Positions 1 to 64,000 of a DNA stretch of 64,000 nt are shown in pieces. Below the pieces are notes generated by a model. That model searched no databases. It was given only the letters and a program-made list of their open reading frames with translations, and was not told the DNA's origin. The stretch comes from Halalkalicoccus sp. CGA53 (lineage in GTDB: Archaea; Halobacteriota; Halobacteria; Halobacteriales; Halalkalicoccaceae), in contig NZ_CP144125.1 of assembly GCF_036429475.1 (NCBI RefSeq), forward strand, positions 3,675,521 through 3,739,520, given 5' to 3'. How positions within the stretch are numbered: the first letter of the stretch is position 1; each line of letters opens with the position of its first letter. The position numbers and the translations under genes were made by a program.

Positions 1-1857
1 CCGGCGCAGGCGTACAAGGGCGGGGTCTACGACCGCTCGATGACCGATTCGGTGCTCCCGGCGGCGGGCGACGGGGAGTTCCTCACGCTCGGCTACCGGG
101 AGCTACGTTCGATCGTGAGACACCTCGCGGCGGGCTTTCGCGACCTCGGTGTCGAGTCGGGTACGCGAGTCGGGATCTTCGCCGACACCCGCATGGAGTG
201 GGCGCAGACCGACCTCGCGCTGCTCGCCGCGGGCGGGGTGGTTACGACCGTCTACCGGGGCTCCTCACCCCGACAGGTTCGCCACCTCCTCTCCGATCCG
301 GGGGCGGAGGGCGTCGTCGTCGAGGACGCCGAGGCGCTCGAGACGGTGCTCTCGGTCGAAGACGACCTCGACCTGGAGTGGATCGCCGTCATCGACCGGA
401 TCGAGGGCTACGAGGACAGAGAGGACGTCCTCACGCTCGCGGACGTCCACGACCGCGGCGTCGAGACGTTCGACGAGGAACGGTATGAGGACTGGCTCGA
501 CGAGCGCGACCCCGAGGACCTCGCGACGCTCATCTACACCTCCGGGACGACCGGACAGCCCAAAGGTGTGATGCTCAGCCACGGGAACATCCGGTCGAAC
601 GTCTCGCAGGCGAGGAGGCGCTTCGGACCCCGACCCGACAAGGGCGACCTCCCGGTGATCGACGAGAACACCCGCACCGTCTCCTTCCTCCCGCTCGCAC
701 ACGTCTTCGAGCGGATGGCCGGCCACTTCCTCATGTTCGCGAGCGGGGCGTGTGTCGCCTACGCCGAGAGCCCCGACACGCTCAGAGAGGACTTCCAGGC
801 GATCCGGCCGACGACGGGGACGAGCGTCCCGCGGGTCTACGAGAAGATCTACGACGCGATCCGTGCACAGGCGAGCGAGAGCGGGCCGAAACAGCGGATC
901 TTCGAGTGGGCGGTCGAGGTCGGCCGGGCGCACCACGAGGCCGACTCGCCGGGCGCGAGCCTCCGCGCGAAACAGGCGCTCGCGGACCGACTCGTCTTCG
1001 CCACGGTCCGCGATGCGCTGGGCGGGGAGATCGAGTTCCTCATCAGCGGCGGCGGCAGCCTCTCGGCGGACCTCTGTGCGCTCTACCACGGCATGGGGCT
1101 GCCGATCCTGGAGGGCTACGGCCTGACCGAGACTTCGCCGGTGATCTCGGTGAACCCGCCGGAGGAGCCGAAAGTCGGTACGATCGGCCCGCCCGTCGTC
1201 GACTGCGAGGTGCGCGTCGACGATGGCGTGGTCAGCGAGGAGTTCGCCGAGCTGGAGGGAGAGGTCGGCGAGTTACTCGTCCGCGGGCCGAACGTGACGG
1301 AGGGCTACTGGAACCTCCCGGAGGAGACGGAGGAGGCGTTCTCGGACGGGTGGTTCCGCACGGGCGATGTCGTCCAGCTACGGCCCGACGGCTACATCAC
1401 GTTCCTCGAACGGGCGAAACAGATCATGGTACTCTCGACGGGCAAGAACGTCGCACCGGGGCCGATCGAGGACGCCTTCGCCGACAGTGAGGTAGTCGAA
1501 CAGGCGATGGTGCTCGGCGACGGCCAGAAGTTCGTCTCAGCACTGCTCGTCCCGAACGTCGAGGGACTGGGCGAGTGGGCCGAACGCGAGGGGGTCGACC
1601 TGTCCGGGGGATCGACGGAGATCGCCCGCGACGACCGGGTGAGAGAGCGACTCCAGGAGGAGGTCGACCGGGTGAACGAGCGCTTCGAACAGTACGAGCA
1701 GATCAAGCGGTTCCGCGTCGTCGGCGAGGAGTTCACCGAGGAGAACGAGCTGCTGACGCCGACGATGAAGAAGAAACGCCGGAAGATCCTCGACCGGTTC
1801 GCCGACGACATCGAGGTCATCTACGAGTCCCCGGGTTCGACCCCGGCGGAGGACTGA
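1..1857 (+). CDS. AMP-dependent acyl-CoA synthetase (long-chain type), 5' end outside window
   Basis: Adenylate-forming ligase that activates a fatty acid with ATP and transfers it to CoA. The frame is open from base 1, so the true start lies upstream. Counting from the first visible Met at base 40, the P-loop motif YTSGTTGQPKG is near residues 165-175, the GYGLTET adenine/substrate motif near 359-365, and GWFRTGDV near 437-444. The lysine-bearing C-terminal subdomain follows (KNVAPGPIED). The linker KKKRRKI near the end fits FadD15-like long-chain enzymes of about 650 residues. The exact substrate cannot be read from the sequence. The next gene starts about 70 bases later in the same direction. 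Confidence 0.9.
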   Translation, partial: PAQAYKGGVYDRSMTDSVLPAAGDGEFLTLGYRELRSIVRHLAAGFRDLGVESGTRVGIFADTRMEWAQTDLALLAAGGVVTTVYRGSSPRQVRHLLSDPGAEGVVVEDAEALETVLSVEDDLDLEWIAVIDRIEGYEDREDVLTLADVHDRGVETFDEERYEDWLDERDPEDLATLIYTSGTTGQPKGVMLSHGNIRSNVSQARRRFGPRPDKGDLPVIDENTRTVSFLPLAHVFERMAGHFLMFASGACVAYAESPDTLREDFQAIRPTTGTSVPRVYEKIYDAIRAQASESGPKQRIFEWAVEVGRAHHEADSPGASLRAKQALADRLVFATVRDALGGEIEFLISGGGSLSADLCALYHGMGLPILEGYGLTETSPVISVNPPEEPKVGTIGPPVVDCEVRVDDGVVSEEFAELEGEVGELLVRGPNVTEGYWNLPEETEEAFSDGWFRTGDVVQLRPDGYITFLERAKQIMVLSTGKNVAPGPIEDAFADSEVVEQAMVLGDGQKFVSALLVPNVEGLGEWAEREGVDLSGGSTEIARDDRVRERLQEEVDRVNERFEQYEQIKRFRVVGEEFTEENELLTPTMKKKRRKILDRFADDIEVIYESPGSTPAED

Positions 1858-1925
1858 CGCGGCCGGCCATCGCAATTTCCGTCGCGTGGGTGGCGTTTAT
1901 CCCTCCGACAGCCCTAGGGCGACCG

Positions 1926-2570
1926 ATGCGGTCCCCGTTCGAGGTCCTGCAGGTAGCGCCGGAGGCGGACGAGGAGGAGATCAACCGTGCCTATCGCGAG
2001 CGGGTGAAGGAGACCCACCCGGACCAGGGCGGGTCGATCGAGGAGTTCCTGCTCGTCACCGCCGCCTACGAGGAGCTCCAGTCGGGAACGAGCGGGGAGT
2101 GGAGCGAGGGCTGGCGGGCCGAGAACGGCACCCGCCCGGAGCGCTCGGCGAAGCACGTCGAGTACATCGACTACGAGGTCCTCGACGACCACGGGTGGGA
2201 GGTCGACGACGAGGCACTGTTCGAGAGGGCGGCCGACGCGGACCTCGATCCGGCCGACTACGGCGAGCTCTCCGTCGAACCGAACGAGACGTTGCTCGAG
2301 GCGGCCGAGCGTCACGGCTTCACCTGGCCCTACTCCTGTCGTGGCGGGGCGTGTGCGAACTGTGCGATCTACCTCCGCGAGGGCGAGATGGAGATGCCCG
2401 TCGACCACATCCTCACCGACGGGATCATGGAGCGCGGCTTCCGGCTGTCGTGTCAGGCCCGGCCGGCGATCGACGGGATGCAGGTCGTCTACAACGTGAA
2501 GAACCGCCCCGAGCTCGACGACCTGCTGCTCCCGCCCGGTCCGTTCGAGCGCGCGCGATTCGACGACTGA
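1926..2570 (+). CDS. DnaJ-domain / [2Fe-2S] ferredoxin fusion protein
   Basis: 214 residues. Residues 1-55 form a J-domain with the HPD motif at 31-33. From about residue 78 a plant/halobacterial-type ferredoxin follows, with cluster ligands Cys138, Cys143, Cys146 and Cys176 (CRGGACANC then SCQA). It should carry electrons at low potential. The J-domain may recruit DnaK or help assemble the protein; that part is inference. The acidic insert between the domains (WEVDDEALFERAADADL) resembles the halobacterial ferredoxin salt-adaptation insert. The ATG at 1926 is the first Met before the J-domain. Similar fusions are known in haloarchaea. Confidence 0.9.
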   Translation: MRSPFEVLQVAPEADEEEINRAYRERVKETHPDQGGSIEEFLLVTAAYEELQSGTSGEWSEGWRAENGTRPERSAKHVEYIDYEVLDDHGWEVDDEALFERAADADLDPADYGELSVEPNETLLEAAERHGFTWPYSCRGGACANCAIYLREGEMEMPVDHILTDGIMERGFRLSCQARPAIDGMQVVYNVKNRPELDDLLLPPGPFERARFDD

Positions 2571-2740
2571 TACGGACTGCCGTAGGCTGTACCGCTCGGA
2601 CCGGTACCCACCGCTCGGTCCGATCGGTAGCCAGTTACAGCAGTCCGTCTGAGACGATCGGCGGGCCCGGGGTTCGGCGATCCGGTCCGTCATACTGGCC
2701 CTCGCGAGGCCGACGAACGAGAGCCCGCTCGCGAGCAGGT

Positions 2741-2935
2741 TCACCCGACGAGGAGGCCGAGAGTCCACGCGGCGGTGCCCGGCCAGCCGAGCCAGAGCAG
2801 TCCGCCGAGGACCACCCCGAGCGCGGCGATCGCGACGGTCCCCACCGCGACGAGCACCGCACCCGTCACGGTGAGCCACCGCCCGCCCGGAAGCGCTTCT
2901 CCGATCTCCTCTGGAACGACAGTTTCGGTACTCAT
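2741..2935 (-). CDS. Small two-helix membrane protein
   Basis: 64 residues, family not recognised. A short soluble head with acidic residues (MSTETVVPEEIGEALPGG) is followed by two hydrophobic segments at about 20-45 and 46-63, joined by a glycine-rich turn. The ATG at 2935 is the first start that leaves a sensible head; longer versions of the frame run into arginine-rich, non-haloarchaeal composition. It stands alone between convergent and divergent neighbours. Function unknown. Confidence 0.6.
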   Translation of the reverse strand: MSTETVVPEEIGEALPGGRWLTVTGAVLVAVGTVAIAALGVVLGGLLWLGWPGTAAWTLGLLVG

Positions 2936-3211
2936 GATCTCTCCCGGAACGGACGCGCCCCGCGAGCGCGAGTGTTTTTCAGTACCGTCTGTCGATAGAG
3001 GTTCCCGTGAGAACGGCCGAAGCCGTCCCGTAGAGGGACAGTCGTTCGATATCCCGATGTCGGCGGAACACCTTGTCAGCCCCCACGGCATCAGAGGTCT
3101 GGTGGAGACTGCTCAGTCGAGGAGGGAGGGACGACGTCTCCCGAGTGGATCCCACGAAAACTCTCGTATCGGCGTAAAGTTGGGGAGAGAAGAGCACCGA
3201 GTGGCTGCGTC

Positions 3212-3532
3212 TCAGTGGACGTTCTCCTCGATGTCGCGGACCGAGCGGATCCTCGTCACGTCCTCGACCGTTCCGATCGGCTCCCAGCCCCGGGCGCCGT
3301 CGCGACAGACACAGCGTTCGAGCGTCAGCGGCTCCCATTCGCCGTTCGCGTACGTGCTGTGGAGCTTGTACCGGATCGGGTCGTGGTCCTCGGTGCGGAT
3401 CTCGATCTCGATCGACTCCCCCGGCTGGTACGCCACCGGGTTCGCCCTCCCCGAGACGGTTCGTTCGCCCGACCTCGCTCTGACGATATCGTTCTCTTCG
3501 ACGTTGGTGACGGAGTGAGGGAGTCGGGCCAT
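3212..3532 (-). CDS. Hypothetical protein, soluble
   Basis: 106 residues, not recognised. It has alternating charged and beta-type sequence and one cysteine pair (CVC). A TATA-like box on the minus strand (ATTTATC, about 3556-3563) lies 25-30 bases ahead of the ATG at 3532. That fits a leaderless or nearly leaderless transcript and decides this start over the longer frame. It is divergent from the lipid-kinase-like gene, so 3533-3639 probably carries both promoters. Confidence 0.6.
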   Translation of the reverse strand: MARLPHSVTNVEENDIVRARSGERTVSGRANPVAYQPGESIEIEIRTEDHDPIRYKLHSTYANGEWEPLTLERCVCRDGARGWEPIGTVEDVTRIRSVRDIEENVH

Positions 3533-3639
3533 CGTGGGGATAGTAGGTCGTCCGAGGATAAATCCATATCGTTGATCCAACGTATCCGGACGGCCTCACG
3601 GACACAACGGTCTTGCGCCGGGGACCGTACAGAGTCCGT

Positions 3640-4584
3640 ATGGAGGGGCGTCGAGAGACCGACGTGCGAGCGCCGGGCGAGCACGACCGCGTCGTCGTGC
3701 TCAACCCGGTGAGCGGGTCGGCGAATCACGGAGAGCGAGTGTACGACCTCGCTCGGCAGTTCGGGTACGAGGTCCGCGAGACGTCGCCGGAGCGGTCGGG
3801 GTTCGACGTCGCGACGGACGCGATCCAGGCGGGTGCGAGCGCGGTCGTCGCCGCGGGCGGTGACGGCACGCTCAACGAGGTCGTCGCCGCGCTCTACGAA
3901 GCCGACGCGCTCGCCGACGTGGAGTTCGGCGTGATCCCCGCCGGCACCGGGAACAACTTCGCGAAGAACGTCGGGATCGAGGGGATCGAGGAGGCGTTCA
4001 CCGTGCTCGACCGCGGCGAGCGGCGGACGATCGACCTGGGGATCGCGAACGGTCGCCCCTTTCTCAACTCGTGTGTCTGTGGGCTCACCGCGGACGCCAG
4101 CGCGAAGACGACCTCCGAGGAGAAACGACGCCTCGGCGTCCTCGCGTACGTCATAGAGACCCTCCGCGGGACGGCGGGGTTCACCCCAGTCGACCTGCAT
4201 ATCGACGCCGCGGACGGGGCCGAGTCGTGGGCCGGCCCCGCGTACGTCGTCCTCGTCGGCAACGCCCGTGGGTTTCCGTCGCTCGGTGGCGCGCAGGCCG
4301 ACGTGGAGGACGGCCTCCTCGACGTCACGGTGGTGGAGGCGATCCCCCCGAGCGAGGCGGTCGCGAACCTGCTCTCGCGCCCGTCGGTCGCGCTCGATCG
4401 GCTCCAGACCAGCCGGATGAAGACCTCGCGGCTCACGGTGGAGGTCACGGATCAGGAGGCGATCACGTTCAGCCTCGACGGGGAGGTGGTCTCCGAGACG
4501 CGGGTCGGGATAGAAGTGGTTCCGCGAGCGCTCACCCTCCCGGTCGGGGAGGGCTACGATCCCGATCCGGAGACCAGATCGTAA
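3640..4584 (+). CDS. Diacylglycerol/sphingosine-kinase family lipid kinase (YegS type)
   Basis: 314 residues. The N-terminal nucleotide-binding domain has NPVSGS (22-27), GGDGT (73-77) and PAGTGNNFA (100-108), the three signature blocks of the DAGK catalytic family. The C-terminal beta-sandwich domain ends with FSLDGE, as in YegS/DgkB proteins. It should phosphorylate a lipid hydroxyl with ATP; in archaea the acceptor could be an archaeol-type lipid, which is inference. ATG 3640 is preferred to an upstream TTG because the core motifs then sit at their usual distance. The stop codon abuts the first tRNA-derived repeat. Confidence 0.85.
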   Translation: MEGRRETDVRAPGEHDRVVVLNPVSGSANHGERVYDLARQFGYEVRETSPERSGFDVATDAIQAGASAVVAAGGDGTLNEVVAALYEADALADVEFGVIPAGTGNNFAKNVGIEGIEEAFTVLDRGERRTIDLGIANGRPFLNSCVCGLTADASAKTTSEEKRRLGVLAYVIETLRGTAGFTPVDLHIDAADGAESWAGPAYVVLVGNARGFPSLGGAQADVEDGLLDVTVVEAIPPSEAVANLLSRPSVALDRLQTSRMKTSRLTVEVTDQEAITFSLDGEVVSETRVGIEVVPRALTLPVGEGYDPDPETRS

Positions 4585-4830
4585 CCGTGCTCACGGATCC
4601 GGGTGTGAGAATCGAACCACGATCGTTTCGTTCGCTTCGCTCACTTCACTCTCTGATCCGATTCTTCCCGTCGGATTCTCGCCGCTCGCGACCGTGCTCG
4701 CGGCGAAGAAGTCCGGGTGCGAGAATCGAACCGGAGCCAGACGGTCGGCCTCACTCCGTTCGGCCGCTGCGACTGGCAGGGTTCGATCCTCTGTGGACAC
4801 CTGCGGCTCGCGTATTTGCTCGCCGCAGGA
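4583..4830. repeat. Decayed tandem copies of the tRNA-His 3' end plus hairpin
   Basis: The 21-base block tccgggtg(c/t)gagaatcgaacc, which is the T-arm and acceptor end of the adjacent tRNA-His read on the plus strand, occurs at 4598-4618, 4712-4732 and in the tRNA itself at 4833-4853. Spacings are 114 and 121 bases. Each copy is preceded on the plus strand by an inverted repeat: 4585-4596 (ccgtg/cacgg), 4680-4705 (cgccg/cggcg) and 4800-4829 (cctgcgg/ccgcagg). An inverted T-loop fragment (ggttcgatcctc) sits near 4780-4791. The unit therefore looks like tRNA 3' half plus downstream stem-loop, duplicated twice and decayed. No integrase gene lies nearby. Confidence 0.75.
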
Positions 4831-4904
4831 GGTCCGGGTGCGAGAATCGAACCCGCGTCTCAGCCTCCACAAGGCTGAAGGATGACCACTACCCCAACCC
4901 GGAC
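4831..4904 (-). tRNA. tRNA-His (anticodon GTG)
   Basis: 74 bases on the minus strand. The acceptor stem is GTCCGGG/CCCGGAC with discriminator C, as expected for tRNA-His. The anticodon stem is CAGCC/GGCTG around the loop TTGTGGA, giving anticodon GTG. The T-arm is CGGGTTCGATTCTCG. No G-1 is encoded (the base before G1 is C), so it would have to be added after transcription. There is no intron. Its 3' end is repeated in the adjoining 250 bases. Confidence 0.93.
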
Positions 4905-5009
4905 GCGCTGAGTACTCACCCTTACTCGGTGATCGCCTGAAATACGTTACGACTTTCGGACTCTCGAACGGAGAGACTTATTCGCGCGAAGCCTCTACCG
5001 TGCCCACGC

Positions 5010-5465
5010 GTGGCGATCACCGACAAGATCTACGTCAAGAACCACCGCCAGCTCGCCTCCCAGCTGGAGACCTCGATCCCGAAGAGCGCGTTCTCTGGGG
5101 CGACGCTGGACGTACTCTTCCAGGGCGAGGGCCTGGAGAAGCTCGACGAGGCGAGCCGGGAGCGGGTGCTCGACTTCGCGACCGACTTCCTCAACTGCGA
5201 CTGCGACTCGAACCCCTACTGCGGCTGTCCCGAGCGGAAGTTCGTCTCTTACCTGCTCGACCTGCGTGCGAGCGGGCTCGGCCCCGAGGCGATCGTCGAC
5301 GTGATGACCGACGACTACATGGTCTACGCGTATCCCGGCGACGTCCTCTCGTTTCTCGACGACTCGGTGCGCACGCTCGAGGCGGTCGAGTCGCTCGCCG
5401 CGGTCGACGGGAACGGGGAGATGGAGCGTCGTGCGGCGACGAGAAAGCGCGAACTCTCGCGGTAG
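5010..5465 (+). CDS. Conserved haloarchaeal protein (DUF5814-like) with cysteine cluster
   Basis: 151 residues with a GTG start. A central cysteine cluster (NCDCDSNPYCGCPERKF, about residues 66-82) could bind zinc or an Fe-S cluster. The rest is predicted helical, with a conserved-looking block DVMTDDYMVYAYPGDVLSFLD. I recall near-identical proteins in other haloarchaea (DUF5814), but no biochemical role. A TATA-like box (cttattc, about 4977-4983) lies about 27 bases before the GTG, supporting a leaderless start. Confidence 0.75.
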   Translation: MAITDKIYVKNHRQLASQLETSIPKSAFSGATLDVLFQGEGLEKLDEASRERVLDFATDFLNCDCDSNPYCGCPERKFVSYLLDLRASGLGPEAIVDVMTDDYMVYAYPGDVLSFLDDSVRTLEAVESLAAVDGNGEMERRAATRKRELSR

Positions 5466-5490
5466 CTGCGACGGTTCGATAGCGAACCGA

Positions 5491-5901
5491 TCAGCCGAGC
5501 TGGAACGTGTCCTCGGTCTTTCCGTTCTCCCGGTCGACGTCCTCCAAGTGAACGACGTCCTCGTCGTCCTCGTCCTCCATCCGGCTCCGGAGGTGGGTGA
5601 TGTAGCGTTTGTGTTCGTCGAGCTGCTCGCGCAGGTGTTCGGTCTCGAGTTCGAGGCGCTCGTGTTCTCTGAGGAAGCTCTTAGGTACCTCGACCTTCGG
5701 CGGGAACGACTCGGTGTCGCTCTCGGTCGCGAGTTCGTGCTCCGGGACCACCCGGACCTGACCGTCGTGGGCAACGAGCAGGTCGACGTAGTTCCGGAAG
5801 ACCGCCGACAGCGAGATGTCGCGCTCTTCGGCGATCTCGCGCAGCGTCTCGAAGGCGTCCTCGTTGACGCGGAACGAGATCGTCTTGTTCTTGTTGCCCA
5901 T
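5491..5901 (-). CDS. Ribbon-helix-helix type DNA-binding protein with C-terminal coiled coil
   Basis: 136 residues from the ATG at 5901 (a GTG three codons earlier is also possible). Residues 1-45 ([20 protein letters not shown] then [13 protein letters not shown]) have the beta-strand/helix/helix pattern of CopG/MetJ-type regulators. Residues 80-115 are a heptad-like coiled coil ([19 protein letters not shown]), and the tail is very acidic. It lies divergently upstream of hutU with about 86 bases between, so it is a candidate regulator of the histidine genes or of itself. That link is inference from position. Confidence 0.7.
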
Positions 5902-5987
5902 CGTCGACACATCACTCCCGAACGTATTTAATGGTTCGTCAGACGGCCGTCGTGGGTGTTGATAGGGCTGGCCGGCAAACGTTGCCT

Positions 5988-7724
<1,737 letters not shown>

Positions 7725-7738
7725 GTGAACCGGCCCCC

Positions 7739-8185
7739 TCAGGGAACCCGGACCACCGTCTCGCCGTCGGGTTCGATCGCGGCGACGTCCCGGTCGGTGA
7801 ACGGGACCTCGACCTCGACCTCCACGAGGTACCCCTCGTGGGCGAGCTGGTGGGCTCCGAGGACGGTGTGACAGGGGTAGGGTTCGGAGAACGCCTCCCA
7901 GTAGACGTCCTTGTAGCCGTCGAAGTAATGGGTGGAGAGGTCGACGATGTGCGTCGTCACCTTCGTCACGTCCGCGAAGCCCTTCCCGACCGCGGAGAGC
8001 AGGATCCCGACGTTCTCGTACGCCCTTTCGGCCTGCGTTCGGATGTCGTCGCCGACGATCTCACCCTCGGAATCCATCGCGACCTGACCGGCCATAGTGA
8101 ACTCGCCGTTCGCGACGATCGCGTGGTTGTAGCCGATCGCGCGTGCGTCCTTCAGTTCGGGTGGGTTCACCAGATATCGCTCCAT
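7739..8185 (-). CDS. RidA/YjgF-family protein
   Basis: 148 residues, slightly long for the Rid superfamily (about 130). The typical pattern is visible: an N-terminal strand, GEFTMAGQVAMD, ENVGILLSAVGKGFADVTKVTTHIVDL, then HTVLGAHQLAHEGYLVEVEVEV. Rid proteins hydrolyse reactive enamine/imine intermediates, but many relatives lack the catalytic arginine. The aligned position here is not a clear R, so deaminase activity is uncertain. The gene runs antisense between hutU and hutI, where hutG is usually found in haloarchaeal hut clusters. Confidence 0.85.
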   Translation of the reverse strand: MERYLVNPPELKDARAIGYNHAIVANGEFTMAGQVAMDSEGEIVGDDIRTQAERAYENVGILLSAVGKGFADVTKVTTHIVDLSTHYFDGYKDVYWEAFSEPYPCHTVLGAHQLAHEGYLVEVEVEVPFTDRDVAAIEPDGETVVRVP

Positions 8186-8277
8186 GCTCCGCGAGTCAGC
8201 CGAGTGGAGGAAAAGGGTTGCGCCGGGTGGAGTCGTTCGGCAGAACACGCTCGTTGCGGGGCGACGGAGGTAACGGC

Positions 8278-9555
8278 ATGACCGGCATCGACGCCGTCGT
8301 CCACGACGCGGCCGAACTCGTCGTCGGACCAGCACGCGCGATCGGTGGCTCGACCCCGTCGGATCGGGGTGGGATACTCGACGTTCGATCGAATGCGGCC
8401 GTCGCGGTGGTCGACGGCGAGGTGGCTGCCGTCGGTCCCACCGAGGAAGTGACACGGGAGTACCCACCGGAGAACGCCGATCACGCGATCGACGCGAGTG
8501 GGAGAGCCGTGGTCCCGGGGCTCGTCGATCCCCACACCCACGCGGTCTTCGCGGGCGACCGTTCCGACGAGTTCGAGGCGAAGATCGAAGGGAAGAGCTA
8601 CCGGGAGATCGCTGCGGAGGGCGGCGGTATTCTCAGGACAGTGCGAACGACGAGGGAGGCGACCGACGGGGACCTGCTCTCGAACCTGCTCGGCCACCTC
8701 GATACGATGCTCGCCCACGGCTCGACGACGGTCGAAGTGAAGTCGGGTTACGGTCTGGATACCGAGACGGAACTCCGACTCCTGGAGGTGATCGATCGAG
8801 CGGACGAGAAGCACCCGATCGACCTCCACGCGACGTTCATGGGGGCGCACTCGACACCCGAGGGGATGGATACCGACGGCTACGTCGATCGGGTCGTCTC
8901 GGAACAGCTCCCGGCGGTCGCGGAGCAGGGGGTCGCGCGATTCTGTGACGTCTTCTGCGAGGCGGGCGTCTTCTCGGTCGAACAGTCCCGCCGGGTGCTC
9001 GAAGCGGGTCTCAATCACGGGCTCGACCCGAAGATCCACGCCGAGGAGTTCGAGCGGGTCGGCGGCGCACAGCTCGCCGCCGCACTCGGTGCGACCAGCG
9101 CCGATCACCTGTTGCGTGCGACCGTGACCGACATCGACGCGCTCGTCGAGAGCGAGGTCGTCCCGGTGATGCTCCCGGGGACGGCGTTCGTCCTCGGCGA
9201 AGAGTACGCCGACGCACGGGCGTTCCTCGACCGCGGCGCGCCGGTCGCGCTCGCGACCGACTTCAACCCGAACTGCTTCTCGAGAAGTGTGCCGTTCGCC
9301 GTCTCCCTCGCCTGTGTCGGGATGCGAATGACGCCCGCCGAGGCGCTCTCCGCCGCGACGGCGAACGCCGCACGGGCGCTCGACCTCGACGACGGCACCG
9401 GAACCCTTCGGGAGGGCGTACCGGCGGACCTCCTCGTCCTCGATGCGCCCTCCTATCGGCATCTCCCGTATCGTGTCGGCGAGAACCCGGTGTCGGTGGT
9501 GGTGAAGGAGGGTCGACCCGTGGTCGAGGGTCGTCAGTACGTGATGACCTCGTAG
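8278..9555 (+). CDS. hutI: Imidazolonepropionase
   Basis: 425 residues. Amidohydrolase that opens the imidazolone ring to N-formimino-glutamate, the third step of histidine breakdown. The metal motif HTH is at 86-88 (VDPHTHAVFAGDR). KVKSGYGLDTETELRLL and HAEEF follow, and the late ATDFNPN supplies the last metal aspartate. ATG 8278 fits the usual N-terminus. Residues 22-37 carry a short insertion (IGGSTPSDRGGILDVR) before the first core strand. Its 3' end overlaps the convergent DsrE-like gene by 22 bases. Confidence 0.95.
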   Translation: MTGIDAVVHDAAELVVGPARAIGGSTPSDRGGILDVRSNAAVAVVDGEVAAVGPTEEVTREYPPENADHAIDASGRAVVPGLVDPHTHAVFAGDRSDEFEAKIEGKSYREIAAEGGGILRTVRTTREATDGDLLSNLLGHLDTMLAHGSTTVEVKSGYGLDTETELRLLEVIDRADEKHPIDLHATFMGAHSTPEGMDTDGYVDRVVSEQLPAVAEQGVARFCDVFCEAGVFSVEQSRRVLEAGLNHGLDPKIHAEEFERVGGAQLAAALGATSADHLLRATVTDIDALVESEVVPVMLPGTAFVLGEEYADARAFLDRGAPVALATDFNPNCFSRSVPFAVSLACVGMRMTPAEALSAATANAARALDLDDGTGTLREGVPADLLVLDAPSYRHLPYRVGENPVSVVVKEGRPVVEGRQYVMTS

Positions 9556-9887
9556 CCCTCGTCGACGAGCGACTTCACGCTGGGGTGGCCCTCGAACTCG
9601 CCATCTCGTTCCGCCTCGCTCTCGTCGACCGCCGCACCGACGTCGTAGGCGTCGACGCAGTACTCACAGGCCTGGACGTGCTCCGAGACCGACACGTAGA
9701 GGTCGTGGTAGTCGTGGTCCTCGTCCTCCAGTTCGGCGATCCACTGCGTTCCCGCGCCGTCGAAGATCAGTCGGAGGTCGTCGCCGGCCCGGTCGAACTC
9801 GCGGGCGGCTTCGAGGGCATTGACGACGCGGCCGAGGTCGGCTGCGGAGTCGGTACCAGCCAGGACGACGATCGCTGCTCGTGTCAT
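9534..9887 (-). CDS. DsrE/DsrF-like sulfur-relay family protein
   Basis: 117 residues. It starts with a Rossmann-like strand (RAAIVVLAGTDS), continues with a helix of small residues (VVNALEAAREF) and LRLIFDGAGTQWI, and has a cysteine pair CEYC at 74-77. This is the layout of small haloarchaeal DsrE-family proteins. Whether it carries sulfur is not known; the CEYC pair could do so. It is convergent with hutI (22-base overlap) and divergent from hutH. There is no obvious link to histidine breakdown. Confidence 0.75.
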   Translation of the reverse strand: MTRAAIVVLAGTDSAADLGRVVNALEAAREFDRAGDDLRLIFDGAGTQWIAELEDEDHDYHDLYVSVSEHVQACEYCVDAYDVGAAVDESEAERDGEFEGHPSVKSLVDEGYEVITY

Positions 9888-9989
9888 CGCTCGTTGAAAC
9901 GTCCCCGGGCGGGTAGAGGGTTGGGCGTTCGTGTGCGAGGCCACACGACCGGGACGAAGACTCAAGCGGCGTGCCGATGCACGTGGATC

Positions 9990-11582
9990 ATGCAGACCGA
10001 CGAACCCTCCGATGAGGTCGTCGCCGACGGCGAGTCGCTCACGCCGGCGGACGTCGAACGGGTCGCCCGCGACGATCTCCTGGTTGTAGTCCCCGAGGAA
10101 TCCAAAGAGCGGGTGCGCCGCTCGCGCGAGCGCGTCGAGGCGGTACTGGAGACCGACGAGGTCGTCTACGGGCTGAACACCGGCTTCGGCGATCTCGTCG
10201 ACACGCGGGTGCCCCGCGAGGACCTCGATCGCCTCCAGGAGAACCTCGTGCGGAGCCACGCCTCCGGAGCGGGTCGAGAACTCTCCCGGGAGGAGGTCCG
10301 CGCGATGACCCTCGCCAGGGTCAACGCGCTCGTCACCGGCTACTCGGGGATCCGCGAGGTGGTGGTCGACCGACTCGTGACGATGCTGAACGAGGGTATC
10401 CACCCGGTCGTTCGCTCGCGCGGGAGCCTCGGCGCGAGCGGCGACCTCGCGCCACTCGCCGGGATGGCGCTCGTACTGATCGGCGAGGGCGAGGCGGACG
10501 TCGACGGCGAGCGGCTCCCCGGCGACGATGCGCTCGCCACCGCCGGCGTCGAACCCGTCTCGCTCGCGCCGAAGGAAGGGCTCGCGCTGATCAACGGAAC
10601 GCAACTCGTCGTCGGCCTCGCCGCGCTCTGTCTCCGCGACGCCGAGCGCGTGGTGGGGACCGCCGACGTCGCCGGGGCGTTCACGACCGAGGTGACGATG
10701 GGGACGACCGCCGCGTGCGACCCGATGCTCTCTGCGGTCAGACCCCACCCCGGACAGGCCCGGAGCGCGAAGAACGTGAAAGCAGTCACCCGGAACTCCG
10801 AGGTCGTCGAGTCCCACCGCAACTGCGATCGGGTGCAGGACGCCTACTCGGTCCGATGTCTCCCGCAGGTCCACGGCGCGGTCAGAGAGGCACTCGACCA
10901 CCTGCGTGAGGCCGTCGAGATCGAGTTGAACAGCGCGACGGACAACCCGCTGATATTCGACGCGGCCGACGTCTCCGACCGAGCGAGCGGCACCGAGCGC
11001 GTCGGCGTACTCTCGGGCGGGAACTTCCACGCCGAGGTTCTCGCGCTGAGACTCGACTACCTCGCCGGGGCACTCACCGAACTCGCCGCGGTCACCGAAC
11101 GGCGGGTCGACCGCCTACTCAACCCGAACCACCAGGAGGCGTACCTCCCGCCGTTCCTCGCCCGGGATGGCGGCCTCGAGTCGGGGCTGATGATCGCCCA
11201 GTACACCGCTGCGGCGTTGCTCAACGAGTGTCGGGCGGAGGGACGGCCGGCGAGCGACAGCACCCCGGTCAGCGGCGGCCAGGAGGACCACGTCAGCATG
11301 GGCGCGACCTCCGCGTTCGCCGCCAGACGGGTCACCGAGCGCGTCGGCGCAATCGTCGGGATCGAACTGCTCTGTGCGGCCGAGGCCGCCGAGTACGTCG
11401 ACGACGACCTCTCGTTCGGGGACGGGACGAAGGCGGTTTACGGGTGCGTCCGCGAACACGTCGATCCGCTCTCCGGTGATCGACCGCTCCACGACGACGT
11501 CGAGACGCTCGCGTCGCTCGCGAGGGAGGGGGTCGTCGTCGATGCCGCCGAAAGAGCGGTCGGCGAGTCGCTCTCGCCCTAG
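9990..11582 (+). CDS. hutH: Histidine ammonia-lyase
   Basis: 530 residues. It removes ammonia from histidine to give urocanate, the entry step of the pathway completed by hutU and hutI. The MIO prosthetic group forms from Ala149-Ser150-Gly151 in GSLGASGDLAPLAG. Other active-site blocks are present: VYGLNTGFGD (59-68), INGTQ, and QDAYSVRCLPQVHG. ATG 9990 gives the normal length. The gene is monocistronic here, separated from hutI by the reversed DsrE-like gene; its stop overlaps the end of the RPA-associated gene by four bases. Confidence 0.96.
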   Translation: MQTDEPSDEVVADGESLTPADVERVARDDLLVVVPEESKERVRRSRERVEAVLETDEVVYGLNTGFGDLVDTRVPREDLDRLQENLVRSHASGAGRELSREEVRAMTLARVNALVTGYSGIREVVVDRLVTMLNEGIHPVVRSRGSLGASGDLAPLAGMALVLIGEGEADVDGERLPGDDALATAGVEPVSLAPKEGLALINGTQLVVGLAALCLRDAERVVGTADVAGAFTTEVTMGTTAACDPMLSAVRPHPGQARSAKNVKAVTRNSEVVESHRNCDRVQDAYSVRCLPQVHGAVREALDHLREAVEIELNSATDNPLIFDAADVSDRASGTERVGVLSGGNFHAEVLALRLDYLAGALTELAAVTERRVDRLLNPNHQEAYLPPFLARDGGLESGLMIAQYTAAALLNECRAEGRPASDSTPVSGGQEDHVSMGATSAFAARRVTERVGAIVGIELLCAAEAAEYVDDDLSFGDGTKAVYGCVREHVDPLSGDRPLHDDVETLASLAREGVVVDAAERAVGESLSP

Positions 11583-12178
11583 GCTTCGGCTTCGGGTTCC
11601 TCTGACTCGATCTCGTCGAGGCTCTCGAGCGCCGTCGCGACCGCCTGCCGGTAGTTCTCGACCGGGAGGTCGTAGTGCTCGCGCGCCATCGAGGCGTACT
11701 CGTTGGCCTCGTCGTCGAACGTTTTGAGGCGATCGATCGTCCGTTCTGCGGTCTCGACGACCCAGCGGTCGCGGATTCCGGCGTCGACCTCGGTGATCGA
11801 CTCGGGGCGGATCGAGACGTTGATCGAGCCGTCGTCGGTCTCGTACGTGCGTGGCTTCCCGGCGACGGCCACGTACGCCGGGGGTTCGATCTCGCGGAGC
11901 GCGGTCGCCGCCTCGGGCTGGTACTGGCCGGCGTAGACGAAGAAGGTCCCCGTCGGGTCGACGATCCGACCCTGCCAGTACTCGTTGTCCTCGCCGACGT
12001 CGTTCTTCTCGGTGAGGGTGCCGACGAAGAAGACGCGGTTCGCACGCGCGCCCGTCGGGAGCAGCAGGTACAGCGGCGCGCGCTCGTCGTCGCTCTCCTT
12101 GAACGTGTAGCTCGCGTCGTTGAACTCGCGGGCGAAGACGCGCTGGGCGACCTCGCGGGTGGGGGCTGCGCCGCTCAT
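11579..12178 (-). CDS. rpap3: RPA-associated protein (COG3390)
   Basis: 199 residues. An OB-fold protein that partners archaeal single-stranded DNA-binding protein RPA. Visible features are the N-terminal block TREVAQRVFAREFNDASYTFKESDDERAP, the strand-rich centre (NRVFFVGTLTEKNDVG, WQGRIVDPTGTFFVYAG) and an acidic tail. In Haloferax the equivalent pair is RPA3/RPAP3, and length and order match that pair better than RPA1/RPAP1. It starts one base after the rpa stop, so it is co-transcribed. The subtype is inference from size. Confidence 0.88.
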   Translation of the reverse strand: MSGAAPTREVAQRVFAREFNDASYTFKESDDERAPLYLLLPTGARANRVFFVGTLTEKNDVGEDNEYWQGRIVDPTGTFFVYAGQYQPEAATALREIEPPAYVAVAGKPRTYETDDGSINVSIRPESITEVDAGIRDRWVVETAERTIDRLKTFDDEANEYASMAREHYDLPVENYRQAVATALESLDEIESEEPEAEA

Positions 12179-13111
12179 TCAGATCGACCTCGCTCTGATC
12201 AGCGTCGCTTCAGGGTCCGTTGGCCCGCCCAGTTCCTCCACCTCGTCGGCGAGCACGTACCGGCCGTACTTCGGGCCCGACACCCGGTAGTACCGTCCGA
12301 GGGTTGCGGTTCGCATCTCGTCCGCGACGACGGTCGTGTCGAGGGCGTCCATCGCCATCTGCTTCGCCTCGTCGAGTTCGATCCCGGTCAGCTCCTCCGT
12401 ACTCTCCTGATCGAAGATGACCTCCTGGACCACGAGGCCGTCGTCGAGGACGCCCTTGATCCGGAGGTCGAACTCGCCGTCGACCTCGCCGTGTTCGGCA
12501 CACCGGCCGTTCTGGAGGACGCGCGTACAGCCCTCCTCCGGACAGCGCTTGATCAGGCCGCTGCCGCGCTGGATGTCGACCAGCGCGCCCTCGACCTCGA
12601 TGGCGTCGTCGCCGACCTCGATCTCCTCGTTGAGTTCGGTGATCCGTGTGGTTCGGTTGAGCTTCACCGAGTACCGACCCTCGTACTCGTCGGTGACGAC
12701 GTTCTCGAACCGGTAGGAGACACCCTCGGAGAGCGTCGGGAGGTCCGACGTCGCCCACTTGGTGAACTTCAGCGTACCCGACGGGTCGCCCAACAGTCCG
12801 ACCTGGTCGATCGAGTCGCTCCTCGGCTCCCAGAGGTCGACCAGTTTCGCCTCGATGTCGACCCACTCGTCGGGGGCGTCGACCTCCGCGAGCTGGATCT
12901 GGCGGTTGCCACCGCCGCCGGAGATGTCTTCTCGCTCCAGGCCCGCCTGGTCGAGGTAGTGGTTCGTGACGCTCCGGCGTGCCTCGTCGGCGGGGATCTT
13001 GTACTCCTCGACGAGCGTCGCCAGTCGGTCTTCGACCTCCTCTGTACTGACCTCTAGGTGTTCCGAGAACTGTTCCGCTATCGCTTCCGCGTGGTTTCGC
13101 AGGTCGCTCAT
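12179..13111 (-). CDS. rpa3: Replication protein A, single-stranded DNA-binding (RPA3-like)
   Basis: 310 residues, the size of haloarchaeal RPA3. After a helical N-terminus (1-60) comes one OB fold (about 72-165, with WVDIEAKLVDLWEP and GTLKFTKWA). A second OB-like part (about 170-270) contains a zinc finger with Cys190, Cys195, Cys204 and His207. It should coat single-stranded DNA in replication and repair. It is the first gene of a two-gene unit with its associated protein. The N-terminal ATG at 13111 is clean and follows a 131-base divergent intergenic region. Confidence 0.92.
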   Translation of the reverse strand: MSDLRNHAEAIAEQFSEHLEVSTEEVEDRLATLVEEYKIPADEARRSVTNHYLDQAGLEREDISGGGGNRQIQLAEVDAPDEWVDIEAKLVDLWEPRSDSIDQVGLLGDPSGTLKFTKWATSDLPTLSEGVSYRFENVVTDEYEGRYSVKLNRTTRITELNEEIEVGDDAIEVEGALVDIQRGSGLIKRCPEEGCTRVLQNGRCAEHGEVDGEFDLRIKGVLDDGLVVQEVIFDQESTEELTGIELDEAKQMAMDALDTTVVADEMRTATLGRYYRVSGPKYGRYVLADEVEELGGPTDPEATLIRARSI

Positions 13112-13242
13112 GATCTCACTGTCTCCGCCTGTTTTCCTCGGGAGACGTACGTCGGTTGGTTCCCGATGGGTTAAAAAGTTGCGCGAGCGGGGTGAAAGTG
13201 GTGTGTCGACGGCTCTTTGTGCACAGAGTTTCAGGTACAGCT

Positions 13243-13530
13243 ATGGTCGATCCGGATCGGGTGGACCGGTTTCTCCGCTCGAAGGTCCGCGACGCCGGTC
13301 GGACGTACGAGCGGGCGCGATACGCCTACCGCGACGCGCGCGACTCGGTCCGATCGGACGGCCTCGACCGCGACGGGGCCGGCCGTGCACGGATCGTCTG
13401 CCGGCGCTACGCCGAACGCCGTGCGGTCGAGGTCGACGACCACGCCCGCCCCTCCTGCTACGAGCCCGGCCACCCCGACTGCGAGGGCTGTGTCGAGGAC
13501 ATCAGAACCGGCTCCGTCGAAACCTGGTAG
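13243..13530 (+). CDS. Small conserved haloarchaeal protein with C-terminal cysteines
   Basis: 95 residues. A basic helical N-terminal half (VDRFLRSKVRDAGRTYERARYAYRDARD) is followed by ARIVCRRYAERRAVEVDD and a C-terminal knuckle, C-x7-C-x2-C (CYEPGHPDCEGC), which could bind zinc together with the upstream Cys. I recall similar proteins beside rpa genes in haloarchaea but no assigned function. ATG 13243 is preferred; longer versions of the frame add a non-acidic head. Confidence 0.7.
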   Translation: MVDPDRVDRFLRSKVRDAGRTYERARYAYRDARDSVRSDGLDRDGAGRARIVCRRYAERRAVEVDDHARPSCYEPGHPDCEGCVEDIRTGSVETW

Positions 13531-13533
13531 CGA

Positions 13534-14022
13534 CTACTCGTCGTTCCGCCGGTCGAGCCGGCGTACCCGTACGACCCCGTCGTTGGTCACGCCGACGAGC
13601 AGCGGCCGTTTCACCTCGCGGCCAGAGATCGCGTCGCCAGCCGCCTCGCTGATCGAGCGCATCAGCTCCGGCGCGCTCTGGTTCACCTTCACCGACGCCT
13701 CGTCACACGCGGCGTACACACGGGTCGGGACGTCGTAGAGGTCGACCTCGGCGTCGATCTCGACCTGCACCGGCGCGCGGAGCGCCTCCGCGAACGCGAC
13801 CGTCTCGTGGGCCTTCTCGACGTTCGTCCGGGCGCTCGACTCGACGCTCGAGACGTTCGCCCGCGAGGTGCCCAACCGGTCGGCGATCGTCGCCTGCGAG
13901 ACGCCCCGTTCCCGGAGCGCGAGCACCTGCGCCTGCCGACGGGTCAGCACGTTCGTCTCCGGGTCGAACCCGATGCGCTCTAGGATCCCGTCGGGGTCGG
14001 GCGGGTCGGGCTCGTCGCTCAT
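13534..14022 (-). CDS. Tfx-family DNA-binding protein
   Basis: 162 residues. Residues 25-75 are a helix-turn-helix of the Tfx type (LTRRQAQVLALRERGVSQ then IADRLGTSRANVSSVESSA). The C-terminal half (80-160) is the Tfx ligand-like domain (VQVEIDAEVDLYDVPTRVYAACDEASVKVN). The founding Tfx is a methanogen regulator of molybdenum formylmethanofuran dehydrogenase genes; haloarchaeal members have no agreed target. It is followed at 62 bases by the TRAM gene upstream in the same direction, so the two may be co-transcribed. Confidence 0.88.
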   Translation of the reverse strand: MSDEPDPPDPDGILERIGFDPETNVLTRRQAQVLALRERGVSQATIADRLGTSRANVSSVESSARTNVEKAHETVAFAEALRAPVQVEIDAEVDLYDVPTRVYAACDEASVKVNQSAPELMRSISEAAGDAISGREVKRPLLVGVTNDGVVRVRRLDRRNDE

Positions 14023-14084
14023 GGTCCTCCTTCGAACCCTGTTATGAAAACAGACGTGGTCGCCGGCCCGCCGGCCGAGGTGTC

Positions 14085-14561
14085 CTACGCGCCCCAGAAG
14101 TTCTCGCGGCTGCCGAGCCGCTCGGGCCGCGACCGACGCCCCGGACGTCTCCGGTCCGCCTCGTCGGCCTCCTCTGCCTCGTCGACGTCCCCCGCCGCCT
14201 CGTCGCTCTCGTCGTCCTCCTCCGGCTCCCACGGCAGGCGCTCGACCTCGTCCGCTCGGGCGTGGTTCGAGCGCACCTTCGTGATCTTCACCTTCGCACG
14301 GGCGTCGGGCAGCACCCCGTCGACCATCACGATGAAGCCGTCCTCGGTCCGTCCGACGCCGGCGCCGCTCTCGTGGATGTCGGTCACCTCGACGACGACC
14401 TCCTCGCCGATCTTCACGGGCTGCTGTTTCAGGTCGCGGATCGGCTGGCTGTAGTGACTACACCACTCGACGCCGCCGCGGTCGCCGTAATGAACGCAGC
14501 CCATCCCCTCGATCTGTTCGGTGAAACTCGGACACTCCTCGGCCAGTGGGCAATCCGGCAT
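14085..14561 (-). CDS. TRAM-domain RNA-binding protein with N-terminal cysteine motif
   Basis: 158 residues from ATG 14561. The N-terminus holds Cys4, Cys10, Cys22 and Cys34 (CPLAEEC, GMGCVHYGDRG, EWCSHY), a likely zinc site. Residues 47-105 form a TRAM domain (VKIGEEVVVEVTDIHESGAG then GFIVMVDGVLPDARAKVKI). The tail is very acidic, then arginine-rich. TRAM proteins bind tRNA or rRNA or act as RNA chaperones; the target here is unknown. The longer frame upstream is rejected because it is basic and runs into the hairpin cassette. Confidence 0.85.
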   Translation of the reverse strand: MPDCPLAEECPSFTEQIEGMGCVHYGDRGGVEWCSHYSQPIRDLKQQPVKIGEEVVVEVTDIHESGAGVGRTEDGFIVMVDGVLPDARAKVKITKVRSNHARADEVERLPWEPEEDDESDEAAGDVDEAEEADEADRRRPGRRSRPERLGSRENFWGA

Positions 14562-14600
14562 ACGGACGCTACTCAACCGGAAAGCTAAACGCTTTCCATG

Positions 14601-14767
14601 CACCTTTTTACTCGTCGGGTGTCCTCGCGCCTTCGGCGCTGCGGGCACCGCTCCGAGTAAAAATCTGTTCTGCGAACGCTCCGCGTTCGCAGAAGCAGCG
14701 AGACGGCGGAGCCGTCTCGCCCGCCACCAAAAAGACCGCGAACGAGCGAAGCGAGTTCGCGGACCGC
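14601..14767. repeat. Cluster of four strong stem-loops
   Basis: Four inverted repeats follow one another. (1) tttttactcg at 14605-14614 pairs with cgagtaaaaa at 14654-14663 around an inner gcgccttcggcgc. (2) ttctgcgaacg / cgttcgcagaa, 14668-14694, 11-bp stem. (3) gcgagacggc-gga-gccgtctcgc, 14698-14720, 10-bp stem with a 3-base loop. (4) ccgcgaac / gttcgcgg with gagcgaagcga between, 14737-14763. There is no open frame with haloarchaeal codon use. The cluster lies between the TRAM gene and the AT-rich promoter of the Tat-signal gene. It could be a miniature mobile element, a structured RNA or a boundary; none is proved. Confidence 0.7.
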
Positions 14768-14994
14768 ACCGCTACAGATTATGTTCACCTCCATTTCAGT
14801 GGTTCCCTCGAGAGCGTACATGATATGGGGTTGAACGAACAGATAGCGCATATTCGGCTATCGAATCTACCCAATACTGTCCGCTACGAGTCATCACAGG
14901 TTGTCACCGGCATGGGGTTCGGTGAATCACTCCCCAGTTACAGCCGACAGTATATCCGTCCGAAATTTTAAATTACGGCTTGTTTTAATAGGCA

Positions 14995-15003
14995 AATTTA
15001 TCT
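14995..15003 (+). promoter_or_regulatory. TATA-like box for the beta-helix protein gene
   Basis: The motif aaatttatc lies 28-36 bases before the ATG at 15031, inside an AT-rich stretch (about 14960-15010) that contrasts with the GC-rich surroundings. The position fits a short-leader haloarchaeal transcript. The 200 bases before it (14780-14990) hold no gene I can support. Confidence 0.5.
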
Positions 15004-15030
15004 ATTGGAGCGTTGTGCATCTCGTGTTCC

Positions 15031-16083
15031 ATGAACAGATCACTCGAAGAGACATACAAATCAACCGGAAGACGAGAGGGCAGAATCCTTGGCCGCAGAA
15101 CCTTGCTACGAACTGTCGGTGCGGCTGGAATCGGACTCGCCGCCAGCAAGTCTGCCAGTGCCACCGACTCTGATAATCCGACGGAGATCGATTCGTGTGC
15201 GGTTATCGACGAACCCGGCGAGTACGAGATCGTCTCCGACATCACACCGGACCTGATCGAGGCTCCCGGGTGTATCGTCATAACGGCGGACGACGTCTAC
15301 CTGAACGGGAACGGCTATACGATCGATATCCGTGACGCAGAGTTCGAGCGAGTCGGCTTCTACGAGGATCCGAGGGCGATCGCGGTCAATCCCTTCGCCC
15401 TCGAGAGGGACGTGACGATCCTCGACGACGTCGTGATCGAGAACGTCGATATCCTCGGCGGGAGCGGGGGAATCGAGTATACGTTCACAGGCGGGAGAAC
15501 GACCGGAATCACGGTGAGAGAGAGTGGTAGCGGGATTCGTATTCGGTTCCAGGGTCCTTCGGTCGAGCAGTGTACGCTCGAGGACAACATCACGGGCATC
15601 GATCTGCAGGGTGATCCCGACGTCTACGGGGGCACAGGGAGCACTATCGATCACTGTACGATCCAGCGGAACCGGAGTACAGGTGTCTTCGTCGGTCACG
15701 AGATGTCTTCGACCATCACCGCCTGTCGAGTTCTGAGGAACGGGATCGGCGTCCTCGAATCAGTATTTGGCGGCGGAAGCCAGATCCGGGACAGCAACAT
15801 CTGCTTCAACGAACACTACGGGGTTTCGAACATCGATACCCCTGCAGACGACGAGTTCCCCGAATTCTCGAACATTACCGACGCGATCGAGAACTACTGG
15901 GGTGCCGCGAACGGGCCGTCGAGTTTCGGTGATCCTCCGACATCATTTACCGATCCAGAGACCGGGCGGCCGGCCGATGGAGACGGGGACGTGATCTCGG
16001 AATCGCTCGACCCCGGCGTGTCCAACGTCCGATTCGACCCGTTTCTCGAAGAACCGAACCGCGACGCTGGGGATCGGAGATAG
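15031..16083 (+). CDS. Tat-exported parallel beta-helix (NosD-like) protein
   Basis: 350 residues. A twin-arginine signal (GRRTLLRTVGAAGIGLAAS, about residues 22-40) ends at SASA, so export in folded form by the Tat system is predicted. The mature part carries repeated right-handed beta-helix turns (DVYLNGNGYTIDI, NVDILGG, TLEDNITGIDL, TIQRNRSTGVFV, NICFNEHYGV), then NYWGAANGPSS, a typical end block of CASH/NosD-type helices. Such proteins bind or cut sugars, or act in surface assembly; no catalytic residues are evident. Codon use is less GC-biased than neighbours, which suggests an acquired gene. Confidence 0.85.
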   Translation: MNRSLEETYKSTGRREGRILGRRTLLRTVGAAGIGLAASKSASATDSDNPTEIDSCAVIDEPGEYEIVSDITPDLIEAPGCIVITADDVYLNGNGYTIDIRDAEFERVGFYEDPRAIAVNPFALERDVTILDDVVIENVDILGGSGGIEYTFTGGRTTGITVRESGSGIRIRFQGPSVEQCTLEDNITGIDLQGDPDVYGGTGSTIDHCTIQRNRSTGVFVGHEMSSTITACRVLRNGIGVLESVFGGGSQIRDSNICFNEHYGVSNIDTPADDEFPEFSNITDAIENYWGAANGPSSFGDPPTSFTDPETGRPADGDGDVISESLDPGVSNVRFDPFLEEPNRDAGDRR

Positions 16084-16226
16084 CGGGGTTCGGGCGTTTT
16101 CTATATTGTGGGGGAGATACCGTCGGAGGTATAGTGATAGCTATATTATAACAAGGGATTCGATACGTCCAATCCAGCCGAGTGGTCGTCTCTCGGGCTT
16201 TCGAATCTACTCCAGCAAAATACGAC

Positions 16227-17219
16227 TCACGCCAACGGCGTCCGCTCGACTACAGTCCCGTCGTACGTCGGATACTGCTCGACGATCTCGCCTTTCCCCA
16301 CGTCGCCCTCCTCTATCATCTCCTCTAGGAGCCACCAGGCGAGTTCGACGTGGTTCGCCTTCACCGTGTAGAACTCCTCCGGAATGCCGAGGTCGCGCAA
16401 GCGGGCTTCAGTCTCCCAGGTCTTCCCGTAAACGATCGTCCCGTCGTCGGTCACGTCGTCGAACTCCCGACGGACGTTCTCGGCCATGCGCTGGAGGCGT
16501 TTCCTGTGCTGGGCGGCGTCCTTGAACACGCTCGTACAGAAGTAGACCTTCGGGTGGTCGGCCATCTCCTCCAGGATCCCCTTCGAGCCCTCGACCGCGC
16601 TCATGTGCCCGTCTTCGAGTTCGTAGCCCTCCGCGCGCATTCGCTCGTAGTTGCCATCGCTCATCTCGAACTGGTTGACGTTGCAGAACTCCGCGGCGCC
16701 CTCGTCGAGGAACTCTATGAACTCGCGTTCGGGGCGGATGCCCGGGATCTCGAAGGCGGGGGTGAGCCCCTCCTCGCGGGCGATATAGAGGATCTCCTCC
16801 CACTCGGTGCCGTGGAGCTCTCCCCAGAGCTCGTACGGCGGGTGAAACCGGATCTCGTCGAGGCCGGCCTCGGCGAGCTTTCGCATGTTCTCGCGTCCAC
16901 CGGTGATCCCGGTGTAGAGGTGGGTGTGGTGCTCGGGGCCGAACTCCTCTTTCAGCAGGCGGAGGTACCGGGTGGTGCGGCCCATCGCCTCCTGGGGTTC
17001 GCCGCCGGTGATCGATGTGCCCAGCGCGTCCATCAGCTTCGCCTCCTGGATGACGTCCTCGTCTCGCTCGACCGGGCGCTCGTTGGCGTAGACCTGCTCG
17101 ACGTTCTTTCGTTTCTCCCCGAGCGGGCAGTAGAAACAGTCGCGCTCGTCGCAGTAGCCGTAGACGAACAGCACCATCTTGCCGCCGAGCGCGCACTGCT
17201 CACAGCCCTTCGAGATCAT
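16227..17219 (-). CDS. Radical SAM protein (COG2108-like) with CX4CX2C cluster motif
   Basis: 330 residues. A TIM-barrel radical SAM enzyme related to pyruvate formate-lyase activating enzymes. The presumed [4Fe-4S]/SAM site is Cys23-x4-Cys28-x2-Cys31 (GYCDERDCFYC), one residue longer in the first gap than the canonical CX3CX2C. An extra pair, Cys6 and Cys9, precedes it. SITGGEPQ follows for SAM binding, and SPP-like HPPYELWGELHG and EIPGIRPE are present. The substrate is unknown. The ATG at 17219 is the only start ahead of Cys6. It is divergent from the DUF373 gene. Confidence 0.87.
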   Translation of the reverse strand: MISKGCEQCALGGKMVLFVYGYCDERDCFYCPLGEKRKNVEQVYANERPVERDEDVIQEAKLMDALGTSITGGEPQEAMGRTTRYLRLLKEEFGPEHHTHLYTGITGGRENMRKLAEAGLDEIRFHPPYELWGELHGTEWEEILYIAREEGLTPAFEIPGIRPEREFIEFLDEGAAEFCNVNQFEMSDGNYERMRAEGYELEDGHMSAVEGSKGILEEMADHPKVYFCTSVFKDAAQHRKRLQRMAENVRREFDDVTDDGTIVYGKTWETEARLRDLGIPEEFYTVKANHVELAWWLLEEMIEEGDVGKGEIVEQYPTYDGTVVERTPLA

Positions 17220-17316
17220 TCTCTGTCTCGGAGAACCGCCCCCAGCGGCAAAAGCCGCTCGGGTTCCGCTCGAGAGAGGGAAAACAGTTAACGGCCCGAC
17301 CCCGTAGCGCGTGTAG

Positions 17317-18402
17317 ATGCTGCTGGTGCTGTGTGTCGACCTCGACGACGACCTCGGGCGCAAGGCGGGCGTCGAGACGCCCGTCATCGGTCGGGACGCC
17401 GTCGAGGAGGCCGCCGTCGCGCTCGCGACGGTCGACCCCGAGGACTCCGACGTGAACGTCCTCTTCCAGGGCGTCCACATCGCCGACGAGTTCGGGGAGA
17501 AGGGCGAGGCGGTCACCGTCGCAGCGGTCACCGGCACCGAGAAGGCGGACGTGAGCGCGAACCGAAAGGTCGGGGAGGAACTCGACTACGTCCTCGCGAG
17601 CCTCTCGACGGACGAACGGGTCTCCGCGGTCGTCGTCACCGACGGCGCACAGGACGAGTCGGTGATCCCGGTGATCCGCTCGCGCGTGCCCGTCGACGGC
17701 GTTCGGAGAGTGGTCGTCCGTCAGGCCCAGGACCTCGAATCGATGTACTACACGATCAAGCAGGTGCTGAACGACCCGGAGACCCGCGGGACGATCCTCG
17801 TTCCCCTGGGGATCCTGCTGCTGATCTACCCGCTTGCGACGCTCGCCGACCGCTTCGGCTTCCCCGGCGCGACCCTGGGCGTGCTCTCCGCGCTGCTCGG
17901 CCTCTACCTGCTCGCCCGCGGACTGGGTGCACAGGAGGCGATCGACCGCTGGGCCGAGCGCGTTCGCACGGTGCTCTACACCGGCCGGGTGACACTGATC
18001 ACGAGCGTCGTCGCCGCCGCACTGCTCCTGATCGGGGGGATCGGCGGGGTCGAAGCCCTGGAGACGGCACAGGTGGGCGAACAGCTCACGGCGTTGGAGG
18101 TGATCGCCGCGCTCGTCTACGGCGCGGTCCAGTGGTTCGCCGCCGCGGGGATCACGTCCAGCTTGGGACGGATCACCGACGCCTACCTCGCCGATCGACT
18201 GGAGTGGCGCTACCTGAACGCGCCCTTCTACGTGATCTCGATCGCGGTCGTCCTCCACGGCGTGAGCGCCTTCCTGCTCGGCTATCAGACCCTGCCGTAC
18301 GTCGCCGCGGCGCTCACCGCGGGCACGCTCGTCGGGCTCGTGAGTACGCTCACCTTCGCCATCGTCGAGACGCGTTCGGCGAGACGGGCGAAGCCGACGT
18401 GA
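17317..18402 (+). CDS. DUF373 family membrane protein
   Basis: 361 residues. The N-terminal 140 residues are a soluble alpha/beta domain (LLVLCVDLDDDLGRKAG at the start, then AVVVTDGAQDESVIPVI), the hallmark of archaeal DUF373 proteins. Four to five transmembrane segments follow (about 160-350). The Asp-rich start (DLDDDLG) could bind metal or nucleotide. No function is established for the family. A second gene follows 31 bases downstream and is probably co-transcribed. Confidence 0.85.
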   Translation: MLLVLCVDLDDDLGRKAGVETPVIGRDAVEEAAVALATVDPEDSDVNVLFQGVHIADEFGEKGEAVTVAAVTGTEKADVSANRKVGEELDYVLASLSTDERVSAVVVTDGAQDESVIPVIRSRVPVDGVRRVVVRQAQDLESMYYTIKQVLNDPETRGTILVPLGILLLIYPLATLADRFGFPGATLGVLSALLGLYLLARGLGAQEAIDRWAERVRTVLYTGRVTLITSVVAAALLLIGGIGGVEALETAQVGEQLTALEVIAALVYGAVQWFAAAGITSSLGRITDAYLADRLEWRYLNAPFYVISIAVVLHGVSAFLLGYQTLPYVAAALTAGTLVGLVSTLTFAIVETRSARRAKPT

Positions 18403-18433
18403 GGCGTATGTCGCGTCACGCCGTACGGGGGAT

Positions 18434-19114
18434 ATGGACCAGCTGACCCCGAGCGAACTCGTCTTCCTCCACGGCGAACGGTTCGCGACGCGAGCGATCG
18501 CGGGGAACGTCTCGCTCCCCCTCTCCGATCGAGCTGTCGCCACCGACCAGCTCGCGACAGCGGTCCTCACGGCCGCCTTCCTCGCGAACGAGGAGGAGGG
18601 GGCGATCCGCTTCGAGATGGGCGAGACCGCCCGCTGGCTGGGCCTCCGAAAGCGGACCGCACTCTCCGTCGCGACGAACGGGCCCGCCCCGATGTGGCCG
18701 GATCATACCCTCGAGTGGGCGGTCTCGACGTTCCTGGGTGGGATGGAAGGCGAGACCGGAACCGCGGATCCGATCCTCGTCGCCGCGCTCGTCGACGCCC
18801 TCTTCGACGGCGACGAGACCGATCCCTGGCGGTACGTGATCGAACTGGTCGAGGACGGACTCGCCGCGAGAGGGTTGCTCGACCGGCGCCGCGAGCGGTG
18901 GCTCCGGCTCCCGACCGGGCGGACCGAGTACGGGCTCACCGGTGAGCTCGAACGGCTCGCGGCCGACAGCTCACCGGAGAAGATCGAACGGCTGTTCTCC
19001 GCGGTCGAGACCGCGCGCCCGGAGCTCTGGAAACTACTCCGGTGGGAGCTAGAGCGAGCGGTCGCCGCGCGCCTCGACACGAGCAGCTACTACGTCTATC
19101 ACGGATCGTCGTAG
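18434..19114 (+). CDS. Uncharacterised helical protein, DUF373 operon partner
   Basis: 226 residues, not firmly recognised. It is soluble and helix-rich, with no signal or membrane segment. The order of blocks (LTPSELVFLHGERFA, a stretch of small residues with AFLANEEEGAIRF, then DPWRYVIELVEDGLAARGLLDRRRERWLRLP) faintly recalls GPP34/GOLPH3-type phosphoinositide-binding folds; that is a weak visual resemblance only. It lies 31 bases after the DUF373 gene in the same direction. Confidence 0.65.
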   Translation: MDQLTPSELVFLHGERFATRAIAGNVSLPLSDRAVATDQLATAVLTAAFLANEEEGAIRFEMGETARWLGLRKRTALSVATNGPAPMWPDHTLEWAVSTFLGGMEGETGTADPILVAALVDALFDGDETDPWRYVIELVEDGLAARGLLDRRRERWLRLPTGRTEYGLTGELERLAADSSPEKIERLFSAVETARPELWKLLRWELERAVAARLDTSSYYVYHGSS

Positions 19115-19126
19115 GCCGTTCCGAGG

Positions 19127-19978
19127 TCAGCGCTCTCTGACGACGACGAACTCCGCGAGGTCCTTGAGGTACTCGTAGGCCTTCGTGTTCGCCGCCTCGA
19201 CCCGCGAGAGCGCCGAGAGCGCCGCCTCGGACTCCGCGTGCGCCCGCTCGTTCGCCTCCTCGGGGCTCAGATCCGTAACCTGTAGCAGCGAGGGCCGGTC
19301 CATCTCGACGTCCTGACCCGTCGGCTTCCCGAGCTCCTCGGGATCGGCAGTCGCGTCGAGCACGTCGTCCCTGATCTGGAAGGCGATCCCCACCCGTTCG
19401 GCGTACTCGCCGACCGCCTCGACGGTGTGGGCGTCGGCGTCGGCCGCGACTGCCCCGACCTCCGCCGCGGCGCGAAAGAGCGCACCGGTCTTCCGTCGGG
19501 CGAGTTCCATGTACTCGGCCTCGTTCTCCGGCCGTGCGACGATTTCGATCGCCTCTCCCTCGCCGAGTTCGACCATCGCCTCCGCGACGATCTGCATCGC
19601 CCGGGCGTCGCGAGAGAAGAGCGCGAACGCCTCGCCGAGGTGCGCATCGGAGGAGACGATCGCGGGGCCGTAGCCGAACGCAGACCAGGCGCTCTCGGCC
19701 CCGCGACGCACCGCGGAGTCGTCGATGATGTCGTCGATCACGAGCGACGCGTTGTGAACGAGTTCGACGCCCACCCCGAAGTCGACCGCGTCCTCCGGCG
19801 TTCCACCCACGGCCTCGCAGACGATGATCGTCATCGTCGGCCGGACCCGCTTGCCCCCGGAGAGGACGGTGTGGCCGACCTCCTCTCGCAGCAGCTCGGG
19901 TTCGAGTTCGGCCACGACCGCCGAGAGCCGCTCGTCGACGAGCGAGCGGCGGCGGTCGAGGTACTCCATGAAGAACAT
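19127..19978 (-). CDS. idsA: Polyprenyl diphosphate synthase (short-chain, idsA-like)
   Basis: 283 residues. A trans-prenyltransferase that condenses isopentenyl diphosphate with allylic diphosphates to build archaeal lipid or carotenoid precursors. SGGKRVRP (40-47) binds IPP. The first Asp-rich motif is DDIIDD (82-87) and the second is DDVLD (204-208). Length is short for the family (about 320-350) but all catalytic blocks are present. ATG 19978 was taken; a second ATG at 19969 is possible. The gene is convergent with its upstream-coordinate neighbour (12 bases apart). Chain length cannot be read safely. Confidence 0.88.
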   Translation of the reverse strand: MFFMEYLDRRRSLVDERLSAVVAELEPELLREEVGHTVLSGGKRVRPTMTIIVCEAVGGTPEDAVDFGVGVELVHNASLVIDDIIDDSAVRRGAESAWSAFGYGPAIVSSDAHLGEAFALFSRDARAMQIVAEAMVELGEGEAIEIVARPENEAEYMELARRKTGALFRAAAEVGAVAADADAHTVEAVGEYAERVGIAFQIRDDVLDATADPEELGKPTGQDVEMDRPSLLQVTDLSPEEANERAHAESEAALSALSRVEAANTKAYEYLKDLAEFVVVRER

Positions 19979-20107
19979 CGGCGTGGACCGCGCAAGTAGG
20001 TGACGGTCGATGACGGGCGTGTGGCCCGTACGGACCGCTTCCGCCGCTCGTCGGGCGATCGCCGGCCCACACCCACGGTCACCACGATCCCGCGAGGACC
20101 GTCCGTC

Positions 20108-21169
20108 TCAGAACGTGTCGATCACGGGGATTCCGACGGTGTCGAAGTCGGTCATCGCCGCCAGTTTCGCGGAGACGTCCTCGAGGCCGACCGTCTCGGA
20201 GACCACCCCGCTCGGCTCGAGCTTTCCGCTCTCGACCATCCGGAAGATCTCGTCGTAGCGTGCCGGCGGCATCCCGAGCGAGCCGACGAACTCGATCTCG
20301 CGCATCACCATCACGTCCGTCGGCAGCGAGACCTCTCCCCGCTCTTCCTCGGTCGTGAGACCGATCTGGAGGTGCTGGCCGTGTGTCCGGAGCGAGCGGA
20401 CCGAGTTCCGACAGGTCTCCGCGATCCCGAGCGCGTCGACCGAGAGCTCGGCACCACCGTCGGTGATCGACCGGACCTCGGCCGGGACGTCCTCGTTCTC
20501 GCTCGCGCTCACCGTCTCGGCCGCCCCGAGATCGGTCGCCCACTCGAGTTTCTCGTCGTCGAGGTCGACCGCGATCACCTCCGCGCCGAGCGCGTCCGCG
20601 ATGTGGACCGCCGAGAGGCCGACGCCCCCACAGCCGTGGACCACGACGCGGTCGCCCGCAGAGAGGTCGGCGCGGTGTGAGAGCGCGTGAAACGAGGTCA
20701 TGAACCGACAGCCGAGGCCGGCCATGTCGACCGGCGAGACCTCGTCGGGCAGCGAGACGAGGTTGTGATCGGCGGCCGGGACGTGGACCTCTTCGGCGAA
20801 CGCGCCCTGTACCATCGGGACGAACCCGAGCGGCATGACGTTCTCGCAGACGTTCGCGTGGCCGTTCCGACAGTGCCGACAGCTCCCGTCGCCGAGGTTG
20901 AACGGGATCGCCACCCGGTCGCCCTCGCGCACGGTATCGACGTCCTCACCCACCTCGACCACCGTCCCCGCGGGCTCGTGGCCGAATATCTGTCCGGGCT
21001 GCGATTCGAGGCCGAGCCAGCCCCAGTCGCCCTGCCAGCCGTGCCAGTCCGACCGACAGATCCCACAGGCTTCGACGTCCACCACGACGCCGTCGGGCTC
21101 CACACCGGGTCGGTCGACCTCCTCGATCGACAGCGGCTCTCCGTGTTCCTCGAGGACTGCTGCGCGCAT
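20108..21169 (-). CDS. Zinc-dependent medium-chain alcohol dehydrogenase
   Basis: 353 residues. MDR fold: catalytic zinc ligands Cys38 and His63-Glu64 (GHEPAG), and a Rossmann NAD(P) motif GCGGVGLSAVHIA near 175-187. The structural zinc lobe reads D-G-S-C-R-H-C-RNGHANV-C, so its first ligand is an aspartate (Asp94) with Cys97, Cys100 and Cys108. Acidic replacement at this lobe is known in archaeal alcohol and glucose dehydrogenases. VDLDDEKLEWA suggests NAD preference. The substrate is unknown. It lies 130 bases from the prenyl synthase in the same direction. Confidence 0.88.
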   Translation of the reverse strand: MRAAVLEEHGEPLSIEEVDRPGVEPDGVVVDVEACGICRSDWHGWQGDWGWLGLESQPGQIFGHEPAGTVVEVGEDVDTVREGDRVAIPFNLGDGSCRHCRNGHANVCENVMPLGFVPMVQGAFAEEVHVPAADHNLVSLPDEVSPVDMAGLGCRFMTSFHALSHRADLSAGDRVVVHGCGGVGLSAVHIADALGAEVIAVDLDDEKLEWATDLGAAETVSASENEDVPAEVRSITDGGAELSVDALGIAETCRNSVRSLRTHGQHLQIGLTTEEERGEVSLPTDVMVMREIEFVGSLGMPPARYDEIFRMVESGKLEPSGVVSETVGLEDVSAKLAAMTDFDTVGIPVIDTF

Positions 21170-21373
21170 GGGCGAGGACACGGCGAGAACCGTGATAAAA
21201 CGGCGGGCGATCGGTCGGGCCACATCGGCCGAGAGCCGTGTGTATCGTCGTCCCGTTTTCCTACCTTCCAGATAGAGTTATCATCCCATAGAGCGATACT
21301 ACGTCCCGAAGACGTCTCTCCGCGGTCAGCGCCACGCCGGCCGCGGAGAGGGTTCTCTCAGTGGAGCTACCGA

Positions 21374-21805
21374 ATGGGTACGGAGACATCTGACATCATC
21401 GAGACGAACGGCACCGACGGGACGTACTCCTCCGAACGCGTCGAGCGGGCGACGTTCGGGCTGGAAGCGAACGTCGCGGGCGCGTGTAGCTACCTCTTCG
21501 GCTTCGTCACCGGGCTCGTCTTCTTGCTCGCGGAGGACGAGAACGAGTTCGTGCGTTTTCACGCCGCACAGAGCGTGATCGCCTCGGGGGCGATCTTCGG
21601 GCTGAGCGTCCTGCTCGGCCTCCTGCCGCTGTTCCTCGGCGTCACCCCGGTCGTCGGGTGGCTGGTCGCGCTCGGGGCCGATCTCCTCTCGCTGCTGCTC
21701 GTCCCGGTCGCACTCGTGCTCTGGATCGTCCTGCTCGTGAAGGCCTACCGGGGCGAACGGTTCGGACTCCCCGTCGTCGGGGACCTCGCCCGGAGGTACG
21801 CGTGA
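21374..21805 (+). CDS. DUF4870/Tic20-like membrane protein
   Basis: 143 residues. After a polar head of about 30 residues, three to four hydrophobic helices follow (AGACSYLFGFVTGLVFLLAE, SVIASGAIFGLSVLLGLL, VVGWLVALGADLLSLLL, LVLWIVLLVKAY). The loop block ENEFVRFHAAQS is typical of DUF4870 proteins, and the C-terminus GERFGLPVVGDLARRY matches too. No function is assigned. It is convergent with etfA, 13 bases apart. Confidence 0.82.
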   Translation: MGTETSDIIETNGTDGTYSSERVERATFGLEANVAGACSYLFGFVTGLVFLLAEDENEFVRFHAAQSVIASGAIFGLSVLLGLLPLFLGVTPVVGWLVALGADLLSLLLVPVALVLWIVLLVKAYRGERFGLPVVGDLARRYA

Positions 21806-21818
21806 GTCGCCGCCGGTG

Positions 21819-22775
21819 TTACTGGAACTCCTCGATCAGTGCCGGAACGACCTCGAACAGGTCGCCGACGATGCCGTAGTCAGCGAGGTCGAAGATCGGC
21901 GCGTTCGGGTCCGTGTTGATCGCGATTATCGTCTCCGCACCCTTCATCCCGGCGACGTGCTGCACCGCTCCGGAGATCCCGATCGCGAGGTAGACCGTCG
22001 GGGTCACCGACTTCCCCGACTGACCGACCTGGCGGTTCTTCGGCAGCCACTCGTTGTCGACGATCGGCCGCGAGGCCGAGAGCGTCGCGCCGGTCGCCTC
22101 GACCAGCTCCTCGATCAGGGCGATGTTCTCCTCCTCCTCGATTCCCCGGCCCACGGAGATCAGGAACTCCGCGTCCGCGATGTCGACGTCCCCGCCCGCG
22201 ACCTCCTCGAAGCCGGTGACCGAAGAGCCGATCGCGTCCTCGTCGATCTCGACGTCGAACTCGTCGACCGACGGCTCGCCCGGCTCCTCCGTCGGCTCCC
22301 ACTCGCCGTCGCGGATCGTGAGCGCCACGCTCTCCCTACCGACCTCGACGGTCGTCTCGACCTTCGAGCCGTACATCTCGCGGGTGGTGACGAACCGATC
22401 GGTGTAGCTGACCCCGACGATGTCCGAGACCAACGGCAGCGAGAGCCGTTCGGCGACCGCGGGTGCGTAGTCGAGCCCGTTGACCGTGTTCGGCATCAGC
22501 ACGACCGCGGGCTCGAGTTCCTCGGCCATCGTGACGACCGCCTGCGTGTAGACGTCGTGGTTGAACTCCTCGCCGTAGGCGACCGTGTGGATCGCGTCCA
22601 CGCCCGAGAGCGAGAGCTCCTCGGCGAAGCCCTCGGTGTCGCCGCCGATCACCGCGAGGTGGAGGTCACCACCCAGATCGTCGGCGAGTTCGCGGCCCGC
22701 GGTCACGAGTTCGAAGCTCGCGTCCCGGAGCTCTCCCTGGCGGTGTTCGGCGACCGCGAGGACGCTCGGGCTCAC
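21819..22775 (-). CDS. etfA: Electron transfer flavoprotein alpha subunit
   Basis: 318 residues with a GTG start. It forms a heterodimer with EtfB and carries FAD, passing electrons from acyl-CoA dehydrogenases to the quinone pool. The C-terminal FAD domain signature is visible (YLAIGISGAVQHVAGM then IIAINTDPNAPIF), preceded by LISVGRGI and GASRP-like SASRPIVD. Its GTG overlaps the etfB stop in a GTGA (22772-22775), so it is translationally coupled as the second gene. Confidence 0.94.
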   Translation of the reverse strand: MSPSVLAVAEHRQGELRDASFELVTAGRELADDLGGDLHLAVIGGDTEGFAEELSLSGVDAIHTVAYGEEFNHDVYTQAVVTMAEELEPAVVLMPNTVNGLDYAPAVAERLSLPLVSDIVGVSYTDRFVTTREMYGSKVETTVEVGRESVALTIRDGEWEPTEEPGEPSVDEFDVEIDEDAIGSSVTGFEEVAGGDVDIADAEFLISVGRGIEEEENIALIEELVEATGATLSASRPIVDNEWLPKNRQVGQSGKSVTPTVYLAIGISGAVQHVAGMKGAETIIAINTDPNAPIFDLADYGIVGDLFEVVPALIEEFQ

Positions 22776-23563
22776 GCGACCACCCCCTTCTCGCGGAGCA
22801 GTTCCGCGAGCTGGCCGGCGGTCTCCTCGGCCGAGCCCTCGAACAGCGTCGCGTCGCTCTCGGTCTCGGGGACGTACATCTCGGTCAGCTCGAGCTCACC
22901 CTTCACCGCGTCCGCGTCGAGGCCGAGATCCGAGAGCATCTTCGGTGCGATCTCCTTTCGCTGGGCCTGTCTGATCCCGCGCAGGCTGGCGTATCGGGGC
23001 TCGTTGATCCCCGTCTGGATCGTGAACACCGCCGGGAGCGAGACGTCGGTGAGCTCCTCGATCCCGCCCTCTAACTCGCGGTGGACCGACGCCTCTCCTC
23101 CGGAGGCGTCGAGGTCGAAGGCGTTCACGACCGCCGCCCAGCCGTAACCGACGCGCTCTGCGAGCGCGACGCCGGTCGCGCCGAAGGCGTCGTCTGCGGC
23201 CTGGACGCCGGTGAAGACGATCTCGGGCTCTTCCTCCTCGACGACCCGTGCGAGCAGCTCCGCTTTCGTCCCGACGTCGAGGAGGTCCTGGTCGGCGAGA
23301 GCGTCGTCCCAGATCCGTACCGCGCGGTCTGCGCCCTTCGCGAGCGCCATCCGGATCGTCTCTTCGCTCCGCTCTGGACCGATCGTGACGGCGACGACCT
23401 CGTCGGCGACACCTGCTTCGGAGAGCCCGACGGCCTCCTCGATGGCGTAGTCGTCCCACTCGTTCAGGTCGTACTCGAGATAGCGCTCGTCGATCCCCGT
23501 CCCGGAGACCTCGAACGCCTCGTCGACCTCACTGACCTCGGCTACGGTGACGAGAACTTTCAT
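22772..23563 (-). CDS. etfB: Electron transfer flavoprotein beta subunit
   Basis: 263 residues. Start KVLVTVAEVSEV and the AMP-binding pattern VVAVTIGPERSEETIRMALAKGADRAV are typical. The late block LPAVFTIQTGINEPRYASLRGI matches the EtfB signature region. It is the first gene of the etfBA unit and sits upstream of etfA with a 4-base overlap. The ATG at 23563 gives the full family length. Confidence 0.94.
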   Translation of the reverse strand: MKVLVTVAEVSEVDEAFEVSGTGIDERYLEYDLNEWDDYAIEEAVGLSEAGVADEVVAVTIGPERSEETIRMALAKGADRAVRIWDDALADQDLLDVGTKAELLARVVEEEEPEIVFTGVQAADDAFGATGVALAERVGYGWAAVVNAFDLDASGGEASVHRELEGGIEELTDVSLPAVFTIQTGINEPRYASLRGIRQAQRKEIAPKMLSDLGLDADAVKGELELTEMYVPETESDATLFEGSAEETAGQLAELLREKGVVA

Positions 23564-23626
23564 CGTCGTTCGGTTTCGCCGCTGGCCGATAAACGTTTTC
23601 GAAACGCGGCGTGCGGGCCCTCCGGT

Positions 23627-24754
23627 TCACTCGTCGGGGCTCTCGCCCCTGAGCGTGATCAGGTTCTCGCGGCCTATCCGGAGCTTGTCGATCTCGCCGT
23701 CGTCGGCCATCGAGGAGAGCAGCTGCGAGACCTTCGCGTTCGACCACTGGGTCTCCTGTACGATCATCGCCTGTTTCATCCGGCCGTCGTTCGCCCGGAG
23801 CAGCCGTATCACCCGCTCCTCGTCGCTGAGCAGCTCCTCGTTGACGCCCGCGAACGGGTCGTCGGGGTCGGGCGACGAGCGTCCACCGTCGCCCTCGCCG
23901 GCCCCGGCGGCGGTCGTCGCCCCGCCGGCGAGCGTCCCGAGCACCGGGAGCTCCTGGGCCTCCCGTCCGCCGAAGACGACGAACGCGAGCAGGCCGACGA
24001 CCAGCAGGAGCACGCCCGCGAACGCGACGGTCAGGGGCGTGATGCCGCCAGCTCCACCTATCCCGCCGCCCGGGGCGTACATGATAGGTTCGTCCTCGAA
24101 GTCGTCCGCCTCGAACGTGTGCGGACCCTCCCAGACGAGGACGCCGTTCGAGACGGACGTCGGCGCGCTCGAGACGCCGTAGCCGTCGGGTGCGGCGATC
24201 TCCAGGCGCTGGTTCTCCGTGAGCGTCGGCAGCCAGAGCTCGTCCTCGACGGTGAAGACGTCCTCCGCGGTCAGCCTCCCGTCGTCGTCGACGGCGGCGA
24301 ACTCGGTCCACGTGAACTCGAGGGTGAGCGTTCCCGTCGCGTTCGTCCCGTCCTCGGAGTCGTTCTCGACGTCGGTGTGCTTGGAGACGTTCTCGACGTC
24401 CATCTCGCGGTCGGTCTCCTCACCGGCCTGTTCCGCGAGGTCCTCGAACGGCTCGGCCGACGGACCGACCTCGCCGTCCTCCTCGAACTCCGTCGCGAGA
24501 CGGTCGAAGGCGGCGCGTTCGTCCTCGCCCTGCAGGAAGAATTGCGTCGAGACGATGAACTGTGCGTTCCCCTCCGGGCCGATCTCGATCCGGATGAGCT
24601 GGGTGACCGCCTCCCGGTCCTCAGGGTCCTCGTCCTCGCCGTCGACCTGTGCGGCCCCCGGGGCGCTCCCCGGCACGTCCGCTGCGGCGCCGACGCCCGC
24701 TCCGAGGAGACAGACGACGCAGAGGGCGAGCCCCACGGCGACGACCACCCGCAT
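23627..24754 (-). CDS. Membrane-anchored protein with C-terminal winged-helix domain
   Basis: 375 residues. Signal peptide at 1-25 (RVVVAVGLALCVVCLLGAGVGAAA), then an extracellular beta-rich acidic domain (about 45-215). One transmembrane helix follows (about 232-255, TPLTVAFAGVLLLVVGLLAFVVF), then a cytoplasmic linker and a winged helix (about 300-370, ERVIRLLRANDGRMKQAMIV then WSNAKVSQLLSSMADDGEI). The layout suggests an outside sensor joined directly to a DNA-binding domain; this one-component role is inference. It is divergent from the secreted protein gene at 24908 with a shared 153-base region. Confidence 0.82.
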   Translation of the reverse strand: MRVVVAVGLALCVVCLLGAGVGAAADVPGSAPGAAQVDGEDEDPEDREAVTQLIRIEIGPEGNAQFIVSTQFFLQGEDERAAFDRLATEFEEDGEVGPSAEPFEDLAEQAGEETDREMDVENVSKHTDVENDSEDGTNATGTLTLEFTWTEFAAVDDDGRLTAEDVFTVEDELWLPTLTENQRLEIAAPDGYGVSSAPTSVSNGVLVWEGPHTFEADDFEDEPIMYAPGGGIGGAGGITPLTVAFAGVLLLVVGLLAFVVFGGREAQELPVLGTLAGGATTAAGAGEGDGGRSSPDPDDPFAGVNEELLSDEERVIRLLRANDGRMKQAMIVQETQWSNAKVSQLLSSMADDGEIDKLRIGRENLITLRGESPDE

Positions 24755-24907
24755 ACTGAAGTGTGGATCGGCCGGAAAGAAAATGGTTTCCATTGACCTC
24801 ACCAGCGAACCGACGAGAGGGAGAAATGAACGGTCTCCGCCCCGCGTGAATCGTTACGAAACGCGTGAACCCGAGTGGTTTTTGTACGCCGACGTGATGA
24901 ACCCTGT

Positions 24908-26203
24908 ATGAACCGCGCGCTGGCGGCCGCCGTGGCCGCCCTCCTCGTTCTCACGCTCCCCGGGTTCGCACTCGCCGGTCCGGGAGCGACGCTCGTCGGG
25001 GACGAGCGCACACAGCCACAGCTCGAGGGCGACGCGCCGAACACCTCGGTCGTCCCGACCGAGGACCTGGAGCTGCCCGAGCGGCTGATCCTCGGGACGA
25101 ACGAGACCGAACACGGCGAGCAGCGCGTCGGTACCGACGTCGGGACCTACCTCGACGGGGCCGCGGGCGACCTCGAGATGAGACACGGCGAGTACGTCTT
25201 CGACAAGCGGATGGAGAAGGCGAGCACCGAGGCCGAAGAGCGCGCCGTCATCCGGGAGGAGGTGAGCCGGCTCGACGACGAGGTGAGCTCGCTCAGGGAG
25301 CGGGAAGAAGCCGTCTACGGCGCGTACGCCGGCGGTGAACTCGGAGAGCGCGAGGCGATAACCGAACTGATCAGGAACCACCAACGCGCGGTCGCGCTGG
25401 AAGCGTCGATCGAGGAGCTCGAGAACGAGGCCCAGCTCGTCTCCGGTATCGGCATCGGCGAGGACCTGGAGATCCTCCACGTCCAGGCGACGACGGTGCA
25501 GAGCCCCGTCCGCGAGCACATCGTCGAGGTCCACCGCGGCGAGGCATCCGGGGGCTTGGTCCAGATCGAAGCCGACGAGACGGGGGTCGTCCTGGCCACG
25601 ATGGACGAGAGACAGTACCTCCGCGAGGCGTACCGCCTCGACCACCGTGTCCTCGATTCGAGCGAGGACGACCTCTCGCTGCGGACCGACCAGGACGGAC
25701 TGGACCGGATCTCGGAGCTCTACCCGTGGGCCCGTTCAGACGGCGGGCTGACGTTCAACGACGAGACCTACCGCACTCACGTCGGTGCGTTGAGTCACAG
25801 CTACGGGACGACGACCACGATGGTCGACCGGACGACCGCACAGGTCTACAAGGAGGATCAGACGCTCCGGCTGAACGCGATCCCGACCGCCGTCGCGGAG
25901 ACCGAGACCGGCGACGGCTACGAACTCGAGCTGAACCGGACGTATCCGGGCGGGCCGACGAAGGTGACGCTCACGGACTCGACCGGTGAGCCGGTCGACG
26001 GCGCCGACGTCACCGTCGACGGGACCGCGGTCGGCGAGACCGCGGAGGGCGAACGTTGGTTCGTCGCGCCACACGGCTCGATGACCGTCGTCGCCGCCGT
26101 GGACGGGAACGCGACCGTCGGCGACGAGCCGGCCGACGAGGCCCGGCTCTCGGTCAGCTTCGACTGGGAGCCGGAGATCGAGGACGAACTCACCCCCGAC
26201 TGA
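24908..26203 (+). CDS. Secreted coiled-coil protein (DUF7096-like)
   Basis: 431 residues. A Sec-type signal peptide (NRALAAAVAALLVLTLPGFALAGPG) is followed by a region rich in heptads (about 85-180, RAVIREEVSRLDDEVSSLRER and similar). A beta-rich part comes next, then a small C-terminal Ig-like fold (GGPTKVTLTDSTGEPVDGADVTVDG). There is no C-terminal membrane anchor. Haloarchaeal homologues are known only as domains of unknown function. It is transcribed divergently from the membrane-tethered regulator and may be its target or partner; that is position only. Confidence 0.75.
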   Translation: MNRALAAAVAALLVLTLPGFALAGPGATLVGDERTQPQLEGDAPNTSVVPTEDLELPERLILGTNETEHGEQRVGTDVGTYLDGAAGDLEMRHGEYVFDKRMEKASTEAEERAVIREEVSRLDDEVSSLREREEAVYGAYAGGELGEREAITELIRNHQRAVALEASIEELENEAQLVSGIGIGEDLEILHVQATTVQSPVREHIVEVHRGEASGGLVQIEADETGVVLATMDERQYLREAYRLDHRVLDSSEDDLSLRTDQDGLDRISELYPWARSDGGLTFNDETYRTHVGALSHSYGTTTTMVDRTTAQVYKEDQTLRLNAIPTAVAETETGDGYELELNRTYPGGPTKVTLTDSTGEPVDGADVTVDGTAVGETAEGERWFVAPHGSMTVVAAVDGNATVGDEPADEARLSVSFDWEPEIEDELTPD

Positions 26204-26243
26204 GTCGCTGAGGTTCTTATCGGAAGCCGACACAACCTCCGGC

Positions 26244-26711
26244 GTGACCCGTGCGATCGCCCCCGTCGTCGGCTCCGTCCTGCTCCTGCTCTGCGTGCTG
26301 GGGCTGGCGACGACCGTCGCCGTCGTCTCGACCGGCTTCTCCTCGGGGCTCTCCGCACCCGGCTCGCACGTCTCGGTCTCGCTCTCGGTCGACGCCGAGA
26401 CGAACCGGTTCGTCTTCACACACGACGGCGGGGAGCGCCTCGACCCCCGGACCCTCACGCTCGTCGTCGCGGTCGACGGGACGCCGCTCGACCACCAGCC
26501 GCCGGTTCCGTTCTTCTCGGCGGAGGGGTTTCACTCCGCGCCGACGGGCGTGTTCAACGAGGCGTCGACCCGCGAGTGGACCGTCGGCGGATCCGCCAGC
26601 TTCGTCGTCGCGGGGAGCAACTCCCCCACGCCCGACCGCGGCAGCACCGTCACGGTCGAACTCTACGAGGACGGCCGACCGATCGCGAGAGCGGAGACGA
26701 CCGCGCGATAA
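26244..26711 (+). CDS. Archaeal type IV pilin-like protein
   Basis: 155 residues with a GTG start. The N-terminus RAIAPVVGSVLLLLCVLGLAT is a class III (pilin-like) signal: a charged head, then IAPVVG directly before a hydrophobic helix, so prepilin peptidase processing is likely. The rest is a beta-rich domain (HVSVSLSVDAETNRFVFTHDGGERLDPRTL) typical of haloarchaeal DUF1628-type pilins. It lies 40 bases after the secreted coiled-coil gene and is probably co-transcribed with it. Confidence 0.82.
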   Translation: MTRAIAPVVGSVLLLLCVLGLATTVAVVSTGFSSGLSAPGSHVSVSLSVDAETNRFVFTHDGGERLDPRTLTLVVAVDGTPLDHQPPVPFFSAEGFHSAPTGVFNEASTREWTVGGSASFVVAGSNSPTPDRGSTVTVELYEDGRPIARAETTAR

Positions 26712-26787
26712 CGAAAACGGAGCCACACGACAACGGAAGCGGGACGCGGTGAACGAAACCGGAGAACGCGCACCCGGGGACCGGAGT

Positions 26788-27408
26788 TCACTCGGGGACG
26801 TGGGCGAGCGTGGTGATCGCGATGTCCGGGTCGTAGCTCGGACCCATCAGGTGGTGTTCGAACCGGTCGTAGCCCGCCTCGGTGAACATCCGGTCGGCCT
26901 CGGCCTCGTCGTAAAAGAGCATGATCGCGTCGGCGACTCGCTGCATCACGCCCGTCTTCGGATAGTTCGGGCCGACGATGACGACCCGGCCGCCGGGTTT
27001 GCAGACGCGTCTGCACTCGCGGAGTGCGTCGACCGGGTTCGGCCAGTACTCGATCGAGCCGGAGGACCAAACGTGATCGAACGTGTTCTCCGTAAACGGG
27101 AGGCGTTCGGCGTCGCCGCGGTAGAAGCGTACGGGCCCGCGTTTGCCGAACTTCCCCCAGGCTTTCTGCATCTGGTGAACGCTCTGGTCGAGGCCGTGGA
27201 CCCGCTGTGTGCGCTCGAGGAGCCCCTCTGTGGCGTAGCCGGTGCCGCAGCCGACGTCGAGGACGCGATCGTCGGGACCCGGATCGAGGAGGTCGATCGC
27301 TTCCGCGCGCATCCCGTCGGTCCAGACGAACGGGTTGACGCGGTCGTAGACCCGAGAGAGGTACTTGTAGAACAGCCGCGCGTTGGCCTTGTCTTCGAGG
27401 ACGCCCAT
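26788..27408 (-). CDS. Class I SAM-dependent methyltransferase (UbiE/MPBQ type)
   Basis: 206 residues. SAM-binding motif VLDVGCGTGYATEG (about 49-62), acidic strand VHGLDQS, DAERLPF (motif II) and the motif III loop CKPGGRVVIVGP. The N-terminal block YDRVNPFVWTDGMR resembles ubiquinone/menaquinone and plant MPBQ methyltransferases, so a menaquinone methylation role is possible but not proved. Divergent from the ATP synthase operon. Confidence 0.87.
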   Translation of the reverse strand: MGVLEDKANARLFYKYLSRVYDRVNPFVWTDGMRAEAIDLLDPGPDDRVLDVGCGTGYATEGLLERTQRVHGLDQSVHQMQKAWGKFGKRGPVRFYRGDAERLPFTENTFDHVWSSGSIEYWPNPVDALRECRRVCKPGGRVVIVGPNYPKTGVMQRVADAIMLFYDEAEADRMFTEAGYDRFEHHLMGPSYDPDIAITTLAHVPE

Positions 27409-27514
27409 TTCCCGGATCTAGGGACCGGGTTCATATAATCGGGGCGGTTCGACCGGAACCGTGGGAGACCGGCGGTCGGAGCCGTCTCGGCGCCCGTGTG
27501 GGTTTCGCAACTCC

Positions 27515-27520
27515 CTTATA
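27515..27520 (+). promoter_or_regulatory. TATA-like box of the ATP synthase operon
   Basis: The motif cttata lies 32-37 bases before the ATG of the first operon gene at 27552, the expected place for a haloarchaeal TATA box with a leader of a few bases. No other AT-rich element is seen in the 140-base intergenic region. Confidence 0.5.
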
Positions 27521-27551
27521 GCCACTCGGTAGAACTCATCCTGTTCAGAGT

Positions 27552-27884
27552 ATGCCGAGGCCAGAGGTGTTAGAACGGATCAAAACCGCCGAGAGCGAGG
27601 CCGACGAGGCGGTGGCCGAGGCCGAACGCGAGCGCGAGGAGCGGCTCGCGGAGGCCCGAGAGCGAGCGGAGGAGATCCGCGAGCAGGCCGAACAGCGCGC
27701 CAACGAACGGGCCGACGAGCGACTCGACGAGGCCCGCGAGGAGATCGACGCCGAACGGGAGGCGATCCTCGCCGAGGGCGAGCGCGAGCGAGAGGCCCTC
27801 GAGGCCCGGGCGGAGGGGAACGTCGAGGAGGTCGTCGCGTTCGTCGTCGCCCGGTTCGAGGAGGAGGTACATGCTCAGACCTGA
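27552..27884 (+). CDS. atpH: A-type ATP synthase subunit H (peripheral stalk)
   Basis: 110 residues, almost entirely one charged coiled coil (about 10-95, EREREERLAEARERAEEI and similar). It pairs with subunit E to form the outer stalk that holds the catalytic head against the rotor. First gene of the operon. Its end overlaps atpI by 14 bases, so the two are coupled. Confidence 0.88.
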   Translation: MPRPEVLERIKTAESEADEAVAEAEREREERLAEARERAEEIREQAEQRANERADERLDEAREEIDAEREAILAEGEREREALEARAEGNVEEVVAFVVARFEEEVHAQT

Positions 27885-30060
27885 GCAGATGAGCAAGGTC
27901 TCGGTCGTCGGCTCCACCGCCGTGATGGAGCGGGTGATCGAGACCGTCCACGACCTCCGACTCGTCCACCTCGCGGACTACGACGACTCCTGGGAGGACT
28001 TCTCCCCGGGCACGCCGATCGAGGGCTCGGAGTCGCTCTCGGAGCAACTCGTCACGGTCCGCTCGATCGAGAGCATCCTCGACGTCGAGGAGGAGGACGC
28101 CGGGCCCAGCCGCGTGATCGACGAGGGCGACCTCGACGACGAGATCGAGCGAACCCGCACGCGCGTGAACGAACTCGACGACCGCCGGGCCGATCTCAGA
28201 GAGGAGCTCCGTCGGGTCGAGGACCGAATCTCCTCGGTCCGTCCGTTCGCCCGCCTCGGGATCGACCTCGACCTGCTGTCGGGCTACGACTCGATCGACA
28301 CCGGCGTCTACCGCGCACGACCGGCCGAGGTCGAGGCGGCGCTCGCCGAGAGCGAGGAAGTAGAGGAGTTCGAGACGTTCTCCGAGGGCGACGTCGTCGC
28401 GGTCTTCGCCACCCCCGGCCGGGAGGGTGTGATCGCCGACGCGCTGGTCGGCGTCGAGGTCTCGGCGCTCTCGGTACCGGAGGCGGAGACGAGCCCTGGC
28501 GCGTACGTCGAGGAGCTCGAACACCGCCGCCACCAGCTCGACTCGAAGCTCACGGGCGTCGAGAACGAACTGGAGGAGGTGAAACTCGACGTCGCGGGCT
28601 TCCTCCTCGCGGTCGAGGAGCAGCTGACGATCGACGTCCAGAAGAAGGAGGTACCACTGTCGTTCGCGACGACCGAGCGGTCGTTCGTCGCCGAGGGCTG
28701 GGTGCCGACCGAGCGCTACCCCGAGCTGGAAGTGGCGCTCACCGACGCGGTGGGCGACCGCGTGGTGGTCGAGGAGCTCGAACGGATGGACTACGACGGC
28801 CACGCAGAGAGCGTCGCGGCGCCCGAGGGGGGAACGATCGGCGAGCCGACGGGGACGCCGGCCGCGACCGACGGCGGGAAGCGGAAGAGAGAGGCGCGAC
28901 CGGACGGCGGCGAGGAGACGACGATGCACGACGAGAAGCCGCCGGTCGTCCTCGACAACCCCGGCACCGCGAAACCGTTCGAACTGCTGGTGAACCTGGT
29001 CGGCAAGCCGAAGTACACCGAGCTCGACCCGACGCTGCTGGTCTTTCTGACCTACCCGCTCGCGTTCGGCTTCATGATCGGCGACATCGGCTACGGCCTG
29101 CTCTACGTCGCGATGGGAGCGTTCCTCCTTCGCTACGACTCCGAGGCCATGCAGGCGCTCGGCTGGATCGCGGTCTGGGCCGGCGCGTTCACGACGCTGT
29201 TCGGCTACCTCTACGACGACGTCTTCGGCGTCCACATGGCCGACGTGGGCCTCGGGTTCCTGCCGCTCGCGGGCGTGCTGACGAAGGGGCTCCAGACGAC
29301 CGAGTGGGCGCTGCTCTGGATCGTTGTGAGCATGCTCTTCGGGATCGTCCACCTCAACATCGGCCTGATCATGGGCTTCATCAACGAGATGGGCCACGGC
29401 GCGAAGGCCGCGGTCCTCGAACGGGGGTCGTGGATCCTGCTGATGAACGGGCTGTTCGCCTGGATCTTCAGCCTGCACCTCGTCGGGGAGAAGCCGGAGT
29501 TCCTCGTCGGGACCGAGAGCGTGCTCTACGAGTTCCTCGGCTTCGCCGGCCTCCCGGAGGTCGTCGGCCTCGTCGGGCTCGCCGCGGCCGCGGTCGGCTT
29601 CGTGATGGTCGGGGTCGGCGAGGGTGCCGCAGGGCTCGCCGAGACCCCTGCCTGGGCGTTCGGGCACGTGCTCTCGTACCTGCGAATGGTCGCGGTCCTG
29701 CTCGCGAAGGGGGGGATGGCGTTCGCGGTGAACGTCCTCGTCTTCGGGAGCTACCCCGACAACGGCTACGTCTACTTCGGCCTGCCCGGCACGGGCGTCG
29801 CCGACCCGGCGAACGCCGACTTCCCCGGACTGGTCTGGATCGGCGTCGAGTCGGGGTCGATCCTCGTGCTCGCGGTCGCCGTCGTCGCCGCGATCGCCGT
29901 GTTCGTCCTCGGACACATCCTGGTCTTGCTGCTCGGCATCACGGCGGCCGGGATCCAGATGATCCGCCTGGAGTACGTCGAGTTCTTCCAGAAGTTCTAC
30001 GAGGGCGGCGGCGAGGAGTACGAACCGTTCGGCTACGAGCGGACACACACCACCGAGTGA
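27871..30060 (+). CDS. atpI: A-type ATP synthase subunit I (a-subunit equivalent)
   Basis: 729 residues. A long cytoplasmic N-terminal part with coiled coils (about 1-360) is followed by seven to eight membrane helices (about 385-705). This subunit forms the proton half-channels against the K ring. Family blocks are visible: LTYPLAFGFMIGDIGYGLLY, FGYLYDDVFG, LNIGLIMGFINEMGHG and HVLSYLRMVAVLLAKGGMA (with the essential Arg in LSYLRM). An acidic/basic linker (GGKRKREARPDGGEETTMHD, about 333-355) is variable in haloarchaea. Confidence 0.95.
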   Translation: MLRPEQMSKVSVVGSTAVMERVIETVHDLRLVHLADYDDSWEDFSPGTPIEGSESLSEQLVTVRSIESILDVEEEDAGPSRVIDEGDLDDEIERTRTRVNELDDRRADLREELRRVEDRISSVRPFARLGIDLDLLSGYDSIDTGVYRARPAEVEAALAESEEVEEFETFSEGDVVAVFATPGREGVIADALVGVEVSALSVPEAETSPGAYVEELEHRRHQLDSKLTGVENELEEVKLDVAGFLLAVEEQLTIDVQKKEVPLSFATTERSFVAEGWVPTERYPELEVALTDAVGDRVVVEELERMDYDGHAESVAAPEGGTIGEPTGTPAATDGGKRKREARPDGGEETTMHDEKPPVVLDNPGTAKPFELLVNLVGKPKYTELDPTLLVFLTYPLAFGFMIGDIGYGLLYVAMGAFLLRYDSEAMQALGWIAVWAGAFTTLFGYLYDDVFGVHMADVGLGFLPLAGVLTKGLQTTEWALLWIVVSMLFGIVHLNIGLIMGFINEMGHGAKAAVLERGSWILLMNGLFAWIFSLHLVGEKPEFLVGTESVLYEFLGFAGLPEVVGLVGLAAAAVGFVMVGVGEGAAGLAETPAWAFGHVLSYLRMVAVLLAKGGMAFAVNVLVFGSYPDNGYVYFGLPGTGVADPANADFPGLVWIGVESGSILVLAVAVVAAIAVFVLGHILVLLLGITAAGIQMIRLEYVEFFQKFYEGGGEEYEPFGYERTHTTE

Positions 30061-30247
30061 GCCCGCGTCCGGGCCGCTCGCGTATATAAACGAACGGCGC
30101 GGTTTTCCGGGTTGTCACTCGCTATCATAAGGCTGTATTCGGGCGTTTCGGCCGCCCTACGCCGGCTTCTTTCAGAAGTTTTATGGGGGCCGCGGAGCCA
30201 GATCCGGACGTTCGGTTACCGGAACCACAGAGAGAACTGCGCAACCC

Positions 30248-30538
30248 ATGACAACAGAACTACTGATGGTCGCGGCGGAGATGGCGACGGTACTGCAAAA
30301 CGAAGCGATCGACGCGGAGACCGCGGAGGCGCTCTCGACCGGCTACGGCGCGGCGGCGGCGGCGATCGCCGTCGGTCTCGCGGCGCTGGGTGCGGGCTAC
30401 GCGGAGCGAGGGATCGGCGCCGCGGCGGTCGGCGCGATCGCCGAGGACCGGGACATGTTCGTCCCCGGGATCGTCCTGACGGTGCTCCCGGAGACGCTCG
30501 TCATCTTCGCGATCGTCGTGATCTTCCTGGTCACGTAG
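30248..30538 (+). CDS. atpK: A-type ATP synthase subunit K (proteolipid, c ring)
   Basis: 96 residues, two membrane helices joined by a short polar loop. Helix 1 is rich in alanine and glycine (YGAAAAAIAVGLAALGAGYA); helix 2 carries the ion-binding carboxylate in FVPGIVLTVLPETLVIFAIVV (Glu in LPETLVIF). The 187-base gap before it holds two TATA-like boxes (gtatataaa near 30083-30091 and gttttatg near 30177-30184), so it may also have its own promoter, giving extra copies of the ring subunit. The residues before helix 1 probably include a cleaved or accessory segment. Confidence 0.93.
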   Translation: MTTELLMVAAEMATVLQNEAIDAETAEALSTGYGAAAAAIAVGLAALGAGYAERGIGAAAVGAIAEDRDMFVPGIVLTVLPETLVIFAIVVIFLVT

Positions 30539-30555
30539 ACCGTTTCTCTCCACCA

Positions 30556-31143
30556 ATGAGCCTGGACACGGTCGTTGAAGACATTCAAGAGGAAGCTCGC
30601 GCGCGTGCGGAGGAGATCCGCTCGGAGGCCGAGGCCGAAGCCGCGGAGATAATCGCCGAGGCCGAAGCCGACGCCGAGGAGATCGAGGAGCGTCGGGCGC
30701 GCGAGGTCGAACGCGAGATCGAACAGCAGCGCGAACAGCGACTCTCGAGCGCGAAGCTCGAGGCGAAACAGGAGCGACTCGCCGCACGACGCGACGTGCT
30801 CGCGGACGTCTACGGCGAGGTCGAAGACGAGATCGCGGGCCTCTCGGGCGAGCGCCGGGAGCTGCTGACCCGGGAGCTACTCGACTCCGCACTCGAGGAG
30901 TACGACGTCGACGACACGGTCCGCGTCTACGGCCGGACGGACGACGAGACGCTGATCGAGTCGCTGGTCGACGAGACCGCTCACGACGCGACGTACGCGG
31001 GCGAGCGCGAGTGTCTCGGAGGCGTGGTCGTCGAGAGCGACGGCTCGCGTGTCCGGGTGAACAACACGTTCGACTCGGTGCTCGACGACGTGTGGGAAGA
31101 CGTCTTACGTGAGGCGAGCGAAACCCTCTTCGAGGAACGATGA
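30556..31143 (+). CDS. atpE: A-type ATP synthase subunit E
   Basis: 195 residues. The N-terminal half is a charged coiled coil (about 5-85); the C-terminal half is the globular domain that caps the A3B3 head (GGVVVESDGSRVRVNNTFDSVLDD is typical). It forms the peripheral stalk with subunit H. ATG 30556 lies 17 bases after the atpK stop, and its end overlaps atpC by four bases (ATGA). Confidence 0.93.
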   Translation: MSLDTVVEDIQEEARARAEEIRSEAEAEAAEIIAEAEADAEEIEERRAREVEREIEQQREQRLSSAKLEAKQERLAARRDVLADVYGEVEDEIAGLSGERRELLTRELLDSALEEYDVDDTVRVYGRTDDETLIESLVDETAHDATYAGERECLGGVVVESDGSRVRVNNTFDSVLDDVWEDVLREASETLFEER

Positions 31144-32222
31144 GCCCGAGCCCGACGGTCGGCGGTGCCCTCGGCGGCTCGAACCCCGAGTACGTCAACG
31201 CGCGGGTGCGGGCACGGCGGGCGTCGCTGTTCGACGAGGAGGAGTACCGAAAACTCGTCCGGATGGGTCCGAGCGCGATCGCCCGGTATATGGAGGAGAC
31301 CGAGTACGAACGCGAGATCAACGAACTCGGCACCCGCTACTCGGGCGTCGACCTGATCGAGTACGCGCTGCACAAGAACATGGCGCGGCACTTCCACGAG
31401 ATCCTCGACTGGTCGGAGGGCCGGCTCTACGAGCTGCTCGCGGCGTACCTCAGAAAGTACGACGAGTGGAACGTGAAGACGATCATCCGGGGGATCTACT
31501 CGGAGATACCCGCCGAGGAGATCGAGACGGACCTGATCCGCGCCGGCGAGTTCGACGACGCGTTCCTGGAGCGACTCGCGAGCGCGGAGACGATCGAGGA
31601 CGTCGTCGAGCTGCTCGACGGCACCATCTTCGGGCCCGCGACCGAGGAGGCCTACGAGGAGTACGAGCGGAGCGGCGCGCTCGTGCCGCTCGAGAACGCG
31701 ATCGACCGCACGTTCTACGAGTCGCTGCTCGCCGACGTCCCCTCGCCGCGACCCGAGCCCGACACCCCGGTCGGCCAGTACGTCGAGGTGCTCGAGGCCG
31801 AGATCGACTTCCGGAACGTGATCAACGCGCTCAGACTCGCACGGAGCGGGGCGAGCGTCGACCCCTCGGAGTACTTCATCGAGGGCGGCACCCTGTTCAC
31901 CGCAACGGAGCTCTCACAGCTCGTGACGGACCAGGACGCGCTCGTCGAGCGGATCTCGGCGAGTACGTACGGCAGACGGCTCGAAGGCCCGCTCTCCGAC
32001 CTGGCGGAGGCCGACAGCCTGATCGGGTTCGAACACGCCCTCGACGCGGCGCTGTTGCAGTACTCCGATCGGCTGTCGTACCTCTACCCGACGTCGGTCG
32101 CCTCGGTGCTCTCGTACATCCTCGCGAAGGAGCGAGAGGTCGAGAACGTCCGGGCGATCGCCCGGGCGAAGGAGGTCGACATGCCCGAAGAGGAGATCGA
32201 ACGGGAGCTGGTGATCACATGA
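31140..32222 (+). CDS. atpC: A-type ATP synthase subunit C
   Basis: 360 residues, all-helical, made of the three-fold repeated V-type d/AC39 unit (NPEYVNARVRARRASLF at the start, then LRKYDEWNVKTIIRGIYS, EIDFRNVINALRLAR). It links the central stalk to the K ring. It begins by ATGA overlap with atpE and ends by ATGA overlap with a 35-codon coupled frame. Confidence 0.93.
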   Translation: MSPSPTVGGALGGSNPEYVNARVRARRASLFDEEEYRKLVRMGPSAIARYMEETEYEREINELGTRYSGVDLIEYALHKNMARHFHEILDWSEGRLYELLAAYLRKYDEWNVKTIIRGIYSEIPAEEIETDLIRAGEFDDAFLERLASAETIEDVVELLDGTIFGPATEEAYEEYERSGALVPLENAIDRTFYESLLADVPSPRPEPDTPVGQYVEVLEAEIDFRNVINALRLARSGASVDPSEYFIEGGTLFTATELSQLVTDQDALVERISASTYGRRLEGPLSDLAEADSLIGFEHALDAALLQYSDRLSYLYPTSVASVLSYILAKEREVENVRAIARAKEVDMPEEEIERELVIT

Positions 32223-32326
32223 GCGTGCGAGCGAACGTGGGTACGCCGGAACTGCGTTCCGGAGGTAATCACGTGAGCGAGCGAACGGGAGTACGCCAGA
32301 ACTCCGTTCTGGAGGTGGGCGGATGA
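32219..32326 (+). CDS. Possible 35-codon coupled leader frame between atpC and atpF
   Basis: The ATG overlaps the atpC stop (ATGA, 32219-32222) and the TGA overlaps the atpF start (ATGA, 32323-32326), so the frame exactly bridges the gap with double translational coupling. It consists of two versions of one 50-base unit; an internal GTG at 32273 with its own Shine-Dalgarno could also start a 17-codon product. The predicted peptide ([17 protein letters not shown], then [16 protein letters not shown]) is not acidic and looks unlike a conserved protein. The frame may serve ribosome relay rather than make a product. Confidence 0.4.
32229..32322 (+). repeat. Two 50-base direct repeats, each with a hairpin and Shine-Dalgarno
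   Basis: Copies start at 32229 and 32279. Each contains gagcgaacg, gtacgcc, a 7-bp hairpin, GGAGGT and then a start codon (GTG 32273 and ATG 32323). Hairpin 1 is CCGGAAC-tgc-GTTCCGG (32246-32262) and hairpin 2 is CCAGAAC-tcc-GTTCTGG (32296-32312). The G-C pair in the first is an A-T pair in the second, a compensatory change. The last two bases of each stem are the first two of the GGAGG Shine-Dalgarno, 7 bases before the start codon. Confidence 0.85.
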
Positions 32327-32652
32327 GCGCCGGCGGACGGGAGATCGCGGTGGTCGGCAACCCCGAATTCACGACGGGCTTCCGGCTCGCCGGGGTGAAC
32401 AACTTCGAGAACGTCCCCGACGGCGAGAAGGACGACTCGCTCGACGCGGCGGTCGAACGGGTGCTCGAGAACGAGCGCGTCGGGATCGCGATCATGCACG
32501 AGGAGGACCTGTCGCACCTCTCGCGCGGGGTGCGACAGAGCGTGGAGACGAGCGTCGAACCGACGTTCGTCACGCTCGGCGGCGGCGCGGGCAGCGGCGG
32601 GCTGCGCGAGCAGATCAAACGCGCGATCGGAATCGACCTGATGGACGAGTAA
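32323..32652 (+). CDS. atpF: A-type ATP synthase subunit F
   Basis: 109 residues. Rossmann-like fold starting [19 protein letters not shown], then [10 protein letters not shown] and ends near KRAIGIDL, all typical of subunit F of the central stalk. It is preceded by a strong GGAGGT seven bases before the ATG in the second repeat copy. atpA follows after two bases. Confidence 0.93.
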
Positions 32653-32654
32653 CT

Positions 32655-34421
32655 ATGAGCCAGACAACACAGCCAGAGTTCGACGTCGAAGAGAGGGGCG
32701 TCATCGAGAGCGTCAGCGGGCCGGTCGTCACCGCCCGCGACGTGAACGCCCGGATGAACGACGTCGTCTACGTCGGTGAGGAGGGCCTGATGGGCGAGGT
32801 CATCGAGATCGAGGGGAACCTCTCCACGATCCAGGTGTACGAGGAGACCTCGGGCGTCGGCCCCGGTGAGCCCGTCGAGAACACGGGCGAGCCACTGAGC
32901 GTGGACCTCGGGCCGGGCATGCTGTACTCCATCTACGATGGGACCCAGCGCCCGCTCGACGTCCTCGAGACGAAGATGGGAACGCCGTTTCTCGACCGCG
33001 GGGTCGACGCACCCGGGATCGACCTGGAGAAGACCTGGGAGTTCTCTCCCACCGTCGAGGTCGGCGACGAGGTCTCCCCCGGCGACGTGATCGGCGAGGT
33101 GCCCGAGACCGAGAGCATCACCCATCGCGTGATGGTGCCCCCGGACTACGAGGGCGGCGCGATCGCGTCGATCGAGTCGGGCAACTTCACCGTCATGGAG
33201 ACGGTCGCGGAACTCGACTCCGACGAGGAGATCACGATGCACCAGGAGTGGCCGGTGCGCGAACCCCGACCCGCGAGGGAGAAAGAGAGCCCACAGATCC
33301 CGCTCGTCAGCGGGCAGCGGATCCTCGACGGGCTGTTCCCGATCGCCAAAGGTGGAACGGCCGCGATACCGGGGCCGTTCGGCTCCGGGAAGACAGTCAC
33401 CCAGCACCAGCTCGCGAAGTGGGCCGACGCTGACATCGTCGTCTACGTCGGCTGCGGCGAGCGGGGCAACGAGATGACCGAGGTGATCGAGGACTTCCCC
33501 GAGCTGGAGGACCCGAAGACGGGCAAGCCGCTGATGGCCCGGACCTGCCTCATCGCGAACACCTCGAACATGCCCGTCGCGGCCCGCGAATCCTGTATCT
33601 ACACGGGGATCACGATCGCGGAGTACTTCCGGGACATGGGCTACGACGTCGCGCTGATGGCCGACTCCACCTCGCGGTGGGCGGAGGCGATGCGCGAGAT
33701 CAGCTCGCGACTCGAGGAGATGCCCGGCGAGGAGGGCTATCCCGCCTACCTCTCCGCGCGGCTCGCACAGTTCTACGAGCGGGCGGGGAAGTTCCAGCTG
33801 ATCAACGGCGAGGAGGGCTCTATCTCGGTGATCGGCGCCGTCTCGCCGCCCGGCGGTGACTTCTCGGAGCCGGTGACCCAGAACACGCTTCGGATCGTGA
33901 AGACGTTCTGGGCGCTCGACGCCGATCTCTCGGAGCGGAGACACTTCCCGTCGATCAACTGGAACGAGTCGTACTCGCTCTATCGCCAGCAGCTCGACCC
34001 CTGGTACCGGGAGAACGTCGCGGAGGATTACCCGGAGGTCCGCCAGTGGGCGGTCGACACGCTCGACGAGGAGGCCGAACTCCAGGAGATCGTTCAGCTG
34101 GTCGGGAAGGACGCCCTCCCCGAGGACCAGCAGCTCACCCTCGAGGTCGCCCGCTACCTGCGCGAGGCGTGGCTCCAGCAGAACGCGTTCCACGACGTAG
34201 ACACGTTCTGCGAGCCCGAGAAGACCTACCGGATGCTCGAGGCGATCAGGACGTTCAACGACGAGGCGTTCGCCGCGCTGGAGGCGGGGGTCCCGCCGAC
34301 GGAGATCCAGGAGATCGACGCCGCCCCGCGGCTCAACCGCATGGGGACCGCAGAGGAGTGGCACGAGTTCATCGACGAGCTCGAATCGGATCTGAAAGAG
34401 CAGCTCAGGGGGCTCTACTGA
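32655..34421 (+). CDS. atpA: A-type ATP synthase catalytic subunit A
   Basis: 588 residues. Catalytic P-loop GPFGSGKTV at about 239-247, then [42 protein letters not shown], and the A-type-specific non-homologous region (about 110-200). It hydrolyses or makes ATP in the A3B3 head. No intein is present. The stop overlaps the atpB ATG by one base (TGATG). Confidence 0.97.
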
Positions 34422-35836
34422 TGAAGGAGTACCAGACGATAACGGAGATCAGCGGACCGCTGGTGTTCGTCGAGACGGACGAGCCGATCGGCTACGACGA
34501 GATCGTCGAGATCGAGACGCCGAACGGCGACGTGAAGCGGGGACAGGTGCTCGAGTCCCAGACCGACCTCGTCGCGATCCAGGTGTTCGAGGGGACCTCC
34601 GGGATCGACACGAACGCCTCGGTCCGCTTCCTCGGCGAGACGATGAAGATGCCCGTCACCGAGGAGCTGCTGGGGCGGGTGATGGACGGGTCGGGCAACC
34701 CGATCGACGGCGGGCCCGACATCGTCCCCGACTCGCGCGAGGACATCGTCGGCGCGGCGATCAACCCCTACTCCCGGGAGTACCCCGAGGAGTTCATCCA
34801 GACCGGCGTCTCTGCCATCGACGGGATGAACACGCTGGTTCGCGGTCAGAAGCTCCCGATCTTCTCGGGATCGGGTCTGCCGCACAACGAACTGGCGCTA
34901 CAGATCGCACGGCAGGCGACCGTCCCAGAGGAGGACGAAGGCGGCGAGGGCTCGGAGTTCGCGGTGGTGTTCGCCGCGATGGGCATCACCGCCGAGGAGG
35001 CCAACGAGTTCATCGACGACTTCGAGCGCACCGGCGCCCTGGAGCGGTCGGTCGTCTTCATGAACCTCGCGGACGACCCCGCGGTCGAGCGGACGGTCAC
35101 CCCGCGGCTCGCGCTCACGACCGCCGAGTACCTCGCGTTCGAGGAGGACTACCACGTGCTGGTGATCCTCACCGACATCACGAACTACTGCGAGGCGCTG
35201 CGAGAGATCGGTGCCGCCCGTGAGGAGGTGCCGGGACGGCGTGGCTATCCGGGCTACATGTACACCGACCTGGCGACGCTCTACGAGCGTGCGGGCCGGA
35301 TCGAGGGTCGCGATGGGTCGGTCACCCAGATCCCGATCCTCTCGATGCCGGGCGACGACGACACGCACCCGATCCCCGACCTGACGGGGTACATCACCGA
35401 GGGCCAGATCTACATCGACCGCGCGCTCAACAGCCAGGGGATCGAGCCGCCGATCAACGTCTCGCCGAGCCTCTCGCGGCTGATGGACGACGGGATCGGC
35501 GAGGGGCTCACCCGTGCGGACCACAGCGACGTCGCGAACCAGATGTTCGCCGCCTACGCGGAGGGGAAGGACCTCCGTGACCTCGTGAACATCGTCGGTC
35601 GCGAGGCGCTCAGCGAGCGGGACAACCTCTTTCTCGACTTCGCCGACCGCTTCGAGACCGAGTTCGTCCAGCAGGGCTACGAGACCAACCGCTCGATCGA
35701 GGAGACGCTCGACATCGGCTGGACGCTGCTCTCGATGCTGCCGAAGGAGGAGCTCAACCGGATCGACGAGGAGTTCATCGCAGAGCACTACGTCGAAGAC
35801 GGGCAGGCAGAGGCCGAAGAGGTCGCCGCGGACTGA
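34421..35836 (+). CDS. atpB: A-type ATP synthase subunit B
   Basis: 471 residues. Nucleotide-binding but non-catalytic partner of subunit A: the P-loop is degenerate ([15 protein letters not shown]). [50 protein letters not shown] and [14 protein letters not shown] are family blocks. The C-terminus is acidic. The next subunit gene (D) is 556 bases away, so the operon probably breaks here. Confidence 0.97.
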
Positions 35837-36087
35837 TCGTCACGGCTTTTTCCGCGCACCCGATCGAGCGACCGCGTCGGCGAACGAGTTCCCGCGAACC
35901 GACGTTCCGACGGCAGATATATACGGTCCGTGAACTGTCCGTCGAACCGGGTCCGATCGGAGGCGATGTCGATCCAGCCCCCTGAAACGGCTGCCGAGTG
36001 TGGGTACGACGGGTGTAGCCGGTCGAGACGACCGTCGGAACACGACGGTAACGAACGATCGTTCCGAATATACCAGCCAGTCGAAAG

Positions 36088-36096
36088 CTTTTATCC
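36088..36096 (+). promoter_or_regulatory. TATA-like box before the 58-codon gene
   Basis: cttttatcc lies 25-33 bases before the ATG at 36121, the position expected for a leaderless haloarchaeal transcript. A second AT-rich element, gatatatac, sits upstream at 35916-35924. The 284 bases between atpB and this gene hold no other frame I can support. Confidence 0.5.
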
Positions 36097-36120
36097 GGTG
36101 CGCGCGCTTATATACGATCG

Positions 36121-36297
36121 ATGAACGACACCGACGCCACCGAACGGACCGACCGAGACGAGCGAGAGCTCCCGAACTACCTCCCCGCGACCCCCTTCTC
36201 GTCCGGAGAGCCGGGTCGCGTCGAGCGGTTCCTGCGGAAGTACCTCCGACACCGCGGCCCGCTCCGGGGCGACCGGGTCGAACGACCACCCCGCTGA
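36121..36297 (+). CDS. Small hypothetical protein between atpB and atpD
   Basis: 58 codons. The N-terminal 17 residues are strongly acidic and polar ([15 protein letters not shown]), followed by [32 protein letters not shown] and a basic tail. The third-position GC pattern is haloarchaeal and the promoter fits a leaderless start, which is why I accept it despite its size. There is no membrane segment and no family recognised. It interrupts the usual B-D order of the ATP synthase genes. Confidence 0.5.
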
Positions 36298-36392
36298 CCG
36301 CCGCGCCCCCCACGATTCGTTTTCGCGATACGACCCGGAGTTCCGACCGAACTCGAAAAGGGTTAACCCGCTGGGTGAGCAATCCCTCTCTA

Positions 36393-37076
36393 ATGGCCAA
36401 GGACGTCAAGCCTACCCGGAAGAACTTGATGGCGATCAACGATCGCATCGAGCTCTCCGAACGGGGTCACGACACGCTCGAGAAGAAACGTGACGGGCTG
36501 ATCATGGAGTTCATGGACATCCTCGACCAGGCCCAGGACGTCCGCGGCGACTTAGAGGACGACTACCTCCGCGCACAGAAGAAGCTCAACATGGCGCGGG
36601 CGATGGAGGGCGACGTCGCCGTGCGCGGTGCGGCCGCAGCGCTCGAAGAGCACCCGGAGATCACGCTCCAGTCGAAGAACATCATGGGCGTCGTCGTCCC
36701 GCAGATCGAATCCACGAGGGTGAGAAAGAGCCTCGACCAGCGCGGCTACGGCCTGCTGGGCACCTCCGCGCGGATAGACGAGGCCGCCGAGGCCTACGAG
36801 GAGCTGCTCGATACGATCATCCTCGTCGCCGAGGTGGAGACGGCGATGAAGAAGATGCTGGAGGAGATCGAGACGACGAAACGCCGGGTGAACGCCCTCG
36901 AGTTCACCCTGCTCCCACAGCTCTACGAGAACAAGGAGTTCATCGAGCAGAAACTCGAGGAACAGGAACGAGAGGAGATCTTCCGGATGAAGAAGATCAA
37001 AGATAAGAAGGAGGCCGAAGAGCAGGCGGAAGCGCGAGAGAAGCGCGAGGCGCAGGCGATCCCGGCGGACGACTAG
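36393..37076 (+). CDS. atpD: A-type ATP synthase subunit D
   Basis: 227 residues. Central-stalk coiled-coil subunit: [34 protein letters not shown] at the start and [17 protein letters not shown] in the C-terminal helix are the family signatures. It rotates inside the A3B3 head. It is separated from atpB by a 556-base gap with an extra gene, so it is probably made from its own promoter; a palindrome ggttaacc (36361-36368) lies 25-32 bases before the ATG. A zinc-site protein gene follows four bases after the stop. Confidence 0.95.
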
Positions 37077-37080
37077 CTGG

Positions 37081-37470
37081 ATGAGCTGTCCGGTCTGCGG
37101 CAGCGAGGTGACCGTCGTCCCGATCCCGGAGCGGTACGGAGATCACCACCCCGAGGAGCCGGGCGTCGGGGCGGTCTGTCGGCGCTGTCTCACCGTTTCC
37201 GGTACCGATTCCGAGCCGACCGGCGGGGGGGTACGCGGGTTCTCCGACGCGCTGCCGGCCGACGAGGCGGCGGCGATCGGGGTCTGCGTGCTGTGTACGC
37301 TCTGTTCGTCGATCGCGCTCAACCGGGCGCGGATCGAGGCTGTCGTCGCCGTCCTCGAACGGGACGGGATCGACGCGCTGTCGACCGTCGAACGCCTCGC
37401 GACGGACGAGGGGATCGCACTGGCGTTCGACGTCGACCGGCGGCGTCCGCAGCTCGAACAGATCCTCTGA
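37081..37470 (+). CDS. DUF6276-like protein with N-terminal zinc ribbon
   Basis: 129 residues. An N-terminal CPVCGSE and CRRCLTV pair (residues 3-6 and 35-38) form a likely four-cysteine zinc ribbon. A later cluster, GVCVLCTLCSSIALNR, adds three cysteines. The C-terminal part is helical. It starts four bases after atpD and must be co-transcribed with it; haloarchaeal homologues in this position are of unknown function. Confidence 0.75.
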   Translation: MSCPVCGSEVTVVPIPERYGDHHPEEPGVGAVCRRCLTVSGTDSEPTGGGVRGFSDALPADEAAAIGVCVLCTLCSSIALNRARIEAVVAVLERDGIDALSTVERLATDEGIALAFDVDRRRPQLEQIL

Positions 37471-37583
37471 TGGGAATCATCGGAGGAGCCCGCACGTTCT
37501 CGGTCGCGAATCGAACGACACCGGAGACGTGTGAGCCCACGAGATCCGGGTGGCGACGATGATCCCCGTGAGTCACCGGGGAG

Positions 37584-38372
37584 CTACCGAAAGCGGTCAC
37601 TGACGTCCGTCGCGTCCTCGCGGTACTCGGTGTAGAGGTCGGTCGCCCACTCGACGGCCGCCTCGCGCTCGTTGACCAGCATCCCACGGAAGGTCCGGGT
37701 CTCGTCGTAGGTCGTGATCACCGCCGACGAGCCGTCCGGTCCGTCGATGAGGAGCATCCCGTAGGGAAGCGTCTCGACGCCGAGCGGCCGGTACCGGCCG
37801 GTCTCGAACATCTCCCGGCGCTCGGCGGCGCGCTCGCGCTCGAGGTAGTCGAGGATCGGCGCCTCGTAGATCACCTCGAACTCCATCCCCCCGGCGACGA
37901 CCCGCTCGGAGAGGAGCTGACTGATCGGCTCGTAGGAGATCACCTTCGTGAACGCCCGGAGCCGGTCTGCCCGGCAGAGGCGTTCTTCGATGCGGTCCGC
38001 CTGGTCGTAGGGCGCCGGCGCGGTGGAGGGGTAGACCGCCGCACCGTCGAGAAAGGTCGAGGAGAGGGGAGCGTCGGGATCCAGCGGATCGAGCACCGGC
38101 TTCGCGTTCGCGGCGTCGGAGACGACGTCGACGAGCGAGCGGAACTCCTCGGCGATCAGCCGGCCGACGACGGTGAGTCTGACCGTCCCGTCGCGTCGTT
38201 CGGCGAGCCCCGCCGTCTCGAGGTCGCGAACCGCACGGTCGACGGTCGAGCGGGAGACGTTCAGGTCGGCTTCGAGCGTGGGTTTGTCCGTCGCGCCGGA
38301 GCGGAGTCGTTCGACGAACGCACTCCGCGTGGCGAGCAGCCCCAGCAGATCGGACTCGAAGCTCCGTGACAT
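37584..38372 (-). CDS. Winged helix regulator with FilR1-type (DUF1724) domain
   Basis: 262 residues. Residues 8-75 are a winged helix (LLATRSAFVERLRSGATDKP, then LEADLNVSRSTVDRAVRDLETAGLAERRDG). Residues 120-250 form the methanogen FilR1/DUF1724 ligand domain (DGAAVYPSTAPAPYDQADRIEERL, then YGMLLIDGPDGSSAVITTYDE). The signal it senses is unknown. It stands alone between two convergent or same-strand genes. Confidence 0.87.
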   Translation of the reverse strand: MSRSFESDLLGLLATRSAFVERLRSGATDKPTLEADLNVSRSTVDRAVRDLETAGLAERRDGTVRLTVVGRLIAEEFRSLVDVVSDAANAKPVLDPLDPDAPLSSTFLDGAAVYPSTAPAPYDQADRIEERLCRADRLRAFTKVISYEPISQLLSERVVAGGMEFEVIYEAPILDYLERERAAERREMFETGRYRPLGVETLPYGMLLIDGPDGSSAVITTYDETRTFRGMLVNEREAAVEWATDLYTEYREDATDVSDRFR

Positions 38373-38452
38373 CTCGGCGTTCGACTACCCGTGGCCGAGG
38401 GCAGGGGTTAACGATTCCGATCCGACCGATCGAGCGCCGACGCCCGTCGGTC

Positions 38453-39694
38453 TCAGACGCCCGTCGAGTAGCGGAGGATGCCCGCGACGCCGCCGAAGGC
38501 GTCGTAGAGCTGTTCGCCCTTCTCGAAGTCGGTCGAGATGAACTTCACCTCGGTGCCGCGCTGCTCGGCGAGGTCGATCAGGTGGTCGATCGCGTCCTCT
38601 CGCTCGATCAGCTCCGCCTCCGCGCCGTTCTCGCAGTCGTGGGTCGGCGTGGACCGACGCCGATCGACCAGCTCGAACTCCTCCTCGCCGTCGCAGTCGA
38701 AGATCGCGATGTCCTGTCTCAGGTCCTCGCTGATGAGCAGCCGGTCGACCGAGCCCATCACGAGGTTTCGCCGCGTCTGTGCGAAACCGTAAGTCGAGAG
38801 GTCACCCTTGTGGAGTTTGCGGAAGAACTCCTCCATCTCGGCCTTGTCCTTCATCACCTCCGCGTCGGCGAGGACGTCCTCGGCGGCGTCGACGAGGTCC
38901 GAGAGCCCGCTTTCATCCGTATACGAGACGTCGAACTTCCCGAGGACCTTGTCCTGGAGCTCGTGGTGGAGGTAGTCGCCGTCTAGGAACTCGTCCTTCG
39001 TGGGCGAGGGCCCCCCCACCAGGATGCCGTCGATCTCGTGGCGTTTCGGGACGAACAGCTCGTCGGCCATCCCGGCGACCTTCTGGTAGAAGTTGTCGAT
39101 CGCCTCGAGTCGCAGGCGGGCGAATCGCTGGGCGGACTGACCACCCTTTCGCTGCTTGCCGGGTACGAGCGAGGAGGCCGACTTCACCGCTTCGATCCGC
39201 TTGCCGCGCAGCCAGCCGACGTTCGCCTCGCGCCTGTCGAGGACGATCAGACCGTACAGCCCCTGATCCGCGAGCATCTGCTCCAACGGCTCGGTGAGGA
39301 ACTCCGAGTCGCAGTGATATCTGAACGACTCGATCGGCTGTGGCGGGTCCTCGAGCACTCGCGTGATCATCGAGGTCTGGCCGCCGCCGGAGTCGATCGC
39401 ACCCGAGAAGAGCACCATCCCGTTGTCCGGGGGGAAGGTGTCGTAGTAGCGGAGTCGGTCCTTGATGCTCGTGAGCGCGTCCTGGACGTTCGTCCGGGTC
39501 TGTTTCGACTTGATGTTCGACGCCTCCGAGTGCTCCTGGACCGTGTGGGCGACGACGTCGGAGATCTGTCTGTCCGGCGGGACGTAGATCGTCACCAGCT
39601 GGGTGCCCGATCCCTCGTACTCCTCGAGTTCCTCGATCACCTTCCTGAACTCGTACTTCCGGCGATCGGAGTCCTCGGCCTGCTGTTCGCTCAT
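38453..39694 (-). CDS. prf1: Peptide chain release factor aRF1
   Basis: 413 residues. Domain 1 holds the stop-codon reading motif NIKS (60-63, in SNIKSKQTR); domain 2 holds GGQ (184-186, in QRKGGQSAQR) that triggers peptide release. Domain 3 ends with EKGEQLYDAFGGVAGILRY. It reads all three stop codons, which matters for the TGA-broken gene at 44081. The ATG at 39694 is chosen over an upstream frame extension of five codons. Confidence 0.97.
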   Translation of the reverse strand: MSEQQAEDSDRRKYEFRKVIEELEEYEGSGTQLVTIYVPPDRQISDVVAHTVQEHSEASNIKSKQTRTNVQDALTSIKDRLRYYDTFPPDNGMVLFSGAIDSGGGQTSMITRVLEDPPQPIESFRYHCDSEFLTEPLEQMLADQGLYGLIVLDRREANVGWLRGKRIEAVKSASSLVPGKQRKGGQSAQRFARLRLEAIDNFYQKVAGMADELFVPKRHEIDGILVGGPSPTKDEFLDGDYLHHELQDKVLGKFDVSYTDESGLSDLVDAAEDVLADAEVMKDKAEMEEFFRKLHKGDLSTYGFAQTRRNLVMGSVDRLLISEDLRQDIAIFDCDGEEEFELVDRRRSTPTHDCENGAEAELIEREDAIDHLIDLAEQRGTEVKFISTDFEKGEQLYDAFGGVAGILRYSTGV

Positions 39695-39747
39695 TACCAC
39701 CAGTAGCACGGCCAGCCGCTAAGTACCCTTTGACCTCACGAGAGCTC

Positions 39748-39942
39748 TCACCGCCTCCGGACCGCTACACACGACGGACGTGACCCCCGTTCACGGAAGA
39801 CCACGGTGACCACGAACGTCAGCGCCAGCGCGAGCACAGAGAGCGCGAGCCAGGCGGCCTCGTCCTCGGGCGCGACCGGGACGAGACCGTCGGTACTCGC
39901 TCCCGGAGACGTACCCGCACCTGCGGTGGTCGCGAGGAGAAC
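39748..39942 (-). pseudogene. Small membrane-protein frame without a start codon
   Basis: Read on the minus strand, this frame gives a short N-terminal stretch (LLATTAGAGTSPG), an acidic linker (LVPVAPEDEA), one clear membrane helix (AWLALSVLALALTFVVTVVF) and a basic end. That is the look of a real haloarchaeal small membrane protein. Between the upstream stop (40000-40002) and the helix there is no ATG, GTG or TTG in frame; the codon where a start would fit is GTT. A one-base shift would join it to a GTG reading SDAFSS. It is therefore either broken or started unconventionally. It occupies most of the 345-base gap between prf1 and minD. Confidence 0.35.
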
Positions 39943-40039
39943 GCGTCGCTCCGCACGCCCCCGAGAGGTCGGCGGAACGTATCCGTATAGCGGACAAGTT
40001 TATGTACGACCGCCGATGACCTTCGGGGAACGAACACGT

Positions 40040-41044
40040 ATGAGTGACGCTATCGTCTACGCTATCGCGAGCGGGAAAGGAGGTGTCGGGAAGACGACGA
40101 CCGCGATCAACCTCACGGCGGCGTTCGCCGCCAGGGATCGATCGAGCGTCGTCGTCGACGCCGACCTCGGGATGGCGACGCTCGCGAGCGCGCTCGGCGG
40201 CGTCGAAGGGCCGACGCTGTACGAGGTGCTCGCGGGCGAGGTGCCGGTCAGGGAGGCGACGTACGACGCCGGGGGGTTCGCATACGTCCCTGGCGGGGGG
40301 ACGCTCGACGGCTACGCGAGCGCCGATCCCGAGGCGCTCTCCGGCGTCGTCGGGAGCCTGCGGGAGGCGTTCGACATCGTCGTACTGGACGTCGGCGCGG
40401 GGCTGAGCCACGACACACTGGTGCCGGTCGGTCTCGGCGACGAGGTGCTGCTCGTCTCGACCCCCGAGACGCCGGCCTTAGAGAGTGCGGAACGGGTGAA
40501 CGAACTCGCCGAACGGCTCGACACGCCCGTGACCGGGCTCGTGCTCACCCGCGTGACGGAGGCGAACGAGCGGGCGACGGAGGCGGTCGAGGCGACCGTC
40601 GGCGCGCCTGTCCTCGCCGTCGTCCCGGAGGACGAGGCCGTCTACGAGAGCGCGACGGTCGGGCGACCGGTCGTCGCGAACGCACGCAAGAACCCGGTGA
40701 CTACCGCGTATCTCGACCTCGCGGAGGCGCTCTGTGACCGCCTCGGTGACGACCTTCGGGGGGGCGAATCGCCCGCCGACGAGGGGGCCACCGGAGAGGG
40801 AGGTGAGACAGTCCTCGCCGGACTGGCGGACCCGGAACGGGCACGCGAGGTCGCGGGAAGCGGGTCCGAGTCCGAGGACTCGGAGGAGGGACCGGCTGAT
40901 TCGGGGTCGGAAGAGGGGTCAAATGGGACCGACCACGAGGACGACGACGGGACAGAGCGCACGGACGAGGACGACGAGGACGACGAAGACGACGAAGACG
41001 ACGGAGGTTCAGGTGGGCTGTTCTCACGGCTGTTCGGCCGGTGA
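40040..41044 (+). CDS. minD: MinD/ParA-type P-loop ATPase with acidic tail
   Basis: 334 residues. Deviant Walker A motif GKGGVGKTT (about 11-19), Walker A' DADLGMATLA and Walker B region VVLDVGAGLS. The MinD fold ends near residue 240. The last 90 residues are low-complexity acidic (DEDDEDDEDDEDD) and finish with GLFSRLFGR, a short amphipathic helix that could be the membrane-targeting sequence of MinD. Haloarchaeal MinD homologues help place chemotaxis and archaellum machinery rather than FtsZ, so division control is not assumed. A TATA-like agtttatg (39997-40004) lies 36-43 bases upstream. Confidence 0.9.
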   Translation: MSDAIVYAIASGKGGVGKTTTAINLTAAFAARDRSSVVVDADLGMATLASALGGVEGPTLYEVLAGEVPVREATYDAGGFAYVPGGGTLDGYASADPEALSGVVGSLREAFDIVVLDVGAGLSHDTLVPVGLGDEVLLVSTPETPALESAERVNELAERLDTPVTGLVLTRVTEANERATEAVEATVGAPVLAVVPEDEAVYESATVGRPVVANARKNPVTTAYLDLAEALCDRLGDDLRGGESPADEGATGEGGETVLAGLADPERAREVAGSGSESEDSEEGPADSGSEEGSNGTDHEDDDGTERTDEDDEDDEDDEDDGGSGGLFSRLFGR

Positions 41045-41069
41045 AACGCTGATAGGTGGCGACCGCGTA

Positions 41070-41300
41070 ATGAGCGGTATGAGCGCGAGCGGTTCGACGC
41101 CATGGCGGTGGCTCCTGCCCTTTCTCCTCGCGACGATCGGGCTCCTCGTTCTGGCGGTGATGGCGGTGGAGGCGACCCTTTACATCGACTCGGGGGCCTC
41201 GACTCCGAGGACGAACAGCGCGTTCGCGACTGTGTGTCTCGCAGCGGCGACGAGCGCAAGGCGGGCGTCTCTCGTGCCCTCCTCGGCCGTGAGGACCTGA
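41070..41300 (+). CDS. Possible small membrane protein overlapping the end of argS
   Basis: 76 codons. After a short polar head comes a convincing membrane helix ([25 protein letters not shown]) encoded before argS ends. The last 40 codons run antisense over the argS 3' end and look like shadow sequence. It may be a real small protein, or a gene whose 3' end was cut off when the argS end moved next to it. Low confidence. Confidence 0.3.
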
Positions 41301-42928
41301 CACTCGCGGTAGAAGGCGTTGAACGTCTCGGCGAACTCGCGGGTGTAGGTCGCGACCTGGTGTGGCTCGTGGTCGGCCGCCGCCGACTCGATCACCGCGG
41401 GGAGACGGGCGATCACCGAGAGCAATGCTCGTTCTTCGGGGGTTCCGAGCACGTCGGGGTCGACCGTCCCCGGTTCCGTGTCGGCCTCCGCGAGGATACC
41501 ACAGCAGCGGGCGTGGACGTACTGGACGTAGGGCGCGCTCTGGGCCTCAAAGTCGAGCGCGCGGTCCCACTCGAAGGTGATCGCCTTCGTCGGCTGTTTC
41601 GAGACGATGTCGTAGCGCACCGCGCCGACGCCGACCTGTCGGGCGATCCGTTCGACGTCCTCGGTACCGAGGTCGTCGTCGCGGATCCGGTCGTCCATCC
41701 TCGATTCGACCTCCTCTCTGGCCCTCTCGATCGCCTCGTCGAGCAGGTCGTCGAGCTGGACACCGGTCCCGCGCCGCGTGCTCATCTTCCCCTCCGGGAG
41801 GTTCACGTAGGAGTAGATCACGCTATCGAGGCGATCGGTGTCGTTGCCGAGCATGTCGAGGGCGGCCTCTAACTGCTCGGCCTGGAGCTTGTGATCCTCG
41901 CCGAGGACGGTCACCGCGCGGTCGTAGTTCGCGAACTTCCACTCGTGGTGGGCGAGGTCGCGGGTGGTGTAGAGGCTGGTGTCGTCCGCCCGGAGGAAGA
42001 CGAGCTTCTTCTCGATACCGTAGCTCTCGAGGTCGAGCTGCCAGGCGTCGTCCTCGTAGACCGCGGCGTCGAGCACCCGCAGCCGCTCGATTAGGTCGTC
42101 GACCGAGCCGTCGCGCATGAATCGCGTCTCCTTTACGAACTCGTCGAACTCCGCGGGCAGCCGCGAGAGACACTCGCGCATCCCGCCGAGCACCTGATCG
42201 ACCACCTCGCTCACCCGCTCGTACGTCTCCTCGTCGCCGGCTTCGAGCCCCTGCATGATCGCCTCGATCTCGGCTTCGGCCTCGGCGACCGCCTCCTCGT
42301 CGGCCTCCTCGAGATAGCTGTTCCCGATCCGGTAGTACCGGACGAGATCGTACTCGATCCGGTCGCGGGCCGGTTCCTCCTCCAGGTCCCCCTCGGCGAA
42401 CGTCTCGTACGCCCAGGTGAACACCGCCATCTGACGGCCCGCGTCGTTGACGTAGTAGTGGGCCTCGACGTCGTAGCCCGCGAACCCGAGCAGTCGGGCG
42501 AGTGCGTCGCCGATGATCGGGTTTCGCGCGCGCCCGACGTGGACCGGACCCGTCGGGTTCGCGCTCGTGTGCTCGACGACGACGCTCGTCTCTCGGTCGG
42601 GGAGTTCCCCGTACCGATCGTCGCAAGCGGCGTCCAGCGTGTCGGCGTAGTAGGCGTCGCTCGCGGAGACGTTCACGTACGGTCCCTGCGTCGAAACCGA
42701 GCCGACGTACGTGTACGCTCCGGGGTCGATCCGCTCCGCGATCTCCGCCGCGATGTCGGGCGGGGCGCGACCGAGTTCGGGCGCGAGCCGGAAGGCGACG
42801 CTCGAGGCGAAGACGGCGTCGACGTCCTCGGGTGGTTCTTCGACACCGAGGTCCTCGGTCGGGCAGTCGAGGTCGGAGAGCGCGGACGTGAGCGCGTCCG
42901 CGACCTCCGCGCGCAGCGAGAGGAACAT
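41180..42928 (-). CDS. argS: Arginyl-tRNA synthetase
   Basis: 582 residues. Class I synthetase: the HIGH motif appears as HVGRARN in [15 protein letters not shown], and the KMSKS loop as KMSTRRG. An N-terminal Add-1 domain (residues 1-100) and a C-terminal DALR anticodon-binding domain (about 460-582) frame the Rossmann core. It loads arginine on tRNA-Arg. ATG 42928 is used; five codons further up there is a TG-type alternative. Confidence 0.96.
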
Positions 42929-42974
42929 TCCTGTGCTCCACAACTCTTCGGTACCTCAAGTCGGTTCCGAAGGC

Positions 42975-43592
42975 TCACGGGAGTTCGTCGACCAGCACGA
43001 CAGCCTCGCCGTCGATCAGGACGGTGCCCTCCTCGTCGCTGACCTCCGTCACGAGCCGGTACCGGTGCTCGCCGAGATCCTCGACGATCTCGCACCGGGC
43101 GGTGAGCCGCGCGCCGATCTCCGCGGGTGCCGTGAACGAGAGCTCCTCCGAGAGGTAGATCGTGAGCCCCGGTAGCCGCGCGAGCGCGGCGCTCACCAGC
43201 CCGGCGACGAGCGTGCCGTGGACGATCCGGCCGCGAAACCGGGTCCCGCTCGCGAAGGCCTCGTCCAGATGCAGCCTGTTGGTGTCGCCGCTCGCCTCGG
43301 CGAACGCACGCACGTCCTCCTCGCCGATGCGTTTCGAGAACTCGACGAACTCGCCGACAGCGAGGTCCTCGTGACGTTCGACGGACCTGACCGTCGTCCA
43401 CTCCGGGGAGACGAACGCGAGTTCGGGGAGCGAGGCGTCGGTCCGTTCGTCGTCGCTCGTCTCGAGACCGAACCCGGCGAGGAACGCCCTGTTCGCCTCG
43501 ACGTAGCTGTTCAGCGCGTGACGCGAGGCAGCCGCCCAGCCGGGGACGCCGGGCGTGGACGAAGCGCCGTCGGGTGTCGGTGGTGGGTTCAC
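42975..43592 (-). CDS. MaoC-family (R)-enoyl-CoA hydratase with N-terminal extension
   Basis: 205 residues with a GTG start. Hotdog fold: the hydratase 2 motif is seen as FAEASGDTNRLHLDEAFA then RFRGRIVHGTLVAGL, with the catalytic Asp and His (D in SGDTN, H in LHLD). The N-terminal 75 residues are not part of the domain (GWAAASRHALNSYVEANRAFLAG) and resemble the phasin-like head seen on haloarchaeal PHA-related MaoC proteins. It may feed 3-hydroxyacyl-CoA into PHA or run in beta-oxidation; no pha synthase is in the window. Confidence 0.85.
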   Translation of the reverse strand: MNPPPTPDGASSTPGVPGWAAASRHALNSYVEANRAFLAGFGLETSDDERTDASLPELAFVSPEWTTVRSVERHEDLAVGEFVEFSKRIGEEDVRAFAEASGDTNRLHLDEAFASGTRFRGRIVHGTLVAGLVSAALARLPGLTIYLSEELSFTAPAEIGARLTARCEIVEDLGEHRYRLVTEVSDEEGTVLIDGEAVVLVDELP

Positions 43593-43753
43593 CGCCGGTC
43601 GTCCTCCGTGGCTAGGAGGAACGCCGAACCCGAGCGCCGAGAGTACGGTCGCATACCTACCCTTTGCTGTCGAGCTACAAGTAGGTCGTCGGTGCGAGCG
43701 ATACCCGCGAGGACCGGGTGCCGTTAACCGATCCCCGAACGAAGCTGGTGCAG

Positions 43754-44209
43754 ATGGGAGCGAACGCGGACGACGACGCGACGATGGACGTGCCGTGGCG
43801 GTCCCGCCCGACCGGGGAGTGGCTCTATCTGACCGGGGCGACAGTTCTGGGCGTCACAGCATTCGTCAGTGGCGGCCTGATGATCCTCGACCCGTCCGGA
43901 ACGACGATCGGGCTGGAACGCGAGTGGCTCGTCGGAACGCCCTTTTCCGGGTATCTCGTCCCCGGTCTCGTCCTGTTCGGCGTCCTCGGGATCGGCTCGT
44001 TCGTCGTACTGTACGGGATCGGACGACGCCGCCGTTGGGCGTGGTGGGCCGCGCTCTCGCTCGGGGTCGCGCTGATCGCGTGAATCGGGTCGCAGCCGCT
44101 GTTGCTCCGGACGTATCACCCTCTTCAGGCGATCTACGGCGCGCTCGGGGCCGCGTTGGTCGTCCTCGTGCTCGTCCCGTCCGTTCGCGCCCACCTGCGC
44201 CGAGAGTAG
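43754..44209 (+). pseudogene. Three- or four-helix membrane protein broken by one in-frame TGA
   Basis: The frame from ATG 43754 gives a polar head, LYLTGATVLGVTAFVSGGLMIL, YLVPGLVLFGVLGIGSFVVLYGI and WAWWAALSLGVALIA, then TGA at 44081-44083. The same frame continues without further stops through IGSQPLLLRTYHPLQAIYGA, another hydrophobic helix (LGAALVVLVLVPS) and a basic end RAHLRRE to TAG 44207-44209. A tryptophan codon (TGG) changed to TGA explains this. It may be a recent pseudogene, a sequencing error, or a 109-residue shortened protein. A GTG at 43718 is a longer possible start. Function unknown. Confidence 0.7.
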
Positions 44210-44253
44210 CTGGCGACCGGGCGCTTTTTCCCGTTCGCCGCCGAGGGCTCCCC

Positions 44254-45330
44254 ATGAGCGACGAAGGCGAATCCGTGATTCGCGCGAATGCGGATCGTGG
44301 ATCCGCAGACGCTGACGGATCGACGGTCCGTTCGCCGGCCGGACTCGACGGCTCCGACGACGCCGACGGACCGAAACAGGTCACCTCCCCGGACTACCAC
44401 AGCGTCAACCACACCGCGGCCCAGACCTGCGGGTGGACCGCGAACGCGCTGCGCGGCGAGGGGAAGTGTTACAAAAACATCTTTTACGGGATCGAATCGC
44501 ACCGCTGCATCCAGATGACGCCCGTCGTCCGGTGTAACGAGCGCTGTGTCTTCTGCTGGCGCGACCACCGCGGCCACGCCTACGAACTCGACGACGTCGA
44601 GTGGGACGACCCGGAGGCGGTCGTCGACGCCTCCCTCGAGTTACAGAAGAAGCTGCTCTCGGGTTTCGGCGGCAACGACGAGGTTCCCAGGGACCGGTTC
44701 GAGGAGGCGATGGAGCCCCGTCACGTCGCGATCAGTCTGGACGGGGAGCCGACGCTCTATCCCTACCTCCCCGAACTGATCGACGCCTTCCACGACCGCG
44801 ACATCACCACGTTCCTCGTGAGCAACGGGACCGATCCCGAGTTACTAGAACGGTGTGATCCGACCCAGCTCTACGTGAGCGTCGACGCGCCCGACCGGGC
44901 GACGTTCGACCGGGTGGTGCGCGCGCTCGACGACGACGCCTGGGAGCGGCTGATCGACACGATGGACGTGCTCGCCCGGAAGGAGGAGACGCGGACCGTC
45001 CTCCGGACGACGCTCGTGAAAGGAGAGAACATGGCCGACCCCGACTGGTACGCGGTCTTCTACGAGCGGGCGAAGCCCGATTTCGTCGAGCTGAAGGCGT
45101 ACATGCACATCGGTCACTCGCGGGGCCGGCTCGACCGAACCGCGATGCCGACGCACGACGAGGTGATGGCGTTCACGGAAGACGTCGCCGAACACATGCC
45201 CGAGCACTCGGAGCTGAAGGGCGTACCCGCCTCGCGGGTCGCACTGCTCTCGAAGACCGCCGATACCTGGGTGCCGGAGCTGAAGAAAGAGAGCACGTTC
45301 TGGGCGCGCGATCCGGTCGTGGCCCGGTGA
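44254..45330 (+). CDS. taw1: tRNA 4-demethylwyosine synthase (TYW1/Taw1)
   Basis: 358 residues. Radical SAM enzyme that condenses pyruvate with N1-methylguanosine at position 37 of tRNA-Phe to make 4-demethylwyosine. Motif Cys94-x3-Cys98-x2-Cys101 (RCNERCVFC), an extra N-terminal cysteine set including Cys59, Cys72 and Cys85 (second Fe-S cluster of TYW1), then [36 protein letters not shown] and [10 protein letters not shown], all family blocks. The N-terminal 45 residues are an acidic haloarchaeal extension. Confidence 0.95.
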
Positions 45331-45463
45331 ACCGACGGCGCTCTCATCCCGGGATACGTCTCGGAGCCGGGACGGTTCCGAGGCTCGCGCGACCACCCAT
45401 CACGTTTTCGTGATGGATACCGTATTCGGTACGCTTATCACGAACGGGATGCAATCGCGGAGT

Positions 45464-46165
45464 ATGTCGAAGACGGCGGTCACGGCGGTGGGAGCCGACG
45501 AGGTCGCGACGCTGCGGCTCCTGGGACTCGACGGCGGGCTCGACGGCGAGGTGAAAGTCTCCTGTTCGAACCTCGCGTCGAGACTCGACGCCTCGAACCA
45601 GACGGCCTCGCGCCGGCTCCAGGGGCTCGACGACGCGGGACTGATCGAGCGCGAGACGGTCGCCGACGGCCAGTGGGTCTCGATCACGGCGGCCGGCGAA
45701 CGCGAACTCCGACGCGAGTACGAGTCCTACCGGACGCTGTTCGAGGGGCGTTCGAGCGTCGATCTCAGAGGAGAGGTCACCGGGGGGATGGGCGAGGGGA
45801 AACACTACATCTCGCTTCCGGGCTACATGACCCAGTTCGAGGAGCGACTGGGCTACGCGCCGTTCCCGGGGACGCTGAACGTCGAGCTAGGAACCGAAAG
45901 CGTCCGCAGGCGGGGGGCGATGGAGTCGTTCGAGCCGGTCCACATCGACGGCTGGGAGGACGACGAGCGGACGTACGGTCCGTGTGTCTGCTACCCCGGA
46001 CGGGTCGAGTGTGGCGGGGAGACGTACGACGGCGCGCACGTGATCGCGCCCGAACGTACCCACCACGACGAGGACCAGCTGGAGTTGATCGCCCCGGTGA
46101 GACTGCGCGAGGATCTCGGCCTCGCCGACGGCGACCGGGTGACGATCCACGTGGAGGAGGCATGA
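45464..46165 (+). CDS. ribK: CTP-dependent riboflavin kinase with N-terminal winged helix
   Basis: 233 residues. The N-terminal 85 residues are a winged helix ([30 protein letters not shown]). The C-terminal part is the archaeal riboflavin kinase ([25 protein letters not shown], then [10 protein letters not shown]) that makes FMN with CTP. The fusion (RbkR) is known in archaea to act as kinase and as regulator of riboflavin genes. A TATA-like gcttatc (45433-45439) lies 25-31 bases before the ATG at 45464, supporting a leaderless start here rather than upstream. Coupled to ribB by ATGA. Confidence 0.94.
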
Positions 46166-46863
46166 CCCAGCACACAGCGGCCGACGCGGGAGCGAGCGAG
46201 GGGAGAGGGGAGAGCGACGCGACACCGGTCGATAGGGCGGTCGCCGCCTTCCGTTCGGGCTCTCCGGTGCTGATCCACGACGCGGACGACCGGGAGGGCG
46301 AGACGGACCTGATCTACCCAGCGGAGGCGGTGAGCCCCGACGCCGTCGCACGGATGCGAAACGACGCGGGCGGGCTGGTCTGCGTCGCGCTCTCGGCACC
46401 GGTCTGTGAGGCGCTCGACCTGCCGTTCGTCCAGGAGGAGATCGACCACCCGACAGCGAACGGACACGAGTTGGCCTACGACGACCGCTCGTCGTTCTCG
46501 CTGACGGTGAACCACAGAGAGACGAGGACCGGGATCACCGACGTCGACCGCTCCAGAACGATCCGCGCGCTCTCGCGGGCGGCCAGCGAGCCCGATCCCG
46601 AGCTGTTCGCCCGTGCGTTCCGCGCGCCGGGGCACGTCCACCTGCTGCGGGCGGCCGACGGCCTGCTCGGCGAGCGCGAGGGCCACACCGAGTTCGGGAT
46701 CGCGCTCGCGGAGGCCGCGGGGCTCCCCCCCGCTGCCGTCGTCTGTGAGATGCTCGACGACGAGAGCGGCGTCGCGCTCTCACCGGCCGACGCGCGGGCG
46801 TACGCCCGGCGCTACGACCTGCCGTACCTCGAGGGGAGCGAGATGCTCTCGCGGCTCGGGTAG
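46162..46863 (+). CDS. ribB: 3,4-Dihydroxy-2-butanone 4-phosphate synthase
   Basis: 233 residues. It turns ribulose 5-phosphate into the four-carbon precursor of riboflavin. Motifs: [19 protein letters not shown] (metal and substrate acidic loop), [27 protein letters not shown] and [14 protein letters not shown] with the late Glu. An acidic N-terminal extension of 25 residues is typical for halophiles. It overlaps ribK by four bases and so forms a riboflavin operon with it. Confidence 0.95.
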
Positions 46864-46927
46864 CTCGAACCCTGCCGCCCCGCACCGAACCGCGTACACT
46901 CATTAGCACCGGTTACGATGGGCGGGT

Positions 46928-47857
46928 ATGGGCTTCGACGAGATGGACGTCGACACGATCTGGATGGACGGGGAGTTCGTCGACTGGGACGACGCCCAGG
47001 TCCACGTACTCAGTCACGCGCTCCACTACGGTACCGGGATCTTCGAGGGGATCAGGTGTTACGACACCCGCGAGGGGCCGGCGATCTTCCGGTGGAACAA
47101 ACACGCCGAACGCTTCTTCCGGTCGGGTCAGCCTTACGGCATGGAGATCCCGTTCGGTGAGGAAGAACTCCGCGAGGCGACCGTCGAGCTGATCCGGAGA
47201 CAGGACCTCCAGTCCTGTTACATCCGCCCGCTCGCCTTCTACGGTTACAACAGCCTCGGAGTGAGCCCCGGTGACTGTCCGGTGCAGGTGATCGTCGCCG
47301 CCTGGCCGTGGGGGACGTATCTCGGCGAGGACGCCCTCGAAAACGGTGTGAAGGTGAAAATCTCCTCCTGGCGGAAGTACCACTCCAGTCAGATGCCGAC
47401 GACGGCGAAGACGACGGGGACCTACGTCAACAGCCTGCTCGCGGGCGAGGAGGCCAGGAGTCACGGCTACGTCGAGGCGATCGTGCTCAACAAGGAGGGC
47501 CAGGTCGCGGAGGGCCCCGGCGAGAACCTCTTCCTCGTGCGCGACGGCGAGATCTACACCCCCGGGCTCTCCCAGAGCATCCTCGACGGCGTCACCAGAG
47601 ACAGCGTCATCACGATCGCCCGCGACATGGGCTACACCGTCTACGATCAGGCGACGATCTCCCGCGGCGAGCTCTACACCGCCGACGAGCTGTTCTTCAC
47701 GGGCACGGCGGCGGAGATAACACCGATCCGGCAGGTCGACAACGTCGAGATCGGCTCCGGGTCGAGGGGGCCGGTCACCGAGGAGATCCAGTCGACGTTC
47801 TTCGATATCGTCGAGCGGCGCACCGACCAGTACAACGACTGGTTCGTCTACGTCTGA
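46928..47857 (+). CDS. ilvE: Branched-chain amino acid aminotransferase
   Basis: 309 residues. PLP fold type IV: IWMDGEFVDWDDAQVHVLSHALHYGTGIFEGIRCY at the start, the PLP lysine in TTAKTTGTYVNSLLA, the glutamate in EGPGENLFLVRDG and the late FFTGTAAEITPIRQVD. It transfers amino groups between Glu and Leu/Ile/Val. It stands alone; the following 370 bases are decayed sequence. Confidence 0.94.
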   Translation: MGFDEMDVDTIWMDGEFVDWDDAQVHVLSHALHYGTGIFEGIRCYDTREGPAIFRWNKHAERFFRSGQPYGMEIPFGEEELREATVELIRRQDLQSCYIRPLAFYGYNSLGVSPGDCPVQVIVAAWPWGTYLGEDALENGVKVKISSWRKYHSSQMPTTAKTTGTYVNSLLAGEEARSHGYVEAIVLNKEGQVAEGPGENLFLVRDGEIYTPGLSQSILDGVTRDSVITIARDMGYTVYDQATISRGELYTADELFFTGTAAEITPIRQVDNVEIGSGSRGPVTEEIQSTFFDIVERRTDQYNDWFVYV

Positions 47858-47888
47858 GACGCGTCCCCACCCGAAAAGAGCGTCTCAC

Positions 47889-48215
47889 TCACCCGAACAG
47901 CCGGTCGAGTACGAGCCGTTTCACTAGCCCACCCCGGTTGCCCTCCCCGGTCTGGACCATCACCGCCGTGCAGTCGACGGCCTCGACCAGCCGGTGTACG
48001 GCATGTACCAGGCGAGCGAGAGCAGGACGATCCCCATCGCGTCCGCGAACGGGAACGAGTGCCATCCGGGCAAGTACGACCAGCCCGCTCGCGATTCCGA
48101 ACAGCTGGGTCCAGGGGTACAGGGGTACGGTGAGCTCGGGCTGGTACTCTTCGATCATGCCCTCGCGGAAGCCGATCAGCGCGGCGTTGGGCAGGACGAA
48201 GACGAGGATCTGGAA
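47889..48215 (-). pseudogene. Remnants of at least one minus-strand gene, probably two
   Basis: On the minus strand from 48215 downward the frame reads FQILVFVLPNAALIGFREGM, IEEYQPELTVPLYPWTQLFGIASG; near 48085 the sense moves to another frame as WSYLPGWHSFPFADAMG, IVLLSLAWYMPYTGW, clearly a membrane protein with a frameshift. The last 80 bases (about 47889-47970) read DCTAVMVQTGEGNRGG, LVKRLVLDRLFG in the first frame, which weakly resembles the tail of a UspA-type domain and may belong to a different gene. Neither piece has an intact start. This is a graveyard region, not a gene. Confidence 0.6.
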
Positions 48216-48228
48216 GGCGACCCGGCGG

Positions 48229-49071
48229 ATGCGAGACGCGATCGACTCGGAGGAGCCGGTCGCCGTCGAGTTACTCAACTACCGCGAGGACGGCACCTCG
48301 TTCTGGAACCGGGTGGAGATCTCGCCGATCTACGACGAGCACGGCGAACTCGCGAACTTCGTCGGCTTCCAGACCGACGTCTCGGAGCGAAAGCGCGCCG
48401 AACGGGAGCTCGAACGGCGGACCGAGGCGCTCTACGAGGAGCGAAAGGCGCTCGATCGGCTGGTCTCGCGGATCGACGGGCTTCTCGACGACGTGGTGCG
48501 GACGCTCGTCGGGGCGGCCGATCGGGAGGAGATCGAACGCGAAGTCTGTGCCGAGATCGCGAACACGGAGGGCTATCGCGCGGCGTGGATCGCCGGGGTA
48601 CTCTCCGAGCGCGGGAGCCTCCGGCTCAGGGAGACCGCCGGGGACCCGGCGGCGCTGGCCGCAGCCCAGGAATCCGGACTCGAGCACGCGGGACCGGTCC
48701 GTCGGGCGATCGAGAGCGCGAGCGTCGAGACGGTCACCGGGGGCGACCCGAACGTCGCCGCCGAGCCGACCGGGGACTCGACTGTCGCGATCGTTCCGCT
48801 CACCGACGGGACGATCGACTACGGCGTGCTCTGTGCGCACACCGACGCGACGGGCCTGCTCGACGTCGTCGCCTCGGTTCGCGGGACGCTCACCGACAGG
48901 CAGCTAGTGGCGCTCGAAACCGCCTACCGGAGCGGCTACTTCGACTGGCCCCGGCCGGTCGACGGCAGCGACCTCGCCACCTCGATGGACATCGCGAGAC
49001 AGACGTTCCACCAGCACCTCCGCTCCGCACAGCGAAAGCTCCTCGCCGGCTTCTTCGACGGTCCTGACTAG
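48229..49071 (+). pseudogene. 5'-truncated bat-like regulator (PAS end, GAF, HTH_10)
   Basis: From the first in-frame ATG, 280 residues remain. Residues 1-55 are the back half of a PAS domain (VELLNYREDGTSFWNRVEISP, VGFQTDVSERK). A linker coiled coil and a GAF-like domain follow (about 85-215, REVCAEIANTEGYRAAWIAG-type start). Residues 225-275 are the HTH_10 domain (LTDRQLVALETAYRSGYFDW, DIARQTFHQHLRSAQRKLLAG). Bacterio-opsin activators have one or more whole PAS or receiver domains ahead of this, here cut off at about 48216 where decayed minus-strand sequence begins. DNA binding could survive if translated. Confidence 0.7.
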
Positions 49072-49112
49072 TTCGGTCACACCGCTAAACCCGCGCCGCA
49101 CCTACGAAGGGT

Positions 49113-49202
49113 ATGGTGGATTATCCTCTCTCGCGGGACGACGCCTCCCCCATCCCCCGATCGCACCCCACAGAGACCGGGTTCGCCGACCGTCCTCGAT
49201 GA
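49113..49202 (+). CDS. Possible 29-codon leader frame coupled to crtY
   Basis: The ATG at 49113 opens 29 codons (VDYPLSRDDASPIPRSHP and so on) whose TGA overlaps the crtY ATG (ATGA, 49199-49202). No domain or signal is visible. It may be a short translated leader or the last trace of a lost upstream gene. Chance cannot be excluded. Confidence 0.25.
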   Translation: MVDYPLSRDDASPIPRSHPTETGFADRPR

Positions 49203-49981
49203 GTCCCCCGCTCACCTACCTCCAGTTCCACCTGCTGTTCGTCCTCCCACCGATCGCGCTGGTGCTCGCGCTCACGTTCCGACGCGAGGGGGTCTGGTGG
49301 GGTCGCGGGCCGCTCTCGGGGCTCGCGGTCATCCTCGTCCTCGCGGTCACCTACACGACGCCGTGGGACAACCTCCTGATCGCGGAGGGCGTCTGGTGGT
49401 ACGGCGAGGGGACGACGCTGTTCACCGTCTGGTACGCCCCGATCGAGGAGTACCTCTTCTTCGTGCTCCAGCCGATCCTCACGGCGCTCGTCCTCTTTCA
49501 GTTCCCCGAGGTCAGAGAGCGCTCGCTCCGGATCGGGGGCCGCACCCGTGCGATCGGCGTCCTCGCCGGCCTCGCGGTGGGGGGCGTCGGCCTCGTCCTC
49601 CTCGCAAACACCCCCACGTTCTACATGGGTGCGATCCTCGTGTGGGCGGGCCCGATCCTCGCGATCCAGTGGGGCTTCGGCTGGCCCTACCTCTGGGCGG
49701 TGCGCAGGTCGGTGGCGCTCGCCATCGCCCTCCCGACGCTCTACCTCTGGGCGATCGACCGGATCGCCATCGGCCTCGGGATCTGGGTGATCTCGGACAC
49801 TCACACCGTCGGGCTCTCCCTGCTGGGCTTGCCCGTCGAGGAGGCGCTCTTCTTTCTCGTCACCAACGTCTTCGTGGTCCAGGGTATCGTCCTCTACCTG
49901 TGGACGCTCGAGCGGTGGGAGCCGGACGTCTCCCGGTCGGTGGACCTCGTCCGCGCCGGGGTAACCGGCCTGTGGCCGTAA
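49199..49981 (+). CDS. crtY: Lycopene beta-cyclase (CrtYcd fused type)
   Basis: 260 residues, about seven membrane helices. It is made of two similar halves, each with the conserved acidic motif: PIEEYLFF near residue 81 and PVEEALFF near 215. These are the fused c and d subunits of archaeal/actinobacterial heterodimeric cyclases. It closes lycopene to beta-carotene, the substrate of the next gene, which overlaps it by 10 bases. Confidence 0.93.
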   Translation: MSPPLTYLQFHLLFVLPPIALVLALTFRREGVWWGRGPLSGLAVILVLAVTYTTPWDNLLIAEGVWWYGEGTTLFTVWYAPIEEYLFFVLQPILTALVLFQFPEVRERSLRIGGRTRAIGVLAGLAVGGVGLVLLANTPTFYMGAILVWAGPILAIQWGFGWPYLWAVRRSVALAIALPTLYLWAIDRIAIGLGIWVISDTHTVGLSLLGLPVEEALFFLVTNVFVVQGIVLYLWTLERWEPDVSRSVDLVRAGVTGLWP

Positions 49982-51006
49982 CGTCCTCGAGCGCCTCCGC
50001 GCTCCCGACCGCCCGGCGACTCACGCTCTACCCGGGCTGGGCCGTCCTCGCCGTCGCCGCCGTCCCCTTCGTCCTCGGCGCGGAGCTCCCGCTCGTCTAC
50101 CAGTACCTCCCGCTCGTCGCGAGCGTCCTGCTCCTGGGGCTCCTCCACGGCGCGGTCGACCACCTCCTGCTCCCGCGCGTTCGGGGCGAGGCACTCACCG
50201 TCCGCTGGCTCGCGATCGTCGGCCTCGTCTACCTCCTCGTCGGCCTCGCGTTCCTCGCCGTCTGGTTCTTCGCGCCAGCGCTCGCGTTCGTCCTCTTCGT
50301 CGCACTCGCGCTCGCCCACTGGGGTCAGGGCGACGTCTACCCGCTCGTCGCGCTCTACGGCACCACTCACCTGCGGACGACCGTACAACGCGTCCTCGCC
50401 GCAGCGGTCCGCGGCTCGATGCCGATGCTCGTCCCGCTCGTCGCCTTCCCCGACCAGTACGCCTTCGTCGCGGGGACGTTGATCGGCCTGTTCGATCCCG
50501 CCGCGGCAGAGACGCTCGTGCCCGCGTTCACCCCCGAAGGCCGACTGGTCGTCGCGGGCGTCCTCACCCTCCTCGCCCTCGCCCACCTTGGACTGGGCTA
50601 CCGGCGGGCCGGCGGGACGCGGGCCTGGCGGGTCGACGCCGGGGATATCGTCGGGCTCCTCGCGTTCTTCGCCGTGGTTCCGCCGGTGCTCGCCGTCGGC
50701 CTCTACTTCTGTGTCTGGCACTCGCTTCGCCACGTCACGCGTGTCGCGCTCTTGGATCCCGAGTCGAAACGGTCGTTCTCGGCGGGGCTCACGCTCCCGG
50801 CGCTCTCGCGCTTCGCCCGAGACGCAGCACCGCTCACGGCGCTCTCGTTCGTCTTCCTCCTCGGGCTCGCCGCGCTGGTCCCCGCGACGCCGGTGGCGGT
50901 AGCGGATCTCGTCGCGCTCTACCTGGTGTTCGTCGCGACCCTCACGGCCCCGCACGTCCTGCTCGTGAGCTGGCTGGATCGGGAAGAGGGGATCTGGTCG
51001 GGCTGA
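49972..51006 (+). CDS. blh: Beta-carotene 15,15'-dioxygenase, Brp/Blh family
   Basis: 344 residues from the GTG at 49972. Eight or more membrane helices with the family histidines: LLHGAVDHLLLP near residue 57, LAHWGQGDVY near 114 and CVWHSLRHVTR near 245. It cleaves beta-carotene to retinal, the chromophore of rhodopsins. It is translationally coupled to crtY, so the pair is a retinal-making unit. No opsin gene is found in the window. Confidence 0.92.
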   Translation: MAVTSSSASALPTARRLTLYPGWAVLAVAAVPFVLGAELPLVYQYLPLVASVLLLGLLHGAVDHLLLPRVRGEALTVRWLAIVGLVYLLVGLAFLAVWFFAPALAFVLFVALALAHWGQGDVYPLVALYGTTHLRTTVQRVLAAAVRGSMPMLVPLVAFPDQYAFVAGTLIGLFDPAAAETLVPAFTPEGRLVVAGVLTLLALAHLGLGYRRAGGTRAWRVDAGDIVGLLAFFAVVPPVLAVGLYFCVWHSLRHVTRVALLDPESKRSFSAGLTLPALSRFARDAAPLTALSFVFLLGLAALVPATPVAVADLVALYLVFVATLTAPHVLLVSWLDREEGIWSG

Positions 51007-51034
51007 TCCGCAGGCGATCGCCGGTCGTGCAGTT

Positions 51035-51436
51035 ATGGCCGTCGACGACGACGAGGCGGGTATGGCGAAGCTCGATGCCACGCACGAGAAGACCAGAGCA
51101 GAGATCGCACAGTATCTCCGTGAGTTCGCCGAGAAGCTCGACACGGGCGTATCAGGTGCGGCCGGTTCGACCGGTGAGACCGGTGCGATCGGCGAGCCCG
51201 ACCGGTCTCCCGATGTCGCCGGATCGGACGAGCGAACCGATGCGGGCGCGGACAGGAAGATCACCGTCGTCGCTGGTAACGATAGCGCGACGATCAACCC
51301 ACCGGAGACGCTCGCGTTTGACGTCTCGGTCGACACCGATTCCGGGCTCTTAGAGGGCGACGAACAGAGCGCGACGTTCACGCTCCGGTGGGATAGAGAC
51401 CACGTCGAGGCCGACGACGAACTCAGCGTCCAGTAG
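51035..51436 (+). CDS. Amphi-Trp domain protein
   Basis: 133 residues. The N-terminal helix (AKLDATHEKTRAEIAQYLREFAEKLD) and the C-terminal beta hairpin ending FTLRWDRDHVEADDEL resemble amphi-Trp proteins of haloarchaea. The middle (GVSGAAGSTGETGAIGEPD) is a low-complexity acidic linker. Function unknown. The start ATG at 51035 follows the blh stop by 28 bases, so it may be transcribed with the retinal genes. Confidence 0.7.
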   Translation: MAVDDDEAGMAKLDATHEKTRAEIAQYLREFAEKLDTGVSGAAGSTGETGAIGEPDRSPDVAGSDERTDAGADRKITVVAGNDSATINPPETLAFDVSVDTDSGLLEGDEQSATFTLRWDRDHVEADDELSVQ

Positions 51437-51525
51437 CGGATCTTTCGAACGGTGGCCGTGACGACGTCACTCGAACCACTAGAACGATGTGAGCGAAGCC
51501 GTCCCTCGTCGTGGTTCCTGCTTCC

Positions 51526-52698
51526 CTACCGCCCGACCCACTTCAGGATGAGCAGCGTCCCCTCGTAGAGCCCGATCATCGTCACCGTGATCAGGAACGG
51601 GGCCATCCCGGTCGGGTCGGGGTTCGAGATGAACGCGATCCCGAGGAACGCGGCCCAGAAGTAGAGGCGTTTGTCCTGGAGCCACTGTCTCGTCGTGAGC
51701 CCCATCATGATCGCGAGCATGATCAAAAGCGGGATCTGGAAGATGATCGCGAGATACGCCATCAGGATGAGCATCAGGTCGAACGTCTCCGCGAGCGCGA
51801 ACGCGATCTCACCGGCGTCCTGCGAGTAGGTGTAGAAGTAGGTGAAGATCGCCGGCAGGATCACGAAGTACGCGAAGAGCACGCCACAGATCCCTAGGAT
51901 CAGGCTGATCGGTACCGACGCGAGATAGTACTTCCGCTCGTTGGGGTAGAGCCCGGGTCGCATGAACCGGTAGGTCTGATAGACCGCGACCGGGAGCGCG
52001 ATCAACAGCCCACCGAGGCTCGCCACCTTCAGCCGGGCGAGCAAGAGTTCGAGCGGGCCGTAGAGCCGGGGTGGCTCGCCCGACGGGAGATACGAGTACC
52101 AGAGGAACGTGATGATGTCGACCGCGAACGGGAGGATGAAGATGCTGACGGAGCCGGCGACGACGATGACGACGGCCAGCCGCTTGACCATCTCCTCGAT
52201 GTGGTCGGCCAGCGGCATCTCCTGGTCGTAGTCGGGGCCCGTGATCCCGCCGACCCCGCCGGTGTCGTCGTCCTCCTCGACGATGTACGGGTCGGTCGTA
52301 TCGTCCTCGGCGTCGATTTCCTCGTCGCCCGCCTCGTCGCCGAGTTTCGATCCCTCCTCGTCGAGTTCGGACTCCTCGGCGTCGAGACGGGAAACCGCCG
52401 CCGCGGCCGCCGCCTCCGCGTCCTCGAACTCCGGCTCCGGAGCCTCGATACCCGTCGGTTCCGCTTGCGTTCCCACTGAATCCGACCCGGCCGACGCGTC
52501 CCCGGTCGCCCCCGTGCCGGTCCCGACGTCCCCGCCCGACGACTCCTCGGCGTCGAGACGGGAAACCGCCGCCGCGGCCGCCGCCTCCGCGTCCTCATAT
52601 CCTCCAATCCCTGACTCCGGCGCGTCGCCGTCGCTGGCGGTCCCCCCGTCGGGCGCCGCCGACCCAGCGTCCTCTCGCGGCTCGGAGTCCTCGCCCAT
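51526..52698 (-). CDS. tatC: Twin-arginine translocase subunit TatC (single domain, TatCo-like)
   Basis: 390 residues. The C-terminal 230 are a six-helix TatC that binds the twin-arginine signal (DHIEEMVKRLAVVIVVAGS start, PLELLLARLKVASLGGLLIALPVAVYQTYRFMRPGLYPNERKYY, FVILPAIFTYFYTY). The N-terminal 160 residues are an acidic cytoplasmic extension containing the block EDAEAAAAAAVSRLDAEES twice (DNA repeat at 52370-52596). In Haloferax the equivalent is TatCo. Divergent from the double TatC gene. Confidence 0.94.
   Translation of the reverse strand: MGEDSEPREDAGSAAPDGGTASDGDAPESGIGGYEDAEAAAAAAVSRLDAEESSGGDVGTGTGATGDASAGSDSVGTQAEPTGIEAPEPEFEDAEAAAAAAVSRLDAEESELDEEGSKLGDEAGDEEIDAEDDTTDPYIVEEDDDTGGVGGITGPDYDQEMPLADHIEEMVKRLAVVIVVAGSVSIFILPFAVDIITFLWYSYLPSGEPPRLYGPLELLLARLKVASLGGLLIALPVAVYQTYRFMRPGLYPNERKYYLASVPISLILGICGVLFAYFVILPAIFTYFYTYSQDAGEIAFALAETFDLMLILMAYLAIIFQIPLLIMLAIMMGLTTRQWLQDKRLYFWAAFLGIAFISNPDPTGMAPFLITVTMIGLYEGTLLILKWVGR
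52370..52596 (-). repeat. 56-bp perfect direct repeat inside the tatC coding sequence
   Basis: The bases at 52370-52425 and 52541-52596 are identical over 56 positions, 171 bases apart (57 codons, so the frame is kept). They encode the duplicated alanine-rich acidic block in the cytoplasmic extension of TatC. Perfect identity with diverged sequence between suggests recent duplication, slippage or gene conversion. Confidence 0.85.
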
Positions 52699-52723
52699 CT
52701 ACTACGCCGTAGGCCGCCACGTC

Positions 52724-52778
52724 GTTATAGGCTTTATTTATCGACCGGCGGAGACCGATGAGAGAAGATTGATAATCG
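52724..52778. promoter_or_regulatory. Divergent tatC promoters
   Basis: On the minus strand CCTATAAC (about 52724-52731) lies 26-33 bases before the ATG of tatC at 52698. On the plus strand ttgataatcg (52769-52778) lies 22-31 bases before the ATG at 52800. An AT-rich core tttatttatc (52733-52742) sits between them. Both starts look leaderless. Confidence 0.5.
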
Positions 52779-52799
52779 CGAGCGGGCTACCCCCGGTAG

Positions 52800-55502
52800 A
52801 TGTCCATCGTCGACGAGGACACCGCCCGCGCGTTCAACAGCGGGAAGGAGTCCATCGGCGCGGTGCTCTCGACGATCCAGACGCATCTCCAGAAGGTCTT
52901 CATCGTCTTCGTCATCGGCTTTCTGGGCACGTTCTGGTCGCTCAGGGCCTTCCTCTGGGACTGGCTCTACGGCGTGACGACCTCGCAGATGGCGCCCGAG
53001 GTGCTCGATCGGGTCGAGATCATCGTCACGACGCCGTTCGAGGTGATACTGCTCCAGGCGAAGATCGGGATCGTCGTCGGGGTCATCATCTCGATCCCGC
53101 CGCTTCTCTACTTCGCCCGCCACGAGCTCCGCGCCCGCGGGCTGATGCCCGAGGCGCCGATCGCCCGCTGGAAGATCGCCGGGATCGCGAGCATCTCCGC
53201 ACTCCTGTTCGTCGCCGGCGTCGCCTACGCCTACGCCTTCTTCTTTCCGCTCATCTTCCGTTTCCTCGCCGAGATCTCGATCGGCGCGGGCGTCGAACCC
53301 CACTGGTCGATCGTCATGTGGACCGAGTTCCTCGTCCTGCTCACGATCTCGTTCGGGCTGGCGGCCCAGCTCCCGCTCGTGATGAGCACGCTCGCTTACG
53401 CCGAGATCGTCCCCTACGAGACGTTCAGGGACAAGTGGCGCTACGCGGTCGTCGGTATCTTCGCCTTCGGGGCGCTCTTCTCCCCGCCGGACCCGATCTC
53501 GCAGGTGCTATGGGCCGCACCGTTAGTCCTGCTCTACGGCGCGAGCCTCGCGCTCACCCGCACGATCGTCAACGTCAAACGCGGCGCCTCCGACGTGAGC
53601 GTCCGCGAGGAACTGCGCTCGCGCTGGAACGTCCTGCTCGCGGTCCCCCTCCTCGCCGCTGCGGCCGTCGTCATGGCGATCGAGAGCGGCCTCGGTACCG
53701 CGATCGAGCGGACCGTCTTCCCGCTCGTTCCCGGGGCCTACCGACCCGCCGGTTTCCTGCCCGCCGAAGCGCTCTTCGGCCTCCCGCGGACCGAGACGCT
53801 CGTGGTCCTCGGCGTGCTCGTCTTCCTCGCGGCGCTCGTGCTCACGACGCTCCTCACGCTCTACCGTGCGGTGAACGCCGCCGCGCTCTCCTCACCCGGT
53901 GATTTCGGCGACCCGACGGCGATCGACCTCTCCGATTTGGACGAGGACGGGATCAGGGCCGCCCCCGAGGCGGCGTTCGTCGAGCTGGGCGAGGACGAGG
54001 CGCTCGCGCTCGCCCGCGAGGCGATGGAGTCGGATCGGCCGGGAAAGGCGCAGGCGATCTTCGACCGGTTCGACGCCGCCCACGAGGGCGAGGAGGGCGG
54101 CGAAGGGGAGGCAGTGGACGCCGAGGCCGGGACCGAAGGGGCACCGACAGAGACCGGTGAGGAACCGGGCGTCGTGGAGGGCACCGCCACGGGTATGCTC
54201 GCGTCGTTCTCCGAGGAACGCGACGAGGACGACATCGGCGGATACATCTACGACATCAAGTTCATCCTCGGGACGCTCCGGACGCGGGGGTTCATCATCG
54301 CCGCCGTCTTCGGGGTCGTCCTCGCGCTCGCGTTCACCGCGCTCTACTACGGCGGCCTCGGCTACCTCCAGGAGGACTTCGTCGACCGGATCCCCGACGC
54401 CGCCATCGGCGCCGATGACCTGAACATCATCAACCTCCACCCGGTCGAGGTGCTCATCTTCATGATCAAGCTGAGCACGCTCGCGGCGGCCGTCGCCACC
54501 CTCCCACTGGTGCTCTACTACGCCTGGCCGGCGCTGCGCGACCGCGGGCTCGCGAAGGGCCACCGGAGCGTTCTCTTCACGTGGTCCACCGCGATGCTCG
54601 TCGCGTTCGTCCTCGGTACGATGATCGGCTACCTCTACATCGCCCCCGGGGTGATGTGGTTCCTCGTGGCCGACGCGGTCAACGCGGAGATGATCATCTC
54701 GTATCGGATCGAGAGCTTCGCCTGGCTCGTGATGTACACCACGGTCGGGGTGGGGCTGCTCGCCTGCGTTCCGATGGCGATGTGGATGCTCTACCGCGGC
54801 CGGGTCGCCTCGTACGAGGGGCTCAGAGAGCGCTGGCGCGAGGTCACCATCGCCGTCTTCGCGATCGCCGGCGTCTTCACCCCGGTCGGCGTGCTCACGA
54901 TGTTCCTCGTCGCCATCCCGACGATGATCGCCTACTGGATCGGCCTCATCGGGCTCTGGTTCGTCACGCTCGGCGGACGGCGCGACTGGCCCGGGCGAGG
55001 CGCCTCCGAGGGCTCGCCCGCCGTCCGCGTCGGCATCGTCCTGTTCGTCGCCGCGACGGTCCTCGCGGGCGGCGCGGTCGCCGCCGGTCTCTTCGGCGGC
55101 GACGACCTCCAGACCGAGATTCCGGGGCTGTCAGACGGCGACGCGGATGCTGTGGACGAGGTGCTCCCCGGTACGGAGGGTAACGACGGGGACGACGACG
55201 AGACAGCCGCACCGGCTGAGGACGACGGGGACGACGACCCCGGGGGAGGAACGTCGGAAGCGAGCGACGAGGAGGGTAGCGACGGCGTCGAGGAAGCGGA
55301 CGACGACGGAGAGCCGAACGACGACCAGGCGCCGGACGACGAAGGAGACGGGTCGGACGACGAGAACGCGGAGGGAAGCGCCGACCAAGCGGACGACGAA
55401 GCGGGCGACGGGGACGAGAGCGAAGACGACGGTGAGAACGGAGACGACGAAGCGGACGACGACTCCGGCGTCGACCTCAGGACACCGGTCGACGACGAGT
55501 AG
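52800..55502 (+). CDS. tatC2: Fused double TatC protein (TatCt-like) with long acidic tail
   Basis: 900 residues. Two TatC domains in one chain: the first about 20-260 (STIQTHLQKVFIVFVIGFLG, PFEVILLQAKIGIVVGVIISIPPLLYFARHELR) and the second about 475-725 (IYDIKFILGTLRTRGFI, HPVEVLIFMIKLSTLAAAVATLPLVLYYAWPALRDRGL). An extra membrane pair joins them. The last 140 residues are almost pure Asp/Glu/Gly/Asn. TatCt with about 14 helices is specific to haloarchaea and essential in Haloferax; this copy is longer than the usual 720 or so because of the tail. The second TatC domain of archaeal fusions is divergent, as here. Confidence 0.93.
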   Translation: MSIVDEDTARAFNSGKESIGAVLSTIQTHLQKVFIVFVIGFLGTFWSLRAFLWDWLYGVTTSQMAPEVLDRVEIIVTTPFEVILLQAKIGIVVGVIISIPPLLYFARHELRARGLMPEAPIARWKIAGIASISALLFVAGVAYAYAFFFPLIFRFLAEISIGAGVEPHWSIVMWTEFLVLLTISFGLAAQLPLVMSTLAYAEIVPYETFRDKWRYAVVGIFAFGALFSPPDPISQVLWAAPLVLLYGASLALTRTIVNVKRGASDVSVREELRSRWNVLLAVPLLAAAAVVMAIESGLGTAIERTVFPLVPGAYRPAGFLPAEALFGLPRTETLVVLGVLVFLAALVLTTLLTLYRAVNAAALSSPGDFGDPTAIDLSDLDEDGIRAAPEAAFVELGEDEALALAREAMESDRPGKAQAIFDRFDAAHEGEEGGEGEAVDAEAGTEGAPTETGEEPGVVEGTATGMLASFSEERDEDDIGGYIYDIKFILGTLRTRGFIIAAVFGVVLALAFTALYYGGLGYLQEDFVDRIPDAAIGADDLNIINLHPVEVLIFMIKLSTLAAAVATLPLVLYYAWPALRDRGLAKGHRSVLFTWSTAMLVAFVLGTMIGYLYIAPGVMWFLVADAVNAEMIISYRIESFAWLVMYTTVGVGLLACVPMAMWMLYRGRVASYEGLRERWREVTIAVFAIAGVFTPVGVLTMFLVAIPTMIAYWIGLIGLWFVTLGGRRDWPGRGASEGSPAVRVGIVLFVAATVLAGGAVAAGLFGGDDLQTEIPGLSDGDADAVDEVLPGTEGNDGDDDETAAPAEDDGDDDPGGGTSEASDEEGSDGVEEADDDGEPNDDQAPDDEGDGSDDENAEGSADQADDEAGDGDESEDDGENGDDEADDDSGVDLRTPVDDE

Positions 55503-55504
55503 GG

Positions 55505-56275
55505 CTACTCGGCCTCGCCGGGCGCAGCGTCCTCGCTGATCGCGAGCGCGAAGGAGGGGCCGTCAGCCTCCTCGGGTGCGCTCTCCGGATCGACGTAACC
55601 GACACCGAACGCCGAGTAGACGCGACCCGCCTCCGGTTCGATCGAGAACCGACCGAGTGACTCGCCGGCGCCATCACCCTCGGCCGCGTGAACCTCGATC
55701 GTCGCCTCGCCCGGCGGGAGCTCGATCGTCCGGTGATCGCCGAACTCGAGCGAGGAGATGATCGTCTCCTCCCCGAGCGTCACGTCGACGGTCGGGGCGT
55801 CGGGCGACGCGTGGACGCCCTGGATTCGCGCGAGGCCCTCCGGTGTCGGCCGGTGGTCGTCCTCGATTCGGAGCGCCGAGAGCGCCCGGTCGCCGACGGC
55901 ACACGCCTCGCCGAGCACCACGACCGTGAGCGGCCCGTCCCCGACGTCTATCTTTTCCTCGACGAGCAGCCCCTCCTCTCCCTCGATCGAGAGTCGGTGC
56001 GTTCCGGGCTCGATCTCCTCGTCGGTCGAGCGGATCGAGAACCGCTCCAGTTCGAGGCGGTGGTCCTCGCCGACGCTCACCTCGATCGATCGGACGTCCG
56101 GCGCGAAGTGGGCGACGCGAACCCGCGACGCCACTGCCCCTTCCTCGTCTCCACTCTCGTCGCCTCCACCCTCCTCCGAGTCGGCGCCCTCCCCGCTCAC
56201 CGTGACACCCACGCCACCGAGCGCGACGACGCTCAGTCCACCACCGACGACGGTCCTCCGCGTGTACGATCCCAT
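55505..56275 (-). CDS. Tat-exported protein with two DUF4397 domains
   Basis: 256 residues. The start SYTRRTVVGGGLSVVALGGVG is a twin-arginine signal. Two DUF4397 domains follow (about 50-145 and 150-240), seen as VRVAHFAPDVRSIEVSVGED and IQGVHASPDAPTVDVTLGEE. They are beta-rich and possibly involved in cell-surface binding. It is convergent with the double tatC gene, three bases apart: a Tat substrate beside the Tat machinery. ATG 56275 is used since the longer frame has no acidic bias. Confidence 0.88.
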   Translation of the reverse strand: MGSYTRRTVVGGGLSVVALGGVGVTVSGEGADSEEGGGDESGDEEGAVASRVRVAHFAPDVRSIEVSVGEDHRLELERFSIRSTDEEIEPGTHRLSIEGEEGLLVEEKIDVGDGPLTVVVLGEACAVGDRALSALRIEDDHRPTPEGLARIQGVHASPDAPTVDVTLGEETIISSLEFGDHRTIELPPGEATIEVHAAEGDGAGESLGRFSIEPEAGRVYSAFGVGYVDPESAPEEADGPSFALAISEDAAPGEAE

Positions 56276-56328
56276 ATCGGATGAGTCATGACCCAGCGGT
56301 GGGATAAATATACCCCTCCGCCCCGGGG

Positions 56329-57444
56329 TCAGTTCGTCCGGGCGACCGCGCCGACCGAGCAGGCCTCGATCCCGATCACCCACCGGCCGTCGGAGAAGGG
56401 GAAGGTCGCGGTGTTCTCCAGTAAGAGGTCGTACTCCCCGGGGCCGGTCCCGAACTCGCCGTCGAGACGCTCCTCGCGGCGACCGTCGACGATCGCCTCG
56501 CCGGAGGGGTCGGTGATCGTGAGCGTGGGAGCACGGCCGGTGTCGGTTTCGATATCGATCGAGACCGAGCCCTCCTCCTCGAACTCGATCGCGTAGCGCA
56601 GCGACTCTCTCCAGCCGACCGTCTCGGTCTCGGCGACGAGCGTCTCACAGCCCTCGACCGCGACCGTTCCCGCGTCCTCGCCCGCGACCCCGACCTCGTA
56701 GCGCCCCCGTTCGTCGAACGAGTGGGTGAACGTCACCGTCTCCTCGCTCTCGCGGTCGACGTCGACCGCGATCTCGTCGACCACCTCGCCGTCGATCAGG
56801 AACTCGGCCTCGAACGTTCCCGGCCCCCCGGTGTTGTCGACGGTCGTTCGCGCCTCGACGGGCTCTCCCGTACTCGTCTCGGTCTCGACGGTCGCCTCGC
56901 GTACCTCGAACTCGGGTGGTTCGGGCTCGACGAGGACCGTTACGGTCTCGTCGCCGGCGCCCACCTCGTACTCCCCCGGGGAGGTGATCGTGAGGCGGAA
57001 CGTCACCGTCTCGCGTTCCTCGGGCTCGACCCGGACGTCCTCGGCCCGGACGACCTCGCCGTCGGCGGTCAGTTCGACGGTGTGGATCCCCGTCTCGTCG
57101 CCCTCGTTCTCGACGTCGACCGCGACCTCGATCGCCTCACCCTCGATGATCTCCCGGTCGCCGAAGCGGACCTCCACGATCTCGATCCACGGCCCGACGG
57201 ACTCCGGCGTCTCCGCCGGAGTCTCCTCGCCCCCCTCGCCCCCTTCGTCCGTTTCCGGGGGTGTGTCCGTCGGCCTCGGGTTCCCCCCGTCCGCGCCGTC
57301 GTCGCTCTCTCCCCCGTCGGTCCCGTCCGGTTCCTCGGCCTCCTCGCTCGAACAGCCCGCGAGCGCACCGGAGAGTGCCACGCCTGCCACCGAGGCGAGC
57401 AGCCGACGGCGGTCGGCGTCGACGTCGCGGGGACCCTCGCACAT
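56329..57444 (-). CDS. Tat lipoprotein with CARDB-like repeats
   Basis: 371 residues from ATG 57444. The signal has a Tat pattern (DRRRLLASVAGVALSGALAGC) ending in a lipobox LAGC, so the mature protein begins at a lipid-modified cysteine on the outer face. A threonine/acidic linker follows, then two CARDB-like adhesion folds (EIVEVRFGDREIIEGEAIEV, and FEVREATVETETSTGEPVEA). A jelly-roll-like end comes last (GSVSIDIETDTGRAPTLTI). Ligand unknown. It lies 53 bases upstream of the DUF4397 gene and could be co-transcribed with it. Confidence 0.85.
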   Translation of the reverse strand: MCEGPRDVDADRRRLLASVAGVALSGALAGCSSEEAEEPDGTDGGESDDGADGGNPRPTDTPPETDEGGEGGEETPAETPESVGPWIEIVEVRFGDREIIEGEAIEVAVDVENEGDETGIHTVELTADGEVVRAEDVRVEPEERETVTFRLTITSPGEYEVGAGDETVTVLVEPEPPEFEVREATVETETSTGEPVEARTTVDNTGGPGTFEAEFLIDGEVVDEIAVDVDRESEETVTFTHSFDERGRYEVGVAGEDAGTVAVEGCETLVAETETVGWRESLRYAIEFEEEGSVSIDIETDTGRAPTLTITDPSGEAIVDGRREERLDGEFGTGPGEYDLLLENTATFPFSDGRWVIGIEACSVGAVARTN

Positions 57445-57550
57445 GCACCGGGTCAGGAGGTCCACCTACTTCACCCTCACTACTTCCGAAGGTTGGAAAC
57501 GGACGTAACTCGACCGAAGAGCGCCATCGGCCGCACTCGACGGATCTCGA

Positions 57551-58204
57551 TCAGTTCTCGAACCCCGGGGCGATCACGTACTCCAGGACGTTTCGGTGGG
57601 CACGCCGGAGGCGTTCGGAGAGCGACTGGTGGCTGATGCCGATCTCCGAGGCGAGTTCGTCCATCGTCGTCGACCGGGGGACGTCGTAGTAGCCGGCCTC
57701 GAGCGCGAGTCTGAGCGTCTCGTACTGGTCGTCGGTCAGCCCGTACCGGCTGCTCTGGGAGTCGTCCATCTCGTAGATCGCCCCGACCTCGACGTTGAAC
57801 GCGCTCTCCCGACAGAACTCGTAGGTCGCAGAGAGCGCCTCCCGCGTCGGAAAGAGCACCCGGAGGTGCCAACGACCGTCCTGCGTCGCGGCGTTCAGGA
57901 TCGTCCCATCGTGATCGACGAGCACGTAGATCACGAGGTCGACCCGGTCGGTCCACTCCATCCGGTAGAGTCGCTCGCCGTCGAGGTCGGTCAGCAGTTC
58001 GACGTCATCGACGGTCGTGTCCTCGACCATCGCGTCCTCGACCGCGTCGAACGCGTCGGCGTAGACCCACAGCAACGGGAAGACACGATCGTCGTCGTGC
58101 GCGACGAGACGGACGACGTCGAAGGAGACGTCCGGGGCCGACTCGATCGTGTGCGAGAGCGCGAAGTCCTCGGCGGCGATACTGAAGTCGGCGATCGTGG
58201 CCAT
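57551..58204 (-). CDS. HTH_10 (bacterio-opsin activator type) regulator
   Basis: 217 residues. The N-terminal 150 residues form a divergent sensor-like domain of haloarchaeal regulators (SIAAEDFALSHTIESAPDVSFDVVRL). The C-terminal 55 are HTH_10 (LTDDQYETLRLALEAGYYDVPRSTT then IGISHQSLSERLRRAHRNVLEY). Targets are unknown. Unlike the headless copy at 48229, this one is intact. It is next to idi, which makes isoprenoid regulation possible but unproved. Confidence 0.9.
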   Translation of the reverse strand: MATIADFSIAAEDFALSHTIESAPDVSFDVVRLVAHDDDRVFPLLWVYADAFDAVEDAMVEDTTVDDVELLTDLDGERLYRMEWTDRVDLVIYVLVDHDGTILNAATQDGRWHLRVLFPTREALSATYEFCRESAFNVEVGAIYEMDDSQSSRYGLTDDQYETLRLALEAGYYDVPRSTTMDELASEIGISHQSLSERLRRAHRNVLEYVIAPGFEN

Positions 58205-58256
58205 CGTCCGTCAGAGGAAGAGCGGGGAGAAAAACGTTCGTCGCGTGGGTCGCGGG

Positions 58257-58817
58257 CTACTCGAAGTCCCGGCGCATCGCGATCTCGAACCAGGGACAGA
58301 GACGGAGCTGGCGGTACCACCGCGGGTGGTCGTAGAGCCGGTCGTACGGCGCCCAGAGCAGGCCCGCGACCTCGGCCTCGTCCGGGTCGAGCGCCGTGTC
58401 GTCGAGCGTTAGCTTGAGCACCGCACAGACCTCGTGTTCGACGCCGTCACGACCGTAGTATCGTTTGTACTCGAACTTGTCCGTCACCCGGAGGTCGGTG
58501 TACTGGGAAGGCGAGATCCCGAGTTCCTCCTCGAGGCGCTGTCTCGTCGCCTCCTCCTGGCTCTGTCCCGGATCGGGGTGGGAGGCGACGGTGCCGTCCC
58601 AGCAGGTGTCCCAGAGGCGCTTGTCGGGGCTTCGCTGGGCCAGCAGGATCCGCCCGTCGTGGTCGAAGACGAGCGAAGTGAACGCCCGGTGGCGGATCCC
58701 GTCGCCGGTGTGAGCGTCGAGCCGGTTGACGACTCCCTGTTCCTCGTCCTCTTCGTCGACGGCGACGACCTCCTGTCTCGCGTTCTCGTGGCTCTCCGCG
58801 CTATCCGTGGCGCTCAT
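58257..58817 (-). CDS. idi: Isopentenyl-diphosphate delta-isomerase, type I
   Basis: 186 residues. Nudix-fold enzyme interconverting IPP and DMAPP. Catalytic cysteine in DTCWDGTVASHP, Nudix box EEATRQRLEEELGI, and the conserved WAPYDRLYDHP region near the end with the catalytic Glu in KYYGRDGVEHEVCAVL. HRAFTSLVFDHDGRILLAQRSPDKRLW marks the family. ATG 58817 gives normal length. It supplies DMAPP for the prenyl synthase at 19127 and the carotenoid pathway at 49199. Confidence 0.93.
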   Translation of the reverse strand: MSATDSAESHENARQEVVAVDEEDEEQGVVNRLDAHTGDGIRHRAFTSLVFDHDGRILLAQRSPDKRLWDTCWDGTVASHPDPGQSQEEATRQRLEEELGISPSQYTDLRVTDKFEYKRYYGRDGVEHEVCAVLKLTLDDTALDPDEAEVAGLLWAPYDRLYDHPRWYRQLRLCPWFEIAMRRDFE

Positions 58818-58861
58818 AGGGCCCGCTTCGGCGGGCGGGGTCAAACACCCTTCGGATCGCG

Positions 58862-59053
58862 TCAGCCGAGCGTTATCCCCTCGAACGGTCCCAGGTCCAT
58901 CGCACGGTCGCGGACGCCGCAGGCGGGACAGATCGGGTAGCCCAGGTCGTCGTACTCGATCGCGGCGGCGAGCGCCGTCGCCGCACAGCCGGGACAGGTG
59001 AAGACGCCGACGTCGGCCGTCCAGACGAACTCCCCCGCAGGGTGATCGGTCAT
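58862..59053 (-). CDS. Small zinc-ribbon protein
   Basis: 63 residues with two CxxC knuckles, CPGC near 20-23 and CPAC near 42-45, around a short beta region. It is a single zinc ribbon with no extra domain. Such haloarchaeal proteins are of unknown use, often nucleic-acid or partner binding. The ATG at 59053 gives an acidic head. It lies 45 bases upstream of idi in the same direction. Confidence 0.75.
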   Translation of the reverse strand: MTDHPAGEFVWTADVGVFTCPGCAATALAAAIEYDDLGYPICPACGVRDRAMDLGPFEGITLG

Positions 59054-59428
59054 CGTCTCTCGGTTGGTCTACCGGGTTGTAGCTACGAGCCGCCTAAGTC
59101 GGGAACGATCCCTGGGACCGGTCGTCGAGTTCGACCGTAGGCTCCCCTTTCGGCCGTCAGATCTCGTCCGAATGAGGTGACGTGCGTATCCCTTCCCTGC
59201 CGAAGCCGTGTCCGTTTCGAGGAGCTCGCGAGAGACTCACAGACCGGTACTCCGACTCGACTGATGCCTGGTAGGCACCGGACTACGAACTACGGACGAT
59301 CTATTCAGCGAGCAGTATTTCCAGTCGAACGGGAGTCCCCTCAAAAGAAATCCAACCCGTCTGGTTTTTTTTGGCGCTATTCGATTCAGATTGAGTAAGT
59401 AGTATTGTTATGGTACCACTCGTCATCG
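59054..59428. other. Gene-free AT-richer stretch
   Basis: 375 bases with lower GC, especially 59330-59410 (runs of A and eight T's near 59364-59371). No frame with haloarchaeal codon use, no repeat longer than about 10 bases and no att-like tRNA fragment is seen. A weak TATA-like tgttatg (59406-59412) precedes the enolase-superfamily gene. The base composition and the accessory gene that follows suggest inserted DNA. Confidence 0.5.
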
Positions 59429-60607
59429 ATGCGCAGCATGGGTACGATCCAGTCCCTCGAGACGCGACACAGCGACGCGGGGTGGCGCGACTACCACTTC
59501 GTCCGCATCAGTACCGACGACGGGGTCGTCGGCTGGAGCGAGTACGACGAAAACCTGGGTGCCACCGGTATCACCACGGTCGTCGAGGATATGGCCCCGA
59601 TAGTGGTCGGTGAGTCAGTGGATGCGATCGAACGTATCAGAGCACGCCTTATCCCGGAGGTGCGCCAGTCGTACACCGGCGTCGGTGCTATGGCAGTCGG
59701 GGCCATCGAGAACGCGCTGCTCGATGCGAAGGCGAAAGAACTCGGCGTTCCCTGCGTGGACCTGCTGGGTGGAGCGATCCGCGAGGAGATACCGGTGTAC
59801 TGGTCACACTGTGGCACCTATCGTATCACCCGACCCGAGTGGTACGAGCCGATAGAGACTCTCGAGGACGTCGTCGCTCTCGGTGAGGAGGTGCGTGACA
59901 GCCAGTTCTCTGCCCTCAAAACCAACCTCTTTGACTTCCGCAGCGACGAACCGACGGGCTGGCGTCCGGGGTTCGGCAATCCGTTCCACCCGTCCCTGAC
60001 CATCGAAGACGATCAGCTGGCAGCCCAACGAGAGTACCTCGAGGCCCTCCGGGAGGGAGCGGGCCCGGAGGTGGACGTTCTGCTCGACCTGAACTACAAC
60101 ATGAAGACCGAAGGGTACATCCGCACACTGCAGGCACTCGAAGACGTCGACCTGTTCTGGGTCGAGCTCGACTCGCCCAACGCGGAAGCGCTGGCCGACG
60201 TACGCCGGAGAAGTCCCCACCCTATCGCCTCCTGTGAGGCGTTGGTTCCCCACGAATCGTTCGTGCCCTTCCTGCGCGAACGGGCGATGGACGTGGTGAT
60301 CATCGACGCGCTCTGGAACGGCGTCCAGCAGACGGTGAAAATCGCGTCCATGGTCGATGCACACCAGCTACACGTGGCGCCGCACAACTACTACGGTCAC
60401 CTGGGCACGTGTATGAACGCGCACTGGGCGGCGGCCATCCCCAATCTGCGCATCATGGAGACCGACGTCGATCGGCTCCCCTGGGACGACGAACTGTTCA
60501 CCGCCACCCCGGAGTACCGCGACGGGAACCTGCAGCTGCCCGACGGTCCCGGCTGGGGCTGCGAACCGGACGAGACGGCGCTCGAGGAGTATCCCCCTCA
60601 CTCGTGA
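59429..60607 (+). CDS. Mandelate racemase/muconate-lactonising enzyme family protein
   Basis: 392 residues from ATG 59429 (ATG 59438 also possible). Enolase superfamily: capping N-terminal domain, then a barrel with a lysine in ALKTNLFDFR, metal ligands in DLNYNMK, VELDSP and SCEAL, and the late HVAPHNYYGHLGTC. The KxN rather than KxK catalytic pattern is atypical and leaves the substrate open (sugar acid dehydratase or lactonising). It stands alone; codon use is less GC-rich than its neighbours, in line with horizontal gain. Confidence 0.85.
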   Translation: MRSMGTIQSLETRHSDAGWRDYHFVRISTDDGVVGWSEYDENLGATGITTVVEDMAPIVVGESVDAIERIRARLIPEVRQSYTGVGAMAVGAIENALLDAKAKELGVPCVDLLGGAIREEIPVYWSHCGTYRITRPEWYEPIETLEDVVALGEEVRDSQFSALKTNLFDFRSDEPTGWRPGFGNPFHPSLTIEDDQLAAQREYLEALREGAGPEVDVLLDLNYNMKTEGYIRTLQALEDVDLFWVELDSPNAEALADVRRRSPHPIASCEALVPHESFVPFLRERAMDVVIIDALWNGVQQTVKIASMVDAHQLHVAPHNYYGHLGTCMNAHWAAAIPNLRIMETDVDRLPWDDELFTATPEYRDGNLQLPDGPGWGCEPDETALEEYPPHS

Positions 60608-60750
60608 GTCGGTGATGGAAACCGTCTCGTCGTCGAGGAAGTGAGACGAACGGCGGTTCGGTACCGAATCCGCTCTCTCCGTCCACCGTTCCGATACAGC
60701 AGGTGCACGACCGGTACGTCGAAACGAAGAGAGCTGTCCGACGAGTCGTT

Positions 60751-61164
60751 TCACCCGAGCCGTTCGTCGAGGATCAGCCGCGTCTTCGTGCTGATGACCT
60801 CCTCGCACTCCCTGGCTTGCGTGATGAGCTGATTCAGTCCTCTGGTATCGGTCGCGTCCGCGACGAGGACGACGTCCTTCTCGCCGGAGACCTGCCAGAC
60901 GAAGTCGACCTCGTCCCAGTCGGCCATCCGTTCGGAGACCTCCGTGGTATCGACATCGACCGCCACGCCCACCTCGATCATCGCCTTCACGTTCCCGGTC
61001 CGGGTCGCGACCGTGAACCGTTCGATAACCTCCTCGTCTACCATCCGGTCGACGCGGTTCCTGACCGTCCCCTCGCTGGTGCCGACGCGCTCTGCGATCT
61101 CGGTGTAGGGCGTCCGCGCGTCGCGTCGGAGCACGTCGAGGATCCGCCGGTCGAGGTCGTCCAT
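60751..61164 (-). CDS. Lrp/AsnC-family regulator
   Basis: 137 residues. Helix-turn-helix at 1-55 (LDRRILDVLRRDARTPYTEIAERVGTSEGTVRNRVDRM), then a RAM ligand-binding domain (about 60-135, KAMIEVGVAVDV, WQVSGEKDVVLVADA). It is transcribed divergently from carA with a palindrome TTACGAA-a-TTCGTAA between them, so it probably controls itself and carA, perhaps sensing an amino acid; this is inferred from layout. Confidence 0.92.
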   Translation of the reverse strand: MDDLDRRILDVLRRDARTPYTEIAERVGTSEGTVRNRVDRMVDEEVIERFTVATRTGNVKAMIEVGVAVDVDTTEVSERMADWDEVDFVWQVSGEKDVVLVADATDTRGLNQLITQARECEEVISTKTRLILDERLG

Positions 61165-61200
61165 CGGGGGGAGGAGGTAGGGACGAGGGTCACTTCACGA

Positions 61201-61215
61201 TTACGAAATTCGTAA
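61201..61215. promoter_or_regulatory. Palindromic operator between lrp-like gene and carA
   Basis: TTACGAAATTCGTAA has perfect 7-bp arms around a single A. It lies 37 bases before the start of the Lrp-like gene and 19 bases ahead of the carA TATA box. This is the right size and place for a dimeric Lrp/AsnC binding site. A looser half-site pair occurs at 61251-61266 (attcgta... ctcgtaat). Confidence 0.6.
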
Positions 61216-61233
61216 CCGAGCTTCGAAAGCAAG

Positions 61234-61240
61234 GTTTATG
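61234..61240 (+). promoter_or_regulatory. TATA-like box of carA
   Basis: gtttatg lies 27-33 bases before the ATG at 61267, as expected for a leaderless haloarchaeal mRNA. The palindrome at 61201-61215 ends 18 bases upstream of it. Confidence 0.55.
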
Positions 61241-61266
61241 CACGCGACATTCGTACGCATCTCGTA

Positions 61267-62328
61267 ATGTCGGACGCCTACGTGGCGCTTCCGGGCGGTC
61301 GCGTGCTCACCGCGCGCGCCCGTGCTCCGGGGCGCGCCCGCGGGGAACTCGTGTTCACGACCGCCTACACCGGCTACGAGGAGAGCCTCACCGACCCCTC
61401 CTACGAGGAGCAGGTGCTCACCTTCGCCTACCCACTCATCGGGAACTACGGCGTCCGAGCCGAGCGATTCGAGTCCGAGCGCGTCCACCCCCGTGCCGTC
61501 GTCGCGCTCGAACTCACCGAGAGCGTGTCGGAGTGGCTCGAGAGCGAGGGCGTCCCGGCGGTCGACCATCTCGACACGCGGGATCTCGTGACCGAGATCA
61601 GGGACACGGGCGCGATGAAGTGTGGGATCGCCGCCGGCCCCGACGCGTCCGAGGAGGCCGCTCGTGCCGAACTCGCGGAGTGCAAGCACATGAGCGAGCA
61701 CACCGAGATCGGCGCGCAGGTGAGCGTAACGGAGCCGAAGACGGTCGAAGGGGGCGGGCGGTACGACGTCGCGCTGATCGACTGCGGGGCGAAGGGCTCG
61801 ATCGTGAGTTCGCTCACCGACCGCGGCGCGGACGTTCACGTCCTGCCGTACGACACCGCTCCCGAGGAGATCGCTTCGCTCGACCCCGACGTCGTCTTCG
61901 TCTCGAACGGACCGGGCGACCCCGAGACGTTCACCGACGCACAGCGGGTCGTCGAAGCGTCCGTCGGCGAGCGCCCGATCGCCGGCATCTGTCTCGGCCA
62001 GCAGGTCGTCGCGAACGCCCTCGGGGGCGAGACCGAGAAGATGACCTTCGGCCACCGCGGGGTGAACCAGCCGGTGCGCGACCTCGCGACCGGTCGGGTC
62101 GTGATGACCACCCAGAACCACGGCTACACCGTCTCGGAGCCGGGCGACCTCGACGTGACACAGGTGAACGTCAACGACGACACCCCCGAGGGACTGGCGA
62201 GCGAGGAGCTGGGGGTCATCACCCGCCAGTACCACCCCGAGGCGAACCCGGGACCCCACGACACGCTCGACTTCTTCGACGACGTGCTCGCGCTCGCCGA
62301 GCCGGAACGCCGAGTCACGGCCGACTGA
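61267..62328 (+). CDS. carA: Carbamoyl-phosphate synthase small (glutaminase) subunit
   Basis: 353 residues. Class I glutamine amidotransferase: N-terminal CPSase small domain (TGYEESLTDPSYEEQVLTF), then the glutaminase domain with the nucleophile Cys in GICLGQQV and catalytic His/Glu in QYHPEANPGPHD. It delivers ammonia to CarB for arginine and pyrimidine synthesis. carB is not next to it, which is common in haloarchaea. Confidence 0.96.
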   Translation: MSDAYVALPGGRVLTARARAPGRARGELVFTTAYTGYEESLTDPSYEEQVLTFAYPLIGNYGVRAERFESERVHPRAVVALELTESVSEWLESEGVPAVDHLDTRDLVTEIRDTGAMKCGIAAGPDASEEAARAELAECKHMSEHTEIGAQVSVTEPKTVEGGGRYDVALIDCGAKGSIVSSLTDRGADVHVLPYDTAPEEIASLDPDVVFVSNGPGDPETFTDAQRVVEASVGERPIAGICLGQQVVANALGGETEKMTFGHRGVNQPVRDLATGRVVMTTQNHGYTVSEPGDLDVTQVNVNDDTPEGLASEELGVITRQYHPEANPGPHDTLDFFDDVLALAEPERRVTAD

Positions 62329-62420
62329 GCCGTCTTTCCCACCGCCTAAGCTCGGGATGGGCGAGCGATCGCTTCGTTACCGGTCGAATAAGTAAGTGAA
62401 CCGTACCTGTTTAGCGAGCC

Positions 62421-63464
62421 ATGCAGTTCGCACCGATGCCGGACGGCGACGAGCGGCTTCGCGACCGGCTCGCGGAGAGCGAGGCGAGCGTGGCGGTCGT
62501 CGGCTGTGGCGGGGCCGGCAGCAACAGCGTCGACGAGATCGAGCGCGAGACGGGCCTCCACCGGGTCGCGTGTAACACGGACGCACAGCACCTGCTCTCC
62601 GTGGACGCCGACGAGAAGGTGCTCCTCGGCCCGCGGTCGACCCGCGGCCGGGGAGCCGGTGCGAACGAGTGGGTCGGCGAGGACGCCGCCTCCGAGAGCA
62701 GGGAGGCGATCCGTGACGCGGTCGAGGGCTCGGATCTGGTGTTCGTCACGGCGGGGATGGGCGGCGGGACCGGGACGGGGAGCGCCCCGGTGGTCGCGAG
62801 GATCGCGCGCGACCTCGGAGCGGTGACCGTCGCCGTGGTCTCGACACCGTTCGCCGCGGAGGGACGGGTGCGAGCCGAGACGGCCGAGCGCGGTCTCGAA
62901 CGGCTCCGTGCGGCCGCGGACACCACGATCGTCGTCCCGAACGACCGGATCCTCGGGCTCCGGGGCGAGCTCTCGGTGCGCGAGGCGTTCTCGGTGAGCG
63001 ACCGCGTGCTCTCCGGCGCGGTCACCGGCGTCGCGAGGCTGCTCTCGACGTCGGGGACGATGAACGTCGATTTCGCCGACCTCCGGACGACGCTCTCGGG
63101 GAGCGAGGTCGCGATGTTCGGGCTCGGCGAGGGGGGCGGCGGCGACGCCGCTCGCGAGGCGGTGGTCGACGCGCTCCGTTCCCCGGTCCTCGACGCCGAC
63201 GTGAGCGACGCGTCGAACGCGCTGCTCACCCTCACCCTCGGCCCGGGGATGAGTCTCCGAGAGGCCGATGACGCGGTCGAGGAGCTGCGAGCCAGGATCC
63301 GGGCCGACGCGCACGTCATCTGGGGGCTCTCGATCGACGACGACGCGACGGGAGCCAGCGCGAGCGTCGTGCTCACCGGCGTCGACTCCCCACAGATCCT
63401 CGGACCCTCGGTCCCCGCAGAACGGGGTCGGACCGACGGCGGGACCGATCGGTCGGAGTGGTGA
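62421..63464 (+). CDS. Divergent FtsZ/tubulin-superfamily GTPase
   Basis: 347 residues. Nucleotide-binding glycine-rich start VAVVGCGGAGSNSVDEIE, the tubulin signature GGGTGTGS (about 115-122) and NDRILGL-like VPNDRIL are present, so it should bind GTP and may polymerise. The loop after strand 3 (LLGPRSTRGRGAGANEWVGED) differs strongly from canonical FtsZ1/FtsZ2, and there is no C-terminal tail with a conserved peptide. It could be a third FtsZ-type paralogue of haloarchaea; CetZ proteins have a different T4 loop. Role in division or shape is open. Confidence 0.85.
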   Translation: MQFAPMPDGDERLRDRLAESEASVAVVGCGGAGSNSVDEIERETGLHRVACNTDAQHLLSVDADEKVLLGPRSTRGRGAGANEWVGEDAASESREAIRDAVEGSDLVFVTAGMGGGTGTGSAPVVARIARDLGAVTVAVVSTPFAAEGRVRAETAERGLERLRAAADTTIVVPNDRILGLRGELSVREAFSVSDRVLSGAVTGVARLLSTSGTMNVDFADLRTTLSGSEVAMFGLGEGGGGDAAREAVVDALRSPVLDADVSDASNALLTLTLGPGMSLREADDAVEELRARIRADAHVIWGLSIDDDATGASASVVLTGVDSPQILGPSVPAERGRTDGGTDRSEW

Positions 63465-63494
63465 GCGCCGACCGTTCTCGTGCGAGCACGGTAA

Positions 63495-63622
63495 TGGGTG
63501 CGCGAGGACTCGAACCTCGGGCCGCCTGACCGACGCCCCATCGCCTCGTCGGGCGCGTCGCGCGCCGCGCCCGCCACCTTCCTCCTCAGTTCAGGAGTTC
63601 TTCCGGACTGAACTACACACCC
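63495..63622 (-). tRNA. tRNA-like gene with about 55-base insertion in the anticodon loop, isotype unresolved
   Basis: Minus strand, 128 bases. The acceptor stem GGGTGTG/CGCACCC (one G-T pair), discriminator A, D-arm GTTC...GAAC and T-arm CGAGGTTCGAGTCCTCG are all sound. The anticodon stem is CCTGA/TCAGG, but the loop is expanded to about 60 bases holding a strong GC hairpin (CGGGCGCG/CGCGCCCG) and a second one (CCGACG/CGTCGG). An archaeal intron in the usual 37/38 place is the simplest reading, but the spliced loop would then have C at position 33 instead of U. I cannot assign the anticodon. Confidence 0.6.
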
Positions 63623-63705
63623 GTGGGCCTCACTCGAAGACGTATCACAAAAGCATAGCGGTCGGTCCTCGGAACGTTCAACTCGCTCACGTCGAGAGAC
63701 GGGGT

Positions 63706-64000
63706 ATGGAGACGCCCGCCCTCGCCGGGTTCGTCGGCCAGCGCCGTCTCGATCACGCGCTCGTGATCGGCGCTGGCGTCCTCGCGTTCTGGATCGGCTA
63801 CTTCGGTGCCGCGGTCGCCTTCTTCGGAGGGATCGAGGCGCTCGCGCCGGGCACGCAGATCGACGGCGCACGCCGCTGGGCGGGAGTCGTCGGCGCGATG
63901 GCCTGCTGGGGGGCGTTCGCCTGCGCGTTCGTCCTCGCGAGGGGCGGGCCGGTCCTCGACGCGACGCTCTATCCGATCCTCACCACCGGTCTCGCTCCGA
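63706..64000 (+). CDS. Membrane protein, 3' end outside window
   Basis: The frame from ATG 63706 is open to the window end (98 codons). Two hydrophobic helices are seen (ALVIGAGVLAFWIGYFGAAVAFF and WAGVVGAMACWGAFACAFVLA) separated by a polar loop. Composition is haloarchaeal. No family recognised; more helices probably follow beyond the window. Confidence 0.6.
   Translation, partial: METPALAGFVGQRRLDHALVIGAGVLAFWIGYFGAAVAFFGGIEALAPGTQIDGARRWAGVVGAMACWGAFACAFVLARGGPVLDATLYPILTTGLAP

Follow-up and report, generated by a model that had tools for sequence, protein, structure and literature searches.

In archaea and bacteria, a large fraction of gene pairs have their translation coupled by overlapping stop and start codons.

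Termination-reinitiation in Haloferax volcanii, where a 4-nt stop/start overlap preceded by a Shine-Dalgarno (SD) sequence allows the terminating ribosome to begin again on the next gene (PMC6728339, PMC10666635), is helped by the SD without depending on it (PMC6728339) and is abolished by a gap of 22 nt (PMC10666635). Because gaps of about 20 nt abolish coupling in this organism, overlapping junctions should resist insertions, and a plain insert of 59-104 nt should uncouple the flanking genes; to keep them coupled, an insert of this size would need a bridging ORF. In a second described arrangement (UTNI, for example at E. coli atpHA), the downstream SD is folded into a coupling hairpin that the upstream ribosome opens, and these hairpins are specific to single genes (PMC6728339).

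The locus considered here is the junction between atpC and atpF in the window, that is, the whole 64-kb stretch of DNA that was analysed. It has in common with termination-reinitiation the 4-nt overlaps, the upstream SD and, presumably, reinitiation by the terminating ribosome, and with the UTNI hairpins the folding of the downstream SD. However, termination-reinitiation joins two native genes, whereas at this locus an overlap is restored on either side of a dispersed insert, with a mini-ORF in between, and the hairpin, unlike those of UTNI, is dispersed and accompanied by this mini-ORF. Termination-reinitiation appears to be the known mechanism that the insert uses. We consider it probable that the atp feature consists of two tandem copies of an insertion cassette dispersed among haloarchaea, in which a mini-ORF relay preserves termination-reinitiation and a hairpin folds the SD of the downstream gene.

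The atpC-atpF spacer in the window

The features of the junction are listed below; gene A and gene B denote the upstream and the downstream gene, respectively, and H1 and H2 the two stems of each unit.

31140..32222, + strand: gene A, atpC, V-type ATP synthase subunit C (ORF; PF01992, E 1.7e-82); its TGA overlaps the first relay start
32219..32326, + strand: relay ORF, 35 codons, from the ATGA of the atpC stop to the ATGA of the atpF start
32219..32272, + strand: cassette unit 1, 54 nt from start codon to start codon, 0 mod 3 (covariance model match at the window locus, E 4.6e-19)
32273..32322, + strand: cassette unit 2, 50 nt, 2 mod 3; the sum of 104 keeps phase
32215..32220, + strand: H1 5' arm of unit 1, TCACAT, sharing bases with the atpC stop and the relay start (family covariation; 5/6 pairs)
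32235..32240, + strand: H1 3' arm of unit 1, ACGTGG (family covariation)
32242..32247, + strand: conserved TACGCC of unit 1, partner of GGAGGT in the consensus structure
32246..32262, + strand: H2 hairpin of unit 1, CCGGAAC TGC GTTCCGG (covariation, folding)
32261..32265, + strand: SD GGAGG of unit 1, seven nt 5' of GTG 32273 (16S 3' end)
32269..32274, + strand: H1 5' arm of unit 2, TCACGT (5/6 pairs)
32285..32290, + strand: H1 3' arm of unit 2, ACGGGA
32292..32297, + strand: conserved TACGCC of unit 2
32296..32312, + strand: H2 hairpin of unit 2, CCAGAAC TCC GTTCTGG, with a compensated A-T pair (covariation)
32311..32315, + strand: SD GGAGG of unit 2, seven nt 5' of the atpF ATG 32323 (16S 3' end)
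32323..32652, + strand: gene B, atpF, V-type ATP synthase subunit F (ORF; PF01990, E 1.8e-13)

The 35-codon frame, bounded by the ATG at 32219 and the TGA at 32324-32326, spans the interval from the atpC stop to the atpF start, and Pfam assigns the flanking genes to subunit C (PF01992) and subunit F (PF01990) of the V-type ATP synthase. A 4-nt stop/start overlap is present at both ends: the atpC TGA (32220-32222) lies within the ATGA at 32219, and the TGA of the relay frame falls within the atpF start at 32323. The frame contains a direct repeat (32227-32276 and 32277-32326; 50 nt, 78% identity), and no second tandem match of at least 39/50 was found at offsets of 40-70 nt in the entire 64 kb window. 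Each H2 hairpin has 7 bp and a 3' arm that runs into GGAGG, which is complementary to the 3' end of the 16S rRNA of the same genome, GGATCACCTCCT, and precedes GTG 32273 or ATG 32323 by seven bases. The preliminary description of a doubly coupled 35-codon frame made of two hairpin/GGAGG units of about 50 nt proved correct in every detail when the sequence was re-read and searched for repeats, and the G-C to A-T compensated pair that it noted between the two hairpins (CCGGAAC/GTTCCGG vs CCAGAAC/GTTCTGG) is real.

Because the reading frames of unit 1 and unit 2 differ within the 35-codon ORF, the ORF does not encode a repeated peptide. In single-sequence folding, the hairpin of unit 1 is the minimum-energy structure and that of unit 2 is not, so that the structural claim at the window rests on family-wide covariation and not on energy; H1 is paired at five of six positions in each unit. 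Separately, the interior of atpF holds a near-perfect 15-nt inverted repeat with no spacer (window 32509-32538).

Dispersal, placement and structure of the units

When the window genome (4.04 Mb, two contigs) was searched with the 108-nt frame, two further loci were recovered, a two-unit copy at the thiolase/OB-fold junction and a one-unit copy at the L18e/L13 junction. A covariance model match added a fourth, diverged locus (L107, G000:C2:3151579-3151652), situated between two apparent Gfo/Idh-like genes. Copy number is low, these being, together with atp, the four loci of the genome. The Gfo/Idh-like site of a relative, G009, has two units (L187/L190).

A pattern search anchored on the hairpin alone, in which three stem pairs could vary and a start codon was not required, matched 39 of the 394 genomes of the class. 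RTGA (ATGA or GTGA) stood directly downstream in 29 of the 36 matches in which all free pairs were complementary, as against 0 of 9 non-complementary ones (Fisher p 1e-5); six of the seven complementary matches lacking RTGA share one identical sequence and apparently represent one coding-sequence site in related genomes. The covariance model R1, built from 27 units and applied at a threshold of E <= 0.01, found matches in 283/394 genomes of the class and in 76 of the 86 haloarchaeal genera sampled, the 283 being an upper figure because weak matches near the threshold include hairpin repeats outside junctions; among the matches listed, about 150 have E below about 1e-10. In the phylum sample, 25 genomes had R1 matches, all of them from the window's own order, and about 205 other genomes of the phylum had none. 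Across the genomes of 84,980 species, a strict pattern matched 15 stretches, of which 14 come from records with a haloarchaeal label and the other from a MAG whose label reads only Euryarchaeota; the carriers include Halorussus, Halorientalis, Haladaptatus, Haloferax marinum, Natrinema, Halostagnicola and Halobellus. The viral contigs searched with the same pattern contained no match, leaving viral carriage unsupported. An Rfam 15 scan of seven loci at the gathering score returned tRNA only and no known structured RNA family, and the cassette gap carries no annotation in the public plasmid records examined.

Several kinds of relatives were seen along with these units. Five loci (L085, L108, L110, L111, L126) read TACACC or TAGACC with GGGGGT where other units have TACGCC with GGAGGT; this coordinated exchange of purines opposite the SD possibly marks a subfamily. 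Related two-hairpin units at seven loci (L059, L133, L152, L155, L156, L161, L164) share a single type of junction, whose overlap is arranged differently (GACGATGA), their neighbours being a putative iron-sulphur subunit-like gene and a putative secreted haem-domain-like gene. Weaker relatives, each with a GAGCGAACG..GTGAGCGA spacer and a hairpin, lie away from gene junctions (L162, L163, L165, L194), suggesting a broader class of haloarchaeal hairpin repeats.

The orthologous junctions of other genomes are frequently empty. All 33 atpC/atpF junctions read in other haloarchaea show a direct ATGA overlap and no spacer, the L18e/L13 junction has plain overlaps in the readable genomes, and the thiolase/OB-fold junction has a plain overlap in most genomes. 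At the leuC/leuD junction of Halobellus, seven of 12 species have a plain overlap (e.g. AAGGAGGTGACGACGGTATGACC) and five are occupied, reading like AAGGAGGTGACGGTCGCATGAGC...GGAGGTGATCGTATGACC; in the latter, the cassette supplies the last codons and the stop of gene A (VTTV* becoming VTVA*). Judged by these empty junctions, the cassette is an insertion. A single vertical insertion at the Halobellus site was rejected, given that the gene tree demands, with moderate support, at least three gains or losses of the cassette. The atp junction, usually GTGATCCTATGAG, and the L18e/L13 junction, usually GTGATCCGATGAG, both read GTGATCACATGAGCG in the window genome, which suggests joining within the shared GTGATC. 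The thiolase site has one unit in G009 vs two in the window genome, and the one-unit sequence of G009 is also present in the Halococcaceae MAG CSSed162cmB_185. The SD-ATGA box is repeated at both cassette ends, and no terminal inverted repeats were seen; nor did a transposase hunt, which was not systematic, meet an associated transposase, and no direct evidence of movement was encountered.

The occupied sites are overlapping stop/start junctions of co-oriented genes, with the cassette on the coding strand. Host junctions include thiolase/OB-fold, leuC/leuD, L18e/L13, Etf and atpC/atpF, some of which join partners of heteromeric complexes; by protein clustering, gene B is an OB-fold protein in 44 loci and of the leuD type in nine, and there are about twenty junction types altogether. 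Reading the first match in each of 94 covariance model loci, we found that in 78 of them one or more mini-ORFs open within the gene A stop and close within the gene B start (RTGA), forming a separate cistron. Inserts are 59 nt long at 38 loci, 50 nt at 12 and 53 to 295 nt at the rest, and the relay stays in phase at 17 different lengths, which span 50 to 295 nt. RTGA flanks formed part of the units on which R1 was trained, so that its preference for junctions is to some extent a consequence of its construction; the phase results and those of the pattern alone are exempt. Dimers can be out of phase unit by unit and in phase when summed, as in the window (54+50) and at the thiolase site of the same genome (110), and other tandem loci are true relays of 20-codon or 17-codon ORFs. 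The longest series, a 59-nt tandem array at a thiolase/OB-fold junction (L139, G190:C3:2636439-2636748), comprises five 20-codon ORFs in phase and constitutes a natural extreme for serial reinitiation. Two loci with 60-nt inserts (L131 and L160) have no separate relay, the mini-ORF being fused in frame to gene B, where the cassette would provide an N-terminal extension instead.

The structure of the units is conserved through change. H2 pairs throughout alignment A1, and the six core pairs of H1 are formed in about 95% of cases, with changes on both sides of each stem. A count at fixed offsets, which involves no alignment fitted to the structure, gives for the third pair of H2 AT in 28 units, GC in 27, GU in three and CG in one, with one exception in 60 units; these pair counts are not phylogenetically independent. 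RNAalifold pairs alignment columns 39-41/62-64 and 43-49/53-59 and adds TAC/GGT pairs, which place the SD of gene B inside the conserved structure. In H1, the end of gene A and the start of the mini-ORF pair with a complementary stretch 5' of TACGCC; 435 of 468 positions are paired, whereas 10,000 permutations gave a mean of 399 and no value as high as the observed one. The H1 3' arm could pair with the downstream start in place of the upstream stop where the two flanks agree; where they differ, the upstream partner is better in 28 units and the downstream one in two. The mismatch beside the stem is GA in 51, AG in seven and GG in two of 60 units, the G-A/A-G swap having p 9e-8 with ancestry not corrected for. 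Among stem exceptions read on the mRNA sense, G-U outnumbers A-C (45 vs 17), an excess that favours a structure of the mRNA over one of DNA only. At L18e/L13, the changes within the unit between the window genome and a relative are confined to one compensated pair and three positions in the spacer before the gene B start. The earlier suggestion that structure is kept at the atp spacer is thus strongly supported by covariation in units elsewhere. It had also been held that free variation of the spacer in close relatives would speak against it; because relatives have no atpC-atpF spacer, that comparison does not apply as worded, and stem covariation comes from the other loci.

Origin, role and mechanism

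An account to which we assign a chance just short of even is that of a selfish or neutral miniature repeat, spread through recombination or with the help of a transposase supplied in trans, of which the phase-keeping insertions survive and whose relay is tolerated and not useful. Consistent with this account are the patchy distribution, with the repeated gains or losses at Halobellus leuC/leuD, the low copy number, the many unrelated junctions, the GGGAGTACGCC that copies of one lineage have in common and the resemblance between the atp dimer and that of the thiolase site, which looks like copying inside the genome. However, orthologous sites change their loops yet keep their stems paired, and together with the predominance of GU over AC on the mRNA sense this points to selection on the RNA after insertion.

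The cassette may instead be an adaptive regulator of stoichiometry, the ratio of gene B to gene A being set by how many relay steps there are (one to five units) and by the strength of the hairpin, an option that we regard as plausible but less likely than not. The tandem arrays with in-phase relays, the host junctions that join partners of heteromeric complexes and the position of the SD within the conserved structure all agree with it. However, nearly all orthologous junctions manage without the cassette, and a single site can hold a dimer in one genome and a monomer in a related one. The original reading of the spacer as a translation relay or attenuator for subunit F survives in its first element, given the two 4-nt overlaps and the phase kept in dozens of homologous units; a dedicated atp device setting the level of subunit F is contradicted by the 33/33 spacerless junctions of other species and by the presence of the cassette at about twenty unrelated ones. 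The companion idea of an expanding repeat that duplicates an initiation site was partly right, in that units do occur in tandem, with as many as five in phase at a single locus. We see little difference in likelihood between an adaptive role in stoichiometry and a neutral or selfish origin followed by purifying selection on phase, and the relay is compatible with both.

It is unlikely that the unit is a palindrome of DNA only, with stems maintained by templated (quasi-palindrome) repair or by an IS200/IS605-like enzyme and with no role in the mRNA. Perfect palindromes with changing loops would fit templated correction, and the element is mobile or at least dispersed, but the coding-strand orientation, the phase kept at occupied junctions and the GU/AC asymmetry are at odds with this explanation, the G-A to A-G purine swap is not producible by Watson-Crick templating, and no associated transposase was met in the non-systematic search.

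A conserved small protein encoded between the genes is very improbable. An open frame of 17-24 codons does occur at many sites, with a recurrent MSERxERMRVRxxxxLEVVA, but five Halobellus orthologues differ by 48 nonsynonymous vs 1 synonymous codon changes, Q..L and R..P change together with base pairs, and the conserved DNA is read in other frames by the 50-nt class and by the first units of dimers. Judging from these codon changes, the mini-ORF peptide is neither conserved nor the product. Local tandem duplication peculiar to atpC-atpF, as the two adjacent 50-nt copies might suggest, is refuted by homologous units at other loci of the window genome and across the class.

The reading that we prefer, a dispersed cassette whose relay preserves coupling, translates into a simple model, in which translation, regulation and spread are predicted from sequence. 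The upstream end of the cassette provides an RTGA overlap, and the downstream end a GGAGGT SD; H1 spans the gene A stop and the mini-ORF start, and H2 together with TACGCC/GGAGGT encloses the SD of gene B. Under this model, a ribosome ending gene A would reinitiate on the overlapping AUG of the mini-ORF, translate 17-57 codons of dispensable peptide through both hairpins, terminate in the AUGA of gene B and reinitiate there, so that coupling would outlast an insertion that would otherwise abolish it. With the SD of gene B folded, independent entry of 30S subunits would be discouraged, and each added reinitiation step should somewhat lower the output of gene B. Recombination between similar SD-ATGA boxes, and not a transposase of their own, is the probable means by which the units spread, as indicated by the boxes at both ends, the shared microhomology, the changes in tandem copy number and the lineage-specific similarity of copies.

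By entering overlaps and rebuilding both sides, the cassette would offer one way for operons to absorb DNA without uncoupling. The natural series that it provides, from empty sites to one to five units and with occupied and empty sister species, lends itself to the study of reinitiation efficiency and of the role of a folded SD.

Relation to other dispersed repeats

In the openly licensed literature that we searched, a scope outside which most subscription journals fall, no description of this cassette was met. Short dispersed hairpin-forming DNA is a trait that it shares with REP, ERIC and MITE-type repeats, such as Chunjie, which is inserted in an operon (PMC12306157, PMC10969869). However, REPs are extragenic and of high copy number, whereas the cassette is of low copy number and fixed in position at overlaps on the coding strand, and MITEs have terminal inverted repeats, target-site duplications and a partner transposase, of which the inverted repeats were not seen here. 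It is conceivable, although we hold this only tentatively and at less than an even chance, that mobile translation-relay cassettes form a class of their own, recombining into SD-ATGA boxes and rebuilding both overlaps, with the host tuning the ratio of coupled subunits through the number and strength of units.

The closest known kind is the Rickettsia palindromic elements, which are likewise dispersed palindromic repeats compatible with the translation of host genes, inserted in frame inside ORFs, about 150 bp long and encoding a conserved peptide (Ogata et al. 2000, 2002, cited through PMC10969869). The cassette differs from them in its length of about 59 bp, its location at stop/start boundaries, its formation of a separate cistron and the lack of a conserved peptide. 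Taken together, these comparisons place the cassette among the dispersed palindromic repeats, possibly as a class of its own.
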